Positions 1 through 64,000 of a DNA stretch of 64,000 nt are shown piece by piece; within the stretch, counting starts at the first letter, position 1, and every line of letters starts with the position of its first letter. The DNA is taken from assembly GCF_004354085.1 (NCBI RefSeq), contig NZ_SMSE01000004.1, positions 1 through 64,000 of the forward strand. Reading direction: 5' to 3'. A program made the position numbers and the translations under genes. The notes beneath the pieces are model-generated. The model was given only the letters and a program-made list of their open reading frames with translations. It had not been told where the DNA came from and ran no database searches. This stretch comes from Seongchinamella unica (GTDB lineage: Bacteria > Pseudomonadota > Gammaproteobacteria > Pseudomonadales > Halieaceae).

Positions 1-2
1 TC

Positions 3-224
3 GCTATTGTTAGTCATGGTGGTGATCTTCCTTCTGTTGTCGGATTAAGCTTCGCAACTCAATCTTATCAACTCGGGGGATCACCGCCCCTCTTCAAAAG
101 TGCGAAAGATAATTTACGTTATCTCTCTGGGAACCTTTATGACAAGGATTCAGTGCTGCGAAATTCCGGGCGAGGTCTGTTAATCAATGCAACGCGCCGT
201 ATTCACTACAACGTGTTTTTATAG
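3..224 (+). CDS. Possible 3' end of an unidentified gene cut by the window edge
   Basis: An open frame runs from the left edge to a TAG at 222-224 (73 codons, no start inside the window). The residues look protein-like (SHGGDLPSVVGLSFATQ near the edge, ending in IHYNVFL), but I recognise no family. It is less GC-rich than most of the window. Its last 19 bases overlap the 3' end of the convergent amidohydrolase remnant. It may be a real C-terminus, a remnant or chance. Confidence 0.3.
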   Translation, partial: AIVSHGGDLPSVVGLSFATQSYQLGGSPPLFKSAKDNLRYLSGNLYDKDSVLRNSGRGLLINATRRIHYNVFL

Positions 225-649
225 ATCCTGCCGTCCTTCAGGATCACGACGAAGTTATTCTCGGGGTCGGCAATCAGGTCGACGTCCATCAGCGGGTTGC
301 CGTCCACCAGAAGGATATCCGCCAACGCACCCTCCTTGATGACGCCATTCTCACCGGGATAGGGATCCCTGGCTCCAGACTGCTTGAAGAGCTGGTAATT
401 GGTGCTGGTTGCCATTTTCAACAACTCCCATGGCTCATACCAAATTTTGAGTTTTGCCAGTGACTTCCCCTGTTTGGCCGCAATCTCGGCACCATTCTGT
501 AAATCCTCGCCAAAGGCGACCTTTAGATCATACTTTTTGGCCAGTTCGTAGGCCTTTTCCGTGCCATCGATCATTGCCAGGAATTTTTGTTGTTCGAAAG
601 ATCCGTCATGAAATGGAATTCTGTCTTCATCATTCAGCAATGGTTGCAA
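206..649 (-). pseudogene. Amidohydrolase C-terminal remnant
   Basis: This 147-codon frame matches only the last third of a metal-dependent amidohydrolase (imidazolonepropionase/prolidase-like group). The typical closing segment is visible: GALADILLVDGNP, then D-rich residues and LKDGRIYKNTL. The intact paralogue at 45681-47027 ends the same way (GVIYKNTL, and NPYPGKLGVIEAGAHADLL against DPYPGENGVIKEGALADIL). The HxH metal motif and the whole N-terminal two thirds are missing. The only in-window start is a TTG, preceded four codons upstream by an in-frame TAA (659-661). It is best read as a truncated gene, not a small functional protein. Confidence 0.75.
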
Positions 650-1084
650 GCGTAGCTGTTAACCGCTTACTAAAACATGTTTTCATTGCTTCTCATCTCC
701 AGGAAAAGTGGAAGTCATGCAGAGCGACATTGTCCCTTGACAGGGTTTTGCCACCCGATTTCATCCGATCTGTTTTAGCGTGTTACCAATCATCCTTATC
801 ACCAGCCGTGCTAAAGCATGCTTGTCCGAACGTCTTATACAAGGTGTTACCGCGTTCACTATGGTCTCGAAGCCCCTTCCCTGGATCAATTGAATCGCCA
901 GCTGATCGTTGACCTGCCGCCACCGGGCCCCCGCCGAACCAGTGAGGGCACCATGGACTTGAGTGAAGAGCACTTTGGTTGGGCGTGCAATGCCGCCTCG
1001 AATGTGTCTATTTTATATAGACGGCTAAATACCGCTTGACCAGGATGGTGGACGAGATCGGAACCGATACGAAAAATCACTTTT
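650..1084. other. Gap without a recognisable gene
   Basis: About 435 bp between the amidohydrolase remnant and the first intact small gene. Several short overlapping frames exist on both strands, but none has a convincing start, ribosome binding site or family signature. The flanking truncated gene suggests decayed sequence. Confidence 0.5.
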
Positions 1085-1522
1085 TCAAGGTATTCCACGC
1101 TTACGCTCGATATAAGCGATGAAATCCTCAGAATAGGTGCTCCTATATTCCTCCCACCAGCCCTGGAATCCAGCAAATTGCAGTATCCAGTCTGCTCGCG
1201 CCAGCGCGTCCTGATCATGTTGGCGAAACGCTTGATAGGCGGACATGACAAAGAGAAACATCATCGGATCGAATCGCCTGCGGTGATCAAGCGATAATGC
1301 CTCCCTTTTGCTTTCGAGGCCCTCCCAGAAGATATGTGCCGCTTCAGGTTCAGCTGCAAGGATACGGGTAATTTCGTTCGCCGCACTGACATGGGACTCT
1401 GCCAAGCTGGCTTCAATAAGGCGGCTGTTTTGACGTATTTGAATCGCCAAATATATCAGAGTAACGACAACGGCAACCGCACTGCATATCTCTGCCAGCG
1501 CACTGAGCGCTTCCCATTTCAT
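1085..1522 (-). CDS. Small membrane-anchored protein of unknown function
   Basis: The ATG at 1522 is chosen because AGGAGG sits 7 nt upstream on the coding strand; an upstream in-frame start (1558) lacks this. The 145-residue product begins MKWEALSALAEICSAVA with one hydrophobic segment (about residues 6-30, ending LIYLAIQIRQNSRLI), followed by a soluble helical domain. I know this layout from uncharacterised proteins that are often multicopy in marine gammaproteobacteria. The stump at 5986-6207 resembles the C-terminal half of the same family (W, F, Y-rich, acidic). No enzymatic motif is visible, so no function is proposed. Confidence 0.75.
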   Translation of the reverse strand: MKWEALSALAEICSAVAVVVTLIYLAIQIRQNSRLIEASLAESHVSAANEITRILAAEPEAAHIFWEGLESKREALSLDHRRRFDPMMFLFVMSAYQAFRQHDQDALARADWILQFAGFQGWWEEYRSTYSEDFIAYIERKRGIP

Positions 1523-1716
1523 TGTTATCTCCTCCTGTGGAATCAGGAGTATTACCAAAATACCTCAGGCAACCTGCGCCACAGCTTCTATTAGTCGTCG
1601 AAAGCGGCCTCTGAGCTGGTTCAGGCGCGGATGGCACTGACGAATGGATTTACCTCAACGCAGGACCTAAACAGAGGCAATTCAACGAGAACCCTGGATC
1701 AGTAAGATGCCGTTGC

Positions 1717-2133
1717 CTAAGCCCAGCCCAGTTGCTGAAGGCTTATTGTGTCGTTCCAGATTTTCGTCATATGTCGAATTTGCGGACCTTCAAATTGCAT
1801 GACATAAGCGTAATCCGCGGCAATGACATTCCCGGTTGGTTCGCCCGGGCCGCCCGGTCCCGTCTGCGTGCCGTGAAAGACAGCGCAGGCGGTAACGCAC
1901 TGTCTTTCCTCGTCCTCTGCAAAAAACTTCAACTCATAATGCCCATCGGGTATTGGCGTGAGCAGGTTTTTCATCCACTCACAGTAATCCTGCAGCGTCG
2001 CAATATCTGCGAGTGCACCGGTTTGTGACGAAAACGTTGCTTGCGGAAGGCAATACGCCTGGCATTTTTCCCAACCGGCACCGGTTTCACAAGCCTCAAA
2101 AAACTCTCTTGCCTGATCAAGGTTCGCACTCAT
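1717..2133 (-). CDS. SnoaL-like / NTF2-fold protein
   Basis: This 138-residue protein has the length and pattern of SnoaL-like polyketide-cyclase/ester-cyclase folds: an N-terminal helix (DQAREFFEACETGAGW), a loop with C and H residues, a WMK helix, a central beta segment (YELKFFAEDEE) and a terminal IRHMTKIWND strand. Members are cone-shaped alpha+beta barrels that act as cyclases, isomerases or binding proteins, so the substrate cannot be deduced. There is no signal peptide. It is followed at some distance by the unknown small membrane gene and has no clear operon partner. Confidence 0.7.
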   Translation of the reverse strand: MSANLDQAREFFEACETGAGWEKCQAYCLPQATFSSQTGALADIATLQDYCEWMKNLLTPIPDGHYELKFFAEDEERQCVTACAVFHGTQTGPGGPGEPTGNVIAADYAYVMQFEGPQIRHMTKIWNDTISLQQLGWA

Positions 2134-2438
2134 AATTTACTCTACCCTGTTTTTGCATGCGTTGAATTCTACCCTTGATGCAATATCCATGTATCGGACA
2201 TGAAATTTCTGGAGCCGAATTCAGACTTGTATAGAGTGTAGACCAAATATCTTGCAGTAGGCGAAAGCGGCCGATCCCGAGCCAGAGTGGACAGTCAGTA
2301 GCGATGGTCTTTTCCCTGTGTCCGCAGGCCAGGCGAAAACCACTACCATCGCCAACGTGCGTGCAGTAACAGGCGGAACCTCAGTACAAATGCACCCTTT
2401 CGTGTCACGTCACGGTTTTCCAGTTTTCATACTCCAAA
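2134..2438. other. Gap without a recognisable gene
   Basis: About 305 bp between the RidA-like gene and the SnoaL-like gene, both on the minus strand. Small frames exist on both strands but none has family signatures or a good ribosome binding site. It presumably includes the promoter of the SnoaL-like gene. Confidence 0.5.
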
Positions 2439-2903
2439 TCATTCATCCCCGGATTGCAGTGCCGCGATACACTCAAGTTCGACGCGCGCACCAAGCGCAA
2501 GCCCAGATGCTGCAAAGGCACTTCGAGCAGGGTATCGTCCTCCCTCAAAGTAGGATGCGTATATCTCGTTGAAGACGGGCCACTCTGCAATGTCGGCCAA
2601 GAATACCGTGCATTTAATAATGTCATTCATATCCAGTTCATGGCGCTTCAATGTCGTTTTGATATTTTCCATGGTTTGTTTCGACTCGGGCTCTATTCCT
2701 CCTTCAACCAGCTTCCCGCCTGCGTCTGTTCCCAGGTCACCGGACATATAGAGAACGCCTCCGTAAGCCACCGCCTCGGAAAACGGATAATCCGGGTACT
2801 TTGCCGAAGGAAAAATTACAGGATCAGCTCCAGAAGTGGTGCTTGCAATTAACATCAGGGCACATAAGTACCCCAGCTGTTTTTTTATCTGCGTAACGTT
2901 CAT
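2439..2903 (-). CDS. Exported RidA/YjgF/UK114-family protein
   Basis: The start at 2903 (MNVTQIKKQLGYL) is preferred over an in-frame ATG at 2921 because AGAGG lies 9 nt upstream of 2903 and nothing useful precedes 2921. The first ~25 residues form a signal peptide (KK, then LGYLCALMLIASTTSGA). The mature part is a complete RidA-type domain: YMSGDLGTDAGGKLVEGGIE, QTMENIKTTLKRHELDMNDIIKCTVFL, then ARSAFAASGLALGARVELECIA. RidA proteins hydrolyse reactive enamines/imines, usually in the cytosol; exported versions are less well understood. The RidA arginine is replaced by V in GARVELE (canonical G-A-x-V-E-I-E is close), so deaminase activity is not assured. Confidence 0.8.
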   Translation of the reverse strand: MNVTQIKKQLGYLCALMLIASTTSGADPVIFPSAKYPDYPFSEAVAYGGVLYMSGDLGTDAGGKLVEGGIEPESKQTMENIKTTLKRHELDMNDIIKCTVFLADIAEWPVFNEIYASYFEGGRYPARSAFAASGLALGARVELECIAALQSGDE

Positions 2904-2966
2904 GTTTAAAGACCTCTTCATTAAAACGATTTTGGTTGCAAAGTGTTTATCCAGCTTCCGCTAACA

Positions 2967-3686
2967 TCAGTAAATTCCGGGAATCAGTCGATAGCGGACG
3001 CGCTGTGCATAATCTGGATAGCCAGGTAACTCAGCCTGTAAAGTCTGATCCTCAAGTTGGGTTCTAATCACCGCGATAACTGACGCAACCATCGCCGGAA
3101 CCAGCGCCCATACAGACCCAAGGGCAAGGACAATACCGAAGAGTCCAAGAATATTCCCCGCATAACCCGGATGCCTCACAAGCGCGTACGGCCCGCTGTC
3201 ACACACGACATGGCCCCGATTCACTTCAATGCACACGACGCTATAGAAATAGCGATTCTCTATTAGAGCCCATGCAGCAAAGGCATAGCCGAGAGAGACC
3301 AGGAAAAAACCATTCAGGATGAGCCATGGCGAAAATTCACTGGACCAGTGAAAGCGATGATCCAGGCCTGCCACCAGGACCATAGGGTATCCAATACTCA
3401 CAGCCATCAGGGGAGCGAGTACTTTATCCCAGGATTTGGCATTCTGGATAATTCCCCGATCTTGTCGTTCTGCGGTTAAGCCGGGATGCCGCTGTTCTGC
3501 CAACATGCGTCCCCCGATGCCAGCGCCCAGAATCAGTATGGAATATAGCCACGCCTGCCACCAGCCGAGGTCGCCGCCGCAAACCAATAAGATCAATGGA
3601 ATCAGGAGATACGCCAGCACCAACTTGACCCACTGGCGGGTGGATGCTCCCTGAGGTTTCGCTTCATTATTCGTCTTCGCTGGCAA
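2967..3686 (-). CDS. ICMT/PEMT-type membrane methyltransferase family protein
   Basis: The 239 residues contain about five hydrophobic segments and a C-terminal block typical of isoprenylcysteine carboxyl methyltransferase-like proteins: GPYALVRHPGYAGNILG (SAM-binding RHP motif) and EDQTLQAELPGYPDYAQRVRYRLIPGIY. Bacterial members lack prenylated-protein substrates and methylate unknown lipids or small molecules at the inner membrane. The N-terminal tail is short and polar. It lies 45 bp upstream of the RidA-like gene on the same strand and could be co-transcribed. Confidence 0.8.
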   Translation of the reverse strand: MPAKTNNEAKPQGASTRQWVKLVLAYLLIPLILLVCGGDLGWWQAWLYSILILGAGIGGRMLAEQRHPGLTAERQDRGIIQNAKSWDKVLAPLMAVSIGYPMVLVAGLDHRFHWSSEFSPWLILNGFFLVSLGYAFAAWALIENRYFYSVVCIEVNRGHVVCDSGPYALVRHPGYAGNILGLFGIVLALGSVWALVPAMVASVIAVIRTQLEDQTLQAELPGYPDYAQRVRYRLIPGIY

Positions 3687-3827
3687 GAGATTCTCCGGTT
3701 CGTTTTCAGCAAGAGTTTGCTATATACCGAAAAACGAACATTAAGGCTTTTCAAGCGCCCTTTCGACTCCTAATATTAACGCTAAATCTGGTATCTGTTT
3801 CAGTGACAGGCTCTAGCGGAGGGGCTT

Positions 3828-4106
3828 ATGGCCAGCGCGCGTCGAACTCTGCATACGCAACCGGGCCTCGCCACCATGGCGATAGTGCCCGCCATTTTTC
3901 TGGTACAGGTTACCATCGTACCAACGACTTACACCGATTACTGGGAACTGGCCAAGTCAGCAATTCCAGCAAATGAAGGCTCCGAGACCGAACTGCTCTG
4001 GATCCTCGAGGGAACTCTACTGACGCAGATTGACATCGCTTTTCTATTTCCTGCGCTGATAGCTCTGTTGATATATCCAGACTATCCCAAAACAGTAATT
4101 GGCTGA
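3828..4106 (+). CDS. Putative small two-helix membrane protein
   Basis: A GGAGG-like sequence (AGCGGAGGGG) lies just upstream of the ATG. The 92-residue product has two hydrophobic segments (around residues 15-33 and 68-86). Its stop is 7 nt before the ATG of the methyltransferase gene, which suggests translational coupling. I recognise no family. It sits in a zone rich in gene remnants, so it could be part of a decayed larger gene; the upstream frame was not convincing. Confidence 0.4.
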   Translation: MASARRTLHTQPGLATMAIVPAIFLVQVTIVPTTYTDYWELAKSAIPANEGSETELLWILEGTLLTQIDIAFLFPALIALLIYPDYPKTVIG

Positions 4107-4113
4107 ACAAGGC

Positions 4114-4812
4114 ATGGAATCAAATTCGAAGGCAGTTGAACTCTATACGCTCAGAAGCAGAAGTTACCTTCGTTTCATAAATGCCGTGGCATATCCGCAA
4201 GGCATAAGTGCTTATTTTCAACAATCACCACATCTTGAAGAGGATATGCGTGTTCTTGATGCAGGCTGTGGAACAGGCATTGCCACACTGGCAGTGCGCA
4301 AGGCTATGCTTGCTCGTGGGATTCAGCCAGGGAACATAAACGGCTTCGACATTACGCCCAAAATGCTTGCCACTTTTCGGAGTAATCTGCGAAAACAGGC
4401 CATTGGAGGGATTGAAGTCGTACAAGCTGACGTGCTTGAGCTGGGCACGCTTCCAGACTCCTGGAGAAGCTATGACCTGATAATCTCCGCCGCAATGATG
4501 GAATACATATCTCCTGAGCGTCTGGTGGAAGCCTTGTCAGGTCTCAGGTCACTTCTGGGCGATACGGGTACTCTCGTGCTCTTCATCACGCGAAGAAACT
4601 GGCTGACGAGACTGCTCATCGGTAAATGGTGGCACGCCAACTGTTATCGACACTCGGAGTTGGAGGCATACTTGCACCGTGCAGGTTTCCCCCGCATCAC
4701 ATTTGGCAGTTTTCCGTTTCCCTATAAACACCTTTCCGTTTGGGGCTACATCGTTGAGGCAAGCCAGGTTTCGACATGCTCTTTAGCAGATGAACGCGCA
4801 CTCCCAGTGTGA
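4114..4812 (+). CDS. Class I SAM-dependent methyltransferase
   Basis: The 232-residue product has SAM-binding motif I (VLDAGCGTGIATLAV, about residues 45-60), an acidic motif II region (NGFDITPKML), and VVQADVLELG followed by YDLIISAAMMEYI (motif post-I/IV). The C-terminus ends soon after a beta strand. The fold is clear; the substrate is not. The ATG at 4114 is chosen; a TTG at 4099 would overlap the previous stop. It is probably co-transcribed with the small membrane protein ORF just upstream. Confidence 0.8.
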   Translation: MESNSKAVELYTLRSRSYLRFINAVAYPQGISAYFQQSPHLEEDMRVLDAGCGTGIATLAVRKAMLARGIQPGNINGFDITPKMLATFRSNLRKQAIGGIEVVQADVLELGTLPDSWRSYDLIISAAMMEYISPERLVEALSGLRSLLGDTGTLVLFITRRNWLTRLLIGKWWHANCYRHSELEAYLHRAGFPRITFGSFPFPYKHLSVWGYIVEASQVSTCSLADERALPV

Positions 4813-5016
4813 GCAGTCTGGCTCCACCACTAAAACAGCGCTACAGCAGCCTATCGGATAAAGGCCAGCGAGTCGAAGACGCTGCCAGCATCGAGACTAC
4901 AGCCAGTAGCCACAAGAGAAGCAGCATCGGATTTACTGGCAGAAAAAGCTACACATTCGATCGAGCGCGGATAATTGGTCATCATTGTCCCCGATACCCT
5001 CTGGAGAGAAACATTG

Positions 5017-5908
5017 ATGCGATGGCATTGCCAACGACGGTTCGCTCAGCAGCTACTTGTCCTGGTGTTATCCCCATTCCTGCTTTGTCATCAGGCAGTT
5101 GCTGGGCCGGACGAGGCATTCCCTCCAGCGATTACTGAACTGACTATCGACAGCGGGGGCTACAGGCTCCCTGCTCTGGCGTATCTGGCTAACGGGAAAG
5201 GACCGCATCCCACAGTTGTCCTGTTACACGGTTTTTCAGGCAGCGAAAAAACCTTGATCTCGCACAGTCCCTTCGCGGGATCGGCTTTAACGTTGTCTTC
5301 TTTCACTACCGGGGCGCCTGGGGAGCGGACGGCGAATACTCTGTCGTCTCGCTACCGGATGACGCGGCTGCTGTACTGCAATTCCTGAGGTCGCCCGATC
5401 ACGCCCAACGGCTAAGAGTGGATACCAGGCATCTGTCCCTGTTGGGCACTCCATGGGCGGTTACGCTTCATTGGCTGCAGGTTCGAGTGACACGGCGATT
5501 GTCTGTGTCGGTGCTATGGCCCCCGGCAACCTCGGTGACTTCAAACGGGCTATCGAAGTCGGCAACGAAACCGGTGACTGGATCATGGACTGCGCCGACA
5601 GTCTGTTTATGTTACGCGGGTACTCCGGCGCAAAGATGAAGCGAGAGCTTGTCGAGGTTGATCTTCAGGACGTTGATCTTAGGACTTACGGTCCCGGCCT
5701 GGTCGCCAAGTCGGTCTTCCTGATCGTGGGTGACAAGGATATTGTGACCCCTGCCGATACCATGTTCAGTCCAATCGTGGAATCCTACCGGCGAACCGCC
5801 AACCTGGCGCTGGAAACGCACGTGATCAGTGGGGATCACTCTTTTTCCTGGGGCAGGAAAGAACTGACCGACCTGGTGAAAGACTGGATGCTTCGCGACT
5901 GTCGGTAA
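5017..5908 (+). pseudogene. Alpha/beta hydrolase with a signal peptide, broken by two -1 frameshifts
   Basis: The ATG at 5017 follows GGAGAG with 8-nt spacing and starts a signal peptide (LLVLVLSPFLLCHQAVA). The dienelactone-hydrolase/esterase pattern then runs across three frames: VVLLHGFSGSEK in frame 1, a shift at the A run 5246-5251, an open stretch ending HLSLLG in a second frame, a missing base near 5447 that breaks the nucleophile elbow (GHSMGGY would be restored by one C), and MGGYASLAAGS through GDKDIVTPAD and SGDHSF in the last frame. Adding one base at each point gives a full-length hydrolase of about 297 residues with Ser, Asp and His of the triad. It could be a recent pseudogene or two assembly errors. 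Confidence 0.75.
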
Positions 5909-5985
5909 GCCAGGAATACTGCTGCATCAAGGTTGACCACTAATGATACTGAGATCGTCAAAGGCGGCGGGTGTTCCAATGATAA

Positions 5986-6207
5986 TTACGGTTCTGGCTC
6001 CTCGTTCATCAGCTTGTCGACGGCGCTGGTGAACGACACCGCGTAGTAGGCGCCGGCACGCTGCCAGATCCTGCGAAACCCGGGCTGATGCATGATGTGA
6101 TGAAAGGTTTTCCAGCGATTCTCGAAGAAATCATCGTCTATCGCACCTGACTGACGATGCAGGTAGAGGCCCTCATAGAGATTAACGACCTGACCCGCGA
6201 TCAACAT
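5986..6207 (-). pseudogene. C-terminal remnant of a small membrane-anchored protein family
   Basis: A 73-codon frame (VVNLYEGLYLHRQSGAID, then FFENRWKTF) looks like the C-terminal half of the family represented intact at 1085-1522. The N-terminal membrane segment is absent. The upstream boundary abuts the start of the next remnant at 6206 on the opposite strand, so the two fragments are joined back to back at a rearrangement point. Confidence 0.5.
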
Positions 6208-6412
6208 GAACTGCGCTTTTATGGAGCAGGACGTCGTGTCGATACTGGCCCAACTTGACAGCGAGGACCTCGCCCTATTGGCATCACTAATGGCGGAAGG
6301 AAAAATGGTGTCGCAAATCGTTCAGAGATTTTCGCTGGAAGAGACTGCGCGGGCAATAGCCTATTCAGAAACCGGTCGCGCTCGCGGCAAGATCATTGTC
6401 GGGATGCATTAG
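6206..6412 (+). pseudogene. C-terminal remnant of a zinc-type (quinone oxidoreductase) dehydrogenase
   Basis: The 68 codons match the final segment of MDR-superfamily NAD(P)H:quinone oxidoreductases: DLALLASLMAEGKMV, then RFSLEETARAIAYSETGRARGKIIV. The catalytic domain and the Rossmann GxGxxG region are missing. It is a stump without independent function, joined directly to the previous remnant. Confidence 0.7.
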
Positions 6413-6444
6413 CGCTGGCCTCGCCTGGTCCCTCGCCGTGGGCG

Positions 6445-6789
6445 ATGGTATTCGTGGCCAACTGGTGGGGGTTCTTCCGCTGGAGCGATAATCCCGAGTG
6501 GTCGTTTCCGCAATTCCTGTTCCTCATTTTCTGGAGCACGATGCATTATTTACTGGCTGTATCCATTTACCCCTACGAATTCCTGGATCAATACAGCGAG
6601 GAGATGCAGGAGAAGTTCCTGTTGCGGGCGATGTTGGTCATGATAGTCGCTGATCTGGCGGAGAACTCCGTACGCGGGGAGCTGCTTGACCCCTGGTATT
6701 ACCCCGTTTTTATGGGCTCACTTGGCGCGCTCTGCCTGGCGCCACCCCGAGACCGCACCCGCCTGGGCGCGGACCCAGGCGGGCGTTGA
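6445..6789 (+). pseudogene. Internal fragment of a multi-TM protein family
   Basis: Residues from about 6448 to 6735 (NWWGFFRWSDNPEWSFPQFL, then LLAVSIYPYEF) align with the intact membrane protein at 15270-15845 (IWWGMFWWSKQVDWSFFEFL, LAASLLFPWEL). The first two membrane segments and the C-terminus are missing, and the reading frame ends in unrelated Arg/Pro-rich residues. It is a truncated paralogue left in the degraded zone. Confidence 0.65.
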
Positions 6790-6869
6790 TAACCGCTGTC
6801 ACGAGAGCGAGTGCGAGGCTGCCGCCCTGATGCCTTATCAGGGCTGTTCGACGGCAGCCTCGGCGCGCC

Positions 6870-7847
6870 CTAGAAAAATACGGGGAACTTGCGCTTGCTG
6901 GCCAGCCTGTCCATGCCGGCCTGGATCCGGGCCTCAATGTCCTCATAGACGCTGTCAACGTAGGCTTCGTCATCGGCCAGCGACTTGTCGCTGCTCAGGT
7001 AGACCGGCTCCAGCAACTCCGTGCGGATCTTGGCCGGCAAGGGGATGTGCTGGAACGGCGTCAGGTGCAGGGCGACGCCAAAGGGCCAGCTCAGGGTGAC
7101 CGGCGCCAGGTCACTACGCATCCGTTCCTTGAGTTTCAGCGCCCTGGCCAGCGGCCGTCCTTCCGACAGCACGAACAGGGTGTCATGGCCACCGACGGTG
7201 GCGACCGGCACGATGGGCACACCGCTTTGTATCGCCAGGCGGATAAAACCCTTGCGCCCACCCAGTACTGCGGTGTCACGCTTGCTCCAACTCCGGTAGG
7301 CGTCCACTTCGCCACCCGGCCAGAGGACCACGTCGTCACCTTTCTCGAAGGCGGCCTGGATGTTCTCCCGCCGGGGGGAAATAACCCCCATACGACGGAA
7401 GTAGTCACCCAATTTGGGAGACTTCATCAATACGTCGTGGGCAGTGCCGTGCAGCGGACGCTCCGCCCCGAAATGACGCCACCAGGAAAAGACCAGGGTC
7501 CAGGCGTCCATGGTCAGGGGACCACCCGAGTGAACACCGATCAACAGCACCGGTTCGTCGGGGATACGGTCCCAGCCGTCAACCTCCAGCCTGAAGTAAT
7601 GATCCATGAGCCGGTTCCAGATACCCATCTGACGCGTCATGGCATCGGGATCCGGCCCATCAAGGCCCTCCCGGGGCCCGGTAACCGGCGGCCTGGGGGC
7701 GGGTTTCGCCTTTGTCTTGCGTGGATTGGCCTTGCGCTTGCTTGCAGCTGGCTTTTTCGCAGCTGCCCGCTTGCTGGTGGTTTTCGTTGCCTTGCCTGCC
7801 GGCCTGGACCCAACTGAGCGGGTCGCACGTGTCTTTGTTGCTGCCAT
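6870..7847 (-). CDS. Lysophospholipid acyltransferase-like protein with a histone H1-like tail
   Basis: Residues ~4-58 form a Lys/Ala/Pro/Arg-rich tail (KRAAAKKPAASKRKANP) like histone H1 or AlgP-type tails. Residues ~75-325 form a PlsC/LPLAT domain of the MGAT-like group: LLIGVHSGGPLTMDAW (catalytic His), then GVISPRRENIQAAFEKG, VVLWPGGEVDAYRSW (acceptor-binding motif) and VPIVPVATVGGHDTLF. Enzymes of this fold esterify lysophospholipids or diacylglycerol at the cytoplasmic face of the membrane. The tail is not part of the family and could bind nucleic acid, anionic lipid or storage granules. A GGAGGAAG-like sequence precedes the ATG. Confidence 0.8.
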   Translation of the reverse strand: MAATKTRATRSVGSRPAGKATKTTSKRAAAKKPAASKRKANPRKTKAKPAPRPPVTGPREGLDGPDPDAMTRQMGIWNRLMDHYFRLEVDGWDRIPDEPVLLIGVHSGGPLTMDAWTLVFSWWRHFGAERPLHGTAHDVLMKSPKLGDYFRRMGVISPRRENIQAAFEKGDDVVLWPGGEVDAYRSWSKRDTAVLGGRKGFIRLAIQSGVPIVPVATVGGHDTLFVLSEGRPLARALKLKERMRSDLAPVTLSWPFGVALHLTPFQHIPLPAKIRTELLEPVYLSSDKSLADDEAYVDSVYEDIEARIQAGMDRLASKRKFPVFF

Positions 7848-7941
7848 GATGGCTTCCTCCTGTTGAGGGAATGACCCCGGTTAATCCGCGGCCACTTCCG
7901 AATCAATGTCCCGCCCCGATTCGAAGCAGGTCTTTACTGGT

Positions 7942-9279
7942 TCACGCCACCCGTGCGAGAGCGGCATCGATACTGTCGTTCTCGTCCGGCTCCCGGGCGA
8001 CCAGCAGCCCTTGTAGCAGGGCTTCACAGTCCGCACGGCCCATCTGCCGCGGCACCGGATAGTTCAGCAGCGCCTCTCTGAGGGCTCGCCGCGCGATTCC
8101 GGGTATGTCTTCCGCGCGCAGCTCAGCCACCGTTGCGGGCACGCCCAACTCACGGTTCAGGTAACGAATATGAACCACGAATTTCTGTGCGAGAATGTCC
8201 TCCGGCTCCGACTCCTCTCCCAGTCCCGTCAGCACGGCCAGTTGGGCCAGTTTTTCGGCCACTGACTGCCCGCAAAACTCCAGCACCTCCGGCAGTAATA
8301 TTGCATTGCCCAGCCCGTGGGGCAGGCCGTAGTACGCCCCCAATTGATGGGAAATCGCGTGCACATAGCCCACCGACGCCTGGGTAAAGGCACACCCCGC
8401 CTTGTAGGAGGCGATGGACAAGGCCTCGCGAGCTTCGAGATCAGCGCCGTTGCTGCAGGCCGGCTGCAGATACCTGAATATCAGCTGGACTGCCTCTCGG
8501 GCGTAACGGTCAGTTTCGGTCGTACCGATAACACCGATGTAGGCCTCAATCGCGTGTGTCAGGGCATCCATCCCTGTCGCTGCGGTCAGGGCGGGCGACA
8601 GTCCGGTCATCAGGCGTGGCTCCAGGGCGGCAGCCAGGGGCGTCAGTCGACTGTCTATTACGAATGATTTGCTATGGGTCCGGTCGTCCGAGATCACCGC
8701 CGCGATAGTCGCTTCGGAACCGGAGCCGGCGGTCGTGGGCACCGCAAACAGGGGTAGCGGCTTGCGTCGCCCCTTGAAGTACCCCACCAGTCGCTCGGGC
8801 TTGCCGTCGTTTGCGGCGGCAACCGCGACAACCTTGGCCGAGTCCATGGCGGATCCACCGCCGAGCGCCACAATGCCGTCGCAGGCCTCCGCCTGCAAAA
8901 GTTCCAGTGCGTCATTGACCACCTCCCAGGTGGGATCGGGCTGCACACCGTCGTAGATCACAGGGGTGATACGTTGCAGCTCAAGCGCACGCACCAATGG
9001 GCCCGCCTGGCCGCGCTTGACCATACCCGCAGTGGTCATGATGAGAATTTTCTTCAGGGAGCGCTCCGCGGCGGCCTCGGCCAGGCGCCTGGTGGCGTCG
9101 GCCCCAACCAGCAGTTGCGGTCTGCGTATTGGGATCACCCCAATCGCCAGTTTCAGCGCATTGACCATGAGCCGATTGCCCGCAAACTGCAGTCGTTCTA
9201 CCCTGGATATCCTTGAATTGCTCAATGGTTGACTCTCGATTCCTGGCAGCTGCCATACATAGGTGCCCAGTTTAGACAT
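7942..9279 (-). CDS. Iron-containing (group III) alcohol dehydrogenase
   Basis: The 445-residue protein has the NAD(P)-binding loop GGGSAMDSAK, TTAGSGSEATIAAVISD, and the metal ligands in GMDALTHAIEAYIG (Asp, His), YVHAISHQLG (His) and GLPHGLGNAILLP (His). It is slightly longer than typical 380-400-residue enzymes through an N-terminal extension. It should interconvert an alcohol and an aldehyde. It is transcribed divergently from an XRE/MmyB-type regulator across a 17-bp perfect palindrome, so that regulator probably controls it. Confidence 0.9.
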   Translation of the reverse strand: MSKLGTYVWQLPGIESQPLSNSRISRVERLQFAGNRLMVNALKLAIGVIPIRRPQLLVGADATRRLAEAAAERSLKKILIMTTAGMVKRGQAGPLVRALELQRITPVIYDGVQPDPTWEVVNDALELLQAEACDGIVALGGGSAMDSAKVVAVAAANDGKPERLVGYFKGRRKPLPLFAVPTTAGSGSEATIAAVISDDRTHSKSFVIDSRLTPLAAALEPRLMTGLSPALTAATGMDALTHAIEAYIGVIGTTETDRYAREAVQLIFRYLQPACSNGADLEAREALSIASYKAGCAFTQASVGYVHAISHQLGAYYGLPHGLGNAILLPEVLEFCGQSVAEKLAQLAVLTGLGEESEPEDILAQKFVVHIRYLNRELGVPATVAELRAEDIPGIARRALREALLNYPVPRQMGRADCEALLQGLLVAREPDENDSIDAALARVA

Positions 9280-9295
9280 ATTTCCCCAAGAGTCT

Positions 9296-9312
9296 TTTAC
9301 CTCACAGGTAAA
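9296..9312. promoter_or_regulatory. Palindromic operator candidate in the alcohol dehydrogenase/XRE divergent region
   Basis: TTTACCT-CAC-AGGTAAA is a perfect inverted repeat with 7-bp arms and a 3-bp spacer. It lies between the starts of the divergent alcohol dehydrogenase (9279) and regulator (9350/9365) genes. A helix-turn-helix dimer site is the natural reading. Confidence 0.6.
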
Positions 9313-9364
9313 GCTGTGCTAGTTTCCAACTAAGCTGAATCGCAGACTCGTGGATGGCCGGAAC

Positions 9365-10201
9365 ATGGTGGAGAAAATTGCGGAGGGCGCATTTGGCCGG
9401 CTACTCAGGTACTGGCGCCAGGTGCGTAAGCGCAGCCAGGAGGACGTTGCGCTGGAAATTGACTCCTCAATCAAACACATCAGTTTTCTGGAAAACGGGA
9501 GGTCCCTGCCAAGTCGGGACATCATCCTCCGGCTGGCGAAATACCTCGGCCTCAGCGGGCGGGAAACCAACAATCTGCTCGCGTCGGCGAATTACGCGCC
9601 CGTCAATATCGAAAAGTTCAACCTGGAAGACAGCGCGATGCTGCGCGCGTCGCTGTCCAACATCCTGCGCGGGCTGGAACCCTACCCGTCCGCGATCATC
9701 GACCGAACCGGCAACGTCAGGATGCTTAACCGGGCCTGGGTGGAAGTCATTGGCAAGCAGGTGCCATCCATTCACCGCCAGACACATTTCAATGTCATGG
9801 ACATGTTTCTTGCACCGGACGGCCTCAAGCTGTACATGGAGAACTGGCAGGATGTGATCTGCGCCTTGTTGGTGACGCTGCAGCAGGAAGTACTCATGTT
9901 CCAGGACGCCGATTCCATCACCACCCTGCAACGCTACCTGGCGGATCCGTCGGTGCCCAGTGACTGGCAGATCAGGGGGGCAAACCGAATGTCCATGTCG
10001 GGAATGTACAGCCGTATCAACCTGCCTGGAGACCGGCCGCGCGACTACCTCCATGTACTGAATATCGTCGGGTCTTTGCGCGTCGTGCCCGACCCGGTAC
10101 TGATGATCTACAGCATCTTTACCGAGGATGAGGAACAGGCGGAGGCATGGCGCCAGCGATTGATCGGTAGCACTTATCAGCACCCGCTGCTGGTTGATTG
10201 A
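9365..10201 (+). CDS. XRE-family regulator with MmyB-like ligand domain
   Basis: The N-terminal helix-turn-helix (about residues 7-68) reads LLRYWRQVRKRSQEDVALE, then KHISFLENGRSLPSRDIILRLAKYL. The rest (from about residue 95) fits an MmyB-type ligand-binding domain: YPSAIIDRTGNVRMLNRAW and NVMDMFLAPDGLK. Such regulators typically sit beside a dehydrogenase gene and control it. A GTG at 9350 would add five residues but has no ribosome binding site, so ATG 9365 is used. It is divergent from the alcohol dehydrogenase. Confidence 0.85.
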   Translation: MVEKIAEGAFGRLLRYWRQVRKRSQEDVALEIDSSIKHISFLENGRSLPSRDIILRLAKYLGLSGRETNNLLASANYAPVNIEKFNLEDSAMLRASLSNILRGLEPYPSAIIDRTGNVRMLNRAWVEVIGKQVPSIHRQTHFNVMDMFLAPDGLKLYMENWQDVICALLVTLQQEVLMFQDADSITTLQRYLADPSVPSDWQIRGANRMSMSGMYSRINLPGDRPRDYLHVLNIVGSLRVVPDPVLMIYSIFTEDEEQAEAWRQRLIGSTYQHPLLVD

Positions 10202-10267
10202 GGCAGGTCAACTGGTGGCGAGACAGGAAATGCACCCCACCGCTATCGCGGTCCCGCTGGTTAATGG

Positions 10268-10774
10268 TCATTTGTTGATGAGCGCCTGGTAAAAACGCTC
10301 GCTACCCATTGCCCGGAAGATTTCCGTGGTCGTAATCAGGGGGATGAGTACCAGCAACATCATCAGTAGAGGAGCAACGTCCTGCAGCCAGGAACGCTGC
10401 AGCAACTCCTCAATGACCTGATGAACTGACTGGTCATGGAACCAACCGACCACGACCTCCTCAATGACCTTGAATACCACCAGTAACAGCAGCATGGCCA
10501 GGCTTTTCCAGATCACCCGGTGTAACAGCGGATGAGGATCCGCCCGGGAACCGACCGACAGAGCGTTCCCGATAAGAATAAATTTACCCATCACCAATGC
10601 TTTCACGAGGGCGATACTCCACGGCAGTGGTTCCGGTCCACGGCCGCCCTGCAGGGAATCCTGGTATAGCAGTAACACCGAGAAACAGACGAACAGATAG
10701 AGACTTATAAACCCGTAACTTCGCAGTTCATGTCCAAGGCGCTGCAACCTTGTCGGCGAGTTTGTGTCATTCAT
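10268..10774 (-). CDS. Four-helix inner-membrane protein of unknown function
   Basis: The 168-residue product has hydrophobic segments near residues 20-40, 52-72, 90-112 and 133-152, with charged loops between. A conserved-looking FKVIEEVVVGWFHD stretch follows the third segment. No known motif is visible. It is convergent with the XRE regulator gene and stands alone. Confidence 0.7.
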   Translation of the reverse strand: MNDTNSPTRLQRLGHELRSYGFISLYLFVCFSVLLLYQDSLQGGRGPEPLPWSIALVKALVMGKFILIGNALSVGSRADPHPLLHRVIWKSLAMLLLLVVFKVIEEVVVGWFHDQSVHQVIEELLQRSWLQDVAPLLMMLLVLIPLITTTEIFRAMGSERFYQALINK

Positions 10775-10974
10775 CGATCGGAACCCATTGTGTGATTGAT
10801 CATCAAGCGACCCTTATTGAAGCTACCAGGCAGCGGGCAATGCACTCGCAAACCACTCCGTATTGCTTCGTTGCTACAAAGCATAGAAAATTCATAGTCA
10901 CCTAAAACGCAATCTCCGTAAAGTACATCCCATCAAAGGGATGACACCTGGACTCAGTCGTCTAACGCACCGTC

Positions 10975-12996
10975 TTAACCGGTTAAGTGTTCGGGTACGC
11001 TGGCAATCATACCCGGATCCAATTGCTCGGTGGCCTGCTTGATTTCACATAAGGCATGATTCCAGATGATCTCATGGATACTCTGGGGAAACAGCAGGGC
11101 AAACAGTCGCCAGAATAAACTGCCCAGCGGGTTGTTGCCCTTCGGATAGTTAAAACTGAGCAGGACAGACAAGCGTGAATAGACGCTACTGGCAGGTTCA
11201 ACGCTGAAAATGAAGTCGCCGTCGTGGGCGAAACCACCCAGGACCCTGAAGTGGATGGTGTGCGGGTCGCCGGTGGAAATCTGGTCTATCTCAAACTGAA
11301 TCAGGCCCCCGAATATCCGGTAATCGATAATCACGTCCTCATCGGCGAAGCATCCCTCGCGGCGTCGAATATTGACCATGCGCGGCGTCAGGAAGGGCCT
11401 GCCGGGTTCGCCGAACTGATGTAGCACTTTGAGCAACTTGAGCGGCGGCCGCTTTACATCGATGCCATACAGGTAAACCCTGTCGCGGGACTGTATCGTC
11501 GGTAAAGCGGCGAGTTTCTCCAGCAGATCCTCTCGCTTGACCACTACCGGAAAGCGCCCCAGGTCGCGCCATTTGAGGCCGAATACCCTCTCCCAGGCAC
11601 TGGACCTGAGCGTGACCAGAAAGCCGGTACTGAAAATCTGCCACAGCATGCGCGGACGGATCATCCACCAGAGTATGCGCCGGTAACTCTCTTCACCGCT
11701 GGAAATCACCCACAGCAGACGCTCGAAGTGGCGCTTGCCGGCAGCCCGGTTTTTCTGCTCGCTGGAATAGGTCTGGTAAAGCACACGACTGAGAAAGCGA
11801 TTGGTGAAAAACAATCGATAAAGGGCGAAGATGACCGTGGCGTAGTGATTGTCGCGCTGGAAGCGTCTCAGTGTTCGCCTGTAGCCACGCCGCAGGCTTC
11901 GCTTGTCCACACCCTCGTCCAACAGTGTTGCGGCCAGGCTGCGGGCCATGGAATGGGCCGACAGAATGCCGTCCTTGTACTGCCGGCAGGTGACCATATC
12001 CCCCACCGCCGCCACCCGATCGCCAAACGGATGTCTGGCCATTCCCACCACGATCCGCGGGCTGCAGGCGCAACGGGTCGTCAACGAGCAACCCTGCGGC
12101 AATGAACGACGGATACGCGGCACGGCGAGAAATCTGCGAATCAGCTCGAGGTTGTCCTGATGACTGTCGGCGCTGTCGACACTGTGGCCGATCAGGCTGA
12201 CCGTGAGGTATTCACGCTTGGGCAGTATGGAGCACATTTCCAGATCCAGGCCGCCTTCGCTGCACTCCACATAGTGCAGCTCTCCCTCCCGTAGTTCGTC
12301 TGCACAGTGACCCTCGAGTTCAAAGATCAGCGCCTTTCTCAGCCGTGGTGGGCGATAGCCCTCACAGAGACGGGTGTACAGTTCGCGCCCGGTGGTGTGG
12401 CTGGCATACATCGCCGCACTGTCGTTGATACCCGTCGCGAATACGACAAAATCGGCGGTGATCGGGCGCGCGCTCCCCTGCTCGCGGACAGTCAGCACCG
12501 GTTTGCCAAGGTGGTCGCGGGAGACCTCCTCGACCTGGTGGGCAATGACTGTTGCGCCCGCCAGTTCAGCCTTGTCCAGCAACAGGGCGTCGAAAGCCTG
12601 GTGTCGTAAAGCCTGACAGCGTGGCAGGGTCCCCCGGTAAACCGTCAGCATTCTACGATCAGGGGGCACCGCCAGGTGCAGGTTCTTCCAGCGCCCCTCC
12701 AGGGTAATGGTGTCTATGGATAACTGGACGACTTCGGCCGGTAATTCAATATTCAGCGCGTCCAGCGCATCACAGAGCCGGGGAGATAAGCCACCGGCAC
12801 ACTGGGGACAGCCCTCATAGTGGAGATGGCTCTCGCGCATCGCCAGTCGGCGTTCGAAAATCAGGACATTCAACTGTAACCCTCTACGACGGGCCATCTG
12901 TAGAAGATGCAGGGCGGTGAACGCGCCAGCCGGCCCGCCACCAATAATGGCAACAACCGCACCCTCTTCAAGTATGCTGGCAATCCGATGATTCAT
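10975..12996 (-). CDS. Large FAD-dependent oxidoreductase (geranylgeranyl-reductase-like fold)
   Basis: The ATG at 12996 is preferred over 13002 because AAGGAGG lies 7 nt before it but only 1 nt before the other. The N-terminus is a Rossmann dinucleotide fold (AVVAIIGGGPAGAFTALHL). A cysteine-bearing CPQCAGGLSPRLCDAL follows, then ADFVVFATGINDSA, and a GD motif in RVAAVGDMVTCRQYKDGILSAHSMARSLA, as in GGR/monooxygenase-type flavoproteins. About 270 extra C-terminal residues follow, with a beta-rich end (IIDYRIFGGLIQFEIDQ, then TIHFRVLGGFAHDGDFIFSVEP) resembling a SRPBCC-type fold. At 673 residues it is much longer than simple family members; the substrate is unknown. Confidence 0.75.
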   Translation of the reverse strand: MNHRIASILEEGAVVAIIGGGPAGAFTALHLLQMARRRGLQLNVLIFERRLAMRESHLHYEGCPQCAGGLSPRLCDALDALNIELPAEVVQLSIDTITLEGRWKNLHLAVPPDRRMLTVYRGTLPRCQALRHQAFDALLLDKAELAGATVIAHQVEEVSRDHLGKPVLTVREQGSARPITADFVVFATGINDSAAMYASHTTGRELYTRLCEGYRPPRLRKALIFELEGHCADELREGELHYVECSEGGLDLEMCSILPKREYLTVSLIGHSVDSADSHQDNLELIRRFLAVPRIRRSLPQGCSLTTRCACSPRIVVGMARHPFGDRVAAVGDMVTCRQYKDGILSAHSMARSLAATLLDEGVDKRSLRRGYRRTLRRFQRDNHYATVIFALYRLFFTNRFLSRVLYQTYSSEQKNRAAGKRHFERLLWVISSGEESYRRILWWMIRPRMLWQIFSTGFLVTLRSSAWERVFGLKWRDLGRFPVVVKREDLLEKLAALPTIQSRDRVYLYGIDVKRPPLKLLKVLHQFGEPGRPFLTPRMVNIRRREGCFADEDVIIDYRIFGGLIQFEIDQISTGDPHTIHFRVLGGFAHDGDFIFSVEPASSVYSRLSVLLSFNYPKGNNPLGSLFWRLFALLFPQSIHEIIWNHALCEIKQATEQLDPGMIASVPEHLTG

Positions 12997-13398
12997 CGCC
13001 ATGCCTCCTTCCCGCTCCCTTCACTTTTATTATTCGCTGCCAGACAGCCACCGCAATGACTCCGGTCAGTAAGAACGCGATAAGGTGCGAAGTTATCTCC
13101 ACTGGGTATTTGCACTCGCCTGCGAGGGGTTACTCAATCGCAGCCCTGGACAGTGGTATCCGCCCCGGTTTTTGCCTCGACCGGCGAAGTGATTCTCGAA
13201 CTCTCTCTCACCGATATGCAAGTAGCGTGTCGGACCTGCAAAGGATTGAGTTCACCGGGATGTGACACCGGGCGCTTTGATCAATATTCATAACTGGCCT
13301 GCTTTCGCTAATTCCTCGACACTCTGATAGGCTGCCTTGATTGACTCCCCGATCCTGGCACTGCCCTTGGCGCAATCGTCATCACGAAGAGGTCCAAT
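12997..13398. other. Gap with a possible minus-strand C-terminal remnant
   Basis: About 400 bp lie between the divergent FAD oxidoreductase and cupin genes. A short minus-strand frame (about 13288-13428, ending at TGA 13288-13290) reads DDDCAKGSARIGESIKAAYQSVEELAKAG, which looks helical and protein-like, but it has no start and no recognised family. The rest should hold the two divergent promoters; no clear -35/-10 pair was identified. Confidence 0.35.
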
Positions 13399-13872
13399 AT
13401 GTGTATCCGAGGACTGAAATCTGTTGTCTTACTGGTTTGGATGACGCAGGCCGTTGTGACTACCGCGCTTGCTGACGGTGAAGTGGTTCCCGAACACGAA
13501 AAAGTGATCACCAGCCAGTTGGGCATCAATGGTCCGACAGACACGCATGGCATTGCCGCTTCTGAAATCCTGGGTTCTGTCGGCCTCGGGGATGATTTCC
13601 CCTCTCTGCAAGGACGGTCTCTTCGCGCTCGCCGGGTGACAATCTCCCCCGGAGGTGTTGTGGGTGTTCACCAACACGACGCCAGACCCGGTGTGCTATA
13701 TATGCTGGAAGGCGAACTGGTGGAAGTCAGGAGCGATATTGAAGGCGCGATATCACGCAAAAAAGGTGACACCTCTTTCGAAAAGGGCGGTGTTATTCAC
13801 TGGTGGCGTAATGACAGTAAAAAAGTGGCCACGGCACTGGTCGTGGACATCGTTCCTGATAACCTGAAGTAG
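13399..13872 (+). CDS. Exported cupin-domain protein
   Basis: The ATG follows AAGAGG with suitable spacing and starts a signal peptide (GLKSVVLLVWMTQAVVTTALA). The mature protein is a single cupin: VTISPGGVVGVHQHDARPGVLYMLEGELVE (motif 1, with His ligands HQH) and GGVIHWWRND (motif 2, His). Cupins of this size bind a metal and act as isomerases, oxygenases or sensors; the substrate is not visible. It is monocistronic and divergent from the FAD oxidoreductase. Confidence 0.8.
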   Translation: MCIRGLKSVVLLVWMTQAVVTTALADGEVVPEHEKVITSQLGINGPTDTHGIAASEILGSVGLGDDFPSLQGRSLRARRVTISPGGVVGVHQHDARPGVLYMLEGELVEVRSDIEGAISRKKGDTSFEKGGVIHWWRNDSKKVATALVVDIVPDNLK

Positions 13873-13994
13873 CCAGGGTGTCACAGAAACCTCGCTAAAG
13901 CCTGCATAGATGGGCAATTCAGTCGAGACCGGGCCTGGGCATTAACTCCCGAAGCCCTGCCCGCCCACCTTGTCAGCGCGACATTACGATTTCT

Positions 13995-15011
13995 TCACCT
14001 GATCGGCTCGATTGCGGGAAAAGTCCAGCTGCCGTCGAGGATTTCAGGGCGCGGTTGGTACAAGCGGATGGCGTAGTTCCAGCCCGCCGTGATGGGAATG
14101 CAGTTCACCCGGCCGTCGTCACACCCACCAAAGTTAATGGTGTAGGAGCCATCATCGTTTTTGCTGGCGGTGTAGTTGTTGTAGTTGTTGACGCCCAGGT
14201 CATTGGCCTGGAGATAGCCATTGGCGTTGTAGACCGTGATAGACCAGAAGGCGTCTACCGGGACATCTTTCACCGTTACCGAGTGAGGGGTTTTTCCGTC
14301 ATCCTGGTCCACCTTGCCCATCGAATAGGACGCGGCAGCAGCGGGTAACCCACCCCAACCCGCCCCTGCGCCTATCAGGTGGTCGACAGGACGCACTTCT
14401 TCCTTGCGGCCGAAGGCATAGGCCGAGTCAAAGCCCAATGCTCCCAGGTCAGACAGCGCCTTGCGGGCGACCGAGAGGTCATCTGCGTCCCAGTCTGGCG
14501 CTTCAAAGGGGCCGCTGCCACCACCAGAGAGGGAAATACCATCCTGGGCGGCATGTGCCCGGGAGATATCATCGGGATCGGTGATATCGACAAAGGTGCG
14601 GATCGTCACCAGTGCAAAGCGCGTACCCACTGCCTCCTCGGTAAGCTTGTAGGTGCCGGGCGCAGATTCAAAGAGCATGTAGTGATCCTGGTTCACCACG
14701 TGCATGGACATGTAGCGACCATCCACCTCAGGCAGGGTGATGACTACCGGCGCACTCAGGTCGATCACGGTAGCGGAATACAGTGTGTCCTGATTCATGC
14801 GGATGACAGGCTGGTTGTCCGGAGTTGTCGGTTCACGAAGGTGGCTAAACCTGCCGATCTCGACACCCACCATGGCCATGTTTGCCCGGATCATCGTGTC
14901 TGACTCAGCGCGTACAAAATTCTGGACCGTAACGGGCTCGCTGGCCTGCAGCAGGGCTGTGTGTGCGGCCAGCACGGCAGTGAGAGGCAGGGCGAAGGCG
15001 AATTTTTTCAT
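13995..15011 (-). CDS. Exported DUF1254/DUF1214 protein
   Basis: The start at 15011 gives a clean signal peptide (MKKFAFALPLTAVLAAHTALLQA) with GGGAG-like sequence upstream; a longer in-frame start at 15065 would bury it. The mature part has an N-terminal DUF1254 region (TPDNQPVIRMNQDTLYSATVIDL, then EVDGRYMSMHVVNQDHYML) and a C-terminal DUF1214 region (VDAFWSITVYNANGYL, then NYTASKNDDGSYTINFGG, and IPITAGWNYAIRLYQPRPEILDG). The family is common in environmental bacteria and has no settled function; it probably acts in the periplasm. Confidence 0.85.
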   Translation of the reverse strand: MKKFAFALPLTAVLAAHTALLQASEPVTVQNFVRAESDTMIRANMAMVGVEIGRFSHLREPTTPDNQPVIRMNQDTLYSATVIDLSAPVVITLPEVDGRYMSMHVVNQDHYMLFESAPGTYKLTEEAVGTRFALVTIRTFVDITDPDDISRAHAAQDGISLSGGGSGPFEAPDWDADDLSVARKALSDLGALGFDSAYAFGRKEEVRPVDHLIGAGAGWGGLPAAAASYSMGKVDQDDGKTPHSVTVKDVPVDAFWSITVYNANGYLQANDLGVNNYNNYTASKNDDGSYTINFGGCDDGRVNCIPITAGWNYAIRLYQPRPEILDGSWTFPAIEPIR

Positions 15012-15269
15012 GCTGCGAGAACTCCCGGTAATATGTTGGAATCGATATGCCAGCAACTGACTCAAACGTTACGTGATCTTCCTCTTGTCGAGGCCGATCA
15101 CACTTCCAGTATAGAACAGCATCCATACTGCGTCCTTGACGCGTGTCATGAAACCCTGGAGTAAAAAGAGTAGCGGCTTGATAGACCGCTACCAGGCGAA
15201 AAAATGCGCGCTGCTTGTAAGCCGGTCACCGCAAGCCTGTACCTTGTGGACCTTCGCTTTCTCCCGTTT

Positions 15270-15845
15270 CTAGCTCGCAATCACCGCAAGCGTGGTCAGG
15301 GAGAGATATCCAACGGTAAATACCGGCCAGAACACGGCGTAGAACCGATGGAAGGAAAGGTTCGAGCAGCATATCGCTACGGCCGCAAGGCTCAGCTGGG
15401 TCGCAATTAAAACCAGGTATATTTGCGGTAGGGCACGAACGCCTTCTTCGGCCTTAAGTACTGTCTCGGGTATATCGAGACACCAGGCGAAGAAAATCAC
15501 GGCAAAAAACCACACTCGCGTTTGGGTGAAATGCACCTCGAAGTCGAAGTCCTTGGGCAGTTCCCATGGAAACAACAACGACGCGGCGAGAAACAGCGCT
15601 ATCGCGTAAAGTAATAGCAATAAAAATTCAAAGAACGACCAGTCTACCTGTTTGCTCCACCAGAACATCCCCCACCAGATAATCACTATGTAAATGAGAA
15701 TATTGATCGCCCATAGGGTATGCACCCAGAACAGCTTGAGCGTGCGTCGATAATGAATGGTCTTGCTGAGCCCGGCCAGAATGTGGGTTACCCCCAGGCC
15801 CATAATGACCGACAGAAACACACTCAGGTATTCAAACAGGCTCAT
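15270..15845 (-). CDS. Multi-pass membrane protein of unknown function
   Basis: About six hydrophobic segments fill the 191-residue product, which starts MSLFEYLSVFLSVIMGLGVTHILAGL. This N-terminal pattern is seen in uncharacterised marine gammaproteobacterial proteins. A GTG at 15863 would add six residues; neither start has a strong ribosome binding site. A truncated paralogue lies at 6445-6789. No motif suggests an activity. Confidence 0.7.
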   Translation of the reverse strand: MSLFEYLSVFLSVIMGLGVTHILAGLSKTIHYRRTLKLFWVHTLWAINILIYIVIIWWGMFWWSKQVDWSFFEFLLLLLYAIALFLAASLLFPWELPKDFDFEVHFTQTRVWFFAVIFFAWCLDIPETVLKAEEGVRALPQIYLVLIATQLSLAAVAICCSNLSFHRFYAVFWPVFTVGYLSLTTLAVIAS

Positions 15846-15898
15846 CGATTCGCCGATTGCCACGTGATCAGGCTTGCTGTCAGCCAGTCCGCTTTCAC

Positions 15899-16888
15899 CT
15901 ATACCGCCGTCAATTGTTCCGAGACCTCCCAGAGCCGACTCGCCAGGGTGCGGTCGTACATGAGCGGGTTCGCAACCACGGGGTTACAGTCGGCGAAGTA
16001 CTGCCCTGTGATCTCCGCGGGGATGGGGTTCACCCCCACGTAGCATTGGGTAGCGGCCCCTTCGGGTACCGTTTTGTTCATGCCCTCGTCTGACACCTCA
16101 TCGGGCAACTGGCGCCAGAGATTGGTCTTTATCACGCCGGGATGCACTGCATTACTGGTGACACCAGTGCCCTCGAGGCGTCGCGCCAGTTCCATCGCGT
16201 GAAGTCCGTTGGCCAGTTTGGACCGTCGGTAGGCAGGCCACGGGGAATAGGATTTTGACCCGTCAAGGTTATCAAAGTCGATGCCCCCCGGCACCTCCGC
16301 GTGGTGCGCACAGCTGCTGAGAATAACAATTCGCCCTGCCTGGGCCGCCTTGACGCTGTCCAGTAATTCGTTCACCAGCAGGAAGTGCCCGAGATGATTC
16401 ACCGCGAACTGCATTTCCACGCCGTTGTACAGGCGTAATTCCTGGACGGCCATTACTCCGGCGTTGCACATCAGCACGTCGATGGGAACATCCAGAGTGC
16501 GAATGGTTTCAGCACAGCTGCGGATGGAATCGAAGTCGGTGAGTTCCAGCACCATTGGCGTGGTTTCACCCGCTATGGATTCACAGGCCTGGACTGCTTT
16601 TTCACTGGATCTGGCAGTCCCGATAACGTGTGCTCCGCGTGCGGCGAGTACGCGCATTGACTCCAGTCCGAGCCCCGAATTGCAACCAGTAATTACAATA
16701 TTTTTCCCGGACAGGTCCAGGCCTGCAGCGACCTCCTCGGCCGTTGACCGTGGGCCAAAGGGTCCCAGTGTCTGTCGCGGGTCGGGAACCTGCGGTTCCC
16801 TGCACCGGCTGGCAACTGCAACCGGCGCTGCCAGCATTGAGAGCAGACCTGCAGACATACCGGTGAAACCTCGTCTGGTGAGCGCCAT
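15899..16888 (-). CDS. SDR oxidoreductase with a Tat-type leader
   Basis: The start at 16888 follows AAAGGAA and opens with a twin-arginine signal (LTRRGFTGMSAGLLSMLAAPVAVA). The catalytic domain is a classical short-chain dehydrogenase of the retinol dehydrogenase-like group: NIVITGCNSGLGLESMR (cofactor loop), VLMCNAGVMAV (NAG), VILSSCAHHAE (Ser) and YRRSKLANGLHAMEL (YxxxK). It should reduce or oxidise an alcohol/ketone using NAD(P). A Tat leader would allow export of the folded, cofactor-loaded enzyme, unusual for this family. An N-terminal hydrophobic anchor not cleaved by Tat is an alternative. Confidence 0.8.
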   Translation of the reverse strand: MALTRRGFTGMSAGLLSMLAAPVAVASRCREPQVPDPRQTLGPFGPRSTAEEVAAGLDLSGKNIVITGCNSGLGLESMRVLAARGAHVIGTARSSEKAVQACESIAGETTPMVLELTDFDSIRSCAETIRTLDVPIDVLMCNAGVMAVQELRLYNGVEMQFAVNHLGHFLLVNELLDSVKAAQAGRIVILSSCAHHAEVPGGIDFDNLDGSKSYSPWPAYRRSKLANGLHAMELARRLEGTGVTSNAVHPGVIKTNLWRQLPDEVSDEGMNKTVPEGAATQCYVGVNPIPAEITGQYFADCNPVVANPLMYDRTLASRLWEVSEQLTAV

Positions 16889-16959
16889 AAGCTTGTTCCT
16901 TTCGTCGACTACATGGATCAACTATAGATGAAAATTCCGGTTGCGCCTCGCGGACAGCT

Positions 16960-18159
16960 TCAACGGCTAAACCAGTCGATCACCTGCTGATGGACCTGTG
17001 GATCGTCCAGCAGGTCGAAATGGTTTCTGCCGTGAAACACCCGGCAGTGCTCCGGCCTGATGTCGAGCCGCCGCAGTTCGTCCCGGTGCAGGCCCACGGC
17101 GCTGTCGGCACGGACCAGGAGGTCCCCCAGCAGGTGCCCGAGTGGATCGAACTGGTTGCGCCCCAGGCTCGCAGCAGCGAAGTAATAGTCCACGCCATTG
17201 AGCAGGGGCACCGCCTGGCGTGAATCCGGCCGGGGCGCGTCGGGATCATGACCCTGCCAGTCCTCATCCAGCAGGTTGCCGTGACGCAGGTCCTTGATGC
17301 CCGCGCTGCGCAGTTTGCCGAACAGCATCGGCTCGGCATAAGGCACACGGCGCATGGCCTGCTCGAATGCGTGGCCAGCCTGCTCCAGGGGGGAGCCATG
17401 GTGGGGTGTTCCCAGGCAGACCACGCGCCGCAGCAGGTGCAGCCAGTCGCGACCGTCCAACTGCGCGTAGCGGCAGGTACTGCGAATCACCAGGCCGCCC
17501 ATGCTGTGCCCGATGAGGGAGAGAGACTCTACGGGTACCGGCCAGTTGTCGCACAATGCCTGCAGCATGCTGGCGAATTCGCGACCGTTGGTAGAAATGT
17601 GCCGGCCACTGTTGTAGCGCAGGAACAGCGGTGTGTAGCCGAGGTCATTGCCAAGCTGTTCGTCAATACAGGGCCGACCCCGCCGACGCCAGCCGAGCTC
17701 ACTCATGCTGAGCCCGTGCACCAGCACCACCAGGTGACCACTCGCCTCGGGGATGGCTTCACGCAACAACGGAGGTTCCAAAACCAGGCGTTGTTGCGCA
17801 GTGCGCAATTGCATGTCCGTGCCCAGCGGGTTATCCGTGGCTTCCAGGTGATCTCCGCACACGCCGTTGAGGGCGGCGATTGCACGCACTTCGGCCGCTG
17901 ACTCCCGCCCGGATCGCAGTGCTTCCGGCGTCTGGCCGAAGGTCCAGTCGACGCCCTGGCGCAGCCCGTCGTTGACCCCCAGAATCAGCCGGTAAACTGC
18001 TGCGGCAATGGCACCGTGGGCCCGATCCTCAGCCACCGGCCAGGGCACCGCGGTGCGGGCGATTTTCCGGTGCATGCTCTCGACGGTGGTGGTAATGCCC
18101 GCGATGGAGTCAAACAACAGGCGGGTGCCGCCGCGGGTAGTGTCAAAAGTTGCAGGCAT
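16960..18159 (-). CDS. Alpha/beta-hydrolase (esterase/lipase, PGAP1-like)
   Basis: The ATG follows AAGGAG with 7-nt spacing. The 399-residue product has an N-terminal helical cap (~120 residues), the oxyanion strand LVVLVHGLSMSELGW, the nucleophile elbow SLIGHSMGGLVIRS (Ser), an Asp-bearing region and a terminal His (VFHGRNHFDLLDD). The cap and GHSMGG pattern resemble PGAP1-like/triacylglycerol lipases that act on hydrophobic esters. No clear signal peptide is visible. It is downstream of the P-type ATPase on the same strand, separated by about 150 bp. Confidence 0.8.
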   Translation of the reverse strand: MPATFDTTRGGTRLLFDSIAGITTTVESMHRKIARTAVPWPVAEDRAHGAIAAAVYRLILGVNDGLRQGVDWTFGQTPEALRSGRESAAEVRAIAALNGVCGDHLEATDNPLGTDMQLRTAQQRLVLEPPLLREAIPEASGHLVVLVHGLSMSELGWRRRGRPCIDEQLGNDLGYTPLFLRYNSGRHISTNGREFASMLQALCDNWPVPVESLSLIGHSMGGLVIRSTCRYAQLDGRDWLHLLRRVVCLGTPHHGSPLEQAGHAFEQAMRRVPYAEPMLFGKLRSAGIKDLRHGNLLDEDWQGHDPDAPRPDSRQAVPLLNGVDYYFAAASLGRNQFDPLGHLLGDLLVRADSAVGLHRDELRRLDIRPEHCRVFHGRNHFDLLDDPQVHQQVIDWFSR

Positions 18160-18310
18160 GGTGGTACTCCTTGCCGGGGTGGCCCGGCCTGGCCATGAAC
18201 AGGACTATAGCAGTCGGCAACCGGGGCCGATACCAAAGCGGCAACAGGGAAATCAGCCGTCTCATGCCGAACTGTGGCTTCACTCCTTCAATGACGCTCT
18301 GCGAGCCTGC

Positions 18311-21100
18311 TCAAAGAATTCTTTTCTTAATTTCAAAGATCGCGAGGAAGACCAGCGCCGCCGAAACCGGCCACAGCCAGTCCGCAAGTCTCAGGGCCTC
18401 AAAGCCGAACCAGGTGCTCAGTCCCGGCCAGCTGGTAATGGCAGCCACCAGCAGGAAGGAAAAAGCAATAGAGCCGGTCAACTTGCCATTGGCGATAAGG
18501 TAGCCGCTGAAGATGCTGTCCACCGTCCGGCGCGAGAGGATATTGACATACTGTATCAGCACGATACCGAGAAATGCTGCGGCCTGCGCACTCCCGGTGG
18601 AACCACCGCTGAGCAGCACCATATAGAAGCTGAAATAGCCGCCGAGCCCCATGAGTACCCCCATTGCGACGATGTCGACCAGGGATTTGCGATTGATAAT
18701 GTGTGAACCCTGCCTGCGAGGCGCCTGCTCCATCAGGGTGCGGTCTGGTGGGTCGAAAGTGAGTGCCATCAGCGGCAGCATCTCGCCAACCAGGTCGATG
18801 GAGAGAATCTGCACCGCGGTCAGCGGGATCGGCAGGCCGACAGCCGCGCCCACGAAGCCGGTGCACACGCAGGATAACTCGCCGATATTCGAGGTAATGG
18901 ATGACAGAATCACGCTTTTGAGGTTCTGGTAGATGGTCCTGCCTTCCTGGACCGCGATGACCAGGGTACTGAAATCATCGTCGGTAAGCACGATTTCAGC
19001 GGCCTCCTTGGCGACTTCCGAACCCTGCTTGCCCATGGCCACACCAATGTCGGCCCGCTTCAGGGACAGGGTATCGTTGACCCCATCGCCGGTAACGGCG
19101 ACCACTTCGCCCAGGGCTTTGAGCTGTTCCACCACTCGATACTTCTCTTTTGGCGACACGCGCGACAGGATCACCGACCTTGCCCCCAGGGCGTCGCGAA
19201 GCTCGGCATCGGGCATATCCCGCAGCTCGTTTCCGGTGATGACCCGACCATCGGGCATACCGATCCGCTCGGCGATGGCGGCGGCCGTTACCGGGTCGTC
19301 ACCGGTCAGCATGAATAGCCGCATTCTGGCGCGGTAGACGGCCTTGAGTGCGTCTTCTACGCCCTCTCTCGGTGGATCCAGCATGGCGACCAGCCCGGCG
19401 AAGACAAAGTCCCGTTCTGTTTTCTCGATCGTGTAGTCCTGCTGATCGCCAGGCAATTCCCGATAGGCCAGGGCGATCACGCGCAGCGACTGCGCGCTGA
19501 AATCCTGCATACGTGCGGTAATCGCATCGCCCATGTTGTCGTCCAGGGGAACGACTTCCTGTCCCCGGACAATCTGGCTGCAGGCTTCCAGCACGCTGGG
19601 CGTCGCTCCCTTCATGTAAGCGACCGCGCGCCCGCCAACGCGGCGCACCATGACCATGCGCTTGCGTTGACTATCGAAGGCCAGTTCGGCGATCAATTCA
19701 CTGTCCTCGAGGCACTGTTCCGGCTGCAGACCGGCCTTGAATGCCAGTGGCATGAATGCCGCCTCGGTCGGGTCGCCCATCGCGTACCAGTCGCGGTGAT
19801 CCGCATCTGGTTCGTGGGTGCGACCGTTACCTGCCAGCAGGCCGAGCTGGAAAAACAGCTGCAGGCCTTCCAGTTCGGCCGGCTCCAGCGCCCGGCCCTC
19901 CCTGAGAACCTGCCCTTGTGGCGCGTAACCCCGGCCGCTGATGTCATAGTCGATGCCGTCTGCCCAGGCACTGACAATCGTCATCTGGTTACTGGTGATG
20001 GTGCCGGTCTTGTCGGAACAGATCACGGTGGTGCAGCCCAGGGTCTCCACTGAGGAGAGGCGCTTTACCACGGCGTTTTCCCGCGCCAGACGCCCCACGC
20101 CCAGCGACAGTGCGACGGTGATCTGGGCCGGCAGTCCCTGGGGTACGCAGGCCGCGGCCACACCGATGGCGAACAGCAGGCTGGCATTGACCAGGGCGGG
20201 AAGGTCAGCAAAATCCTCCGAGCGCAGCAGCAGGTTGATCAGGAATAATGCCAGCGCGATCAAGCCCGCCATACGCGTCAGGATCCTGGCCAGGGCATTC
20301 ATTTCCAGCTGCAGCGGCGAGCGGTCGCGCTTGATGCCCTGACCGATCTCGGCGATTTCTCCGATGGTACTGGCCATGCCGGTGGCGATGACGACACCGG
20401 TGGCACTGCCGCGCGCCACCGTGGTCCCCATAAAGGCGAGATTGTCCTGCTCGGCGAGCCCGGCGTCGGGCGCTGGTTCAGCCGCCGCGTCCTTTTCCTG
20501 GGGCAGCGACTCGCCGGTGAGCATGAAGTCATTGGTAGCAAGTTCGTTTGAACTCAGCAGGCGGAGGTCGGCCGGAACGGCCCCACCCTCCTCGATCGTC
20601 ACGATATCGCCGGGGACGAGGTCGGCGGCATCCAGTTCCAGCATTTCGCCGTCCCGCAATGCCACCGCCTGGCTGCGAATCATGGACCTGAGTCGTTCCA
20701 GCAGCTGCTCGGCATGAAATTCCTGGTACAAACCTATCGCGGCGTTGATCAGGATAATGGCCATAAGGACGATTGCGCCCCTGACGTCCCCCAGATACCA
20801 GGCCAGGGCGGCGGCGACGAACAGCACCACTATCATCAGATCCGAGAACTGGTGCAGGAGCAACTGGTACCAGGGTTGGTGACCCGTCTCCCGGAGGAGG
20901 TTAGGGCCGTATTGCGACAGACGGCGCGCTGCCTCCTCGCTATCCAGGCCCCGCTCTGCATCGCTGGCCAACTCCTCAATGAGGAGATCTCCCTCGAGCT
21001 GGTGGGCGGGGGCGCTGAGTTCGGGAGTTTGCAGGCTATGGGAAGGTCGTTTCACCGGACCATTATCCTTGTCCGTTGTTGCCAGGGAGGTCTGGTTCAA
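18311..21100 (-). CDS. P2-type cation-translocating ATPase with altered ion-site residues
   Basis: The 929-residue protein has all P-type motifs: TGES (actuator, ~195-198), CSDKTGTITSNQM (phosphorylated Asp ~363), KGATPSVLEAC (nucleotide domain), MLTGDDPVTAAAI and VTGDGVNDTLSL (hinge), plus ~10 membrane segments, as in SERCA/PMR1-like Ca2+ pumps. Three positions differ from the SERCA calcium site: PEGLP of M4 is PQGLP (~320-324), and the M6 N-L-V-T-D-G-L-P pattern is D-L-V-G-E-M-L-P. The M5 Asn and Glu (SNIGEL) are kept. The ion is therefore uncertain. The TTG at 21100 lacks a ribosome binding site; a GTG at 21055 (AAGGA upstream) is a good alternative. It starts 28 bp after porB and may belong to that operon. 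Confidence 0.85.
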   Translation of the reverse strand: MNQTSLATTDKDNGPVKRPSHSLQTPELSAPAHQLEGDLLIEELASDAERGLDSEEAARRLSQYGPNLLRETGHQPWYQLLLHQFSDLMIVVLFVAAALAWYLGDVRGAIVLMAIILINAAIGLYQEFHAEQLLERLRSMIRSQAVALRDGEMLELDAADLVPGDIVTIEEGGAVPADLRLLSSNELATNDFMLTGESLPQEKDAAAEPAPDAGLAEQDNLAFMGTTVARGSATGVVIATGMASTIGEIAEIGQGIKRDRSPLQLEMNALARILTRMAGLIALALFLINLLLRSEDFADLPALVNASLLFAIGVAAACVPQGLPAQITVALSLGVGRLARENAVVKRLSSVETLGCTTVICSDKTGTITSNQMTIVSAWADGIDYDISGRGYAPQGQVLREGRALEPAELEGLQLFFQLGLLAGNGRTHEPDADHRDWYAMGDPTEAAFMPLAFKAGLQPEQCLEDSELIAELAFDSQRKRMVMVRRVGGRAVAYMKGATPSVLEACSQIVRGQEVVPLDDNMGDAITARMQDFSAQSLRVIALAYRELPGDQQDYTIEKTERDFVFAGLVAMLDPPREGVEDALKAVYRARMRLFMLTGDDPVTAAAIAERIGMPDGRVITGNELRDMPDAELRDALGARSVILSRVSPKEKYRVVEQLKALGEVVAVTGDGVNDTLSLKRADIGVAMGKQGSEVAKEAAEIVLTDDDFSTLVIAVQEGRTIYQNLKSVILSSITSNIGELSCVCTGFVGAAVGLPIPLTAVQILSIDLVGEMLPLMALTFDPPDRTLMEQAPRRQGSHIINRKSLVDIVAMGVLMGLGGYFSFYMVLLSGGSTGSAQAAAFLGIVLIQYVNILSRRTVDSIFSGYLIANGKLTGSIAFSFLLVAAITSWPGLSTWFGFEALRLADWLWPVSAALVFLAIFEIKKRIL

Positions 21101-21128
21101 GTGTAGCTGAGATTAATCTAGACCGGGA

Positions 21129-22040
21129 CTATTGCGCCTGCGCCCAATAGCGATCCACCCGTTGCTGGATCTCGGTAAGCAGTGCCTCGTTTCGCTGTGG
21201 CCGGAACAGATGGGAGAAACGGCCCTGCGTTTTCAGGTATTCCTCCACCGCCGGTCGCTCCCGGGGTATCCGTGTATGGGTGACCGTGCCGTTTTCATAC
21301 TCCTTCAGGGGCCACACACCGGTTTTCACCGCCAGCTTGCCGATTGCCACGGACTCCCGGGGATCGTAATCCCAGCCAGTGGGACAGGGAGACAAGGCGA
21401 TGATCATTCTCGGGCCGCTCATGTCCCGGGCCTTTGCAATTTTTTTCGCCAGGTCCAGGGGCTCGCTGGCAATCACCGTGGCAACGTAGCTGGGCTGGTG
21501 CGCTGCCCAGATCGAGAACAGGTCTTTCTTGTAGCCCGGGAAGCCCCCCGTGCCACCACTGGTGGCGGTGGCCGCCCCGTGGGGCGTGGCGCTGGAGTAC
21601 TGCTGGCCGGTATTGCCGTAGCCCTCGTTGTCGTAGCAGATGTAGATGAAATCCAGCCCCCGGTCCATGGCGCCCGAGGTGGCTGACATGCCCATGCCGT
21701 AGGCCGAACCGTCACCGGTTAATACCACCACCTGCAGATCCTCCTCCGGCGGCAGGCGACCCTGCTGGATAAGCAGGTCCAGGGCATCCCGAACCCCCTG
21801 CGCGCCCGCAGGCGCGGACGCCATGGCGGTGTACAGCCAGGAGCCGCGAAACGGGGTGAAGGGATACACCGATAACAGGGTCATGCACCCCGCCGCGTTC
21901 ACGAAGACGGTGTTCTCGCCCAGTACATCGTAGATCTGATGCAGGGCCTCCAGGCCACCGCAACCGGAGCACATGGGGGTCCCGGCACCCAACAGGTGGG
22001 CAGAGGGCAGGTCTTTCATCCTGCTGATGATTTCGCTCAC
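21129..22040 (-). CDS. 2-oxoacid:ferredoxin oxidoreductase beta subunit (PorB-like)
   Basis: The beta subunit binds thiamine diphosphate and one [4Fe-4S] cluster. Visible are CSGCGG, AGCMTLLSVYPFTPFRGSW, the TPP motif GDGSAYGMGMSATSGAMDRG through DNEGYGNTGQQ, and SPCPTGWDYDP, which supplies the remaining cluster Cys. The GTG start at 22040 overlaps the porA TGA by 4 nt, so the two are translationally coupled. The complex decarboxylates a 2-oxoacid (pyruvate or an amino-acid-derived keto acid) to acyl-CoA and reduces ferredoxin. Confidence 0.88.
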   Translation of the reverse strand: MSEIISRMKDLPSAHLLGAGTPMCSGCGGLEALHQIYDVLGENTVFVNAAGCMTLLSVYPFTPFRGSWLYTAMASAPAGAQGVRDALDLLIQQGRLPPEEDLQVVVLTGDGSAYGMGMSATSGAMDRGLDFIYICYDNEGYGNTGQQYSSATPHGAATATSGGTGGFPGYKKDLFSIWAAHQPSYVATVIASEPLDLAKKIAKARDMSGPRMIIALSPCPTGWDYDPRESVAIGKLAVKTGVWPLKEYENGTVTHTRIPRERPAVEEYLKTQGRFSHLFRPQRNEALLTEIQQRVDRYWAQAQ

Positions 22041-23296
22041 GGTGTGGCCCTCCCCGCCGGTGATGTCTGCTCGCGTTCGGCCAGCGCCACCGACTGCAAT
22101 TTGCGCAGTTCCCTCAGCTCGGTCTCGGTGTACAGCAGGCGCGGCGGCGGCGACCGCCCCTCATCAACCGCTCTGAACGTCACTTCGGCCATTTCGAAAA
22201 ACTCCTGTGGGGCAATTTCCCTGCCCCCGAGGCCGCCGATAAAACTGGTGAGGATCGCCGGCGCAGAGCCGCGCCCATACAGGGCGGCTGCCAGTTCCGT
22301 GTGCAATACACCGCCCTGCCCCATGGAGATGTTCTGGTCCACCACCGCCACTCCACGCACGCCCAGCAGGGCCGAGGCGATAATTTCTGCCGGATAAGGC
22401 CGCAGCAGTCGCGGCCGCAACAGGCCGACCCGGCGCCCCGCTTCGCGCAGGCGGTCCACCGCTTCCCGGGCCTTGCTGGCGAAGGAGCCGATCATGAAAA
22501 ACACAATGTCCGCATCATCGCAGCGATAGGCTTCGACGGCGCCCCGCTCCCGGCCAAAACGGGACTCGAACTCTGCGGCAATGCGCTGATAAACAGAAAT
22601 CGCGTTGCGGGCCGCAAGGTGAGTTTCGTAGCGGAAATAGGAATAGGGGCTGCCACCCAACACCGCCACCGCCTGGCTCTGTGGCGCACTGGCAGCAAAG
22701 CGCATCGAGCCGGGATCAAATGGCGGCAGGAATTCCCGGGCCGCTGCCAGATCCGGCAGGCGCACCGGTTCCCGGGTAAACGACAGATAGAAACCATCCA
22801 GGTTGACCATCACCGGCAGGCGCACCGCGGTATCCTCCGCCAGCCGATAGGCGAGCAACACCGAATCCACCACTTCCTGGCAATCGGTACAGTGAATCTG
22901 CAAAAAGCCGCTGTCGCGGGCAGCCAGTACGTCGTTGTGATCGGCCTCCAGGGTAATGGGGGCCGACAGGCCCCGGGACACATTGACCAGCACAAAAGGC
23001 GCGCGCCAGCCGGCGACGGTATAAAGCATTTCCATTGCATGCAGCAAGCCCTGGCTGGAGGTGGCGCTGAACACCCGCACCCCGGTAGCGGCCGCCGCGC
23101 CGGCGGCGGTCAACATGGAATGCTCCGATTCCAGGGTAACCATACGGCCGGGCATGGCGCCGCTGTCCAACCAGGCCCCCAGGGTCTCGATAATTTCTGT
23201 CTGCGGTGTGATCGGGAACGCTGGCACGTAATCTACCCCCGCCAGGCGCGCACCCCAGGCGGCCGCAGCATTACCCGTCAGCAGTATCGGTTCCAT
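22037..23296 (-). CDS. 2-oxoacid:ferredoxin oxidoreductase alpha subunit (PorA-like)
   Basis: The ATG at 23296 follows GGAG with 7-nt spacing and overlaps the end of the gamma-delta gene by 26 nt; a longer frame to 23374 lies inside that gene and is rejected. The 419-residue product has the Pyr-domain opening GNAAAAWGARLAGVDYVPAFPITPQTEI, ESEHSMLTAAGAAAATGVRVFSATSSQGL, and the C-terminal domain VGLLRPRLLRPYPAEI with VAVVDQNISMGQGGVL. This subunit binds the 2-oxoacid and CoA. Reaction partners are encoded on both sides. Confidence 0.88.
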   Translation of the reverse strand: MEPILLTGNAAAAWGARLAGVDYVPAFPITPQTEIIETLGAWLDSGAMPGRMVTLESEHSMLTAAGAAAATGVRVFSATSSQGLLHAMEMLYTVAGWRAPFVLVNVSRGLSAPITLEADHNDVLAARDSGFLQIHCTDCQEVVDSVLLAYRLAEDTAVRLPVMVNLDGFYLSFTREPVRLPDLAAAREFLPPFDPGSMRFAASAPQSQAVAVLGGSPYSYFRYETHLAARNAISVYQRIAAEFESRFGRERGAVEAYRCDDADIVFFMIGSFASKAREAVDRLREAGRRVGLLRPRLLRPYPAEIIASALLGVRGVAVVDQNISMGQGGVLHTELAAALYGRGSAPAILTSFIGGLGGREIAPQEFFEMAEVTFRAVDEGRSPPPRLLYTETELRELRKLQSVALAEREQTSPAGRATP

Positions 23297-24248
23297 TGTT
23301 GTCTCCTGCTCCTGTGTCAGCGGACTGCGCCTCTCTCTGCTGGGCAAGGTATTCGGGTTCACCCTGTATCGCATGCGGTGGACAGACCCCGACGCAGATC
23401 ATGCAGCCCTTGCAGTGGTCGTAATCAATAATCGGGGTATTGTTTTCCACCCTGATTGCACTGTCCGGACACAGGCTGCTGCACACCCACCAGCAGTTGA
23501 CGCAGTGATCGTAGTCGATGGTCGGCCTCAGAGTACGCCACAACCCGGTCCTGACCTGTACGCTGTTGGCAACCGCCCGCACGTCCGGCGCGGCTATGCC
23601 GACGTCGTCCACCGACAGTTCGACCCATGCAGGTGGGGTGTAATCACCGGCGGCGACCGCCTTACCCTCCCGCACCAGGCCCTTTTTATCCTGCACCGCT
23701 CGATAGGCTGCCAGCGCATTGCGGCGATTCTGCTCGACCACCAGCTCACCCAGTCCCGCCAGTTCCTCCCCGATGGCGGCAGCCAGCACGTCGGGCGCTA
23801 TCACCCCCAGCAGGCTGGCGGCAGCCCCGGCGCAGGTGGCTCCGATGTGGGGTAATTCGGCACGGTCTTCTACTTCCGCCGCTGCAGGCAGTATTACCAG
23901 CTGGACATCCAGGTTGAGGCGATGCTGCCAGGTCTCTGCGCTTTCCCGGGAATTGACCAGCACCACCGCACCCTGCTCCAGACCCTGCAATATCCCCGCC
24001 GCCGGCACGGTCAACAGCGTATCGTCGGCCACCACCACCAGGTCGGGGTTGTGAATCACCCCGCGTTCGTTAATCGCCGTACCCCGGGCCGCACGAACGG
24101 TGGAGAAGATGGGGGCGCCGCGACGCTCGGCGCCGTACTTGGGCGCGTCCTGCACCGTGAATCCCGAGCGGAACAGCGCGGTGCCCAGCACCCGGCTCGC
24201 CATCTTTATGCCCTGGCCACCCCGACCGTGGATGCGAATGCGATACAC
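23271..24248 (-). CDS. 2-oxoacid:ferredoxin oxidoreductase gamma-delta fusion (PorG-PorD)
   Basis: The GTG at 24248 is chosen because the product then begins VYRIRIHGRGGQGIKMAS, the normal gamma-subunit N-terminus; the longer frame to 24425 overlaps the dehydrogenase gene in another frame. Residues ~1-185 are the gamma (POR catalytic) domain. A linker leads to a C-terminal two-cluster ferredoxin delta domain with DHCVNCWWVCSSLCP and DHCKGCMICVGVCP. The second motif is canonical CX2CX2CX3CP, but the first is CX2CX3CX3CP, one residue longer than usual. It should pass electrons from the TPP centre to a ferredoxin acceptor. Confidence 0.85.
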   Translation of the reverse strand: MYRIRIHGRGGQGIKMASRVLGTALFRSGFTVQDAPKYGAERRGAPIFSTVRAARGTAINERGVIHNPDLVVVADDTLLTVPAAGILQGLEQGAVVLVNSRESAETWQHRLNLDVQLVILPAAAEVEDRAELPHIGATCAGAAASLLGVIAPDVLAAAIGEELAGLGELVVEQNRRNALAAYRAVQDKKGLVREGKAVAAGDYTPPAWVELSVDDVGIAAPDVRAVANSVQVRTGLWRTLRPTIDYDHCVNCWWVCSSLCPDSAIRVENNTPIIDYDHCKGCMICVGVCPPHAIQGEPEYLAQQREAQSADTGAGDNNGTDTADG

Positions 24249-24258
24249 AACCAGGGCC

Positions 24259-25374
24259 CTAAAACAGGCTCCAGCGACGCAGGGCCATGGCCCTGCGCAC
24301 CCGGCGCTGCGCCATTTCCTCCGCGGCCCGCCGTGGCATGCAGTTTTTCTCGCGGACAATTTCCAGCACCCGTTGCACGTTGTAGGTGATCTTTTCCTCG
24401 ATGATCTCCATGGCGGCAGATTCACTGGCGCCGTGATACTCCATGGCGGCGCAGATCACGCCACCGGCATTGGCGATGAAATCAGGTATGCAGAGCACGC
24501 CCCGGTCGTGAAGGATTTTTTCCGCGCCCGCCGTCATTGGTATGTTGGCGCCGGATATCACCATATCGGCCTGCAGGCGGACCACATTGGCCTCGTTGAT
24601 CACGTCCGGCCGGGCGGCGGGAATCCAGATGTCGCAGGGTACGTCGATAATGGCCTCGGCATCGCCTTTTTCAATACCCGGCCCATCAGGGTAATCTGCG
24701 ACACTGCGGCCCTCCTCTTTCAGGGCCAGCAGCCGGGCGACATCCAGGCCCTCGGCACAGGAGACCGAACCCCGCACATCTGCTGCCCCGACCACGATAG
24801 CGCCCTCACCGGTAAAAAAGCGGGCCGCATGTCTGCCAACGGCGCCGAAGCCCTGAATGGCAACCCGGGCACCCGCCAGTTCCCGCTCGCGGTATTCACA
24901 GGCCACCCGGGCTGCGTGCAACAAGCCCCAAGCGGTGGCCCCTATCTCATCCAGGGGAATGCCGCCCAGTTCCCGCGGCAGTCCCACGGCCCTGCCAATT
25001 TCATTGCGCACCCAGGCCATGCACTCCTCGTCGGTGCCCATATCGGGACCGAAAATATACTGCTCCACCTCCGCCAGGGCGCAGGCAAAGGCGCGCACCA
25101 GTTCCTCTTTCTGCTTGCGGGGCATCGCCGGATCACCGTACAACACCGACTTGCCCCCGCCATGGGGAAGATCGGCGGCGGCGTTCTTGAAGGTCATGGC
25201 CCTGGCCAGGCGCAGGCATTCCCCGGTGCTGACGTCCGGCGCCATGCGCACGCCGCCTATGGAGGGCCCCCGGGACACGTTATCCACCACCAGGGTGCCG
25301 CGCAAACCGGCGCCGGGCTCATAGACCTCGATTATCTTGAAAGGACCGAATTCATCGTAGGTGACATCTGCCAT
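24259..25374 (-). CDS. Glu/Leu/Phe/Val-type amino acid dehydrogenase
   Basis: The ATG follows GGAGGCGGAAGC. The 371-residue enzyme has the catalytic Lys motif LPHGGGKSVLYGDP, YIFGPDMGTDEECMAWV, and a Rossmann fold (VAIQGFGAVGRHAARFF). The family oxidatively deaminates an amino acid to a 2-oxoacid. It is the first gene of the operon and is 10 bp upstream of the oxidoreductase gamma-delta gene, so its 2-oxoacid product is the likely substrate of the OFOR. Specificity (Glu, Leu, Phe or Val) cannot be told from sequence alone. Confidence 0.85.
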   Translation of the reverse strand: MADVTYDEFGPFKIIEVYEPGAGLRGTLVVDNVSRGPSIGGVRMAPDVSTGECLRLARAMTFKNAAADLPHGGGKSVLYGDPAMPRKQKEELVRAFACALAEVEQYIFGPDMGTDEECMAWVRNEIGRAVGLPRELGGIPLDEIGATAWGLLHAARVACEYRERELAGARVAIQGFGAVGRHAARFFTGEGAIVVGAADVRGSVSCAEGLDVARLLALKEEGRSVADYPDGPGIEKGDAEAIIDVPCDIWIPAARPDVINEANVVRLQADMVISGANIPMTAGAEKILHDRGVLCIPDFIANAGGVICAAMEYHGASESAAMEIIEEKITYNVQRVLEIVREKNCMPRRAAEEMAQRRVRRAMALRRWSLF

Positions 25375-25670
25375 TGTGCTTCCGCCTCCGGCTGGTTTGT
25401 TATTCGTACTGCGCTAAATGTAGCCTGTTCCACCGGGCTTGGGGGCGTGAACTGCGTGTCGCTTGACCTGAATCATCTGCGAGGGTGTGAAAGACCAACG
25501 GCGAGTCGCGGGCAGTTGTCAGCTGATCTATACTCGCTTGAGTTTGTCGCTGGCTCGCCAGCCGGAGAGCAACCGCTGGGCGCAGCCTTTTATTGACTGG
25601 ATCGAGACCTCACCGGCGATGAGCGATTACTGATCAGACCCCAACCGATAATATCAACAAGGACGTCCCT

Positions 25671-27233
25671 ATGTTCACGCGCATTTCAGTCACAATACTG
25701 CTGCTCCCCCTGTTGCTGAGCGCCTGCAGCAAGGCGCCTGCACCCGCGCCCGGCGCAGAAGCGACGGCGCCGGCCGCCGGACAAGCCGCCACGGCCCGGG
25801 AAATCGCCTGGTTCGACGGCAGTCTGGAGGAGGCCTTTGCAGCAGCCAAGGCCCAGGACAAGCCCCTGTTTGTCTACTGGGGCGCGGAGTGGTGCCCGTA
25901 TTGCAAACATCTCCAGGCAACGATTTTCGTGCGCGATGAATTCATCAATATCTCCCGACAGTTTATCGCTGTGGATATGAGCAATGGCGACTCCGAGACT
26001 ATCCGCCAGAGCGACCGCTTCGACATTTACGGCCTACCCACCGTGATCCTGTTTGCCCCGGACGGGACCGAGTTGACCAGGATCCCCGGGGGCATGGACA
26101 TGGAGCAGTATGCCGCCGCACTGGAACTGACGATCAACAGCCTGCGCCCGGTCACCGAGTTACTGGCCGCGGCCAGGGCGGGCGAAACCCTGGCTGACGA
26201 TGACTGGCGACTGCTCGGCAACTACGACTGGCGAAGTGACCGGGCTCGAATGCTGCAGGAAGATGATCCAGCGGCGCTGCTCGCCCAACTGGCCACCGAC
26301 TGCCCGGCCCGTCTCGACCTTGCCTGCAGCCGCCTGCGGCTGTCCGCGACCCAGTTCTGGCTGTCAGCGGACGAAGCGTCCCGCGACACGGCCATTGGCG
26401 CAGAAAACCTGCAGGCTTTTGTAGACATTCTGGATGATCCATCCTTACGGACGGCCAATATGACCACCCTCGCCGACCTCGGCGGCGACGTGGTGAAGAA
26501 GCTGGCCAGCGGCGAGCAACAGGCCGAACTGCGCACCGAGCTGATGGCGCAGCTGCAGGCTGCTGCCGCCGACGAAAACCTGAACCTGCTGCACCGGGCG
26601 GCAATCCTCTCCGGGTGGGCAGGGGTGGCTACGGCCCTGCTGGAGGAAGACCAATCGCCGCCCGCGGATATCGTCGACTGGGGCCGAGGCGCGGCCGACG
26701 GAATGATGCAGGAATTATCGCCCTATCAGGTACACGCGGGGATCAATCAGTTGTGGGGAGTCTATTACGACCTCGGCCTGGAGCCTGAGGCCCGCGAGGC
26801 CCTTACCAGGGGTATCGAGGAGTCAAAAACACCCTTTTATTTCATGTCCGGCATGGCCTACCTGGAACGCGAGGCCGGTAACGACGACGCCGCCCTGGCG
26901 TGGTCCCGCCAGGCCTGGGAGACGGCCAGGGAACCCATGCACCGGGCGCGCTGGGGCGGTGGCTATATCCGTCGCCTGCTGGACATGGCCCCCGAGCAGA
27001 ACCAGGAAGTCGAGCGCGCGGTCTCGCTCTGGTTGTCCGAGCTGGCGGCGCAGCCCTATGGCATCGAGCTGTATGCAAACTCGCTGGAACGGCTCAATAG
27101 CCGGCTGCAGGCCTGGTCTGAAGAGGACCCGGCGCGCGCTGAGGTGGTTGCCGGATTGCGTTCAGCGTTGGCGGGGCATTGTGCGCAAAGCGAGTTTGAG
27201 TCTCCCGTGGCCATCTGTGAGAGCGTGATGTGA
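25671..27233 (+). CDS. Lipoprotein with a thioredoxin-like domain and a large unknown domain
   Basis: A lipobox (LLLPLLLSACSKAPAPAP) marks it as an outer- or inner-membrane lipoprotein. Residues ~45-150 form a thioredoxin fold with the active site WCPYCK and cis-Pro (YGLPTVILF), similar to DsbD gamma/thioredoxin_7 domains. Residues ~165-520 are helical, without recognised repeats but TPR-like in composition (REALTRGIEESKTPFYF). It probably handles periplasmic disulfides. It is divergent from the glutamate-dehydrogenase-like gene. Confidence 0.8.
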   Translation: MFTRISVTILLLPLLLSACSKAPAPAPGAEATAPAAGQAATAREIAWFDGSLEEAFAAAKAQDKPLFVYWGAEWCPYCKHLQATIFVRDEFINISRQFIAVDMSNGDSETIRQSDRFDIYGLPTVILFAPDGTELTRIPGGMDMEQYAAALELTINSLRPVTELLAAARAGETLADDDWRLLGNYDWRSDRARMLQEDDPAALLAQLATDCPARLDLACSRLRLSATQFWLSADEASRDTAIGAENLQAFVDILDDPSLRTANMTTLADLGGDVVKKLASGEQQAELRTELMAQLQAAAADENLNLLHRAAILSGWAGVATALLEEDQSPPADIVDWGRGAADGMMQELSPYQVHAGINQLWGVYYDLGLEPEAREALTRGIEESKTPFYFMSGMAYLEREAGNDDAALAWSRQAWETAREPMHRARWGGGYIRRLLDMAPEQNQEVERAVSLWLSELAAQPYGIELYANSLERLNSRLQAWSEEDPARAEVVAGLRSALAGHCAQSEFESPVAICESVM

Positions 27234-27292
27234 TCCCAGCAGGTGGCCATGCCTTGCGCAGTGATGCAACCCCAACCCCGGCCCGGCTCCCG

Positions 27293-27775
27293 CTAGAAGC
27301 TTTTTGCCAACTGCAGATTGTGCCTGGCCGCCCTCGAGGCCGGATTGAGTAGCGCCGCCCTGCGGAAGTCAGCCTCGGCCTCACTGTAACGACCCTGTGC
27401 CAGGCGCAGGGCGCCCCGGTTATTGAGGTGTCTCCACAGGTTCGCCTCGTTGCCGCGCGCCACCGCGGTGTTACAGGCCGGCTCAGCGGTTTCATATTCA
27501 CCCTTCTGCATATAGGCGCGGCAGGTCAGTGACTGGCTGCGCGCCAAATGCTTGTCATCGCGGACGATAGCGCGCTGCCTGTGCAGCAGTTTCAGGGCGA
27601 GATCCGGCTTGCCCCGCTCCAGTGCCTTCTCGGCCCTGGCCAGTGATTTCGGTTCGTAGTGGCTCAGGACATCGGCGTGGGCCGCCATACTCATGCATAC
27701 CGTCAACGCGATTGCCAATACCAGGCCGCCAGCTGTCAGGGCCAGGCGGGCGGGAAGTAAATGTTGTGTCGTCAT
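27293..27775 (-). CDS. Exported TPR protein
   Basis: A long signal peptide (ALTAGGLVLAIALTVCMSMAAHA) precedes a mature domain with two or three tetratricopeptide repeats: LARAEKALERGKPDLALKLL, and WRHLNNRGALRLAQGRYSEAEADFRRAALLNP. Such repeats mediate protein-protein contacts in the periplasm. It is divergent from the LysR-type regulator across about 100 bp and may be its target. Confidence 0.8.
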   Translation of the reverse strand: MTTQHLLPARLALTAGGLVLAIALTVCMSMAAHADVLSHYEPKSLARAEKALERGKPDLALKLLHRQRAIVRDDKHLARSQSLTCRAYMQKGEYETAEPACNTAVARGNEANLWRHLNNRGALRLAQGRYSEAEADFRRAALLNPASRAARHNLQLAKSF

Positions 27776-27865
27776 GCTAACTCTCCGTTTTTCCGTTTCC
27801 GGGGTTTACGAATGGGACAATATAGATAAAACTAACGCATAGATACGAAGTTAATTTATATTAGG

Positions 27866-27881
27866 TATGCATTAATGCATA
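27866..27881. promoter_or_regulatory. 16-bp palindrome over the LysR start codon
   Basis: TATGCATTAATGCATA is a perfect palindrome; the regulator's ATG is at 27875-27877, inside it. A dimeric repressor bound here would block both transcription and translation initiation. AT-rich palindromes also arise by chance, so this is a candidate only. Confidence 0.4.
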
Positions 27882-28786
27882 GCAAAGACCCCCTGAGAAA
27901 CTGGGCCGATATACGCCTCTTCCTCGCGATTCACGACGAAGGCAGCCTGGTGGCGGCCTCGGATGTACTGGCTTTAACCCAGCCCACGGTTGGCAGGCGC
28001 CTCGCCGCCATGGAGGAGCGTTTCGGCACGCCCCTGTTTGTACGATCTGGCCGGCGCATGCAGTTGACCGACGCCGGGGCGGGCATCCTGGACAGTGCCC
28101 GTCGCATGGAACGGGAAATGCTGGCGATTGAGCGCAGCCTGGAAGTCCATTCCACCGCCCTGTGCGGTGAGGTCACCATCTCCGCGACCGAGGGCACGGG
28201 CACTGATTGGCTCGCCCCGGTATTGTTTGACTTCCACCAGCAGTACCCGGAGATACTGGTCAAGGTGCAGGTCGAGAACCGCGCGGTGGACCTGCTCCAC
28301 CGGGAGGCCGATATCGCCCTGCGTTTGGGTCGTCCTTCACAACCGGCATTAATCGCCCGCCACCTGACCACCGTGGGCTTCGGGCTTTACGCCAGTCCGG
28401 CTTACCTCGAGCACGCCGGGGTACCAGAATCCATCGAAGCCCTGAAGGGCCACAACCTGGTGGCCCTCGACTCGCTACAGGGCACGGGGCCGTTCTCCAA
28501 AGGGGAGAGCCTGCTGGAAGGCAATTACGTTTTTCTCAGCAACAGCCTGGCGGCGTTAATGTCGGCTATTAAGGCCGGCTTCGGCATCGGCGGCCTGTCG
28601 CATCGCTGGGTCGCCATGCACGGCGGGTTTGTCCGGGTGCTGCCTGATTACACGGCCAATGAACTGGACATGTGGCTGGTCACCCATGAGGAACTCAGGT
28701 ACAGCGCCCGCATCCGCGCGGTATCGGACTTCATCACCGAGCGGGTGCTGGCGGATCGCGCCCTGTTTGAGCACGGCACCCGGTGA
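27875..28786 (+). CDS. LysR-family transcriptional regulator
   Basis: The N-terminal winged HTH is clear: NWADIRLFLAIHDEGSLVAASDVLALTQPTVGRRLAAMEERFGTPLF (residues ~9-55). The C-terminal substrate-binding domain follows (GEVTISATEGTGTDWLAPVLFDF, then ADIALRLGRP, and SLAALMSAIKAGFGIGGLSHRW). The length, 303 residues, is usual. It is divergent from the TPR gene and upstream of an SDR gene on the same strand; the effector is unknown. Confidence 0.9.
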   Translation: MHSKDPLRNWADIRLFLAIHDEGSLVAASDVLALTQPTVGRRLAAMEERFGTPLFVRSGRRMQLTDAGAGILDSARRMEREMLAIERSLEVHSTALCGEVTISATEGTGTDWLAPVLFDFHQQYPEILVKVQVENRAVDLLHREADIALRLGRPSQPALIARHLTTVGFGLYASPAYLEHAGVPESIEALKGHNLVALDSLQGTGPFSKGESLLEGNYVFLSNSLAALMSAIKAGFGIGGLSHRWVAMHGGFVRVLPDYTANELDMWLVTHEELRYSARIRAVSDFITERVLADRALFEHGTR

Positions 28787-28852
28787 AGCACCGGCTGCAG
28801 GCTGTCCGGCGACCATGTCCAAAGCTGCCTGACATGGACTACACTCATCGTC

Positions 28853-29650
28853 ATGAATAAACAACAAACCGCCCTCATCAGTGGCGCTTCCTCCGGGATC
28901 GGCGAGGCGCTGGCAAAAGAATTCGCCAGCGCCGGCACGGATCTGGTGCTGGTGGCCCGCTCGGAGTCAAAGCTGAATCAGCTGGCTGACCGTCTGCAGA
29001 AGCTCCACGGCGTGCAGGTCAGGGTGGAGCCCGCGGACCTGACCAGGCGCACCGCCGCCAAAGCCCTGTACTCCAGCCTGGGGGAACAGGGAATCGACAT
29101 CGATATCCTGGTCAACAACGCCGGGGTACTGGAACAGGGCCGCTTTGTCGATATTGGCGGCGCCAGCCTCCAGCGCATGATTGATCTCAATATCAGCGGT
29201 TTAACCGCGCTGCTGGACCGGTTCCTGCCGCCCATGTTGCAGCGGGGTTACGGCAGGGTTCTCAATGTGGCGTCCATCGCCGCCTTCCAGCCTGTTCCCA
29301 GCCTGGCCACCTATGCTGCTACCAAGGCGTATGTGCTGTCACTGACGGAATCGCTGGCGGAGGAACTCAGGGGCAGCGGCGTCAGTATCACGGCATTGTG
29401 CCCCGGGGTGACCGAGACCAACATGGTCAGTAACGTTAGGGAAAAAAATGGCAGCCTGAGTATCCCCGGCTTCCTTATCGGCGACGTCGAAGATGTCGCC
29501 CGCCAGGGCTATCAGGCGTGCATGAAAGGCGAGGTCATCTGTGTCCCCGGCGCCCTGAACCAGGCCGCCACCATGACCAGTGGCACGCTACCCAGGTGGC
29601 TGATCCGGCGTATCTACGGGGTCATGGGCAGACTAACCACAGGAGACTGA
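28853..29650 (+). CDS. Short-chain dehydrogenase/reductase
   Basis: A classical SDR: TALISGASSGIGEALAKEF (cofactor loop), DILVNNAGVLEQGRF, VLNVASIAAFQP (Ser) and YAATKAYVLSLTESLAEEL (YxxxK). The conserved Asp after the second strand is replaced by Arg-Ser (LVARSESKL), which suggests NADP(H). It is 66 bp after the LysR gene and 83 bp before a dienelactone hydrolase gene on the same strand. Similar SDRs act on acyl or steroid-like ketones. Confidence 0.88.
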   Translation: MNKQQTALISGASSGIGEALAKEFASAGTDLVLVARSESKLNQLADRLQKLHGVQVRVEPADLTRRTAAKALYSSLGEQGIDIDILVNNAGVLEQGRFVDIGGASLQRMIDLNISGLTALLDRFLPPMLQRGYGRVLNVASIAAFQPVPSLATYAATKAYVLSLTESLAEELRGSGVSITALCPGVTETNMVSNVREKNGSLSIPGFLIGDVEDVARQGYQACMKGEVICVPGALNQAATMTSGTLPRWLIRRIYGVMGRLTTGD

Positions 29651-29733
29651 GCACCACCAGCGAACACACTGGCCAGGCCCGGCAAGGTTCCGCCGCCAAC
29701 ACAACGAGTTCCCAAGGAGACGAAGGCAAGTTC

Positions 29734-30453
29734 ATGACGATACAAACGAGACTCATAGAGTACACCCATGGTGACGTTCTGCTCGAAGGCATGCTGGCCT
29801 GGGAAGATTCGCTGCACGAGCCCCGGCCGGGGGTGGTCATCGCCCACGCCTGGGGCGGACGCAGTGCGTTTGAAGAGGGCAAGGCGCAGGCCCTGGCGGA
29901 GCAGGGATACGTGGGCTTTGCACTGGATATGTATGGCAAGGGCGTGCTGGGCGCTGACCCGGAAGAAAACAGCGCCCTGATGGCACCGTTCATGGAAAAT
30001 CGCGCCCTGTTGCAGCAACGTATCGCGCTGGCGGTGTCAGTGCTGCGGGAGCAGCCGGAGGTTGACCCGAATGCGATTGCCGCAATGGGCTTTTGTTTCG
30101 GCGGGCTGTGTGTCCTGGACCTTGCCCGCAGCGGCAGCGATGTACAAGGGGTGGTGAGTTTCCACGGCCTGTTCACCCCGCCCGGGAACACCGCAGGCAA
30201 TCGCATTAACGCCAAAGTCCTGTGTCTTCACGGCTATGACGATCCCATGGCCGAACCCGCCGCGATGACTGCCCTCGCCTCGGAGCTCACCGCAGCGGGT
30301 GCCGACTGGCAGATACACGCCTATGGCAATACCCAACATGCCTTCACCAACCCGGCGGCCAACAATGCCGACATGGGCACCGTTTACAGCGCCTCTGCCG
30401 ATCGCCGCTCTGCCCGGGCACTGGCTAATTTCCTGGAAGAAATTTTTGCCTGA
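29734..30453 (+). CDS. Dienelactone hydrolase family protein
   Basis: The ATG at 29734 is chosen because the family starts at that point (TRLIEYTHGDVLLEGML) and GAAGG precedes it; a longer in-frame extension to 29518 overlaps the SDR gene. The 239-residue enzyme has the Cys nucleophile motif GFCFGGLCVLDLARSG, the Asp in GYDDPMAEP and the His in NTQHAFTNP. Family members hydrolyse enol-lactones or other esters in aromatic degradation. Confidence 0.88.
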   Translation: MTIQTRLIEYTHGDVLLEGMLAWEDSLHEPRPGVVIAHAWGGRSAFEEGKAQALAEQGYVGFALDMYGKGVLGADPEENSALMAPFMENRALLQQRIALAVSVLREQPEVDPNAIAAMGFCFGGLCVLDLARSGSDVQGVVSFHGLFTPPGNTAGNRINAKVLCLHGYDDPMAEPAAMTALASELTAAGADWQIHAYGNTQHAFTNPAANNADMGTVYSASADRRSARALANFLEEIFA

Positions 30454-30535
30454 ACCGGTAGTGCGATAAAAGCGGCGTGTTGTCACTCGCTTTATGAAAT
30501 AATCGATCGCAAACAGGCACACGTCGGAGGCGACA

Positions 30536-30802
30536 GTGGGAAAAAACAAGCACGAGGCCGAGCTGGTTAAAAAAGCCCTCGCAGTGGGCGCTGTCTACGT
30601 CAAGAAGCGCGGCTTCGGGGAATTTGAAGCCACTGACTCGCACAAACTGAAGGTGGAGTATCTTTACCGGGCGCTCGTCGAAGACAAGTTAATCCAGCCG
30701 CTGGCCAAGCAGGACATCAACATCCCCAAGATGGAGCATAAACTCGCCCTGTGGATCAGCCGGCAACTGCCCAGGGATCATCCGCTGCTGGCTGATCAAT
30801 AA
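30536..30802 (+). CDS. DUF5062 family small protein
   Basis: The GTG start follows GGAGG with 5-nt spacing. The 88-residue, Lys-rich product (HEAELVKKALAVGAVYVKKRG, then RALVEDKLIQPLAKQDINIPKMEHKLALWI) matches what I remember of the DUF5062 family, found in gammaproteobacteria. No function is known. It is a single gene between the dienelactone hydrolase and the HPF-like gene (opposite strand). Confidence 0.75.
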   Translation: MGKNKHEAELVKKALAVGAVYVKKRGFGEFEATDSHKLKVEYLYRALVEDKLIQPLAKQDINIPKMEHKLALWISRQLPRDHPLLADQ

Positions 30803-30848
30803 GGCTCCATCATTCTACCCAGGCCCGCCCTGCTTCAGGCTGGCCGAT

Positions 30849-31211
30849 TCAATTGGGTATGGCATCTATCACCAGGCGGCGGAACCCCAACACCCGACGG
30901 GGTTCGATACGCTTGCTTTTACGCAGTGCGCGCCTAACGGCTCGCTGCATGCGCTTGGCATTGCGGCCGATCGCCACATAGATATCTCTGTGCGCGGTAC
31001 TCACGCTGATCGGCGGCAGGCCTCGAAGACTTGCCCTCATCAGCACCTTTTTGTCATCACCGCCGCGGGGGCCATTAACATCGCTGAGAAATATGTCTAC
31101 CGCCAGGACATCTTCTCCAAAGCGGTTCAGCGCCCGAGTCACCTGTTGCTGTATTCTTGCCTCTATCGCGGCTGTCACTTCGTAACCTTGAGATTGAATT
31201 GCAGTATACAT
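30849..31211 (-). CDS. HPF/RaiA-family ribosome-associated protein
   Basis: The ATG at 31211 is chosen because GGAGA lies 7 nt upstream; it gives a start MYTAIQSQGYEVTAAI typical of the family. The characteristic loop LSDVNGPRGGDDKKVLMRASL and the basic C-terminal helix (RNAKRMQRAVRRALRKSKR) are present. These proteins bind the 30S decoding site and help ribosome hibernation. At about 120 residues it is the short type. It is divergent from the TIR gene. Confidence 0.75.
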   Translation of the reverse strand: MYTAIQSQGYEVTAAIEARIQQQVTRALNRFGEDVLAVDIFLSDVNGPRGGDDKKVLMRASLRGLPPISVSTAHRDIYVAIGRNAKRMQRAVRRALRKSKRIEPRRVLGFRRLVIDAIPN

Positions 31212-31430
31212 TTTCTGGTCTCCTTTCAACGCGGCAGGGACCAGCCTACTCCATCAACCAATCAGTAAAAGTCGAACTTACCTGTCAAATACACAACAAA
31301 ATACGATCATTTACGGCAACATTTCCGACCCTGATCCCCCGTTGGCCAGCCTGTGCAACAAGTCGGTGGCAGTCGACGATGGCTGTGGCACACTGGACCC
31401 ACGGGGGGAGCGGTGTGGAGTCACATCGAT

Positions 31431-33545
31431 ATGGAGAAAAACTACAAGTACAAGGCTTTCATATCCTATAGCCGACAGGATGAGAAAGCCGCGCGCTGGC
31501 TGCAGCGGGCGGTGGAAAACTACCGCCTCCCCAGGCACCTGGCCGCGTCGTTGCGGAACCAGGGACGCGCCACCGCCCTGAGACCGGTTTTCAAGGACCG
31601 GGAGGACCTGCACGCATCGTCCAATCTCGGTGACTCCCTGCGCAGGGCGCTGGCCGAGTCGGAATACCTGATCGTTGTTTGCTCACCGAACGCTGTCGCC
31701 TCGGAATGGGTTAACCAGGAAATTGCCGAATTCATCCGCATGCGCTCGCTCGATAGGGTTCTGGCCGTCATCGTGGCCGGGGAGCCCAATGCGGTTGAAG
31801 CAGGCCATCGTCCGGACCTGGAATGTTTCCCGGACCCGCTCAAATATGAGCTTGATGCCGACGGGTCCCTGACTGACAACAGGCGCGAGCCCCTTGCCCC
31901 CGATCTTCGCGACGGTGGAGACGGCAAGAGACTTGTCCGGCTCAAGCTGATCGCCTCGATGTTGGGCGTCGACCTGGACCAGCTCGTCCAGCGTGAAGCG
32001 CAACGGCGGGTGCAAATCCTGGGGGCAGTGGCGATTTTTGCGCTGATTATTGCCGGTGCGCTGTTGTTTATGACCCTGCAGACCCTGCGCGCCAACCAGA
32101 TCGCCGAGGCCCGGCGAAATTCTGCCGAGAGCCTGATTGAATTCATGATCAGTGATTTGCGCGACCAGCTGGAACCCGTGGGCCGCCTGGCCGTTCTCGA
32201 CTCCGTCGGCGCCCGTGCATTGAAGTACTACGAGGGCCTCGGTTCGGAACACATGAACGCAGACTCCCTGGGGCGCAGGTCACGCGCCCTGCTGCTGCTG
32301 GGTGAGATTCAGCGCGGCAAGGGCAATCTATCCGGCGCCTCAGCGATTTTTTCCCAGGTCGCCGCCGACACCGCGGCGCTGCTGGCCGCCGAACCCGGTA
32401 ATACAAAACGAATCTTTGACCATGCCCAGAGCACTTTCTGGCAGGGCTATATCGCCTGGGAGAATCTGGACTTCGACAACGCCTCAACCCACCTGTCGGC
32501 CTATCGAGATCTCGCCCAGCGGCTGGTTGACACTGAGCCCGACAACGTCGATTGGCAACTGGAACTGCATTATGCCTATAGCAGTATGGGAGCGCTGTAC
32601 TACCAGCAGGGGGAATGGGATCTGGCGCAGAAGGTGTTTTCCGAGTCCCTGAATCTTATCGAGACCATCCTGGCGGCCCAACCCGGCAATCCGGAGTACA
32701 TGCGTATTTATGCCGAGGAAGCCTCATGGCTGGCAAGCACTTACCTGGCATCAAACCAGTATTCCAGGTCGGCCGAATTCAATGCCCGGGAATACGACAC
32801 TTATGAACAGCTACTGCTGATGTCCCCGGATGACCGGACGGTAGAGAGCCGCAGGGTGACCGCTCTTGAAATTCGCGCCACCCTGCAACTCATCCTGGGC
32901 GAGGTTGAGCAGGCGAGACGGACCCTGGCAGAGGGCGAGGCGCAGGCGGCGTCACTCGCCAAGCTAGACCCGGAGAATGCCGATTACTGGAAATCCCATG
33001 TCTTTATGAGCGCCCGGCTTGCGCTCCTGCATATCTCAACGGGCAGCCCGGGGGAAGCTCCGGCCCACCTGGACAAGTGCCGTGAATCCGGCGCATCGCT
33101 CAGCTCTCTCAACGCTGATTCCAGCCGCTGGCTGCTCTCAGGATACGCGCAATGCCGGATCGCCGCGGTACGCTATTGGCTGGCAAAACGTGACACCCGG
33201 AACGCGGCAGCCGCCATCAAGGCCCTTGAAGCAATGCACGCGGAGCTCCCGGCACCAATGCAGTCCCATCGCCTGTATCCCGATGTGACGGCTGAAATCC
33301 TGATATACCAGGGGGATATCGCCAATATGGAAGGTGATGTGTCTCGCGCGATGACACACTGGCAATCCGCACTGGCAGTGCTGGACACAGTTTCCCAGCT
33401 GACCCACGCCCAGTCTCACATCCGATTTGATGCCCTGGTGAGGCTGGACGATGTTTCCACGGCGAAGCAACTTGGCCGGCAATTGATGGACCAGGGCTAC
33501 CTGCATCACCAACTGACCCGGTCCTATGCCACATTGCCACCCTAG
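31431..33545 (+). CDS. TIR-TM-TPR protein
   Basis: The start at 31431 (MEKNYKYKAFISYSRQ) is chosen because the TIR domain begins here; the longer frame to 31353 has no support. Residues ~6-150 are a TIR domain with SYSRQDE, DREDL and the catalytic-type Glu (E97) after SEWVNQE, which NADase TIR domains keep. One membrane segment (~197-217, GAVAIFALIIAGALLFMTL) splits it from a C-terminal ~480 residues of TPR-like helices (QQGEWDLAQKVFSESLNL, LILGEVEQARRTLAEGEAQ). TIR proteins of this layout may signal or act in defence by consuming NAD+ on membrane activation. A small secreted-type gene follows 162 bp downstream. Confidence 0.85.
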   Translation: MEKNYKYKAFISYSRQDEKAARWLQRAVENYRLPRHLAASLRNQGRATALRPVFKDREDLHASSNLGDSLRRALAESEYLIVVCSPNAVASEWVNQEIAEFIRMRSLDRVLAVIVAGEPNAVEAGHRPDLECFPDPLKYELDADGSLTDNRREPLAPDLRDGGDGKRLVRLKLIASMLGVDLDQLVQREAQRRVQILGAVAIFALIIAGALLFMTLQTLRANQIAEARRNSAESLIEFMISDLRDQLEPVGRLAVLDSVGARALKYYEGLGSEHMNADSLGRRSRALLLLGEIQRGKGNLSGASAIFSQVAADTAALLAAEPGNTKRIFDHAQSTFWQGYIAWENLDFDNASTHLSAYRDLAQRLVDTEPDNVDWQLELHYAYSSMGALYYQQGEWDLAQKVFSESLNLIETILAAQPGNPEYMRIYAEEASWLASTYLASNQYSRSAEFNAREYDTYEQLLLMSPDDRTVESRRVTALEIRATLQLILGEVEQARRTLAEGEAQAASLAKLDPENADYWKSHVFMSARLALLHISTGSPGEAPAHLDKCRESGASLSSLNADSSRWLLSGYAQCRIAAVRYWLAKRDTRNAAAAIKALEAMHAELPAPMQSHRLYPDVTAEILIYQGDIANMEGDVSRAMTHWQSALAVLDTVSQLTHAQSHIRFDALVRLDDVSTAKQLGRQLMDQGYLHHQLTRSYATLPP

Positions 33546-33707
33546 AAGTTCCCGAGCTGACCGGCCCATGACCGCTTCACCCACCCGGCTCCTGAGGGCC
33601 TACCCTTAGCCCTGCTGGACTATCCAGCATACTGGTCTACGCTTGTTAACCGGCGCACCCGGAACGGGTCGCCAGTTACTTTGATAGGGAAAATCGAGGA
33701 ATAGAGC

Positions 33708-34070
33708 ATGGGAACGCTTGTAATTGATGTCACCAACAATGGTACATCCGCCAGCTACGCCAAGGTGTCCGGTCCGGGCACTGTAGGCACAGACGGGGAA
33801 ATCAACTTTCAGGGACAGGGCGCGGGGCAGCAAAGCATCACCTGGAACCTGGCCAGTGGCACCTTCGCCACACCGCCAATCACCATGACCGATGCCAACG
33901 GTAACAGTCTCCCCGATGGAGGCAACGGTGCGGAGTTCAGCTGGCCAACCACTGGTGGCGAAACCAGTTTAACCATCACCGATCAGGATGATTCCGGCGG
34001 CGCGCAATACAATTACTGCCTGAAAACCTCGGGTGGTGACCTGGATCCGAAAATCATCAACCGCCAGTAA
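33708..34070 (+). CDS. Small beta-rich protein, DP-EP-like
   Basis: The 120-residue product begins MGTLVIDVTNNGTSASYAKVSG and ends TSGGDLDPKIINRQ; the closing DPKIIN pattern and length resemble the DP-EP family as I remember it, but with moderate certainty only. Composition is Gly/Thr/Asn/Ser-rich and beta-like, with one Cys. There is no signal peptide. It may be co-transcribed with the TIR gene, although 162 bp separate them and the upstream sequence at 33650-33690 weakly resembles the mscS/cls leader block. Confidence 0.5.
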   Translation: MGTLVIDVTNNGTSASYAKVSGPGTVGTDGEINFQGQGAGQQSITWNLASGTFATPPITMTDANGNSLPDGGNGAEFSWPTTGGETSLTITDQDDSGGAQYNYCLKTSGGDLDPKIINRQ

Positions 34071-34107
34071 CGGCAGTCGTTCCATCCCGGTATTTCAGGG
34101 CGTCAAC

Positions 34108-34143
34108 GGCAGGTCACAGTAATGACAGGACCCGTGACCTGCC
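34108..34143. terminator. Bidirectional hairpin between convergent genes
   Basis: GGCAGGTCAC (34108-34117) and GTGACCTGCC (34134-34143) form a perfect 10-bp stem with a 16-nt loop. It lies between the stop codons of the DP-EP-like gene and pcm. No long T run follows, so it may be a pause or processing hairpin rather than a strong intrinsic terminator. Confidence 0.55.
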
Positions 34144-34160
34144 TCTTGACAGAAAACTCG

Positions 34161-34913
34161 TCAATTGGCCTTTCCTTGCCCGGTAAGCGGAACAAAGCGA
34201 ACCGGCAATACCGAGCGCCTCGAGACGTCGCCGCTTTCATCCACCTCCACCAGCAGCAACTCCTGGAAGCCATGCTCGGCCCCGACCGGGATGACCAGCT
34301 TGCCGCCCGGCTTCAACTGTTCCAGTAGCGGCGCCGGAATCGTTTCCGCTGCAGCAGTGACGATAATTCCGTCGAAGGGCGCCTGCGCCGGCCAGCCAGC
34401 GTAACCGTCGCCGGTCTTCACCGTCACATTGTCATGGCCCAACTGCTGCAGAATGTCTGCCGCGGTTTCCGCCAGTTCACGGTGAATCTCGATGCTGTAT
34501 ACATGCTTTACCAGCTGCGACAGTACCGCGGCCTGGTACCCGGAGCCAGTGCCGACTTCCAATACGATATCGTCCGGCTGCGGGTCCAGCAGATCAGTCA
34601 TCAGAGCAACAATCAGGGGCTGGGAAATCGTCTGCCCCGCGGCAATGGGTTGCGGGGTATTCTGGTAGGCCAGGTGACGATAGGCGGGCGGGATAAACTT
34701 TTCCCTGGGCACGGTGCCCACAGCAGCCATGACCCTGGGACTCAGTTCGCTGCGACCGGTGTATTCGGCGGAATTGCGTACGGATGCGCGGATGGCGTCC
34801 AGCATGTCCTCTCGCCTGGACCGCATATCATCACTGTGGGTCTCGAATGACATAATCACTACCATGAGCAGCGCCAGCACTGGCCGGCGCCCGCTCCCAC
34901 TGCTCCTGTCCAT
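34161..34913 (-). CDS. pcm: Protein-L-isoaspartate O-methyltransferase
   Basis: PIMT repairs isoaspartyl residues using SAM. The core is complete: VPREKFIPPAYRHLAYQNTPQPIAAGQTISQPLIVA, the SAM motif IVLEVGTGSGYQAAVLSQL, VKTGDGYAGWPAQAPFDGIIVTAA and GGKLVIPVG. The first ~25 residues include a hydrophobic segment (PVLALLMVVIMSFETHS) not present in cytosolic Pcm, so it may be exported or membrane-anchored. The usual surE-pcm-nlpD context is absent. Confidence 0.88.
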   Translation of the reverse strand: MDRSSGSGRRPVLALLMVVIMSFETHSDDMRSRREDMLDAIRASVRNSAEYTGRSELSPRVMAAVGTVPREKFIPPAYRHLAYQNTPQPIAAGQTISQPLIVALMTDLLDPQPDDIVLEVGTGSGYQAAVLSQLVKHVYSIEIHRELAETAADILQQLGHDNVTVKTGDGYAGWPAQAPFDGIIVTAAAETIPAPLLEQLKPGGKLVIPVGAEHGFQELLLVEVDESGDVSRRSVLPVRFVPLTGQGKAN

Positions 34914-35051
34914 GTGTTGAGTCTAGACCCAAAGCGCAAAAACTGCCTGTCGATCTTGCCTTCGCGCCAGGCCGGCCAACAACAGCCACACCCGAGAAAC
35001 CGGTGGATTCCGGGTCTGGCTAATACTGACAATTGGAGCGTGCAGGGCGAC

Positions 35052-35135
35052 ACTCTGATATCAGCTGGCCTATAATTTGGACCAAGCTCCCCGGGCAACA
35101 CGTTATCCCGCTTCACCGCGCTCGTCGCCAGACGG
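35052..35135 (+). promoter_or_regulatory. Promoter and leader block shared with the cls gene (copy A)
   Basis: ACTCTG, a TATAAT-type -10 box (35071-35076) and a leader with GGGCAA, TTATCC, ACCGC and CGTCGCCAG align without gaps to copy B (37387-37470); I count about 60 identical positions of 84. ATCCCG (35105-35110) can pair with CGGGAT (35133-35138). The -10 box is 98 nt before the mscS-like ATG (97 nt in copy B is 96), so the architecture is the same in both. Confidence 0.6.
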
Positions 35136-35173
35136 GATCCCAGACGCACCCGGAACCGAAAAGGAATTGCGAG

Positions 35174-36250
35174 ATGGATACCCTTACTCCCCTGCTGGCG
35201 TTGTTGGGGAACAATCCCTATCTACAGGCGACTACAGCAATGCTGCTGGCGATTATTTCTGCCAGCTTTCTCGCCTACATTTTAAGCCGCTTGATCAGTG
35301 GTCTGATCAAGGTGTCCGGTGGCCGCATTAGTGAAACCGTCGGCTACACCGTCCGCTCACCGCTATACTGGACGGTGCTCGGTCTGGGAGCGTTGACCGC
35401 CGTTCGACTACTGCCCCTGTCGCAGAAGGCCGCCGGGATAGCCGGTTCAGTGATATTCAGCCTGCTGCTGGTCAGCTGGTCCACCTTCGCCATCCGGGTC
35501 ACCCGCGGCATCCTGTTGCACTTGAGCCGTGTGCGCGGAAAGCGACAACTGATTCATAGCCAGACCCTGCCACTGTTCAACAACATTGCTCTGGTGGTCG
35601 TGCTGGCAATCGCCGGCTACCTGTTCTTCGTTATCTGGAACATCGATATGACCGCCTGGCTGGCCTCTGCCGGTATTGTGGGAATAGCGGTGGGTTTCGC
35701 CGCCAAGGACACCCTGGCCAATTTATTCGCGGGGGTTTTTATCCTCGCCGACGCCCCCTATAAAATTGGCGATTACATCGTTCTGGACAACAACCAGCGT
35801 GGCAAGGTCACCAATATCGGCCTGCGCTCCACCCGGATACTGACCCGCGAGGACGTCGAGGTCACGGTACCCAATTCCATCATCGGTAATTCCAGTATCA
35901 TCAACGAGTCAGGGGGCCCCCATGTCAAACACCGGATCCGGGTCCCGGTCGGCGTGGCCTATGGCAGTGATATCGACCTGGTCAGGAACGTGCTGGAGCG
36001 CATTGCCGACGACGAGGCAGAGGTGTGCGCCGACCCTGAACCCCGGGTGAGATTTCGCCAGTTTGGCAACTCGGCCCTGGAATTCGAGCTGTTGAGCTGG
36101 GTAGAGGAACCGGAGATTCGCGGCCGGGTCGTCGATGCCCTGAACTGCCAGATCTATCACCAGTTCCGTGATCACGGCATCGAAATTCCGTATTCCAAGC
36201 ACGACATCCATGTCAAGAGTTGGCCAACCCAGGATGAGGGTCCGGGGTGA
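35174..36250 (+). CDS. MscS-type mechanosensitive channel
   Basis: The ATG at 35174 follows AAGGA and starts a 358-residue protein with three or four N-terminal membrane segments. The pore-lining helix and beta domain are typical: WLASAGIVGIAVGFAAKDTLANLFAGVFILADAPYKIGDYI and VTNIGLRSTRILTREDVEVTVPNSIIGNSSIIN. MscS channels release solutes on hypo-osmotic shock. The gene has a 5' leader of about 90 nt shared in sequence with cls, suggesting co-regulation. Confidence 0.88.
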   Translation: MDTLTPLLALLGNNPYLQATTAMLLAIISASFLAYILSRLISGLIKVSGGRISETVGYTVRSPLYWTVLGLGALTAVRLLPLSQKAAGIAGSVIFSLLLVSWSTFAIRVTRGILLHLSRVRGKRQLIHSQTLPLFNNIALVVVLAIAGYLFFVIWNIDMTAWLASAGIVGIAVGFAAKDTLANLFAGVFILADAPYKIGDYIVLDNNQRGKVTNIGLRSTRILTREDVEVTVPNSIIGNSSIINESGGPHVKHRIRVPVGVAYGSDIDLVRNVLERIADDEAEVCADPEPRVRFRQFGNSALEFELLSWVEEPEIRGRVVDALNCQIYHQFRDHGIEIPYSKHDIHVKSWPTQDEGPG

Positions 36251-36303
36251 GTCCCCGCTGTTACTGTTGTGGCCGGGGCGTGGCCCAGGATAGCAGTCCG
36301 GCG

Positions 36304-37380
36304 TTAAGTTGATTCTGTGTCGGGTTGCTCGTGCTGCGAGGCTGGCGGACTGGAGATGAGCACCGCAAACCAGGCGCTGCCTGGTTGCTGCTCGGCGATA
36401 AACTTGACCACCATGGTCAGTGGCACCGACAGCAGCATTCCGACAGGACCAAACATCCAGCCCCAGAAAATCAGGGAGAGAAAGACTGCGAGTGTCGATA
36501 GGCCCAGGCGCTGGCCCATAACCCGTGGCTCGATCACGTTCCCCACCAGGGTATTCACCAGCAGGTAAAGGGAAATCATCAGGCCGGTCAACAGCGGGTC
36601 ACGCGCCAGCAGTGACAGCAACACCGGGGGAATGGCGGCAATGAACGAGCCGATGTTGGGAATAAAGTTAAGAAGGAACGCCAGGAATCCCCACAATAAC
36701 GCAAACTGGACATCCATCAGCCACATCCCGGAACTGATCAGCGCTCCGGTCAGCAGGCTGAGCACCGCCTTGGTGGTGACATAGTTGTTCATGGCAACGG
36801 CGAGCTTGGCCAGTCCGGAGACAAAGTCACTATTGCCCGGCGTGCGTTCAGCCGACAGCTTGGCCCCCAAAGTACTGGCGTCGGCCAGCATAAATATTAC
36901 CGCGAGAACAATCAGTAGCAGGTTGCTCAGCGTATCGCCCAACCCCGAAAGAAAGCCGGCAAAGAAGCCCACGGCGGAGCCCGGGTCAAGGGCGTTGGCA
37001 ATGACCTCGCCGCTGATCTCTACCCCGTGGCCCTCCAGCCAGCTTATCCAGCCCTGCACCAGGGCCCTGAACTGCTCCTCATAATCCGGCAGCGTTTGCA
37101 CAAAGCCACTGACCGAGGACCCGAGCAACAGGAAAACAAGCCCAAGCAATAACAGGGTCACAGATGCAACGACGGTTACCGCCAGCCAGCTCGGGACGCC
37201 CCGCCGACACAAGCGGTTGATGGGCGAGCTGAGAATCGTGGCCATGAACAGGGCCAGCAGGAACGGCGCCAGCAGGTTTGCTGAATAGCGGGCGCCGGCG
37301 AGCACGACGACCAGGGATGCCAAGGTCAGCAGCGAGTCACGTACCGGTTTGACGGACGCTGCGGGAGCTGAATGAGTCAT
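36304..37380 (-). CDS. AI-2E/PerM-type transporter family protein
   Basis: The 358-residue protein has about eight hydrophobic segments and the family signature near the C-terminus: NTLVGNVIEPRVMGQRLGLSTLAVFLSLIFWGWMFGPVGMLLSVPLTMVVKFI. Members include the autoinducer-2 exporter TqsA and Na+/H+ antiporters, so the substrate is open. It lies between the mscS-like gene (convergent) and cls (divergent), in a membrane-stress neighbourhood. Confidence 0.85.
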   Translation of the reverse strand: MTHSAPAASVKPVRDSLLTLASLVVVLAGARYSANLLAPFLLALFMATILSSPINRLCRRGVPSWLAVTVVASVTLLLLGLVFLLLGSSVSGFVQTLPDYEEQFRALVQGWISWLEGHGVEISGEVIANALDPGSAVGFFAGFLSGLGDTLSNLLLIVLAVIFMLADASTLGAKLSAERTPGNSDFVSGLAKLAVAMNNYVTTKAVLSLLTGALISSGMWLMDVQFALLWGFLAFLLNFIPNIGSFIAAIPPVLLSLLARDPLLTGLMISLYLLVNTLVGNVIEPRVMGQRLGLSTLAVFLSLIFWGWMFGPVGMLLSVPLTMVVKFIAEQQPGSAWFAVLISSPPASQHEQPDTEST

Positions 37381-37386
37381 AAGCTT

Positions 37387-37470
37387 ACTCTGTGATAACC
37401 TCGCCTATAATACAGGCTAGAATCTCCGGGCAAAGCTTTATCCGGCAGAACCGCACACGTCGCCAGGCGG
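37387..37470 (+). promoter_or_regulatory. Promoter and leader block shared with the mscS-like gene (copy B)
   Basis: The block contains ACTCTG (37387-37392), TATAAT (37406-37411) and a leader with GGGCAA, TTATCC, ACCGC and CGTCGCCAG in the same order and spacing as copy A. ACCGC (37450-37454) can pair with GCGGT (37467-37471). It ends 36 nt before the cls ATG (38 nt in copy A). Transcription from the -10 box would give a leader of about 90 nt. Confidence 0.6.
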
Positions 37471-37506
37471 TAGACAAAGCGGACTCCTCCCCTGGAAACG
37501 ATCAGA

Positions 37507-38940
37507 ATGAAAAAAAGAAATCAGCGGTTGATCGGAACTGTCATCACAATGTTCTATATCGTGGGGATATTGATGGCCATGCACGCTGCGCTGACCACCC
37601 GCACACCGACGGGTGCCGTCGCATGGACCGTGTCTCTGGTCAGCATGCCGTTCGTGTCTGTTCCCGCCTACGCGGTATTCGGCAGAAACAGGTTCGAGGG
37701 TATGATCGAGGCATTCGAGGAGCGGGCCGACGAAATCGATCGCCTGCTGGCGGCGTACCGCCAGGATCTCGCCCCCTGGGAAGTTCCCGAAAGTGAAGCC
37801 CCGTCCTGGCACAACGCCGTGTACCGCTTGTCCGACAACCGGCTGGTCCGCGGCAATGCTGTGGAGTTGCTTATCGATGGCGATATGACTTTCGACAGCA
37901 TTTTAGAGGGTATTGCGTCGGCGGAGCGTTACATCCTGTTCCAGTTTTACATGATCCACGATGATGGTCTGGGACGGCGGGTCAAAGATGCACTGGCGGA
38001 GCGCGCCCGCGCAGGCGTCAAGGTGATAGTCCTCTATGACGAGGTCGGCAGTTCCGGACTACCCACGGCCTATGTCGAGGACATGCGCGCTGCCGGCATC
38101 GAGGTCAGTTCCTTCAGGCCTACCCAGGGCTGGCAGAACCGCTTCCAGCTGAATTTTCGCAACCATCGGAAAATGGTAGTTGTCGATGGGCGCACAGCCT
38201 GGATCGGCGGTCACAATGTGGGTGATGAATACCTTGGGCTGGATCCCGATTTCAGCCCCTGGCGTGACACCCACGTGAAGATAGACGGGCCCGCGGCATT
38301 GCAGGTTCAGCTGGCGATACTCTCTGACTGGTACTGGGCAACTCGCAATATTCCGGACGTGGACTGGACGCCTGTCCGCTCCGCCAGCGACAACCAGCAG
38401 GTCATGATTCTGCCAACGGCACCCACCGGGCAACTGGAGAGCGCCAGCCTGTTTTTCGTCGCCGCCCTGAACGGCGCACAAGAACGGATCTGGTTGTCCG
38501 CCCCCTACTTCGTCCCCGATGAAGCCGTGATGAAAGCCCTTCAGCTCGCCGCACTGCGCGGGGTGGATGTCCGGGTCATTACCACGGGCAAGCCCGACAG
38601 CCTGCCGGTCTACCTCGCTGCTTTCCACTATATCGATCAACTGCGAGGCCTGGGTATTCGTTTTTACGCCTACCAGCCGGGTTTCCTGCACCAGAAGGTC
38701 ATGCTGATCGATGACCGGATCTCCAGCGTCGGCACGCATAATTTCGACAACCGTTCCTTCCGCCTGAATTTCGAAGTGACAGCAGTGATTGCCGATGAGA
38801 AATTCGCCACCGGGATGGAGGCCATGTTCGAAAGGGACTTCGTCCACGCACAGCCAATTGATGCCGACGCCCTGGACCAGCGCCCCCTGTGGTGGCAGGT
38901 AGGGGTGAAGCTCGCCAGGCTGGCGGCGCCGGTACTGTAG
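37507..38940 (+). CDS. cls: Cardiolipin synthase
   Basis: Two N-terminal membrane helices (LIGTVITMFYIVGILMAMHAA; VSLVSMPFVSVPAYAVFG) precede two phospholipase-D HKD motifs: NHRKMVVVDGRTAWIGGHNVGDEYL and HQKVMLIDDRISSVGTHNFDNRSF. The enzyme condenses two phosphatidylglycerols to cardiolipin at the inner membrane. The length, 477 residues, is normal. The gene is preceded by the leader block shared with the mscS-like channel, which suggests a joint response, for instance to osmotic or membrane stress. Confidence 0.9.
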   Translation: MKKRNQRLIGTVITMFYIVGILMAMHAALTTRTPTGAVAWTVSLVSMPFVSVPAYAVFGRNRFEGMIEAFEERADEIDRLLAAYRQDLAPWEVPESEAPSWHNAVYRLSDNRLVRGNAVELLIDGDMTFDSILEGIASAERYILFQFYMIHDDGLGRRVKDALAERARAGVKVIVLYDEVGSSGLPTAYVEDMRAAGIEVSSFRPTQGWQNRFQLNFRNHRKMVVVDGRTAWIGGHNVGDEYLGLDPDFSPWRDTHVKIDGPAALQVQLAILSDWYWATRNIPDVDWTPVRSASDNQQVMILPTAPTGQLESASLFFVAALNGAQERIWLSAPYFVPDEAVMKALQLAALRGVDVRVITTGKPDSLPVYLAAFHYIDQLRGLGIRFYAYQPGFLHQKVMLIDDRISSVGTHNFDNRSFRLNFEVTAVIADEKFATGMEAMFERDFVHAQPIDADALDQRPLWWQVGVKLARLAAPVL

Positions 38941-38972
38941 GCCAAACCGCGATCGGGAGCGGCCCTGAAAAT

Positions 38973-40322
38973 TCAGCGGGCTGCGTTGTCAGAATATCGT
39001 TCCAGCCGTGAATACAGGGTACGCAGGCTTATCCCCAGGTCATCGGCTACGCGCTGCTTGTCGCCGCCATGCCGGGCAAGACTCGACTTGATCAGCACTT
39101 CTTCTGCCTGGCGCAGTGTAAAACCTGCGGGAATCGAGACGCTGTCCTGACTGTCGCCACCGGCTGCTGCACTGTCATCCTCCAGAGGCAGGTCCGGGGC
39201 GCCAATATCACGACGTGCGGTGGTGCAGGCTTTCTGGATAACGTTCCATAGCTGACGGACATTGCCGGGCCAATGGTAATTCAGCAGCGCTCTTTCGGCG
39301 TCTTTCTTCAGGGTCAGGCGCCGGTCGTTTGCCTCATCGAAGCGGGCCACGAAAAGGCGCGACAGTGCGACGATATCCTGCCCTCGCTCGCGCAGGGGAG
39401 GCACCCTGACCTCGAGCTGACTCAAGCGGTAAAAGAGGTCCTCCCGCAAGAGACCACTTCGAACCGCCTCGTGGGGATCCCGGTTGGTCGCGGCGATCAC
39501 GCGCGCCTGGTAGCTGTGATCCACCTCGCCACCCACCCGGCGAAACTGGCCGCTTTCCAGCACCCTCAGCAGTTTCACCTGGATGCCGTGGGGCATCTCG
39601 GTGATTTCATCAAGCAATAAGGTGCCCTGCCCCACGCGTTCGAAAATACCCAGGTGCTCTGCAACCGCACCACTGAAGCTTCCTTTTTCATGGCCAAACA
39701 ATTCGCTCTCAACCAGTTCGGTGGGAATCGCCGCGCAGTTGATGGCTTCAAACGGCTCAGCGCCATGTGCCGAATAGGCGTGCACTGCCTGTGCGACAAG
39801 CTCTTTCCCGGTGCCACTTTCACCGTGAATGCACAGCACCGCGTCACTCGATGCCGCCCGCCTGAGGAAGCGATACATGTCCTGCATGGGCGCCGAGCTG
39901 CCGTAAAGAGGCCCGAACTGGTCCATGGCCACCGTTTGCTGGCGGGCTTTTCCTTTTCGACTGGCCGCCTCGGCATCCTGATGGATATCCTCAAGCAGTT
40001 CGCTGACATACTTCAGCTCGGGTGGCTGGCGGAGGTACATACCAATACCCCGCGCCACGAGCCCCGCAAAACGCGACTGGGCCTTATGGTCGCCCACCAG
40101 GATGAGCTCACAATCCAGTGTGCCATGCAGTTGCGACACGATGGCCGGTTCGACCTGGCGAGCCGCCACGCACAGCAACACCGGTCCCATTTTTTCTAAT
40201 CGCGCCATCTCTGCCGTGCAGTCGGGCACGCCGGCAATCGCTTCGACGGCGAACCCCGCTTCCTGCAGCGGCTGCAACAGACCTGCGGCGTCCTCTCCCA
40301 GGATCAATGCCTTGTACGCCAT
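38973..40322 (-). CDS. Sigma-54-dependent activator with an atypical sensory domain
   Basis: The ATG at 40322 (MAYKALILGEDAAG) is chosen over an upstream ATG at 40367 because the receiver-like fold begins here. Residues ~1-125 look like a CheY-type domain, but no conserved phosphorylatable Asp is apparent (LLCVAARQVEP at the expected place). Residues ~140-370 form the AAA+ core: HGESGTGKELVAQAVH (Walker A), GTLLLDEI (Walker B) and the sigma-54 loop GSFSGA in place of GAFTGA. The C-terminus is a Fis-type HTH (DKQRVADDLGISLRTLYSRLE). It is divergent from a microprotein operon with a sigma-54 promoter, its likely target. Confidence 0.85.
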   Translation of the reverse strand: MAYKALILGEDAAGLLQPLQEAGFAVEAIAGVPDCTAEMARLEKMGPVLLCVAARQVEPAIVSQLHGTLDCELILVGDHKAQSRFAGLVARGIGMYLRQPPELKYVSELLEDIHQDAEAASRKGKARQQTVAMDQFGPLYGSSAPMQDMYRFLRRAASSDAVLCIHGESGTGKELVAQAVHAYSAHGAEPFEAINCAAIPTELVESELFGHEKGSFSGAVAEHLGIFERVGQGTLLLDEITEMPHGIQVKLLRVLESGQFRRVGGEVDHSYQARVIAATNRDPHEAVRSGLLREDLFYRLSQLEVRVPPLRERGQDIVALSRLFVARFDEANDRRLTLKKDAERALLNYHWPGNVRQLWNVIQKACTTARRDIGAPDLPLEDDSAAAGGDSQDSVSIPAGFTLRQAEEVLIKSSLARHGGDKQRVADDLGISLRTLYSRLERYSDNAAR

Positions 40323-40370
40323 CGTACGCTTCCTCTCCATGACGGGTTGTTTGGGCGGATAATACATTTT

Positions 40371-40388
40371 TGTGCATTTTTATGCACA
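40371..40388. promoter_or_regulatory. Inverted repeat, possible enhancer of the sigma-54 activator
   Basis: TGTGCAT-TTTT-ATGCACA is a perfect inverted repeat, followed by another TGCAT at 40392-40396. It lies 130 bp upstream of the -24/-12 promoter at 40504 and just before the activator's own start. Both place and spacing suit an upstream activating sequence. Confidence 0.5.
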
Positions 40389-40503
40389 TTTTGCATTTCC
40401 GGTCGCCCACTCGATATCGAGCATTGAACCACCCCTCCCGACCACAATATTTTTTATATGAATAACAACAGGTTACAGCCGATCTGTAGAGCCTTGCTGT
40501 CGC

Positions 40504-40519
40504 TGGCACACATGTTGCT
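40504..40519 (+). promoter_or_regulatory. Sigma-54 -24/-12 promoter
   Basis: TGGCAC-ACATG-TTGCT matches the sigma-54 consensus (TGGCAC-N5-TTGCW), including the GG at -24 and the GC at -12 with 10 nt between them. Transcription would start near 40530, about 26 nt before the ATG of the microprotein operon. It is the best sigma-54 promoter in the window and lies next to the sigma-54 activator gene. Confidence 0.75.
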
Positions 40520-40555
40520 GCATTACAGTAAACCCATCAAAGGCCAGGAGGCCCC

Positions 40556-40765
40556 ATGAGCAGCTTTGCCACCAACGCCGTCTGCGCGCACAAACCGCTG
40601 TGTGCTCGAGACTCCATCGAACAAGCCGTCGCTACACTGCAACGGGCGCTGGAGGAATCGACATCACAGGAGCCGGCCGGGTCAGCAGACCTCGACAACC
40701 TGCAGCTGAAGCTGAAACTGGTCCGGGTCCAACCGCGTGAGCATCCAGCGGAGGCGTCGTCGTGA
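40556..40765 (+). CDS. Microprotein 1 of a sigma-54-controlled operon
   Basis: AGGAGG lies 4-5 nt before the ATG. The 69-residue product has an N-terminal Cys pair (NAVCAHKPLC) and a helical, acidic middle (IEQAVATLQRALEES, then ADLDNLQLKLKLVRVQPRE). No signal peptide, membrane segment or known family is seen. It overlaps the next small ORF by 4 nt (GTGA) and follows the sigma-54 promoter at 40504. Two stacked signals (promoter and ribosome binding site) argue it is real. Confidence 0.65.
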   Translation: MSSFATNAVCAHKPLCARDSIEQAVATLQRALEESTSQEPAGSADLDNLQLKLKLVRVQPREHPAEASS

Positions 40766-40935
40766 GCAATTTTGAAACCGCGCTATCGGCCTATTTCGCC
40801 ACCCGAAACCACAATGCGCGTATCAGCAGGGAGCCCGCTTCGGTTCATGCCCGCAGAAAATCCCTGTTGCGCCGCGGTAAAATTGCCCAGGCTGCCGCGG
40901 TGCGGACCGCCACCAAGCTGAAGGCCAATCCGTAG
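40762..40935 (+). CDS. Microprotein 2 of a sigma-54-controlled operon
   Basis: A GTG start overlaps the TGA of microprotein 1 by 4 nt, which implies coupled translation. The 57-residue product is strongly basic (HARRKSLLRRGKIAQAAAVRTATKLKANP at the end), with an aromatic N-terminal patch (NFETALSAYFATRNH). The opening VSNFETAL resembles MSSFATNA of microprotein 1. It may bind nucleic acid or an acidic partner; this is inferred from composition only. No family is recognised. Confidence 0.6.
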   Translation: MSNFETALSAYFATRNHNARISREPASVHARRKSLLRRGKIAQAAAVRTATKLKANP

Positions 40936-41001
40936 CCCGGCGCCGCCCGAGACCGGCACGGGGCGGTCGACAGCGCTCCATGCAAAGCCCGGAACCCGGC
41001 A

Positions 41002-42762
41002 TCAGCCGGGTGCGCGTTGCTCCTCCAGCCGCGCAACCAGCCGGTCTTTCGGGTAGTAGAGCAAGGTGGCGATATCGATCAGGCTGTTGACGATTTTGCC
41101 GGCCTGCTCACTGTCGTTGATCAGGGATGTCGCCATCACCTGGGTGATTTCGCCGCCCAGCAACAGTTCGTTCACCCGACCCGAGACGAGTACATCGAGC
41201 TCGCTGGCTTTTTTCCGATATTTCTCCAGCTTGCGGATATGACGCAGCGGATTTTCCGACTCACTGGCGCGATGAATTTCGCGCATGATCTTGAGAATAC
41301 GCCGGCGAATCCGGTTGTACTCGCTCATTATGGCCGCGTTCCCCGAGCTCATGAACAACACGATGTTGTCGTGCAGCGGCTGCATACGCTTGACCGTACG
41401 CACCAGCTGCCGGTCGGCGATCAGGATGTTGCGCACCGCCTCAACGCTTTCCTCATCCAGTGCGAATTCACTCTGCAGGCGCGTGGCAAAGTCCAGTATC
41501 TCGCCATAAACAGACTTGATCCGGGTATGGTACAGCTCGTCAATATTAACCGGTACGGCCTCGCTGTTTCTTACCACGTCGCGCAGGCGGGCGCCGCTGT
41601 TGAGGTCCTGCCGATGAACGCTGAGCCCGTGGGTAATTGCCTTGTATCCGGCGTTCTGCAGTAATCTCAGGGACTCATCGAACAGCGCCTTGATGCCTGT
41701 CTGGGGGTAGGCCATGGACGCTTTGGTCAGGTAAACCGGCTGATCGATCTCGGGCTCGGGCTCCGGCACCTCCGGCACCAGCCAGCATACGATGGCGGCG
41801 ATTTTTTCGACAAAGCCCAGCAACAGGGCGGTGTTAATGACATTAAAGGCGGTGTGGTAGAGGGAGAGCGCCACCGGCACCGCCGAGGCCTCCACCCAGG
41901 GGGAAACACCCTGGGTGTGCTGCATAAACCAGTCAACCGCATTCAAGGATGGATAGAATACCAGCAGGGCCAGGATGACACCCAGCACATTGAAAATGAG
42001 ATGGGCCCGGGCCGCGCGAGTGGCCTGGTAGTTCGCCACCAGGGCGGCCAGATTTGCCGTAACCGTGGTGCCAATGTTCTGCCCCAGCACCATGGCTGCC
42101 GCCATATCAAAGGGTATCCAGCCTTCCCAGGACATCAGCAGAGTCAGGGCCATGGCGGCACTGGACGACTGCATAACCAGTGTCAGCAGGGCTCCCAGGG
42201 CAAGAAAAATCAGTACCGAAAGAAACCCCATATCGGTGTAGGCCGCCAGCGCAGCGAGCGCTTCCGGGCTCCCGCTGACATCCGGCACGGACTCCTTGAG
42301 GAACTGCAGCCCGATAAAGAGGACGGCGAAACCGATGATGAAGTAACCCCACTGCTGCCACTGGCGGTCTTCGCGCAATGTACAGATAAAACCCAGCCCC
42401 ACGAGTGGCAGGGCCAGCGCGCTCATGCTGAGCTTGAAGCCGACAATGGAGATAAGCCAGGCGGTCACGGTAGTGCCGATATTGGCCCCCATGATGACTC
42501 CGATGGCCTCCACCAGGGTCAGCAGGCCGGCGTTGGTGAAACTGACCACCATCAGCGTGGTGGCGGAAGAGGACTGGATAATCGCGGTAATGCTGAAGCC
42601 GGTGAGCACGGCCAGGAAGCGATTTGAGGTCGTGGTGGCGAGAACATTGCGCATCCTGTCGCCAGCCAGCTCGACAAGCGCGTCGCTCATCACACGCATT
42701 CCGTAGAGGAACAGGCCCAGGGCACCCAGCAGGGTCAGCAGATCGCTGAAACCGTAGTCCAC
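41002..42762 (-). CDS. Na/Pi cotransporter family protein with PhoU-like domain
   Basis: Residues from VDYGFSDLLTLLGALGLFLYGMRVM carry two QSSS repeats (ITAIIQSSSATTLMVVSF, then LVMQSSSAAMALTLLM), the hallmark of NptA/PNaS transporters, with about nine membrane segments. The last ~200 residues are a helical PhoU-like domain. It should import phosphate with sodium. The GTG at 42762 (just before this first segment) is preferred; a TTG at 42831 or a GTG at 42807 is possible but adds a Pro/Gly-rich extension. Confidence is for the gene, not the exact start. Confidence 0.85.
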   Translation of the reverse strand: MDYGFSDLLTLLGALGLFLYGMRVMSDALVELAGDRMRNVLATTTSNRFLAVLTGFSITAIIQSSSATTLMVVSFTNAGLLTLVEAIGVIMGANIGTTVTAWLISIVGFKLSMSALALPLVGLGFICTLREDRQWQQWGYFIIGFAVLFIGLQFLKESVPDVSGSPEALAALAAYTDMGFLSVLIFLALGALLTLVMQSSSAAMALTLLMSWEGWIPFDMAAAMVLGQNIGTTVTANLAALVANYQATRAARAHLIFNVLGVILALLVFYPSLNAVDWFMQHTQGVSPWVEASAVPVALSLYHTAFNVINTALLLGFVEKIAAIVCWLVPEVPEPEPEIDQPVYLTKASMAYPQTGIKALFDESLRLLQNAGYKAITHGLSVHRQDLNSGARLRDVVRNSEAVPVNIDELYHTRIKSVYGEILDFATRLQSEFALDEESVEAVRNILIADRQLVRTVKRMQPLHDNIVLFMSSGNAAIMSEYNRIRRRILKIMREIHRASESENPLRHIRKLEKYRKKASELDVLVSGRVNELLLGGEITQVMATSLINDSEQAGKIVNSLIDIATLLYYPKDRLVARLEEQRAPG

Positions 42763-43022
42763 TACCGTGTTACACCGGCCGTCTGGGCTGGCGACTGCAT
42801 CGGGCACCCAACTCCCGGGCGGGAGTCTCAACCCCCGGCCGCAGCGTAATACCCATCAGGTGGTTCTCTGTGCTCATGACGTCTTCAGTCGCCTCCAGGC
42901 TATCGGCTGATGTTACTTGGCTTTATTCGTTGTTAACAAGCCCATAAACGGCTGCGGTGGCGATTCATCAATACCAGTGCAGATGATTTAAAGTTTGCCC
43001 GAAATCGGCAATAATCCGCGCC

Positions 43023-43853
43023 ATGGCTGAACATTTTTTGCTCAGAAACATGAGCACCAACGAGAATATACCGCTGGTCGCGACATCGATCATCCTGGGC
43101 CGCCGCAAGGACTGCGAGATCGTGGTCGACTCCAGCGAGGCCTCGCGTGAGCATGCGCGCATCCGGGCAGAAGACGGACGCCTTACCCTGGAGGACCTGG
43201 GCTCTACCAACGGGACCATGCTCAACCGGCGGCGCCTGAGACAGCAGGAGCCACTGAGCGGGGGCGATATCATCTCCATTGGCCAGGTGCACTTCATGGT
43301 GGTGGCGCCGGGCAGCGATAGTCACATGACGGTCCTGGGTGGTCGGCTCGCCCGTGCCGACGACAATTACGTGCTCGATCAGGCCGACCCCAATGCTACC
43401 GGCTTGCGCATGCCCTTTCCCCTGCCGCCGGGCTGGACGACAACAGACGGTGTGTTTGACAATGGCCCGGCGAAGCGTAACCCGCAGGACATTGTCAGTG
43501 AGCAGATGGCAAGTCAGTCGATCGGCCAGGAGGGTGCCGATGGAGTCCTGATGATCGTCAGTGACAGGGGTCGCAATACGCTGTTTCCCCTGCGAGCCGG
43601 CAAAGCCGCCTGGGTGATCGGCCGTGCCGACGATTGCGATATAGCCATCTCCGATGCCACCATCTCTTGCGTACACGCGCTGATCACACGCGACGCAGGT
43701 CGATGGTCAATAGAAGACAAAAACTCCACCAATGGAACCCGATTGAACGGCAGGCGGGTCGATAAAGCCGCGCTGGATGACGGTGATAAACTGAATCTGG
43801 GTAAGGTGGACCTGCTGTTCAAATCGATCGAGTGCGCTTCCACGCCTGGCTGA
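43023..43853 (+). CDS. Protein with two FHA domains
   Basis: Two phosphothreonine-binding forkhead-associated domains: residues ~10-95 (IILGRRKDCEIVV, SREHARI, DLGSTNGTMLN) and residues ~190-275 (WVIGRADDCDIAI, SCVHALI, DKNSTNGTRLNGRRV). The first repeat keeps Arg/Ser/His/Asn of the FHA consensus; the second replaces Ser-Arg-x-His by Ser-Cys-Val-His. The ~90-residue linker is disordered in appearance. It likely acts as an adaptor for a Thr kinase; none is encoded in the window. It is convergent with purK. Confidence 0.85.
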   Translation: MAEHFLLRNMSTNENIPLVATSIILGRRKDCEIVVDSSEASREHARIRAEDGRLTLEDLGSTNGTMLNRRRLRQQEPLSGGDIISIGQVHFMVVAPGSDSHMTVLGGRLARADDNYVLDQADPNATGLRMPFPLPPGWTTTDGVFDNGPAKRNPQDIVSEQMASQSIGQEGADGVLMIVSDRGRNTLFPLRAGKAAWVIGRADDCDIAISDATISCVHALITRDAGRWSIEDKNSTNGTRLNGRRVDKAALDDGDKLNLGKVDLLFKSIECASTPG

Positions 43854-43859
43854 AGTCGA

Positions 43860-44942
43860 TCAGTCCGGGCGTCGCAGCTCCGCGCGCACCCATGTCAGCA
43901 CCTCGATGTAGTTATCACTCAGGTGTGACTGCAGGTGATCCAGCGCCCGACACAGGTATTCGATACTGCTGTCATTGATATTGATATGACCCACTTTGCG
44001 GCCGGGACGCACGTCCTTGTTGTACCAGTGCAGCTGGGTGTCGGCATAACTGAGCCAGGCCTCGTCGTATTCGATGCCAATCAGGTTAATCATGACCGAG
44101 GTATTGCGCACAATCGGTTTGGGCAGGGGTAGACCGGTGATAGCCCGCAGGTGCATTTCAAACTGGCTGATGCTGGCCCCGGCCTGGGTCCAGTGTCCGC
44201 TATTGTGAACCCGGGGTGCCAACTCGTTAACGATCAGCCTGTCGCCTATGCGGAAACACTCCATGGCCATGACGCCAACGTAGTCGAGCTCCTCAAGAAT
44301 AGCGCCGAGCATGCCCTCGGCCTGCGCCTGCAGGTGACCGAGGCGGGGCAACGGCGAAATCGACGCCATCAGGATGCCATCGACATGCAGGTTAAGGGTC
44401 AGCGGATAGAACACCAGTTCACCGCTCTCGGTGCGCGCTCCCACCAGTGACACCTCTTCGTCGAATGGGCACTTTTCTTCCGCAATGGCGCTATTTTTCC
44501 AGTCGTCCGGAAGTGTGTCATTGTCGCCCTGCTTCAGCCATAACTGACCGCGACCGTCGTAGCCACCGGAACGGCGCTTGAGCAGCACCGTCTCACCCAA
44601 CTGCTCGTAGCATTGGGCTGCGTCAGTATCGGCCTCTACATTGAGCCACTTCGCGGTGGCGACACCAAGGGAATCAATCAGTTCTTTCTGGGTCTTGCGA
44701 TCGGCCGTGCGCCCGAAAACAGACTTGTTCCTGAAATTGGCATGGGCCTGCAGGGCTTTAGCGGAAGGCGTCTGCGGCCACAGCTCGCGCTCGGCAGTAA
44801 TAACCGCATCAGCGCCCGGGCTGGGCGCGGCGAGGTCGGGGTCATCGACATTTACGGGGTGAACGTTGATGCCCAGCGGCGTGCCGGCATACTTCATCAT
44901 GCGACCCAATTGTCCGGCGCCAATCACCCAAACCTCTTTCAT
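43860..44942 (-). CDS. purK: 5-(Carboxyamino)imidazole ribonucleotide synthase
   Basis: PurK uses ATP and bicarbonate to make N5-CAIR from AIR. The start MKEVWVIGAGQLGRMMKYAG is typical (ATG 44942; a GTG at 44951 is possible). The ATP-grasp core and the closing region with MINLIGIEYDEAWLSYADTQLHWYNKDVRPGRKVGHINI are present. It follows purE with 15 bp between them. Confidence 0.93.
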   Translation of the reverse strand: MKEVWVIGAGQLGRMMKYAGTPLGINVHPVNVDDPDLAAPSPGADAVITAERELWPQTPSAKALQAHANFRNKSVFGRTADRKTQKELIDSLGVATAKWLNVEADTDAAQCYEQLGETVLLKRRSGGYDGRGQLWLKQGDNDTLPDDWKNSAIAEEKCPFDEEVSLVGARTESGELVFYPLTLNLHVDGILMASISPLPRLGHLQAQAEGMLGAILEELDYVGVMAMECFRIGDRLIVNELAPRVHNSGHWTQAGASISQFEMHLRAITGLPLPKPIVRNTSVMINLIGIEYDEAWLSYADTQLHWYNKDVRPGRKVGHININDSSIEYLCRALDHLQSHLSDNYIEVLTWVRAELRRPD

Positions 44943-44957
44943 CCTTGCCACCGCTCC

Positions 44958-45461
44958 CTATTGATCGCGAGGATCGGGATTATCAAGCACATCCTGCGTT
45001 TGCCTGGCGCGGAAGGCGAGGAGCTTGTCGGCCACCTGCACATCGTGCAGGGCCAGGATCTGACAGGCCATCAGGCCGGCGTTGAAGGCGCCGGCGCCGC
45101 CAATTGCCAGCGTGCCCACGGCCACACCTCGCGGCATTTGCACAATGGACAGCAGGCTGTCCTGACCACTCAGGGCCTTGCTCTGCACGGGAACGCCCAA
45201 CACCGGCAGCGGGGTCTTGGCGGCGATCATGCCCGGTAAATGGGCGGCTCCGCCGGCGCCGGCGATAATGACCTGGAAGCCGTTTTCGCCGGCACTGGCG
45301 GCAAAACTCATCAGTTTGTCCGGGGTGCGGTGGGCCGACACCACTTCCACGTGGTAGTCGACACCGAGTCGATCCATGATCTCGGCGGCCTCACTCATGG
45401 TTGGCCAATCGCTTTTTGAGCCCATGACCAAGGCAACTTTCGGCTGGCTTGTGGCTGTCAT
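44958..45461 (-). CDS. purE: N5-CAIR mutase (class I PurE)
   Basis: PurE rearranges N5-CAIR to CAIR in purine synthesis. The motif [16 protein letters not shown] and the catalytic region [13 protein letters not shown] are complete, as is [43 protein letters not shown]. The length (167 residues) is normal for bacterial PurE. It is the first gene of purEK. Confidence 0.95.
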
Positions 45462-45680
45462 TCCTTATCCTCTCTGTTGCGCCTTGCGAGCACACAATTA
45501 ACGGGCTGAAAGCGGGAAAAGACCACGCCTGACGATGATGTCATCGCCCTGGACAATGCACAATTGACGAGGGATGCGGGTCGGTGGCTGCTGCCGTACG
45601 GGGCTTTCAGCGCCAGCGGCGGATTATAAACGCAGTTAAGGGGGGAAACAAAGGACCGAAATCCGGCTGATTGGCCGGCG

Positions 45681-47027
45681 TTAAAGGGTGTTCTTGTAAA
45701 TGACGCCACCCTTCATGATGAGGTCGAATTTGTCTTCGTATTCGGTCATGACTGACATATCCTCCAGCGGATTGCCCTCGATCAGCAGCAGGTCCGCATG
45801 CGCCCCTGCCTCGATAACACCGAGTTTACCGGGATAGGGATTACGCCTCCCGGAGAGCGCGAGTAGCCTGCCCGCCTTTGAGGTGGCCTGACGCAGGATT
45901 TCGACATTGTCGAACCACCTGGTCCGCAGGGTGAATTCCTCGTTGGCGCGTTTGATCATTTCCGGCGAGGTGATGATATCCGTGCCAAAAACGATATTCT
46001 CGAACCCTATTTTCTTTGCCAGCGTGAACATCTGGTCGATCCCGGCGAAGGCCTGGTCATGTCTGGCTTTCTGCTCCTCGTTGTAACCCAGAGGATGGAA
46101 CGTGTAGACAATAACCTGCGGAGAGAGCCACACATCTTTCTCCTTCATCAGGCGCATGGCTTTCTCGCTCATCAAATTGCCGTGCTCGATCGATTTGACG
46201 CCATTCTCGACAGCGCGAATGATTCCCTCGGAGTTATACACGTGGGCGGTGACGTAGGTATTCCAGTCCTCGGCCGCCTCGACGGCTGCCCTGATTTCAT
46301 CCGCAGTGTACTGTGTCGTGTCCAGCGGGTCGGAATAGGAGCCAGTGCCACCACCTACCGCGATCTTGACCTGTGAAGCTCGACGGCGCAGCACTTCGCG
46401 CACGACTTTGAGTACCTCAGCACGACCATCGGCGACTGCAACGTGAAAGTACTTCATCGGCACGCTTGGCTCAAACCCCAATGTGGCGGACTGCTGTGCA
46501 TCGGTGCGGTGGTCGGAGTGACCGGACGTCTGGGAAATCATGGGGCCGGAGGGATATATCCTGGGGCCGAGCAGAATACCCTGGTCAACCGCCTTCTTTA
46601 ACGAAAACGAATTTCCGCATAGCTCGCGCACAGTTGTGAAGCCCTGCATCAGGTATTGTTCGGCGATTGTCGAGGCCACGTATGCCCAGTACTCGCGATC
46701 GGAGGTGAACGCCACCCCGTAGGGTAACTGGAGCATGAGGTGCGCGTGCATGTCGCTGAGCCCCGGCGACATCACCCGCCCCTGTGCATCGATGACTGTC
46801 GCGCCTTCCGGCACTTCAAGATTCTCTTCAACAGCGACGATCAGTCCATCCCGTATCAGTACATCCTTGCCTTCGATCAGTTGGTCCGAAACGCCGTCAA
46901 AAATTCGTGCATTGGTAATTAGCGTAGCAGGCTCGAGACTGCTGCTGGCCATCGCGCAGATCGATATCAGGAAAGCCAGCAGCGCCAGGCGCGCGTAGGG
47001 GGAAATTCCGGTCGAAATTATATTCAT
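45681..47027 (-). CDS. Exported metal-dependent amidohydrolase
   Basis: The ATG at 47027 begins a signal peptide (ISPYARLALLAFLISICAMA), so the enzyme is periplasmic or secreted; a longer in-frame start lacks this logic. Imidazolonepropionase-like motifs: DMHAHLML (HxH), AHVYN, SIEHGNL (His) and FGTDIIT (Asp), with the beta-sandwich end AGAHADLLLIEGNPLED. These enzymes hydrolyse amide bonds of small molecules such as N-acyl amino acids or dipeptides. It is last in the minus-strand operon that includes CoA-ester genes. A truncated relative is at 206-649. Confidence 0.85.
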   Translation of the reverse strand: MNIISTGISPYARLALLAFLISICAMASSSLEPATLITNARIFDGVSDQLIEGKDVLIRDGLIVAVEENLEVPEGATVIDAQGRVMSPGLSDMHAHLMLQLPYGVAFTSDREYWAYVASTIAEQYLMQGFTTVRELCGNSFSLKKAVDQGILLGPRIYPSGPMISQTSGHSDHRTDAQQSATLGFEPSVPMKYFHVAVADGRAEVLKVVREVLRRRASQVKIAVGGGTGSYSDPLDTTQYTADEIRAAVEAAEDWNTYVTAHVYNSEGIIRAVENGVKSIEHGNLMSEKAMRLMKEKDVWLSPQVIVYTFHPLGYNEEQKARHDQAFAGIDQMFTLAKKIGFENIVFGTDIITSPEMIKRANEEFTLRTRWFDNVEILRQATSKAGRLLALSGRRNPYPGKLGVIEAGAHADLLLIEGNPLEDMSVMTEYEDKFDLIMKGGVIYKNTL

Positions 47028-47071
47028 GCTGAGGCTTCTCCCTTCTGTCTGTGACCGCGAGGCCGGGGGAT

Positions 47072-47380
47072 TTACACGGGGCGCAATACCTGGTGGCGGA
47101 TGTGCTCCACGCAGGGTTTTGCGGCTTCGCGGAAAGTGGTCATGTGGGGCACACCCAGATGCTTCTGCAGTGCCTCCATATCGCTCCACGCCTCAACCAC
47201 TGTGACCGTATTGGGACGCAGGTCGCCCTGGGTGGGCAAGCCCGAGGAAACATCGACCATGGCGTCATAAGCCAGGCACCCGCTTTCCGCTTTTACTTTG
47301 GGAATATTCTCACCGAGGAGGACCAGGAACTCGTCCACGCACTCCGGGCGCAGATCGACCGTCGTAATAACCTGAATAAT
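47072..47380 (-). CDS. Quinol-monooxygenase-like (ABM) protein with a possible ATT start
   Basis: The ABM-type ferredoxin-like domain is complete: IIQVITTVDLRPECVDEFLVLLGEN, GCLAYDAMVD and VTVVEAWSDMEALQKHLGVPHMTTF. Its conserved N-terminal strand begins before the first GTG (47338). The only initiation signal upstream is an AGGAGG at 47389-47394 placed 8 nt before an ATT codon (47378-47380); an in-frame TAG lies at 47396-47398. I therefore use ATT, a rare start known from infC and pcnB. A mutated start or sequencing error is the other explanation. Confidence 0.6.
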   Translation of the reverse strand: MIQVITTVDLRPECVDEFLVLLGENIPKVKAESGCLAYDAMVDVSSGLPTQGDLRPNTVTVVEAWSDMEALQKHLGVPHMTTFREAAKPCVEHIRHQVLRPV

Positions 47381-47458
47381 TTTCCTATCCTCCTGCTAAT
47401 TATTGATCAAAAATGCGGCCACCAGTACGGATGCACGCGCCGGTGGGGAGTCGCACGC

Positions 47459-48235
47459 CTAGTACTGTTTGTAGTCCGGTTTGCGCTTCTCGGCGAAGGC
47501 CGCCATCCCTTCTTTCTGGTCCGGTGTGGCAAACAGGCCATGGAACAGCCGGCGCTCGAGTTTCAAGCCGGGAATCAGCGGCGTTTCTGTCTGCTGGTTA
47601 ACAGATTCCTTGCCTGCCATCACCGCCAGTCGCGGGTTGTTACTGATCGCCGTCGCAATCCTGATCGCTTCGTCCAGTTGCGCACCCTCTTCCACCACAC
47701 TGGTGATCATGCCGATTCGCTCGGCTTCCTCTGCAGCTATGGTTGCTCCGGTGAGGATGTAATACATCGCCTTGGCCTTGCCCACGGCGCGCGCCAGGCG
47801 AGCGGGACCACCGGCGCCCGGGATCACGCCCAGGGTCACTTCCGGCAGCCCGAAAGTGGCGGTAGTGTCCGCGATAACCATGTCGCACATCAGGCAAATC
47901 TCGGTGCCGCCACCAAACGCAAACCCTCTCACCGCCGCTATGACCGGTTTACGTAATGCGGCAATCTGGTCCATGTAGGCACCAAGGTCTGTCAGGTAGG
48001 CGCTTTCGAATTCCTGCGATGCTATCCACTTGAGGTCGGCTCCGGCACAGAATGCCTTGTCCCCTCCAGCGAGGACGATGCAACCGATGCTGTGATCGGC
48101 ATCGAACGCCATCAAGGCATCGGTGACTTCATGGGCCACCTGTTCGTTGAGTGCGTTCAGTGCGTCAGGACGGTTAATGGTGACGATACCGACGCCCCCA
48201 CTGCGCTCTACTGTCATGTACTCGTAATCAGTCAC
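47459..48235 (-). CDS. Enoyl-CoA hydratase/isomerase family protein
   Basis: A crotonase-fold protein of 258 residues with VAGGDKAFCAGADLKWIA (oxyanion loop), the first Glu in FGGGTEICLMCD and the second Glu in FGLPEVTLGVIPGAGG, both catalytic in hydratases. It should hydrate a 2-enoyl-CoA. It sits between the MaoC-like dehydratase gene and the ABM gene in the same operon. Confidence 0.9.
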   Translation of the reverse strand: MTDYEYMTVERSGGVGIVTINRPDALNALNEQVAHEVTDALMAFDADHSIGCIVLAGGDKAFCAGADLKWIASQEFESAYLTDLGAYMDQIAALRKPVIAAVRGFAFGGGTEICLMCDMVIADTTATFGLPEVTLGVIPGAGGPARLARAVGKAKAMYYILTGATIAAEEAERIGMITSVVEEGAQLDEAIRIATAISNNPRLAVMAGKESVNQQTETPLIPGLKLERRLFHGLFATPDQKEGMAAFAEKRKPDYKQY

Positions 48236-48261
48236 TACAGTCCCTCCTCTAGGTAGCTAAC

Positions 48262-48717
48262 TCAGGGATTCTTCTTTTTCACGTAGAGGACGTGCTCGGC
48301 ATAACAGACCACTTCGTCGTTCTGGTTGAGTGTTTCCTTTGCCTCTATAATCAGCCCGTAACTGGGGTCCTTGGGGGAATCCTCCTTGGACTTGACAGTC
48401 ACCCTGACCCTGATCGTGTCACCGGCAAACACCAGATTGGGGTAACGAATCTTGTTATACCCGTAGGACATTCCGTTGGGGTTCAGTCCCTCAGACTGGA
48501 GGCACAGGCCGGTACTGATTGAAAAGGTCATGTTTCCATGTGCGAAGGGCTTCTTGAAAGGCTGTGTGGCGCACCATGCCGCATCAGTGTGATGGGGCAT
48601 AAAGTCACCAGAGTGCATCGCGTGAAACACGATATCGGTTTCGGTAATGGTTCTGCCGCCGGTCTCGTAGGAATCGCCGATCTCGAAATCTTCAAAAAAC
48701 TTGTGTTCATCTTCCAT
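48262..48717 (-). CDS. MaoC-like dehydratase
   Basis: A hot-dog-fold MaoC domain with VFHAMHSGDFMPHHTDAAWCATQPFKKPFAHGNMTFSI and FAGDTIRVRVTVKSKEDSP. The Asp-His hydratase dyad is present in altered spacing (GDFMPHHTD). The ATG at 48717 is chosen over a GTG at 48729. It is probably co-transcribed with the upstream CoA-transferase gene across an 84-bp gap filled by an 8-bp tandem repeat. Confidence 0.85.
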   Translation of the reverse strand: MEDEHKFFEDFEIGDSYETGGRTITETDIVFHAMHSGDFMPHHTDAAWCATQPFKKPFAHGNMTFSISTGLCLQSEGLNPNGMSYGYNKIRYPNLVFAGDTIRVRVTVKSKEDSPKDPSYGLIIEAKETLNQNDEVVCYAEHVLYVKKKNP

Positions 48718-48752
48718 AGCATTTCTCACTGCTTATACATTTAAACCGGGTG

Positions 48753-48800
48753 GTTACAGGGTTACAGGGTTACAGGGTTACAGGGTTACAGGGTTACAGG
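48753..48800. repeat. Six perfect copies of an 8-bp tandem repeat
   Basis: GTTACAGG (CCTGTAAC on the coding strand) is repeated six times without a mismatch between the CoA-transferase stop codon (48802) and the maoC-like start (48717). It begins one base past the stop codon. Such short-unit arrays change copy number by slippage. Here this would change the spacer between two co-transcribed genes and not a reading frame. Confidence 0.95.
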
Positions 48801-48801
48801 T

Positions 48802-50016
48802 TCAGCCTGACAGGCCCACCGCGCCGGTCTCTGCCATCGCCTTGATCTCTTCTTCGCTGTAACCCAGCGCTGCCAGTTCAGGCAGGGTGTGTTCCCCGAC
48901 AGCCGGCGGCTTCCGGGGCTTGATCTTTTCCGTACCTTCGCTCTGGATTTGCATTGGACTGTCGACCGTGCGGATACCGTCTGCCCCCTCAACTTCCGGG
49001 AAGCAGCCATTGGCGATCATGTGTTCGTCGCGCGTGCATTCCTCGGTGGTCTGCACCACACTGAAGTTCACGCCAAAACTTTTCAGCTGTGCTTTCACCG
49101 TGGCAAGGTCATTTGCAGCAACATATTTCTGTATCTCGCCAAACAGCTCACGCTGATGCTTGAGGCGTAGTTGCGGGGTCGAGAAGCGCTCGTCATTCTT
49201 GAGCTGATCTCCGCCGAATGCTGCAAGCAGGTTGCCGGCATTGTTGGGATTGATTTCCACAACCATGATGTAACGGCCGTCGGCGGTCTTGTAGCGGCCG
49301 CCGGCAATCGGGTTCGGCCACTCTTCAAGGTGGAACTTCGGCATGGCCGGTACGCCGACCAGCGCCGCCTGCATCATGCAGGAGTTGGCCCAGAGACCAT
49401 TGTTCATCAACGACGTAGAAACCTCGGACCCCTTGCCCGTACGCTCCCGGTGAAACAACGCTCCCATGACAGCGCCAGCCAGGGTCGAGGCGGTTCCCAG
49501 GTCACCCAGGCCTACCGGCTGGGCCGCCGGAGCCCCATCCTTGGGACGCAGTTCTTCCGCCACTCCGGTCCTGGCATACCACGCGGTTGCATCGAAGCCA
49601 GGGTCGTCTTTATCGGGGCCATTTAGGCCAAAGCCGTTGATTGATGCAAAAACAATCCTCGGGTTGATTGCCTTGATGTCCTCATAGCTGTGGTTCAACG
49701 CCTGCTGGACAGGACGCGGTGAGTTGGTCAGGAAGACATCTGCGTCAGCGACCAGCTTGTTCAGTACCTGCTGCGCCTCCGGCTTTTTGAGGTTCAACGC
49801 CACGGACTTCTTGGTGCGATTCTGGATGAATGTGGTCCAGGGAATGTCGCTCGGTGGCAGACCGGGGGTCAGGTGACCGTACCGCCAGGGGTCTCCGGTG
49901 AGCGGCTCGACCTTGATCACTTCCGCGCCGAGATCGGCGAGGATGACAGTCGCATTGGGCCCTGCCGCCATGGAGGCGACTTCAATAACTTTTATACCGT
50001 CCAGAATTCCAGCCAT
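48802..50016 (-). CDS. Class III CoA-transferase (CaiB/BaiF family)
   Basis: A family III CoA-transferase with VIEVASMAAGPNATVILADLGAEVIKVEPLTGDPWR at the N-terminus, the active-site Asp in DDPGFDATAWYARTGVAE and GVNFSVVQTTEE. Members move CoA from an acyl-CoA (formyl-, succinyl- or acetyl-CoA) to an organic acid. It is followed in the operon by MaoC and enoyl-CoA hydratase genes, so it probably activates the acid brought in by the GntP permease. Confidence 0.88.
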   Translation of the reverse strand: MAGILDGIKVIEVASMAAGPNATVILADLGAEVIKVEPLTGDPWRYGHLTPGLPPSDIPWTTFIQNRTKKSVALNLKKPEAQQVLNKLVADADVFLTNSPRPVQQALNHSYEDIKAINPRIVFASINGFGLNGPDKDDPGFDATAWYARTGVAEELRPKDGAPAAQPVGLGDLGTASTLAGAVMGALFHRERTGKGSEVSTSLMNNGLWANSCMMQAALVGVPAMPKFHLEEWPNPIAGGRYKTADGRYIMVVEINPNNAGNLLAAFGGDQLKNDERFSTPQLRLKHQRELFGEIQKYVAANDLATVKAQLKSFGVNFSVVQTTEECTRDEHMIANGCFPEVEGADGIRTVDSPMQIQSEGTEKIKPRKPPAVGEHTLPELAALGYSEEEIKAMAETGAVGLSG

Positions 50017-50098
50017 CTTCTCTATCTCCCTAGCTGTTGTTTGAATCGATCATCCGCTGCGATTTACGACGCGGCGGATGCAATCTCTAACTATCAAC

Positions 50099-51475
50099 CT
50101 ACAACAATGTCGCCGCCGCCATGGCACACAGGGTGGCCAGCACCGGAATCACTACGGTGACCATCCCGACGTCTTTGTAGGCGTCCCTGTGTGTCAGGCC
50201 GGTAATGGATAACATGGCCACGATCGCGCCACAGTGCGGTAGCGAATCGAAACCGCCGCTGGCCATGGCGGCAATGCGGTGCACCGTTCCCGGTGCAAGA
50301 CCCATCTCCAGGTAAGCCGGTGCCATGGTCTGCATGAAAATCTGCAGCCCCCCGGAAGAGGAACCGGTAACCGCCGACACCACACTGACCGAGGCAAACA
50401 TGGATATCAGCGGCGGCAGACCTGATTCCAGCATCAGCCGGGTGAAGCTCTCGAAACCGGCGGTGTGCGTCACCACGCCGCCAAAGCCAATCACGGCTGC
50501 GGTATTGATTAATGGAAATACGGCGTCGTTTACGCCCTGTCCCATCACTACCAGTGCATGCCTGCGCACCGGACGGAACAAAGCCACGGCCAGCAGAGTC
50601 CCCATCAGCAGGGCAAAGCTGGGCCAGACGATGGGCTGGTCAACCGCGAAGCGGAGTAACTGGAACGGCCACTCAGCAGAGGCCAGGGTTGTTTCGTCAA
50701 TCGCCTGGATGAGCACCCGGGGCAGGACAATCGTCAACAACACCAGCGCAAGCGGCAGAATCGCCCGCTGCCACGGGGGATGGTCCTGATCACCCTCGCC
50801 CACACTCGAAATCTGGTCCTTTGGCCCGGGCACGAAGTGCTCGCCGTTTTCCGCCGCCAGGACCCGCTGGCGTTCGAGATACCACATGCCGCCAGCAAAC
50901 ATGATGACGGCGCCCAGAATTCCGAGCAATCCGCCTGCAAAAAGGTCGGTCTTCAGCGCCACCGCCGAAATCACGTTCTGTACAGACGGGGTCCCCGGCA
51001 GTGCCGATAGCGTGAAGGTGCCACCGCCAAGGGCCAGCGCGGCACAAAACAGCCGTTTGGGTATATCGGCCTCCTGCAACAATCGCAGGCCCAGGGGATA
51101 CATGGCAAAGATGACCACGAAGACCACCACACCACCATAGGTCAGCGCCGCGCATGACAGCGTGGTAATCCACAGTGCCCGGTGCGCCCCCATGCGCGCA
51201 ACCAGTGCCAGTGCGATACTGGCGGCCGCGTGGCTCTCGCCCATGATGCGCCCGAACATGGCGCCGGCAATGAACAGCATGAAAAACTTACCGGCAAAGG
51301 TGAACGCACCCAGCGGACCAAAGGAGTAGTACTCGGTGATACCCTGGGCAATTGGCAGGCCGTTGGTGACAATAACCAGTAGCGAGCAAAGCACGGCGGC
51401 AAATACGATTTCGACACCGCGCAGCGCCAGCCAGATCAGCAGCGCGACGCTGCCCAACAGACCTATGTATTCCAT
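50099..51475 (-). CDS. GntP-family organic acid permease
   Basis: About 12 hydrophobic segments and typical GntP stretches: AGAMFGRIMGESHAAASIALALV, ALALGGGTFTLSALPGTPSVQNVI, and VTGSSSGGLQIFMQTMAPAYLEMGLAPG with DSLPHCGAIVAML. Members take up gluconate, hydroxybutyrate or citrate-like acids by proton symport. It is 82 bp upstream of the CoA-transferase gene and 12 bp downstream of the serine hydrolase gene, so the order is release, uptake, activation. Confidence 0.88.
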   Translation of the reverse strand: MEYIGLLGSVALLIWLALRGVEIVFAAVLCSLLVIVTNGLPIAQGITEYYSFGPLGAFTFAGKFFMLFIAGAMFGRIMGESHAAASIALALVARMGAHRALWITTLSCAALTYGGVVVFVVIFAMYPLGLRLLQEADIPKRLFCAALALGGGTFTLSALPGTPSVQNVISAVALKTDLFAGGLLGILGAVIMFAGGMWYLERQRVLAAENGEHFVPGPKDQISSVGEGDQDHPPWQRAILPLALVLLTIVLPRVLIQAIDETTLASAEWPFQLLRFAVDQPIVWPSFALLMGTLLAVALFRPVRRHALVVMGQGVNDAVFPLINTAAVIGFGGVVTHTAGFESFTRLMLESGLPPLISMFASVSVVSAVTGSSSGGLQIFMQTMAPAYLEMGLAPGTVHRIAAMASGGFDSLPHCGAIVAMLSITGLTHRDAYKDVGMVTVVIPVLATLCAMAAATLL

Positions 51476-51487
51476 TCGCCCGGTCTC

Positions 51488-52768
51488 CTAGCGAGACAGT
51501 TCTTTTGCCAGAGGCCGGAGAAATCTGGCCAGTGGCGAGGATGCGACCGTTGAAAAGTACGCAATAACAATACCTTTTTCTGGCGAGACATAAAGCCCCT
51601 GACCAAACAGGCCGCCTTTGAACATGCCGCCATCGGCGTAAACCGCATCCCACTGGCGTGAATTACCCACAGGGATCTCGCCAAGATAGGAAGAAAAACG
51701 CTTGCCATCACCTTTCATAAACACGTCCTGACCATACTCCGGTGTGGCAATGCGTGCCATCGCCGCATCAGACACAATCTGCCTGTCTGCCACCAGCGAC
51801 CAGTAGGGTGTATATAACAGGCCGTAGCGGGCCAGATCGCGCAGACGCGAGGACACGACGCCATGCGCCATAGCCATGCCATCCGGCGCCAGGTGCATCT
51901 GCAGGGCACCCTCAGCACGGACGTGGGACCATACCCTGTCGTCAAAGGCGTCCGCCCAGGCCCTGCCGGTTACCGCCTCGGCAATGAACACCAGCATCTG
52001 GGTGATCCCTGAACTGTACTCAAATACCTCTCCGGCGGGGCCGGTTCGAGCTGCGCCTCGCAATATGTCGCGGACCGTTTCCACCTCGCCGTTTTTGTAG
52101 GCCTCATCAAACTCAGCGAGATAATAGCGGGTCGCGACGGAATCGGGATCCTGTCGGGTTTTCGCGCTGTCATGGGTATCCGTTCCCGGCACCATATTCA
52201 TCAGTTCGACAATTTTGGTATCGCCCAGGGCGGTGCCGGCAAAGTCCGGCAGGTACTTTTCAACCTTGTCGCTATCGCTCAGCTTGCCTTCGTCGATCAG
52301 TTGCTCGATCAGCAAAGCGGCGGTTGGCTTGGCAACTGACGCCCAAAAATGACTGTCTGCCGGACGCAATCCCGGGTAGGTTTCAAACACCACTTTGCCC
52401 TCGTGGATCACAATCATCGCCTTCGCCGCAGATCGGGGATCACTAATGGCCTCTGCCAGCGTCATTGTTCCCAGATGGGTATCTGCGGTGACTTCAGCAA
52501 GCCTTTTGGCCCAGTCACTCTCATTCCGTTCGAATGTGTTGGCGGGAAGACGGTTGGGAATCACCGCCGTGCGCATCACCCGGGAAATGTTCTGGCTCCA
52601 CCAGGAAGTGACTTCTCCGCCGCCAAGCAAGCCCCAGTAATGCGCCTTGCTTGCATAGTCCCGGTCCTCCTCCAGTGAGAAACCATCGCGGGATTGCTTA
52701 ACATCCAGGGCGACAGAGGTAAGAGGAAGAAACACCAGCAACGAAAGAAAGACTGTTCTTATTAACAT
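51488..52768 (-). CDS. Exported serine hydrolase (beta-lactamase/6-aminohexanoate-dimer hydrolase fold)
   Basis: A signal peptide (IRTVFLSLLVFLPLTSVA) precedes a class C beta-lactamase-like fold. The SxxK nucleophile is ASVAKPTAAL, the second motif is YSSGITQ, and a third region (YADGGMFKGGLFGQGLYVSP) is near the end. This subfamily hydrolyses amides or esters. It is the first gene of a minus-strand operon with GntP, CoA-transferase, MaoC, enoyl-CoA hydratase, ABM and amidohydrolase genes, and a motif for the presumed AraC regulator lies 65 bp upstream. Confidence 0.85.
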   Translation of the reverse strand: MLIRTVFLSLLVFLPLTSVALDVKQSRDGFSLEEDRDYASKAHYWGLLGGGEVTSWWSQNISRVMRTAVIPNRLPANTFERNESDWAKRLAEVTADTHLGTMTLAEAISDPRSAAKAMIVIHEGKVVFETYPGLRPADSHFWASVAKPTAALLIEQLIDEGKLSDSDKVEKYLPDFAGTALGDTKIVELMNMVPGTDTHDSAKTRQDPDSVATRYYLAEFDEAYKNGEVETVRDILRGAARTGPAGEVFEYSSGITQMLVFIAEAVTGRAWADAFDDRVWSHVRAEGALQMHLAPDGMAMAHGVVSSRLRDLARYGLLYTPYWSLVADRQIVSDAAMARIATPEYGQDVFMKGDGKRFSSYLGEIPVGNSRQWDAVYADGGMFKGGLFGQGLYVSPEKGIVIAYFSTVASSPLARFLRPLAKELSR

Positions 52769-52832
52769 TGAGCAAATCCATAGTTATATGCAGATAATTT
52801 GGCCGACAGTATTGCTCCGGCGAGACCTTTGC

Positions 52833-52865
52833 GCTTGTTATGAATGGACACTGCATTTCACGCCC
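52833..52865 (-). promoter_or_regulatory. AraC-type motif site a, oriented to the serine hydrolase operon
   Basis: Read on the minus strand, TGTCCATTCATAACAAGC ends 65 bp upstream of the serine hydrolase ATG. It matches site b in 16 of 18 bases. The wider 33-nt arm is inverted relative to site b. Confidence 0.6.
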
Positions 52866-52978
52866 GGCACCGGCGATGGAAATAAAGACACCAACACCCG
52901 TCGATCAATGACTCGATGATGATACTATGTAATCGGTAACCTGACGTAGAGGCCTTGACGCCCTACCTTGCCCCCCTC

Positions 52979-53011
52979 GGGCGTGAAATGCAGTGTCCAC
53001 TCACAACAAGC
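52979..53011 (+). promoter_or_regulatory. AraC-type motif site b, oriented to the TonB receptor
   Basis: TGTCCACTCACAACAAGC (52994-53011) ends 144 bp before the TonB receptor ATG. An identical 18-mer occurs at 61749-61766 near the AraC-type gene. Confidence 0.65.
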
Positions 53012-53154
53012 ATAACGCGCCCTTACTCTCGATACTCCCACCGGGTGATAACACCTGATGAGGTAATCGGCGCAGAGCGCCTGACCCGTCACGGTAAACA
53101 TAATAGTTGTGCCGCAAGGCGCCAGTAGACAACAACACTAGAGAGATAGTTCTG

Positions 53155-55404
53155 ATGAATTCAATAAAGTGCAGTAGTACGACCAACTTCCTGTTGCGAG
53201 CGGCTATCAGCAGCGCCTTGTTCACTTCCACAGCCACCGTATACGCACAGGGTAACCTGCTTGAAGAAGTTGTGGTGACTGCCCAGAAGCGCTCCGAGCG
53301 CCTGATCGAAGTACCCATTTCCATCACCACATTGAGCGCCGAAACCATCGAGCAAAGCGGCGTTAAAGAACTCAAGGAACTGGGAGATCTGACACCCAAC
53401 CTCATGATCAGCCAGAACTCCGACTTCGGTACCAACATCGTGATTCGTGGTGTCGGCGCCAACAGCCGTAATATTGGCTTCGACAGCCGCGTGGGTGTCT
53501 ACCTGGACGGCGTTTACCTCGGACAATCTCCGGCCGCCAACCAGGGCATGATAGATCTGGCGCAAGTGGAAGTGCTGCGGGGCCCACAGGGCACACTGTT
53601 TGGCAAAAACACGGTGGCCGGGGCAATCAGCCTGACATCAGTAAAACCCGGCGATGAATTCGAGGGCTCTGTCGGCATCAATGTGGGCAACTACAATAAT
53701 CTTGAGCTGCAGGGTTCTGTAAACGTTCCCCTCACAGATTCCACCAGCGTGAAAGTCTATGGCAACAAGACCACCCGCGACGGTTACATCAAAAACGTGT
53801 TTAACGGTGACGATGTGAACGAGCGCGACGTGGTCTCTGGCCGAGTGCAGCTGCGCACCGACTTTGACTCCGGACTGGAGATGAATATCAGCGCAGACTA
53901 CCTGGAACAGGATCGCATGGGTTTCAACGGCGAACCCCTGACCGATACGTTTGGCGCCTTTAAACCGGAAGAAGGTGCTGCCAAGTACGAACTATCACAG
54001 CAGACCCTGCTGGAAGACAAAGAACTGAAAGGGGCCTCGCTGACATTCGATTATGAAATGGACAACGGTTACCTGTTGAAGTCGATCACCGCCCGCCGTG
54101 ACAGCGAAATCACCTATGATGCCGACCCTGATTACGACAGCGCCGTCTTCTTGGGTGTTCTCTATACCGACGCTTATGAGCAAACCACCCAGGAATTCCA
54201 GATAATTTCTCCTGACGGTTCAGCCTTTAAATATGTAGCCGGGGTGTATTACTACACCCAGGACAGCACAACCGACCGTGATGCCATTCCCGGCACCGGC
54301 ACCATTCTCTATCCCCCGCTGGGCATCGAAGTCCCCATCGCGGCCTTTGGCATCAACCCGACGATGAAGGCCGTGGATATTGACGGCGCAGTCGATACCG
54401 AGAGCTACGCAGTCTTTGCCAACGGCACTTATGACCTGACCGATCGCATCACCCTCGGCCTGGGCTTCCGCTACGGTGAAGAAACCAAGGATGTGGACTG
54501 GAGCATCGACGGGTCCAATTCCGGCGCGTTCAGAATTGCGACCACACGGGTGAAGGACAGCCGCACCGATACCAGCTTTGACCCGACTGCCAGCATCAAC
54601 TATGCCCTGTTCGAAGACAGCTATGTGTATGCCCGGGTATCCACCGGGTCCAAGAGCGGTGGCTACAACCTGGACTTTATCAACGTGGACCAGATCGAAG
54701 CCGGCATCGAATTTGATGAAGAAACCGTAACCAGCTACGAGCTGGGTTACAAAGGCGAGTTCCCTGAGCAAAACCTGCGCCTCGGCGTGGCCCTGTTCTA
54801 TTCGGAATTCGAAGACTACCAGGTCAACCAGTACGTCGATCTTGGTGGTGGCCGCACAGCCCTGTCTATCACTAACGCTGCCGAAGTCATTACCAAGGGA
54901 CTGGAGGTCGATGTTACCTATCAGCCGACGGTAAACCTGCAGTTGACCGCGGCCCTGGGCTTGCTCAATGCGGAGTTTGACAGCTTCCCTGGGGGCGATG
55001 CAGAAGGCGGTGACGCTTCAGGCAACAAGTTGCCCTACGCACCGGATCTGACAGCGTCACTGGGGGCCCAGTACTACTATCCTCTGCCTTCGCTGAGTTC
55101 GAGCCTGTTGCTGCGTGCGGACTACAGCTATACCGATGGCTACTACATCACCGCCAGTAACGATGAGGGACACACCCTGGTTGATGGTTCACAAGTTCCC
55201 TTCGGCGAAGTCGACAGCTATGGCACCATCAGTGCACGCATTGGCCTGGTGAGCGATGCTGAAACCTGGGAAGTGTCCGTCTGGGGGCGTAACCTGACTG
55301 ACGAGGATTACCAGAACTACAGCTTCCGCGACTTTTTCGGCACCATTCTGGGTGGCTACGCCATGCCCAGGACGTACGGTATCGAAGCGAAGTACAACTT
55401 CTGA
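53155..55404 (+). CDS. TonB-dependent outer-membrane receptor
   Basis: The ATG at 53155 starts a signal peptide (LLRAAISSALFTSTATVYAQ); a longer in-frame start upstream has no support. The plug opens with LLEEVVVTAQKRSERLIEVPISITTLSAETIEQSG, followed by VEVLRGPQGTLFGKNTVAGAISLTSVKP and a ~600-residue 22-strand barrel ending in YGIEAKYNF (terminal Phe). This subfamily takes up varied nutrients rather than only siderophores. Its position next to an operon for hydrolysis and acid catabolism suggests uptake of that substrate. Confidence 0.92.
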   Translation: MNSIKCSSTTNFLLRAAISSALFTSTATVYAQGNLLEEVVVTAQKRSERLIEVPISITTLSAETIEQSGVKELKELGDLTPNLMISQNSDFGTNIVIRGVGANSRNIGFDSRVGVYLDGVYLGQSPAANQGMIDLAQVEVLRGPQGTLFGKNTVAGAISLTSVKPGDEFEGSVGINVGNYNNLELQGSVNVPLTDSTSVKVYGNKTTRDGYIKNVFNGDDVNERDVVSGRVQLRTDFDSGLEMNISADYLEQDRMGFNGEPLTDTFGAFKPEEGAAKYELSQQTLLEDKELKGASLTFDYEMDNGYLLKSITARRDSEITYDADPDYDSAVFLGVLYTDAYEQTTQEFQIISPDGSAFKYVAGVYYYTQDSTTDRDAIPGTGTILYPPLGIEVPIAAFGINPTMKAVDIDGAVDTESYAVFANGTYDLTDRITLGLGFRYGEETKDVDWSIDGSNSGAFRIATTRVKDSRTDTSFDPTASINYALFEDSYVYARVSTGSKSGGYNLDFINVDQIEAGIEFDEETVTSYELGYKGEFPEQNLRLGVALFYSEFEDYQVNQYVDLGGGRTALSITNAAEVITKGLEVDVTYQPTVNLQLTAALGLLNAEFDSFPGGDAEGGDASGNKLPYAPDLTASLGAQYYYPLPSLSSSLLLRADYSYTDGYYITASNDEGHTLVDGSQVPFGEVDSYGTISARIGLVSDAETWEVSVWGRNLTDEDYQNYSFRDFFGTILGGYAMPRTYGIEAKYNF

Positions 55405-55465
55405 TAAGACCTCTGCTCCCCCGACGGGCCCGACGCTGATTTGTCGGGCCAGGGCGGGATTCGGG

Positions 55466-55500
55466 AAGCCTGGCACACCTCCGGTGGGTCAGGCTTTTTC
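55466..55500 (+). terminator. Intrinsic terminator after the TonB receptor gene
   Basis: AAGCCTG pairs with CAGGCTT, with an inner CACC/GGTG pair in the loop, followed by TTTTT. It lies 62 bp after the receptor stop codon. It may also act on the convergent amidohydrolase gene. Confidence 0.75.
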
Positions 55501-55549
55501 CGTTATGACGATGCTGCCCCCGCTCCAGGTAGTCCCGGCGGTGCAGCCC

Positions 55550-57295
55550 TCACCGCGCATTATTCCCGCGTTGAAACACCGTTTTTCCATCCTTGATGGT
55601 TTCCAGCACCTGTATGTCGGCAATTGACAGGGGCGCGACCTTGAGTGGATTGGCCGAAAGCACCGCCAGATCGGCCTGTTTGCCAGGGCTGATGGAACCT
55701 TTACGATCCTCTTCAAAATACTGATAGGCGGCGTGGATGGTCATGGACTTGAGCGCCTCCAGGGGCGAGATCCGGTGCTCCGGCCCAAGCACCTCGCCAC
55801 TGCGAGTCACGCGATTTACGCTGGCCCAGAGCAGACGCATCATGTCCGGTGGCACCACGGGTGTGTCGTTGTGCGTGGTGAATGGCATGCCACGATCGAC
55901 CGTGGTCTTCAGCGGACTGATTCTGGAAGCTCGCTCCTCGCCGAACACCGAATCCCGGTGCCAATCGCCCCAGTAAAACGTATGGGCGGAGAAATAGGAC
56001 GGCACCATGCCCAGGGCCTCGAACTGCTCAATCTGGTCTTCACGGGCGGTCTGGGCATGGATGATCACCGTGCGGCGATCTGCGGGCCCCAATTGCTCAC
56101 GGGCAGCGGCCACTGCCGCAATCAACTGGTCCATCGCGGCATCCCCGTTGGCATGGGCGATCACCGGTATGTCGCGGGCATAGGCCGCTTGCACCAGTGA
56201 CAATACGCTTTCATCCTCCATGATCGGATAGCCGCGGTAGTTCGCGTCCTGGCCGTGGGGTGGCTGCAGATAGGGTCTGGTCAGCCAGGCTGTTTTGCCT
56301 TGCGGCGAGCCGTCCAGACTCAGTTTGATACCACCGATGCGTAAATGCCGATCGTATCCGGGCGACGATGAAAAGTTTTCGGGGATACGTTCTCCCTGGC
56401 GAAATACCGGATAGGCGACCACATCGAGGAACAGCATGTCTGCCTCTGCGGCAGCGTGCAGCGGCCCCATCAACTCCCTGACCAGGGCGCCATCCTGAAC
56501 CGTGGTTAGGCCATGACTGGCCATATAGTCCTGCGCGGCCTGCAGCGCAACCAGCCGTTGCTCCAGCGAAGGCTGGGGAATCGCCACCAACAGGGATACG
56601 GCGGCGGTCTCTTCGAGCACGCCGTTGGGTTCACCACCACCGGCGACGCGTCGGATGTGCCCGCCCGGGGGGTCCTCAGTGCCCGCATCGATGCCTGCCA
56701 GGGCAAGGCAGGCGCTGTTACAGGCAACCAGATGTCCGGAAACGTGAACCAGTAGCACCGGCTTGTCTCCAGAGACTGCATCAAGGTCGTGCCTGTCGGG
56801 ATGGCGATTCTCGGCCAGCAGGGAATCGTCGTAGCCATATCCGAGGATCCACGGGGCCTCCGGATTGGCCTCATGCCAGGCACGCAGGCTTACCTGCAAC
56901 TCGGCGATAGAGCTGATGGAACCGGCGGGAGGCGGCTGCAAATCAGCCATGGTCCGCCACATCGCCGTTATACTGAGGTGGCCATGCGCGTCAATCAGGC
57001 CGGGGATGATCGTCCGTCCACCCATATCGCGGATGCTGCTGTGCTTGCCGGCGGCCGCTATCACGGCGTCCTCGGATCCCACTGCGAGAATCCGTCCATC
57101 GCGCACCGCCAGGGCGGTGGCCGAGGGGATAGCCTCGTCCACGGTGACAATGTCGGCGTTGAGGAAAACCTCGGTAACGGCATCACCGGGGGCTACCGTG
57201 GCCCCCGGTTGGTTTTGCTCCGGGCCCTGCTTGCTGCAGGCCGATAACAGTGGCAGCAGGATAAAAACAAGCGGAAGGGCTTTATGTGAAAACAT
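55550..57295 (-). CDS. YtcJ-type amidohydrolase lipoprotein
   Basis: A lipobox (LVFILLPLLSACSKQGPE) with GGAGA upstream supports export and lipid anchoring. The amidohydrolase family 3 core is clear: IIPGLIDAHGHLSI (HxH), AHANGDAAMDQLI, QLGPADRRTVIIHAQTAREDQ, PFTTHNDTPVVPPDMM and SPLEALKSMTIHAAYQYFEEDRKGSISPGKQADLAVLSANPL. Members cleave N-acyl or other amide bonds. It is convergent with the TonB receptor and may share its substrate. Confidence 0.88.
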   Translation of the reverse strand: MFSHKALPLVFILLPLLSACSKQGPEQNQPGATVAPGDAVTEVFLNADIVTVDEAIPSATALAVRDGRILAVGSEDAVIAAAGKHSSIRDMGGRTIIPGLIDAHGHLSITAMWRTMADLQPPPAGSISSIAELQVSLRAWHEANPEAPWILGYGYDDSLLAENRHPDRHDLDAVSGDKPVLLVHVSGHLVACNSACLALAGIDAGTEDPPGGHIRRVAGGGEPNGVLEETAAVSLLVAIPQPSLEQRLVALQAAQDYMASHGLTTVQDGALVRELMGPLHAAAEADMLFLDVVAYPVFRQGERIPENFSSSPGYDRHLRIGGIKLSLDGSPQGKTAWLTRPYLQPPHGQDANYRGYPIMEDESVLSLVQAAYARDIPVIAHANGDAAMDQLIAAVAAAREQLGPADRRTVIIHAQTAREDQIEQFEALGMVPSYFSAHTFYWGDWHRDSVFGEERASRISPLKTTVDRGMPFTTHNDTPVVPPDMMRLLWASVNRVTRSGEVLGPEHRISPLEALKSMTIHAAYQYFEEDRKGSISPGKQADLAVLSANPLKVAPLSIADIQVLETIKDGKTVFQRGNNAR

Positions 57296-57424
57296 GACAC
57301 GGTCTCCGTCGAGTTATTTTTTCTCGGGGCTGGTCAGCGCTGAAGCTCCCGGTGGCAAATGCATCGCCTGATGTGCAGGCAGTTTATGCGCTGGACAGCA
57401 CAGTGCGAAAGTTGACCGCAAGAC

Positions 57425-59266
57425 TCACAGGTCGCGGAACCCTCCGCGATCTGCGCTGGCGGCGAATGCTGCGTAGGCCTTCAGCGCCCGGGTGACAACC
57501 CGGGTGCGCTCACCCTGCGGCTGCCAAGCCTCATCGGCAGGCAGGGCTTCCATCGCCGCCCGCCTCGCTGCCAGTTCCGTTTCGTCAACGGCAAGATTGA
57601 TGCTCCGTCCGGGGATGTCGATCTCAATGGTGTCACCATCGTGCACCAGCGCGAGCGCACCGCCATTGGCCGCTTCCGGTGATACATGGCCGATGGACAG
57701 ACCCGCAGTGGCACCCGAATAGCGTCCGTCAGTGATCAGGGCACAGCTGTCGTCGACACCCTGGGCCTTGAGGCTCATGGTGGGCTTGAGCATTTCCTGC
57801 ATGCCGGGCCCGCCCCTGGGACCCTCGTAGCGAATGATGACCGCCGTACCCGGCGCTATTTCGCCATTATCAATGGCGTTCAGGGCAGTCTCCTGCTGAT
57901 CGAACACCCGGGCCGTGCCGCGCCAGCGATACATGTCTTCCCTGACCGCACCGGTTTTGACAATACAGCCATTTACCGCGATGTTACCGAACAGCACCGC
58001 CAGGCCGCCCTCAGCGCTATAGGGATGATCAATATCGCGAATGCACCCGTGCTCCCGGTCCAGGTCCATCTCCTCCCAGCGCGCATCCTGGCTGTAGGCC
58101 CGCACGGTCCGCTTCCCGCCAGGTGCGGCACAGTAAAAATGATGGACCTCGGGATCGCGGCTGCGCAGGTAATCCCATTTTGCCAGCACCTGCTCCAGCG
58201 GCATCCCGGTTACCGACCTGACACGGGTGTCGATATGCCCCGCGCGTTCCAGTTCACCGAGGATTGCCATGATACCGCCGGCGCGGTGCACGTCCTCCAT
58301 GTAATAGTTCTGGGTCGCGGGAGAGACCTTGCATAAATGCGGTATCTGCCGCGACAGGGAATCGATATCCGCCATGGTGAAATCGACCTCCGCTTCCTGG
58401 GCCATGGCCAGCAGGTGAAGAATCGTGTTGGTGGACCCGCCCATGGCGATATCCACTTTCATCGCATTGACAAAGGACTCCCGCGTGGCGATGTTGCGCG
58501 GCAGCACACTGTCGTCATCCTCGTGGTAAAAACGCCTGGTATTTTCCACCACCTGGCGCGCGGCCCGGACAAAAAGTTCCCGGCGGTCTGCGTGGGTGGC
58601 AAGCAGCGAGCCGTTGCCCGGCAGGGCAAGGCCGAGCGCTTCCGCCAGACAGTTCATGGAGTTGGCGGTAAACATGCCAGAGCAGGAACCACAGGTCGGG
58701 CAGGCGCTGGATTCCAGTTCTTCCATGTCGGTCGAGATCACGTTGGGATCAAATGCCGAGACGTAGGTCTCGATGGGATCCACCCGCCGGGTGCCTTCAG
58801 GCTTCTCCAGCCGACCCGCTTCCATCGGTCCACCGGACACATACACCACCGGAATATTCAGGCGCAGGCCGGCCATCAGCATGCCGGGGGTAATCTTGTC
58901 GCAGTTGGAAATACAGATCAGGGCATCGACGCAGTGGGCGTTGCTCATGTATTCGATGCTGTCGGCAATGATCTCGCGACTGGGCAGGCTGTATAACATG
59001 CCATCGTGGCCCATGGCGATCCCGTCATCCACGGCGATCGTGTTGAACTCACGCGGGATGCCACCGGCTTCCCAGATCGCCTCGCAGACCAGGCGTCCCA
59101 CCTCCTGCAAGTGCACATGCCCCGGCACGAATTCGGTGAACGAGTTGGCCACCGCGATCACCGGTTTGCCAAAATCTGTCGGTTTGACGCCGCCGGCCTG
59201 CCACAACGACCTGGCTGCTGCCGCCGACTTGCCTTGGGTGACTTTTGAAGAACGTAATGCTGGCAT
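57425..59266 (-). CDS. ilvD: Dihydroxy-acid dehydratase
   Basis: IlvD makes 2-oxoisovalerate and 2-oxo-3-methylvalerate in branched-chain amino acid synthesis, using a [4Fe-4S] or [2Fe-2S] cluster. At 613 residues it is the full-length E. coli type. Cluster Cys lie in [17 protein letters not shown] and [32 protein letters not shown]; the C-terminal [23 protein letters not shown] is complete. The GGGAGGG ribosome binding site precedes the ATG. It stands alone, not in an ilv operon. Confidence 0.96.
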
Positions 59267-59385
59267 TTTCGGACCCTCCCCGGGTTAGGTGCAGACTACC
59301 ATCGTTAACCGCCTATAATCAGCCATTGACGAGGGTGTCGCTTGATATCGGTCGACCTGCCGATGGTGACAGTTTTTTACAACCC

Positions 59386-59403
59386 TGTCCTGTCAAAACA
59401 AGC
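59386..59403 (+). promoter_or_regulatory. AraC-type motif site d, before the GH88-like gene
   Basis: TGTCCTGTCAAAACAAGC matches sites b and c in 15 of 18 bases and has the same orientation and spacing (57 bp before the ATG) as site a. A TAAGATTAT (59422-59430) downstream may be part of a -10 region. Confidence 0.5.
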
Positions 59404-59460
59404 GAAACAGGCAAAGACGGGTAAGATTATGCCCTGCCAACTTAATAACGGAGAAGCATC

Positions 59461-60615
59461 ATGGCCAATCGAGAAAAAGCACTAGAGCTGCTGTGCCAGC
59501 GCGTTCTTAGCACCCGCGAACAAATAGGCGACGCCTGGGCACACAACGCAGACCCTGAAACGGGCAAGTGGAATACGGTAGAGACCGGTGACTGGGTCGA
59601 CGGTCACTGGGTTGACATGCTGCGTATGACCGGTGAGCTTCTGGACCGCCCCGAGTTGCTCGAAGAGGCCTTCAGCCGCACCGAAAGCATTCGCTACAAA
59701 CTGGAACTGGATGACATGTTCCGCGGTCACCGCTTCGCCTATTCCGCCGCGCGACTGCACGCGGCAACCGGCGACGAGCACATGCGCACGCTGGCACTGG
59801 CAGCGGCCTGGGCCCTGCGCTCCAGCGCCAACAAGGGCAATGGCGCCATGCCGGTAGGCACCCAGTGCCAGGTACTGGGTGCCGTCGAATTTTCCGATGA
59901 AGTGGCCAAGGGCGCCCTGTCACGCAACACCATTTGTGTTGATAACGTTCACCCTCCCCTTATCCTGGACTGGTGGGCCTGGAAGCAAACCGGTGACGAT
60001 ACCTTCCGGATTGGGGCCGAGCGCATGCTCAAGGTGCTGGAAGAGCACTTTATTCGCGAGGACGGCTCTACCATCGAGAATATCATGTTCAACTGGGAGA
60101 CCGGTGAACTGATTACCGAGATTCCCACCCTGCTCGGTTACGCGGACGACTCCTGCTGGACCCGCGGCCAGGCCTGGGCCATCGCCGGCAACCTGTGGGG
60201 CTACGAGCACACCCGCAACACCCACTACCTGGAAGTGGCAGGCAAACTGTTTGACTACTGGTGGGACCGGGTCGGTGCCGACATTCCGCCCTGGGATTTC
60301 AATGACCCGGACCCGGATGCGCCGCTGGATTCATCATCTTCTGCCATCGTCTGTTCGGCCCTGGCGCGCCTTGCGGTACTGGACCCCTTACCCGAGGAAG
60401 CCAAACCCTTCACGGAGCGCCTCGAGCCCATGCTGGACAGCCTGTGCAAGCGCCTGACACCCGTGGATGACCAGGATGAACGCCCGGCAGGCATGCTCCT
60501 GGACGGCTGCATGAACGGCAGAAAACAGGTTGCGCACAGAAACGAGTTGATCTGGGGCGACTTCTACCTGATGGAAGCCCTGTACTGCCTGGAAAAGGGC
60601 GGCCTCGCCAGCTAA
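59461..60615 (+). CDS. GH88-like (unsaturated glucuronyl hydrolase family) enzyme
   Basis: The 384-residue (alpha/alpha)6-barrel protein has GH88 hallmarks: RYKLELDDMFRGHRFAYSAARLHAATGD, SRNTICVDNVHPPLILDWWAWKQTGD (Asp), SCWTRGQAWAIAGNLWGYEHT, DSSSSAIVCSALARLA and a closing MLLDGCMNGRKQVAHRNELIWGDFYLMEALYCLE. GH88 enzymes release unsaturated uronic acid from lyase products. There is no signal peptide, so it acts in the cytoplasm on imported oligosaccharides. It has a motif site 57 bp upstream and the AraC gene next door. No polysaccharide lyase is in the window. Confidence 0.8.
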   Translation: MANREKALELLCQRVLSTREQIGDAWAHNADPETGKWNTVETGDWVDGHWVDMLRMTGELLDRPELLEEAFSRTESIRYKLELDDMFRGHRFAYSAARLHAATGDEHMRTLALAAAWALRSSANKGNGAMPVGTQCQVLGAVEFSDEVAKGALSRNTICVDNVHPPLILDWWAWKQTGDDTFRIGAERMLKVLEEHFIREDGSTIENIMFNWETGELITEIPTLLGYADDSCWTRGQAWAIAGNLWGYEHTRNTHYLEVAGKLFDYWWDRVGADIPPWDFNDPDPDAPLDSSSSAIVCSALARLAVLDPLPEEAKPFTERLEPMLDSLCKRLTPVDDQDERPAGMLLDGCMNGRKQVAHRNELIWGDFYLMEALYCLEKGGLAS

Positions 60616-60660
60616 CCGCAGCAGCTTACCCCGGTAACCCGGGACGCGGAGAGACTGCTC

Positions 60661-61686
60661 TCACGCGTTTCCGGGTTTCACCCTCTCCCGCCACACTGCC
60701 GGCGAGACGCGGTGACGGGTCTTGAAGGCATGGGAAAAGCAGCTCAATTCACTGAATCCCAGAATGTCGGCAATCGTTGTCAGCGGGATTTCAGAATCCT
60801 TCAGATAGCGCTCTGCCATATCCAGTCGCACCTCTGCCTTTAACTCGCGAAAGGTAGCGCCGTGGGCGTTCAGCGCCCGTTGCAGTGCCTTCGGGTGCAT
60901 GGACAACACCTCCGCTATCGCACTTTGGGTACAGGCCGGGGTGTGCATGCGCTGCTCGATCAGCTCTTTCATTCGCGAACAAAAATCTTCCTGGCGCTCG
61001 TACTCGTCCTCCAGTGCCTGCACCTGCCTGCTTATCTGTTCGTACAGGCTACTGTTGTGATCCGATATTTCCCCCGACAGGTCAGACGCAGGAAATACGA
61101 TGGAGTTAAATTCCCGATTGAAGGCAACTTCAACCCCAAAGAACCGATTGTAGAGATGGTGGCTCTCCGGCGTAGGATGGATAAACCCGACGGATGACGG
61201 CCGCCAGTGCTTGCCACAAAGCGCTTTCAACACGCCGACCACGGAGCAGGTACTGTAGACCCCCCACTGGAAGGTGGGTACTTCGGTGGCGACCCTGTCA
61301 GTCCGGGTGAGCCAGGCGCTATCGCCCTCCACATCCAGCTGCCAGGACATGCCGCGATTATGCAGGTGCAAGTGTTTTACCGCCGCCTTTATCGCCTCTC
61401 CGACATCAGGGGAATGGGCCACCAGGGGCCACAGCACGCCGATTTGATAGAGTTTTCTTTTTTCGCCCATCATCAGCCCGAAGTCCGGGCGGCGCAGATG
61501 CCTGGCGGCGATGTCCAGCAGTTCGCAGGCACTTTCGCAGGGCACCAGGTGATCCGGGTTTGCCAGCAGCTTTGAGCTCAGGCCCACCCGCCGATAAAAG
61601 GGGTCCGGGGAAGCACCCAGTTCCCGCACAAGGTCATCGAAGCCCGCCAGGACCTCGCTGCGCACCAGATGAACTTCACTGCTCAT
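60661..61686 (-). CDS. AraC-family transcriptional regulator
   Basis: The N-terminal ~210 residues form the arabinose-binding-like ligand domain of the ArgR/OruR group: ACELLDIAARHLRRPDFGLMMGE and GVLWPLVAHSPDVGEAIKAAVKHL. The C-terminal ~100 residues are a two-HTH AraC domain: AIAEVLSMHPKALQRALNAHGATFRELKAEVRLDMAERYLKDSEIPLTTIADILGFSELSCFSHAFKTRHRVSPAVWRE. The length, 341 residues, is usual. A copy of the 18-bp motif lies 63 bp upstream (61749-61766), so autoregulation and control of the catabolic island are likely. Confidence 0.92.
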   Translation of the reverse strand: MSSEVHLVRSEVLAGFDDLVRELGASPDPFYRRVGLSSKLLANPDHLVPCESACELLDIAARHLRRPDFGLMMGEKRKLYQIGVLWPLVAHSPDVGEAIKAAVKHLHLHNRGMSWQLDVEGDSAWLTRTDRVATEVPTFQWGVYSTCSVVGVLKALCGKHWRPSSVGFIHPTPESHHLYNRFFGVEVAFNREFNSIVFPASDLSGEISDHNSSLYEQISRQVQALEDEYERQEDFCSRMKELIEQRMHTPACTQSAIAEVLSMHPKALQRALNAHGATFRELKAEVRLDMAERYLKDSEIPLTTIADILGFSELSCFSHAFKTRHRVSPAVWRERVKPGNA

Positions 61687-61748
61687 AGTCTTATTATTCG
61701 CCCGTAAGCCGGCATGTACGAGCGGATACTACTGCGAGCGGCGGGCGT

Positions 61749-61766
61749 TGTCCACTCACAACAAGC
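61749..61766 (+). promoter_or_regulatory. AraC-type motif site c, upstream of the AraC gene
   Basis: TGTCCACTCACAACAAGC is identical to site b. It lies 63 bp upstream of the AraC-type ATG, in the opposite orientation to that gene. A preceding GGGCGT is also shared with site b. Confidence 0.6.
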
Positions 61767-61862
61767 CGGTAGCCGGCGTGAACTCCCGGGCACCGCAGGC
61801 CTGCGCGCATCGAACATTGGAGTCGGCTGAGCTGACCCGGCTGGCGCCAGTCGGTCCCGCCT

Positions 61863-63344
61863 TCAGGCGCCAGGCAGCTGGTCAAAAGTGGCCCGCACGG
61901 ATTGTGGGGGGGCTTTTCCAGCCAGGCTCACGCCAATGATCGCCACGGTGCTCAACAGCACGCCCGGGACAATTTCGTAAACCACACTGGAAAGGGGCTC
62001 ACCGCTGATAGTCAGTGGCGAATAAACCCAGATCAGAACCGTGCCAGCACCCACCACAATACCGGCGAGCGCCCCGGCGAAAGTCATTCGTCGCCAGTGG
62101 AGTGCCAGCAAGATCAGCGGGCCGAAGGCCGCGCCAAATCCGGCCCAGGCGTTGGCGACAATAGTCAGGATTGAGCTGTCGGTGTTGCTGGCCAGGGCGA
62201 TGGCGATAAGCGCCACCATCAGAACACAGACGCGGCTCACCCGCACCATCAGCTTCTGGTCGGCGTCGCCATCGACAAAGATCTTGTACACATCCTCGGT
62301 CAGGGAACTCGATGTCACCAGCAGTTGTGAGGACACGGTGCTCATTATCGCCGCCAGAATAGCCGCCAGCATAAAACCACCGATCAGCGGATGAAACAGT
62401 ACCTGGGAGAGCACAATAAAAATGGTCTCCGGGTCACCCATAGCGATACCTGCTCTGGCGACATAGGCATAACCGAACAACCCGGTTGCCATTGCACCCG
62501 CGAGGGCAACAATCATCCAGCTCATACCTATCCGCCGGGCGATCCTGATATCCCCGATCGACCGAATGGCCATGAAGCGAACGATAATGTGGGGCTGGCC
62601 GAAATAACCCAGGCCCCAGGCGAGGGAGGATACGATGCCAAGCGCCGTGGTACCCGCAAACAGGTCCAGGTGTGAGGGACTGAGTTGGTCGATAGCCTCG
62701 CCCAGGTTCTGAAAGCCACCAAAGTCATAGAGGATAGCCACTGGCACCATTACCAGCGCCGTAAACATGATGCAGCCCTGGACAAAGTCGGTCAGGCTCA
62801 CCGCGAGGAAGCCCCCAAACAGGGTGTAAAGCACCACCACACCGATGGTTACATACAGACCCAACTCATAGCTAAGCCCAAAGGATGACTCAAACAGCTT
62901 GCCGCCAGCGACGGCGCCGGAGGAGGTGTATACCGTAAAGAAGACGATAATCACCAGTGAACTGACGACCCTGAGTAATCTCGTTCTGTCCTCGAAGCGG
63001 TTTTCGAAAAATTCCGGCAGGGTAATGGAATCCCCGGCCAGTTCCGTGTAGACGCGCAGTCGAGGAGCGACGACAAGGTAATTGCAATAGGCTCCGACAA
63101 CCAGGCCAACCGCAATCCAGACATTCGCCAGGCCGGTCAGGTACAGCGCGCCGGGTAGCCCCATCACCATCCAGCCACTCATGTCCGAGGCGCCGGCAGA
63201 GAGCGCGGTGACCGCCGGACCGAGCTGCCGCCCGCCCAGTAAATACCCGGAGGTATTCACCGATGCGGCCCTGAAGGTAAACAGGCCGATGCCGAGCATC
63301 AGCAAAAAGTACAAGGCAAGGGCAACGAGTGTTCCGGTTTCCAT
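61863..63344 (-). CDS. putP: PutP-type sodium:solute symporter
   Basis: The 493-residue protein has about 13 membrane segments and the SSS signature: ASDMSGWMVMGLPGALYLTGL (TM2), TLPEFFENRFEDRTRLLRV, YTLFGGFLAVSLTDFVQGCIMF and LGYFGQPHIIVRFMAIRS. It closely resembles sodium:proline symporter PutP, but substrate identity within the SSS family is hard to fix. The ATG at 63344 is used; a GTG at 63356 adds four residues. No putA is in the window. Confidence 0.88.
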   Translation of the reverse strand: METGTLVALALYFLLMLGIGLFTFRAASVNTSGYLLGGRQLGPAVTALSAGASDMSGWMVMGLPGALYLTGLANVWIAVGLVVGAYCNYLVVAPRLRVYTELAGDSITLPEFFENRFEDRTRLLRVVSSLVIIVFFTVYTSSGAVAGGKLFESSFGLSYELGLYVTIGVVVLYTLFGGFLAVSLTDFVQGCIMFTALVMVPVAILYDFGGFQNLGEAIDQLSPSHLDLFAGTTALGIVSSLAWGLGYFGQPHIIVRFMAIRSIGDIRIARRIGMSWMIVALAGAMATGLFGYAYVARAGIAMGDPETIFIVLSQVLFHPLIGGFMLAAILAAIMSTVSSQLLVTSSSLTEDVYKIFVDGDADQKLMVRVSRVCVLMVALIAIALASNTDSSILTIVANAWAGFGAAFGPLILLALHWRRMTFAGALAGIVVGAGTVLIWVYSPLTISGEPLSSVVYEIVPGVLLSTVAIIGVSLAGKAPPQSVRATFDQLPGA

Positions 63345-63429
63345 ACTGATAATCACCCAGGGCAGAGATTAAACGTAATATACACCACGCCGCACTGCGT
63401 CTGCGGTGACAACCGTTTCCCGCAGACCC

Positions 63430-63591
63430 CGACTGCTTGCGAGCAACGCGCTCTCGCAGGCTAATGCCCGCGCGCAAGGCCATACCCTGCTGGAACTGGC
63501 AATATCCTGGCTGCTGGCCAATCAACCGGGATGCAGTGTGAATGCTGGCGCCTCCCACCAGGCCCAGCTGAAGGCATGCGCCGCCGCTGGT
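63430..63591 (+). pseudogene. Aldo/keto reductase C-terminal remnant
   Basis: The frame reads NALSQANARAQGHTLLELAISWLLANQPGCSVNAGASHQAQLKACAAAG, the helix-strand-helix end of aldo/keto reductases. Everything upstream is missing, and it abuts the 3' end of the antiporter gene (stop at 63592-63594 on the other strand). It is another truncated gene at a rearrangement boundary. Confidence 0.6.
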
Positions 63592-64000
63592 TTAACCCGC
63601 CAGCGCCTGACTGCCAAGAAACAGCACGGTACCGATATAAACCAGCAGAATCAGCACGCTCTCCATTCCGATATTGCCGATTCCCCGCCGCTCCCGGTAC
63701 ATCAGTCCCATGAGCAATACGGTATTCATCAGCATTGCGCTGCCCAGCCAGACACGCTCCGTGGTATCGATGGCGAGGAAGATCGAACCTTCCCGGTAGA
63801 AAAAGTCGGAGACCGCTACAAACAGCGTATCGAAGGCGTTTCCACCGACGATATCGCCGACGGCGAGGGTTAATGCCCCCATGCGGATGGCAGTGACCGC
63901 CACCACCAGTTCCGGCAGCGAAGTGGTTACCGCGATGAATACGCCACCCATGATGCCGGCGGAAAGCCCGGTCCGCTCAACAAGCACAATCCCGCAACTG
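63592..64000 (-). CDS. Ca2+/Na+:cation antiporter family protein, 5' end beyond the window
   Basis: The C-terminal half of a CaCA-family antiporter: the second alpha-repeat GVFIAVTTSLPELVVAVTAIRMGALTLAVGDIVGGNAFDTLF, then three more membrane segments. The gene starts beyond the right edge (it runs minus), so the first alpha-repeat is not seen; a GTG at 63987 is internal. Confidence 0.85.
   Translation of the reverse strand, partial: SCGIVLVERTGLSAGIMGGVFIAVTTSLPELVVAVTAIRMGALTLAVGDIVGGNAFDTLFVAVSDFFYREGSIFLAIDTTERVWLGSAMLMNTVLLMGLMYRERRGIGNIGMESVLILLVYIGTVLFLGSQALAG

Follow-up and report, generated by a model that had tools for sequence, protein, structure and literature searches.

A predicted sigma-54 circuit in Seongchinamella unica that probably drives two conserved microprotein genes as part of a stress-type regulon

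Layout of the locus and the divergent activator

The locus lies within a 64,000-nucleotide stretch of the Seongchinamella unica genome, referred to below as the window, and consists of a sigma-54 activator gene and, divergent from it, a two-gene operon for microproteins of 69 and 57 amino acids whose frames overlap by GTGA. The initial annotation of this DNA had the coordinates and sequences of these genes right. The features are listed below, with G numbers standing for the genomes of relatives.

38973-40367, minus strand: sigma-54 activator (bacterial enhancer-binding protein) with degenerate receiver, AAA+ domain (GSFSGA) and Fis-type HTH, by Pfam, tree and alignment
40371-40388, no strand: inverted repeat TGTGCAT-TTTT-ATGCACA, which overlaps the conserved enhancer; the exact repeat is not conserved
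40373-40376, no strand: extra TGCA half-site beside the conserved enhancer
40383-40395, no strand: predicted upstream activating sequence TGCACATTTTGCA (TGCA-N5-TGCA), 13 bases, at -121 from the -24 element, recurring in G003, G006 and G005
40504-40519, plus strand: sigma-54 promoter TGGCAC-ACATG-TTGCT (-24/-12), predicted by motif and conserved in relatives
40546-40551, plus strand: ribosome-binding site AGGAGG of ORF1, conserved in G003 and G006
40556-40765, plus strand: microprotein ORF1, 69 amino acids, by conserved frame and dN/dS
40762-40935, plus strand: microprotein ORF2, 57 amino acids, with a GTG start overlapping the ORF1 stop (GTGA), by conserved frame and dN/dS

The ATG of ORF1 is 36 bases downstream of the promoter. 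Genes for a Na/Pi cotransporter and a protein with two FHA domains (41002-43853) adjoin the operon, and a phospholipase D-type gene (37507-38940), presumably cardiolipin synthase-like, is close to the activator both in the window and in G003; it could belong to the same regulon as the microproteins.

Matches to Sigma54_activat (PF00158, 3.5e-60), AAA_lid_14 (PF25601, 2e-17) and HTH_8 (PF02954, 3.4e-10) identify the divergent gene product, by its domain composition, as a sigma-54 enhancer-binding protein of the NtrC superfamily, with the defining AAA+ domain and Fis-type HTH. Judged by the same sequence it is not an NtrC-type response regulator proper, which would carry a phosphorylatable Asp: Pfam gave no Response_reg match, and in an alignment with relatives the receiver-like N-terminus has Val/Cys at the Asp position, in keeping with the initial observation that no clear phosphorylatable Asp is present. 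Among the 25 of 26 NCBIfam models listed, all scored below their cut-offs; the activator reached 288.8 bits against the NtrC equivalog TIGR01818 (cut-off 558.6), 280.5 bits against the PEP-CTERM-box response regulator TIGR02915 (cut-off 502.6) and 259 bits against LuxO NF041946 (cut-off 800). At the place expected for the GAFTGA loop that contacts sigma-54, the protein does have the variant GSFSGA, but this is no peculiarity of it, as GSFSGA is the usual form among its relatives (14 of 17 rows of the wider activator group, the other three having GAFSGA). The true start is probably the ATG at 40322, after GGAGAGGAAG, rather than 40367.

The two microprotein genes

G003 and G006, two further genomes of the genus, also have both ORFs, so that, the window included, three genomes among 97 relatives carry them. 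Pairwise dN/dS is 0.13-0.34 for ORF1 and 0.27-0.32 for ORF2, values that indicate purifying selection but are rough because synonymous sites are near saturation. Third codon positions hold 46-51% of the differences in the two frames, and the Shine-Dalgarno sequence and the ORF junction (ATGA or GTGA) are retained in both relatives. By these signs of coding constraint, ORF1 and ORF2 are real genes.

The tally for ORF1 was four of 97 genomes, of which three were accepted and G034 (E 0.008) was dropped; a profile search of 140 family genomes gave eight, of which the same number, three, was accepted and five (G016, G042, G049, G055, G146) were dropped, and it yielded no further convincing ORF1. 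The dropped ORF1 matches had E 0.003 to 0.04, in frames of 114-808 amino acids by listing. For ORF2, searched at E up to 1, matches were found in six of the eight genus genomes and accepted in four, G005 being one of the rows of the query; seven weak matches (E 0.036 to 0.81), among them the sole ones in G001 and G007, were dropped, and the dropped match G006:C28 was read as DNA only.

In G005 a diverged ORF2-like frame of 62 amino acids stands beside the activator (hhalign probability 84.5%, p 6.9e-6), and ORF1 is lacking. The initial annotation had taken loss of the frames or of the promoter bases in close relatives as evidence against the circuit, and such loss is seen in part: G003 and G006 keep both, but G005 has neither ORF1 nor the GC of the -12 element. 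Behind the ORF2-like gene, G005 also has a 120-amino-acid ORF (L071:7769-8131) that matches nothing in Pfam or NCBIfam.

The ORF1 product is acidic (pI 5.5) and that of ORF2 very basic (pI 12). The AlphaFold model of ORF1 is mainly one helix, residues 18-36, at low confidence (pLDDT 61), and that of ORF2 has three helices (pLDDT 75); searching with the latter, Foldseek found two matches at a limit of E 10, neither of which reached 0.001. Neither microprotein matched a family in Pfam, NCBIfam or PHROG, those of CsbD, BON, PRC, BOF and SpoIIAA-like proteins included. Homology between the two was considered and rejected (hhalign probability 5.5% over 6 columns). The basic ORF2 protein could bind nucleic acid, ribosomes or ORF1.

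Promoter and candidate enhancer

The pattern TGGCACN5TTGCW has six sites in the 4.19-Mb genome of the window, against two for the reversed pattern. The TGGCAC-N5-TTGCT promoter before the first ATG, already recognized in the initial annotation, is one of the six and has, as a sequence, what defines a sigma-54 promoter, GG and GC ten bases apart; another of the six precedes a gene whose protein we take to be glutamine synthetase. TGGCAY-N5-TTGCT is kept at all three loci that carry both ORFs (window, G003, G006), and rpoN is present in 8/8 genus genomes. In G005 the -12 GC is replaced by GA, so the promoter there may be dead.

The inverted repeat TGTGCAT/ATGCACA had been proposed as the enhancer. 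It is present, but the conserved element is TGCA-N5-TGCA, which the right half of the repeat alone overlaps, and as this part alone recurs, the repeat itself was rejected in that role. A terminator reading of the repeat was also rejected, with one terminator-like site found against 1.3 expected in shuffles; the scan made for that reading showed no sigma-70-like promoter.

Upstream of the microprotein-type loci, TGCR-N5-TRCA lies at -121 (window), -123 (G003), -115 (G006, a weaker copy, TGCA-N5-TACA) and -121 (G005) from the TGG of the -24 element, and the four upstream regions have little else in common except promoter and ribosome-binding site. Two of these four loci, in G003 and G006, sit away from the activator, and the gene neighbourhood of the G003 copy differs from that of the window. 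Shuffling the 60 bases concerned produces such a palindrome with P 0.003-0.007 (0.006 for the window site). We examined 32 of the 45 relaxed sigma-54 sites in four genomes; all three that are microprotein promoters have the palindrome upstream, and it precedes none of the other 29. A strict enhancer-plus-promoter pattern matched in 9 of 390 genomes of the order, a count to be read with the consensus deriving partly from the same loci; in the window genome and G003 it hits the microprotein operon only, and in the flanks retrieved for its eight matches outside the genus no activator was found by motif (0/8). An earlier family-wide pattern with a loose promoter matched 60 of 140 genomes, was judged mostly chance and was set aside; its reversed control was unfair, since the word ACGT is less common than TGCA. 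As far as comparison of sequences can carry it, the conservation of frames, promoter, enhancer and spacing gives good support to the central claim of the initial annotation, that a sigma-54 circuit controls the two microproteins.

Relatives of the activator, their target genes and the proposed regulon

In a tree of 26 rows, the activators of the window, G005, G003 and G042, the last from another genus, form one clade (100/98), with the G005 protein closest to that of the window (65% identity). Each of the four activator genes is transcribed divergently from a sigma-54-like promoter that carries the palindrome, and what stands behind that promoter varies: both microproteins in the window; the ORF2-like gene and the 120-amino-acid ORF, with the -12 element damaged, in G005; a BOF-domain gene in the same layout, enhancer at -125, in G042; and a PRC-barrel gene, enhancer at -96, beside the activator of G003. 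In other parts of the tree, a palindrome of the form TGYA-N5-TRCA, near TGYANNTTTTRCA, is found before sigma-54 promoters of BON genes (G009, G021, G055 and G014, at -148/-149), a CsbD-like gene (G008, -144, 9 of 11 positions), a SpoIIAA-like gene (G041, -132) and an 87-amino-acid gene without a Pfam match over the cut-off (G051, -121). In 10 of 18 activator neighbourhoods, the window included, a sigma-54 site followed by an ORF is preceded by a palindrome of at least 9 of 11; the neighbourhood of G005 has the palindrome with a damaged promoter, and seven lack the arrangement (L031, L033, L072, L074, L080, L082, L084), L031 and L033 ending at contig ends. Among 33 sites, 14 score at least 9 of 11 for the enhancer, and those at L071 and L084, with no ORF behind, are probably chance. 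A pattern made from three BON promoters occurs only at those three places in 140 family genomes (reversed control 0); the word is rare, yet the match count is not independent evidence.

Two further observations concern these neighbourhoods. In the three BON promoters L158-L160 there seems to be a second half-site near -118 (TTTACA in two, TTACA in one), some 30 bp downstream of where the first palindrome begins. A family of 122-129 amino acids (L072:4807-5187, sigma-54 site 6054 of L074 on the minus strand, L077:2301-2669), without a Pfam match over the cut-off, stands before an MscS-type channel gene in G005 and is served in G005 and G006 by a sigma-54 promoter of its own, beside a second activator group; its MscS-linked members of 126-129 amino acids in these two genomes show no palindrome before their sigma-54 promoters, and a similar gene follows the BOF gene in G042.

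BON, CsbD, PRC-barrel, BOF and SpoIIAA-like proteins are general or envelope stress proteins. The initial view that function is not inferable is not supported, since relatives of the activator often have known stress-type genes next to them behind a similar enhancer. Taking together promoter, enhancer, coding frames, clade membership and the target genes of relatives, all established by comparison, we consider it likely that the microproteins are genus-specific outputs of a sigma-54 stress regulon, driven by the divergent activator via TGCA-N5-TGCA. We infer the following course, binding and activation included. The divergent gene would encode an AAA+ enhancer-binding protein that has lost its receiver phosphorylation site; the protein would bind the palindrome about 120 bp upstream of the promoter and loop to sigma-54 RNA polymerase at 40504-40519, turning on the two-gene mRNA, on which the GTGA overlap may couple translation of ORF2 to that of ORF1. 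The activator may also control its own gene from the site just ahead of its start, which is plausible given a distance of 15-60 bases from the palindrome to the two possible starts of that gene. Because the receiver has no Asp, the input would be a ligand, a partner or the amount of activator. The switching of bacterial pseudo-receivers is described as a mystery (PMC12632262, in part).

The genomes of the genus bear differently on how closely operon and activator belong together. The phospholipase D and FHA genes enclose the operon in G006, as they do in the window, and the activator and the Na/Pi transporter are missing from this interval, the best activator of that genome being a 43% homologue from another group. 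In G003 the operon is on a different contig from the activator, which is 4.4 kb from a phospholipase D gene 73% identical to that of the window, a proximity that supports its orthology to the window activator. G001, G002 and G007, absent from the tree, have no operon and, by E-value alone, no activator. Since the operon is unlinked in G003 and G006, the activator probably acts on it in trans too, not in cis alone. The same separation weighs on the idea that the microproteins are feedback partners of the activator, acting on its receiver-like domain or AAA+ ring in place of phosphorylation, as in PspA/PspF and HrpV/HrpS: the missing Asp of a working receiver and the small, divergent partner genes would suit it, and trans-acting inhibitors of sigma-54 activators are known (PMC7057263, in part), but a close activator is missing from G006, which has both microproteins, and the microprotein genes of G003 are on a separate contig from the activator. 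Moreover, in other relatives the same place is occupied by BON, PRC or BOF genes, whose products are, to our knowledge, not known as regulators, and we regard feedback as unlikely. The unlinked operons would also suit an active promoter served by a different activator, the neighbouring gene being a passenger; since a like palindrome is found in the activator's own intergenic region in all four clade members, this seems quite improbable. That the transcript is mainly a regulatory RNA like the Qrr RNAs under LuxO, with the ORFs secondary, is very hard to credit: the similar LuxO enhancer TTGCAWWWTGCAA does precede the sigma-54 promoter of a small RNA (PMC10162802, in part), but third positions change most, dN/dS is 0.13-0.34 in both frames, Shine-Dalgarno and ORF junction are conserved, and Rfam gave no match at E up to 1 over 40300-41050.

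The reading of the microproteins as outputs of a stress regulon can be extended. The activator group of Halieaceae and their neighbours would run a stress-type regulon of BON, CsbD-like, PRC-barrel, BOF and SpoIIAA-like genes, and the contribution of this genus, an acidic and a basic microprotein, would most likely be small stress proteins acting together. Such paired small effectors are suggested because the targets of relatives are taken as stress proteins and because control of the bacterial exterior has been put forward as a role of sigma-54 (PMC3162934, in part). Only tentatively do we go further and suggest that activators with degenerate receivers run a sigma-54 stress regulon in marine Halieaceae, in which the cassette is constant and the cargo is exchanged between species, the Seongchinamella cargo being a new microprotein pair that forms a two-part stress effector. 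Small stress proteins are usually placed under other sigma factors (SigB, RpoS, EcfG), and the present analysis suggests that in some of these marine bacteria they are under sigma-54, with some such activators having to sense a signal without phosphorylation. Two orphan microproteins gain a proposed regulon and a predicted enhancer, promoter and start point, and become directly testable.

An activator gene divergent from its target is common. Enhancer-binding proteins normally have their sites 100-150 bp upstream, where they assemble into oligomers and then remodel the closed complex of sigma-54 polymerase (PMC7057263, in part), and the layout, initially thought undescribed, follows this norm; the circuit type is ordinary, and layout and GSFSGA are ordinary for the clade. 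A literature search, with most subscription journals outside it, brought up no paper that we recognized as describing this circuit, and in the available main text of the family genome paper bearing the genus name (PMC10100682) sigma-54, enhancer and RpoN are absent. As far as this search reaches, the enhancer, the shared stress-type regulon and the two microprotein families are undescribed.

Among known systems, the BON, CsbD, PRC-barrel, BOF and SpoIIAA-like genes share with the operon a like enhancer and a sigma-54 promoter beside activator relatives, whereas the microproteins have no detectable homology to any of their products. LuxO-Qrr of Vibrio likewise combines a sigma-54 activator, TGCA-type palindromes TTGCAWWWTGCAA and very short transcripts, as far as described in part of PMC10162802, but the palindrome of the window has a spacer of 5, not 3, and its target codes for proteins. 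Closest in plan are enhancer-binding proteins of the NtrC/PspF type, with the same Sigma54_activat AAA+ domain, Fis-type HTH, GG/GC promoter and enhancer about 120 bp upstream, from which the system in the window differs in its receiver without Asp, its GSFSGA loop and its microprotein targets.
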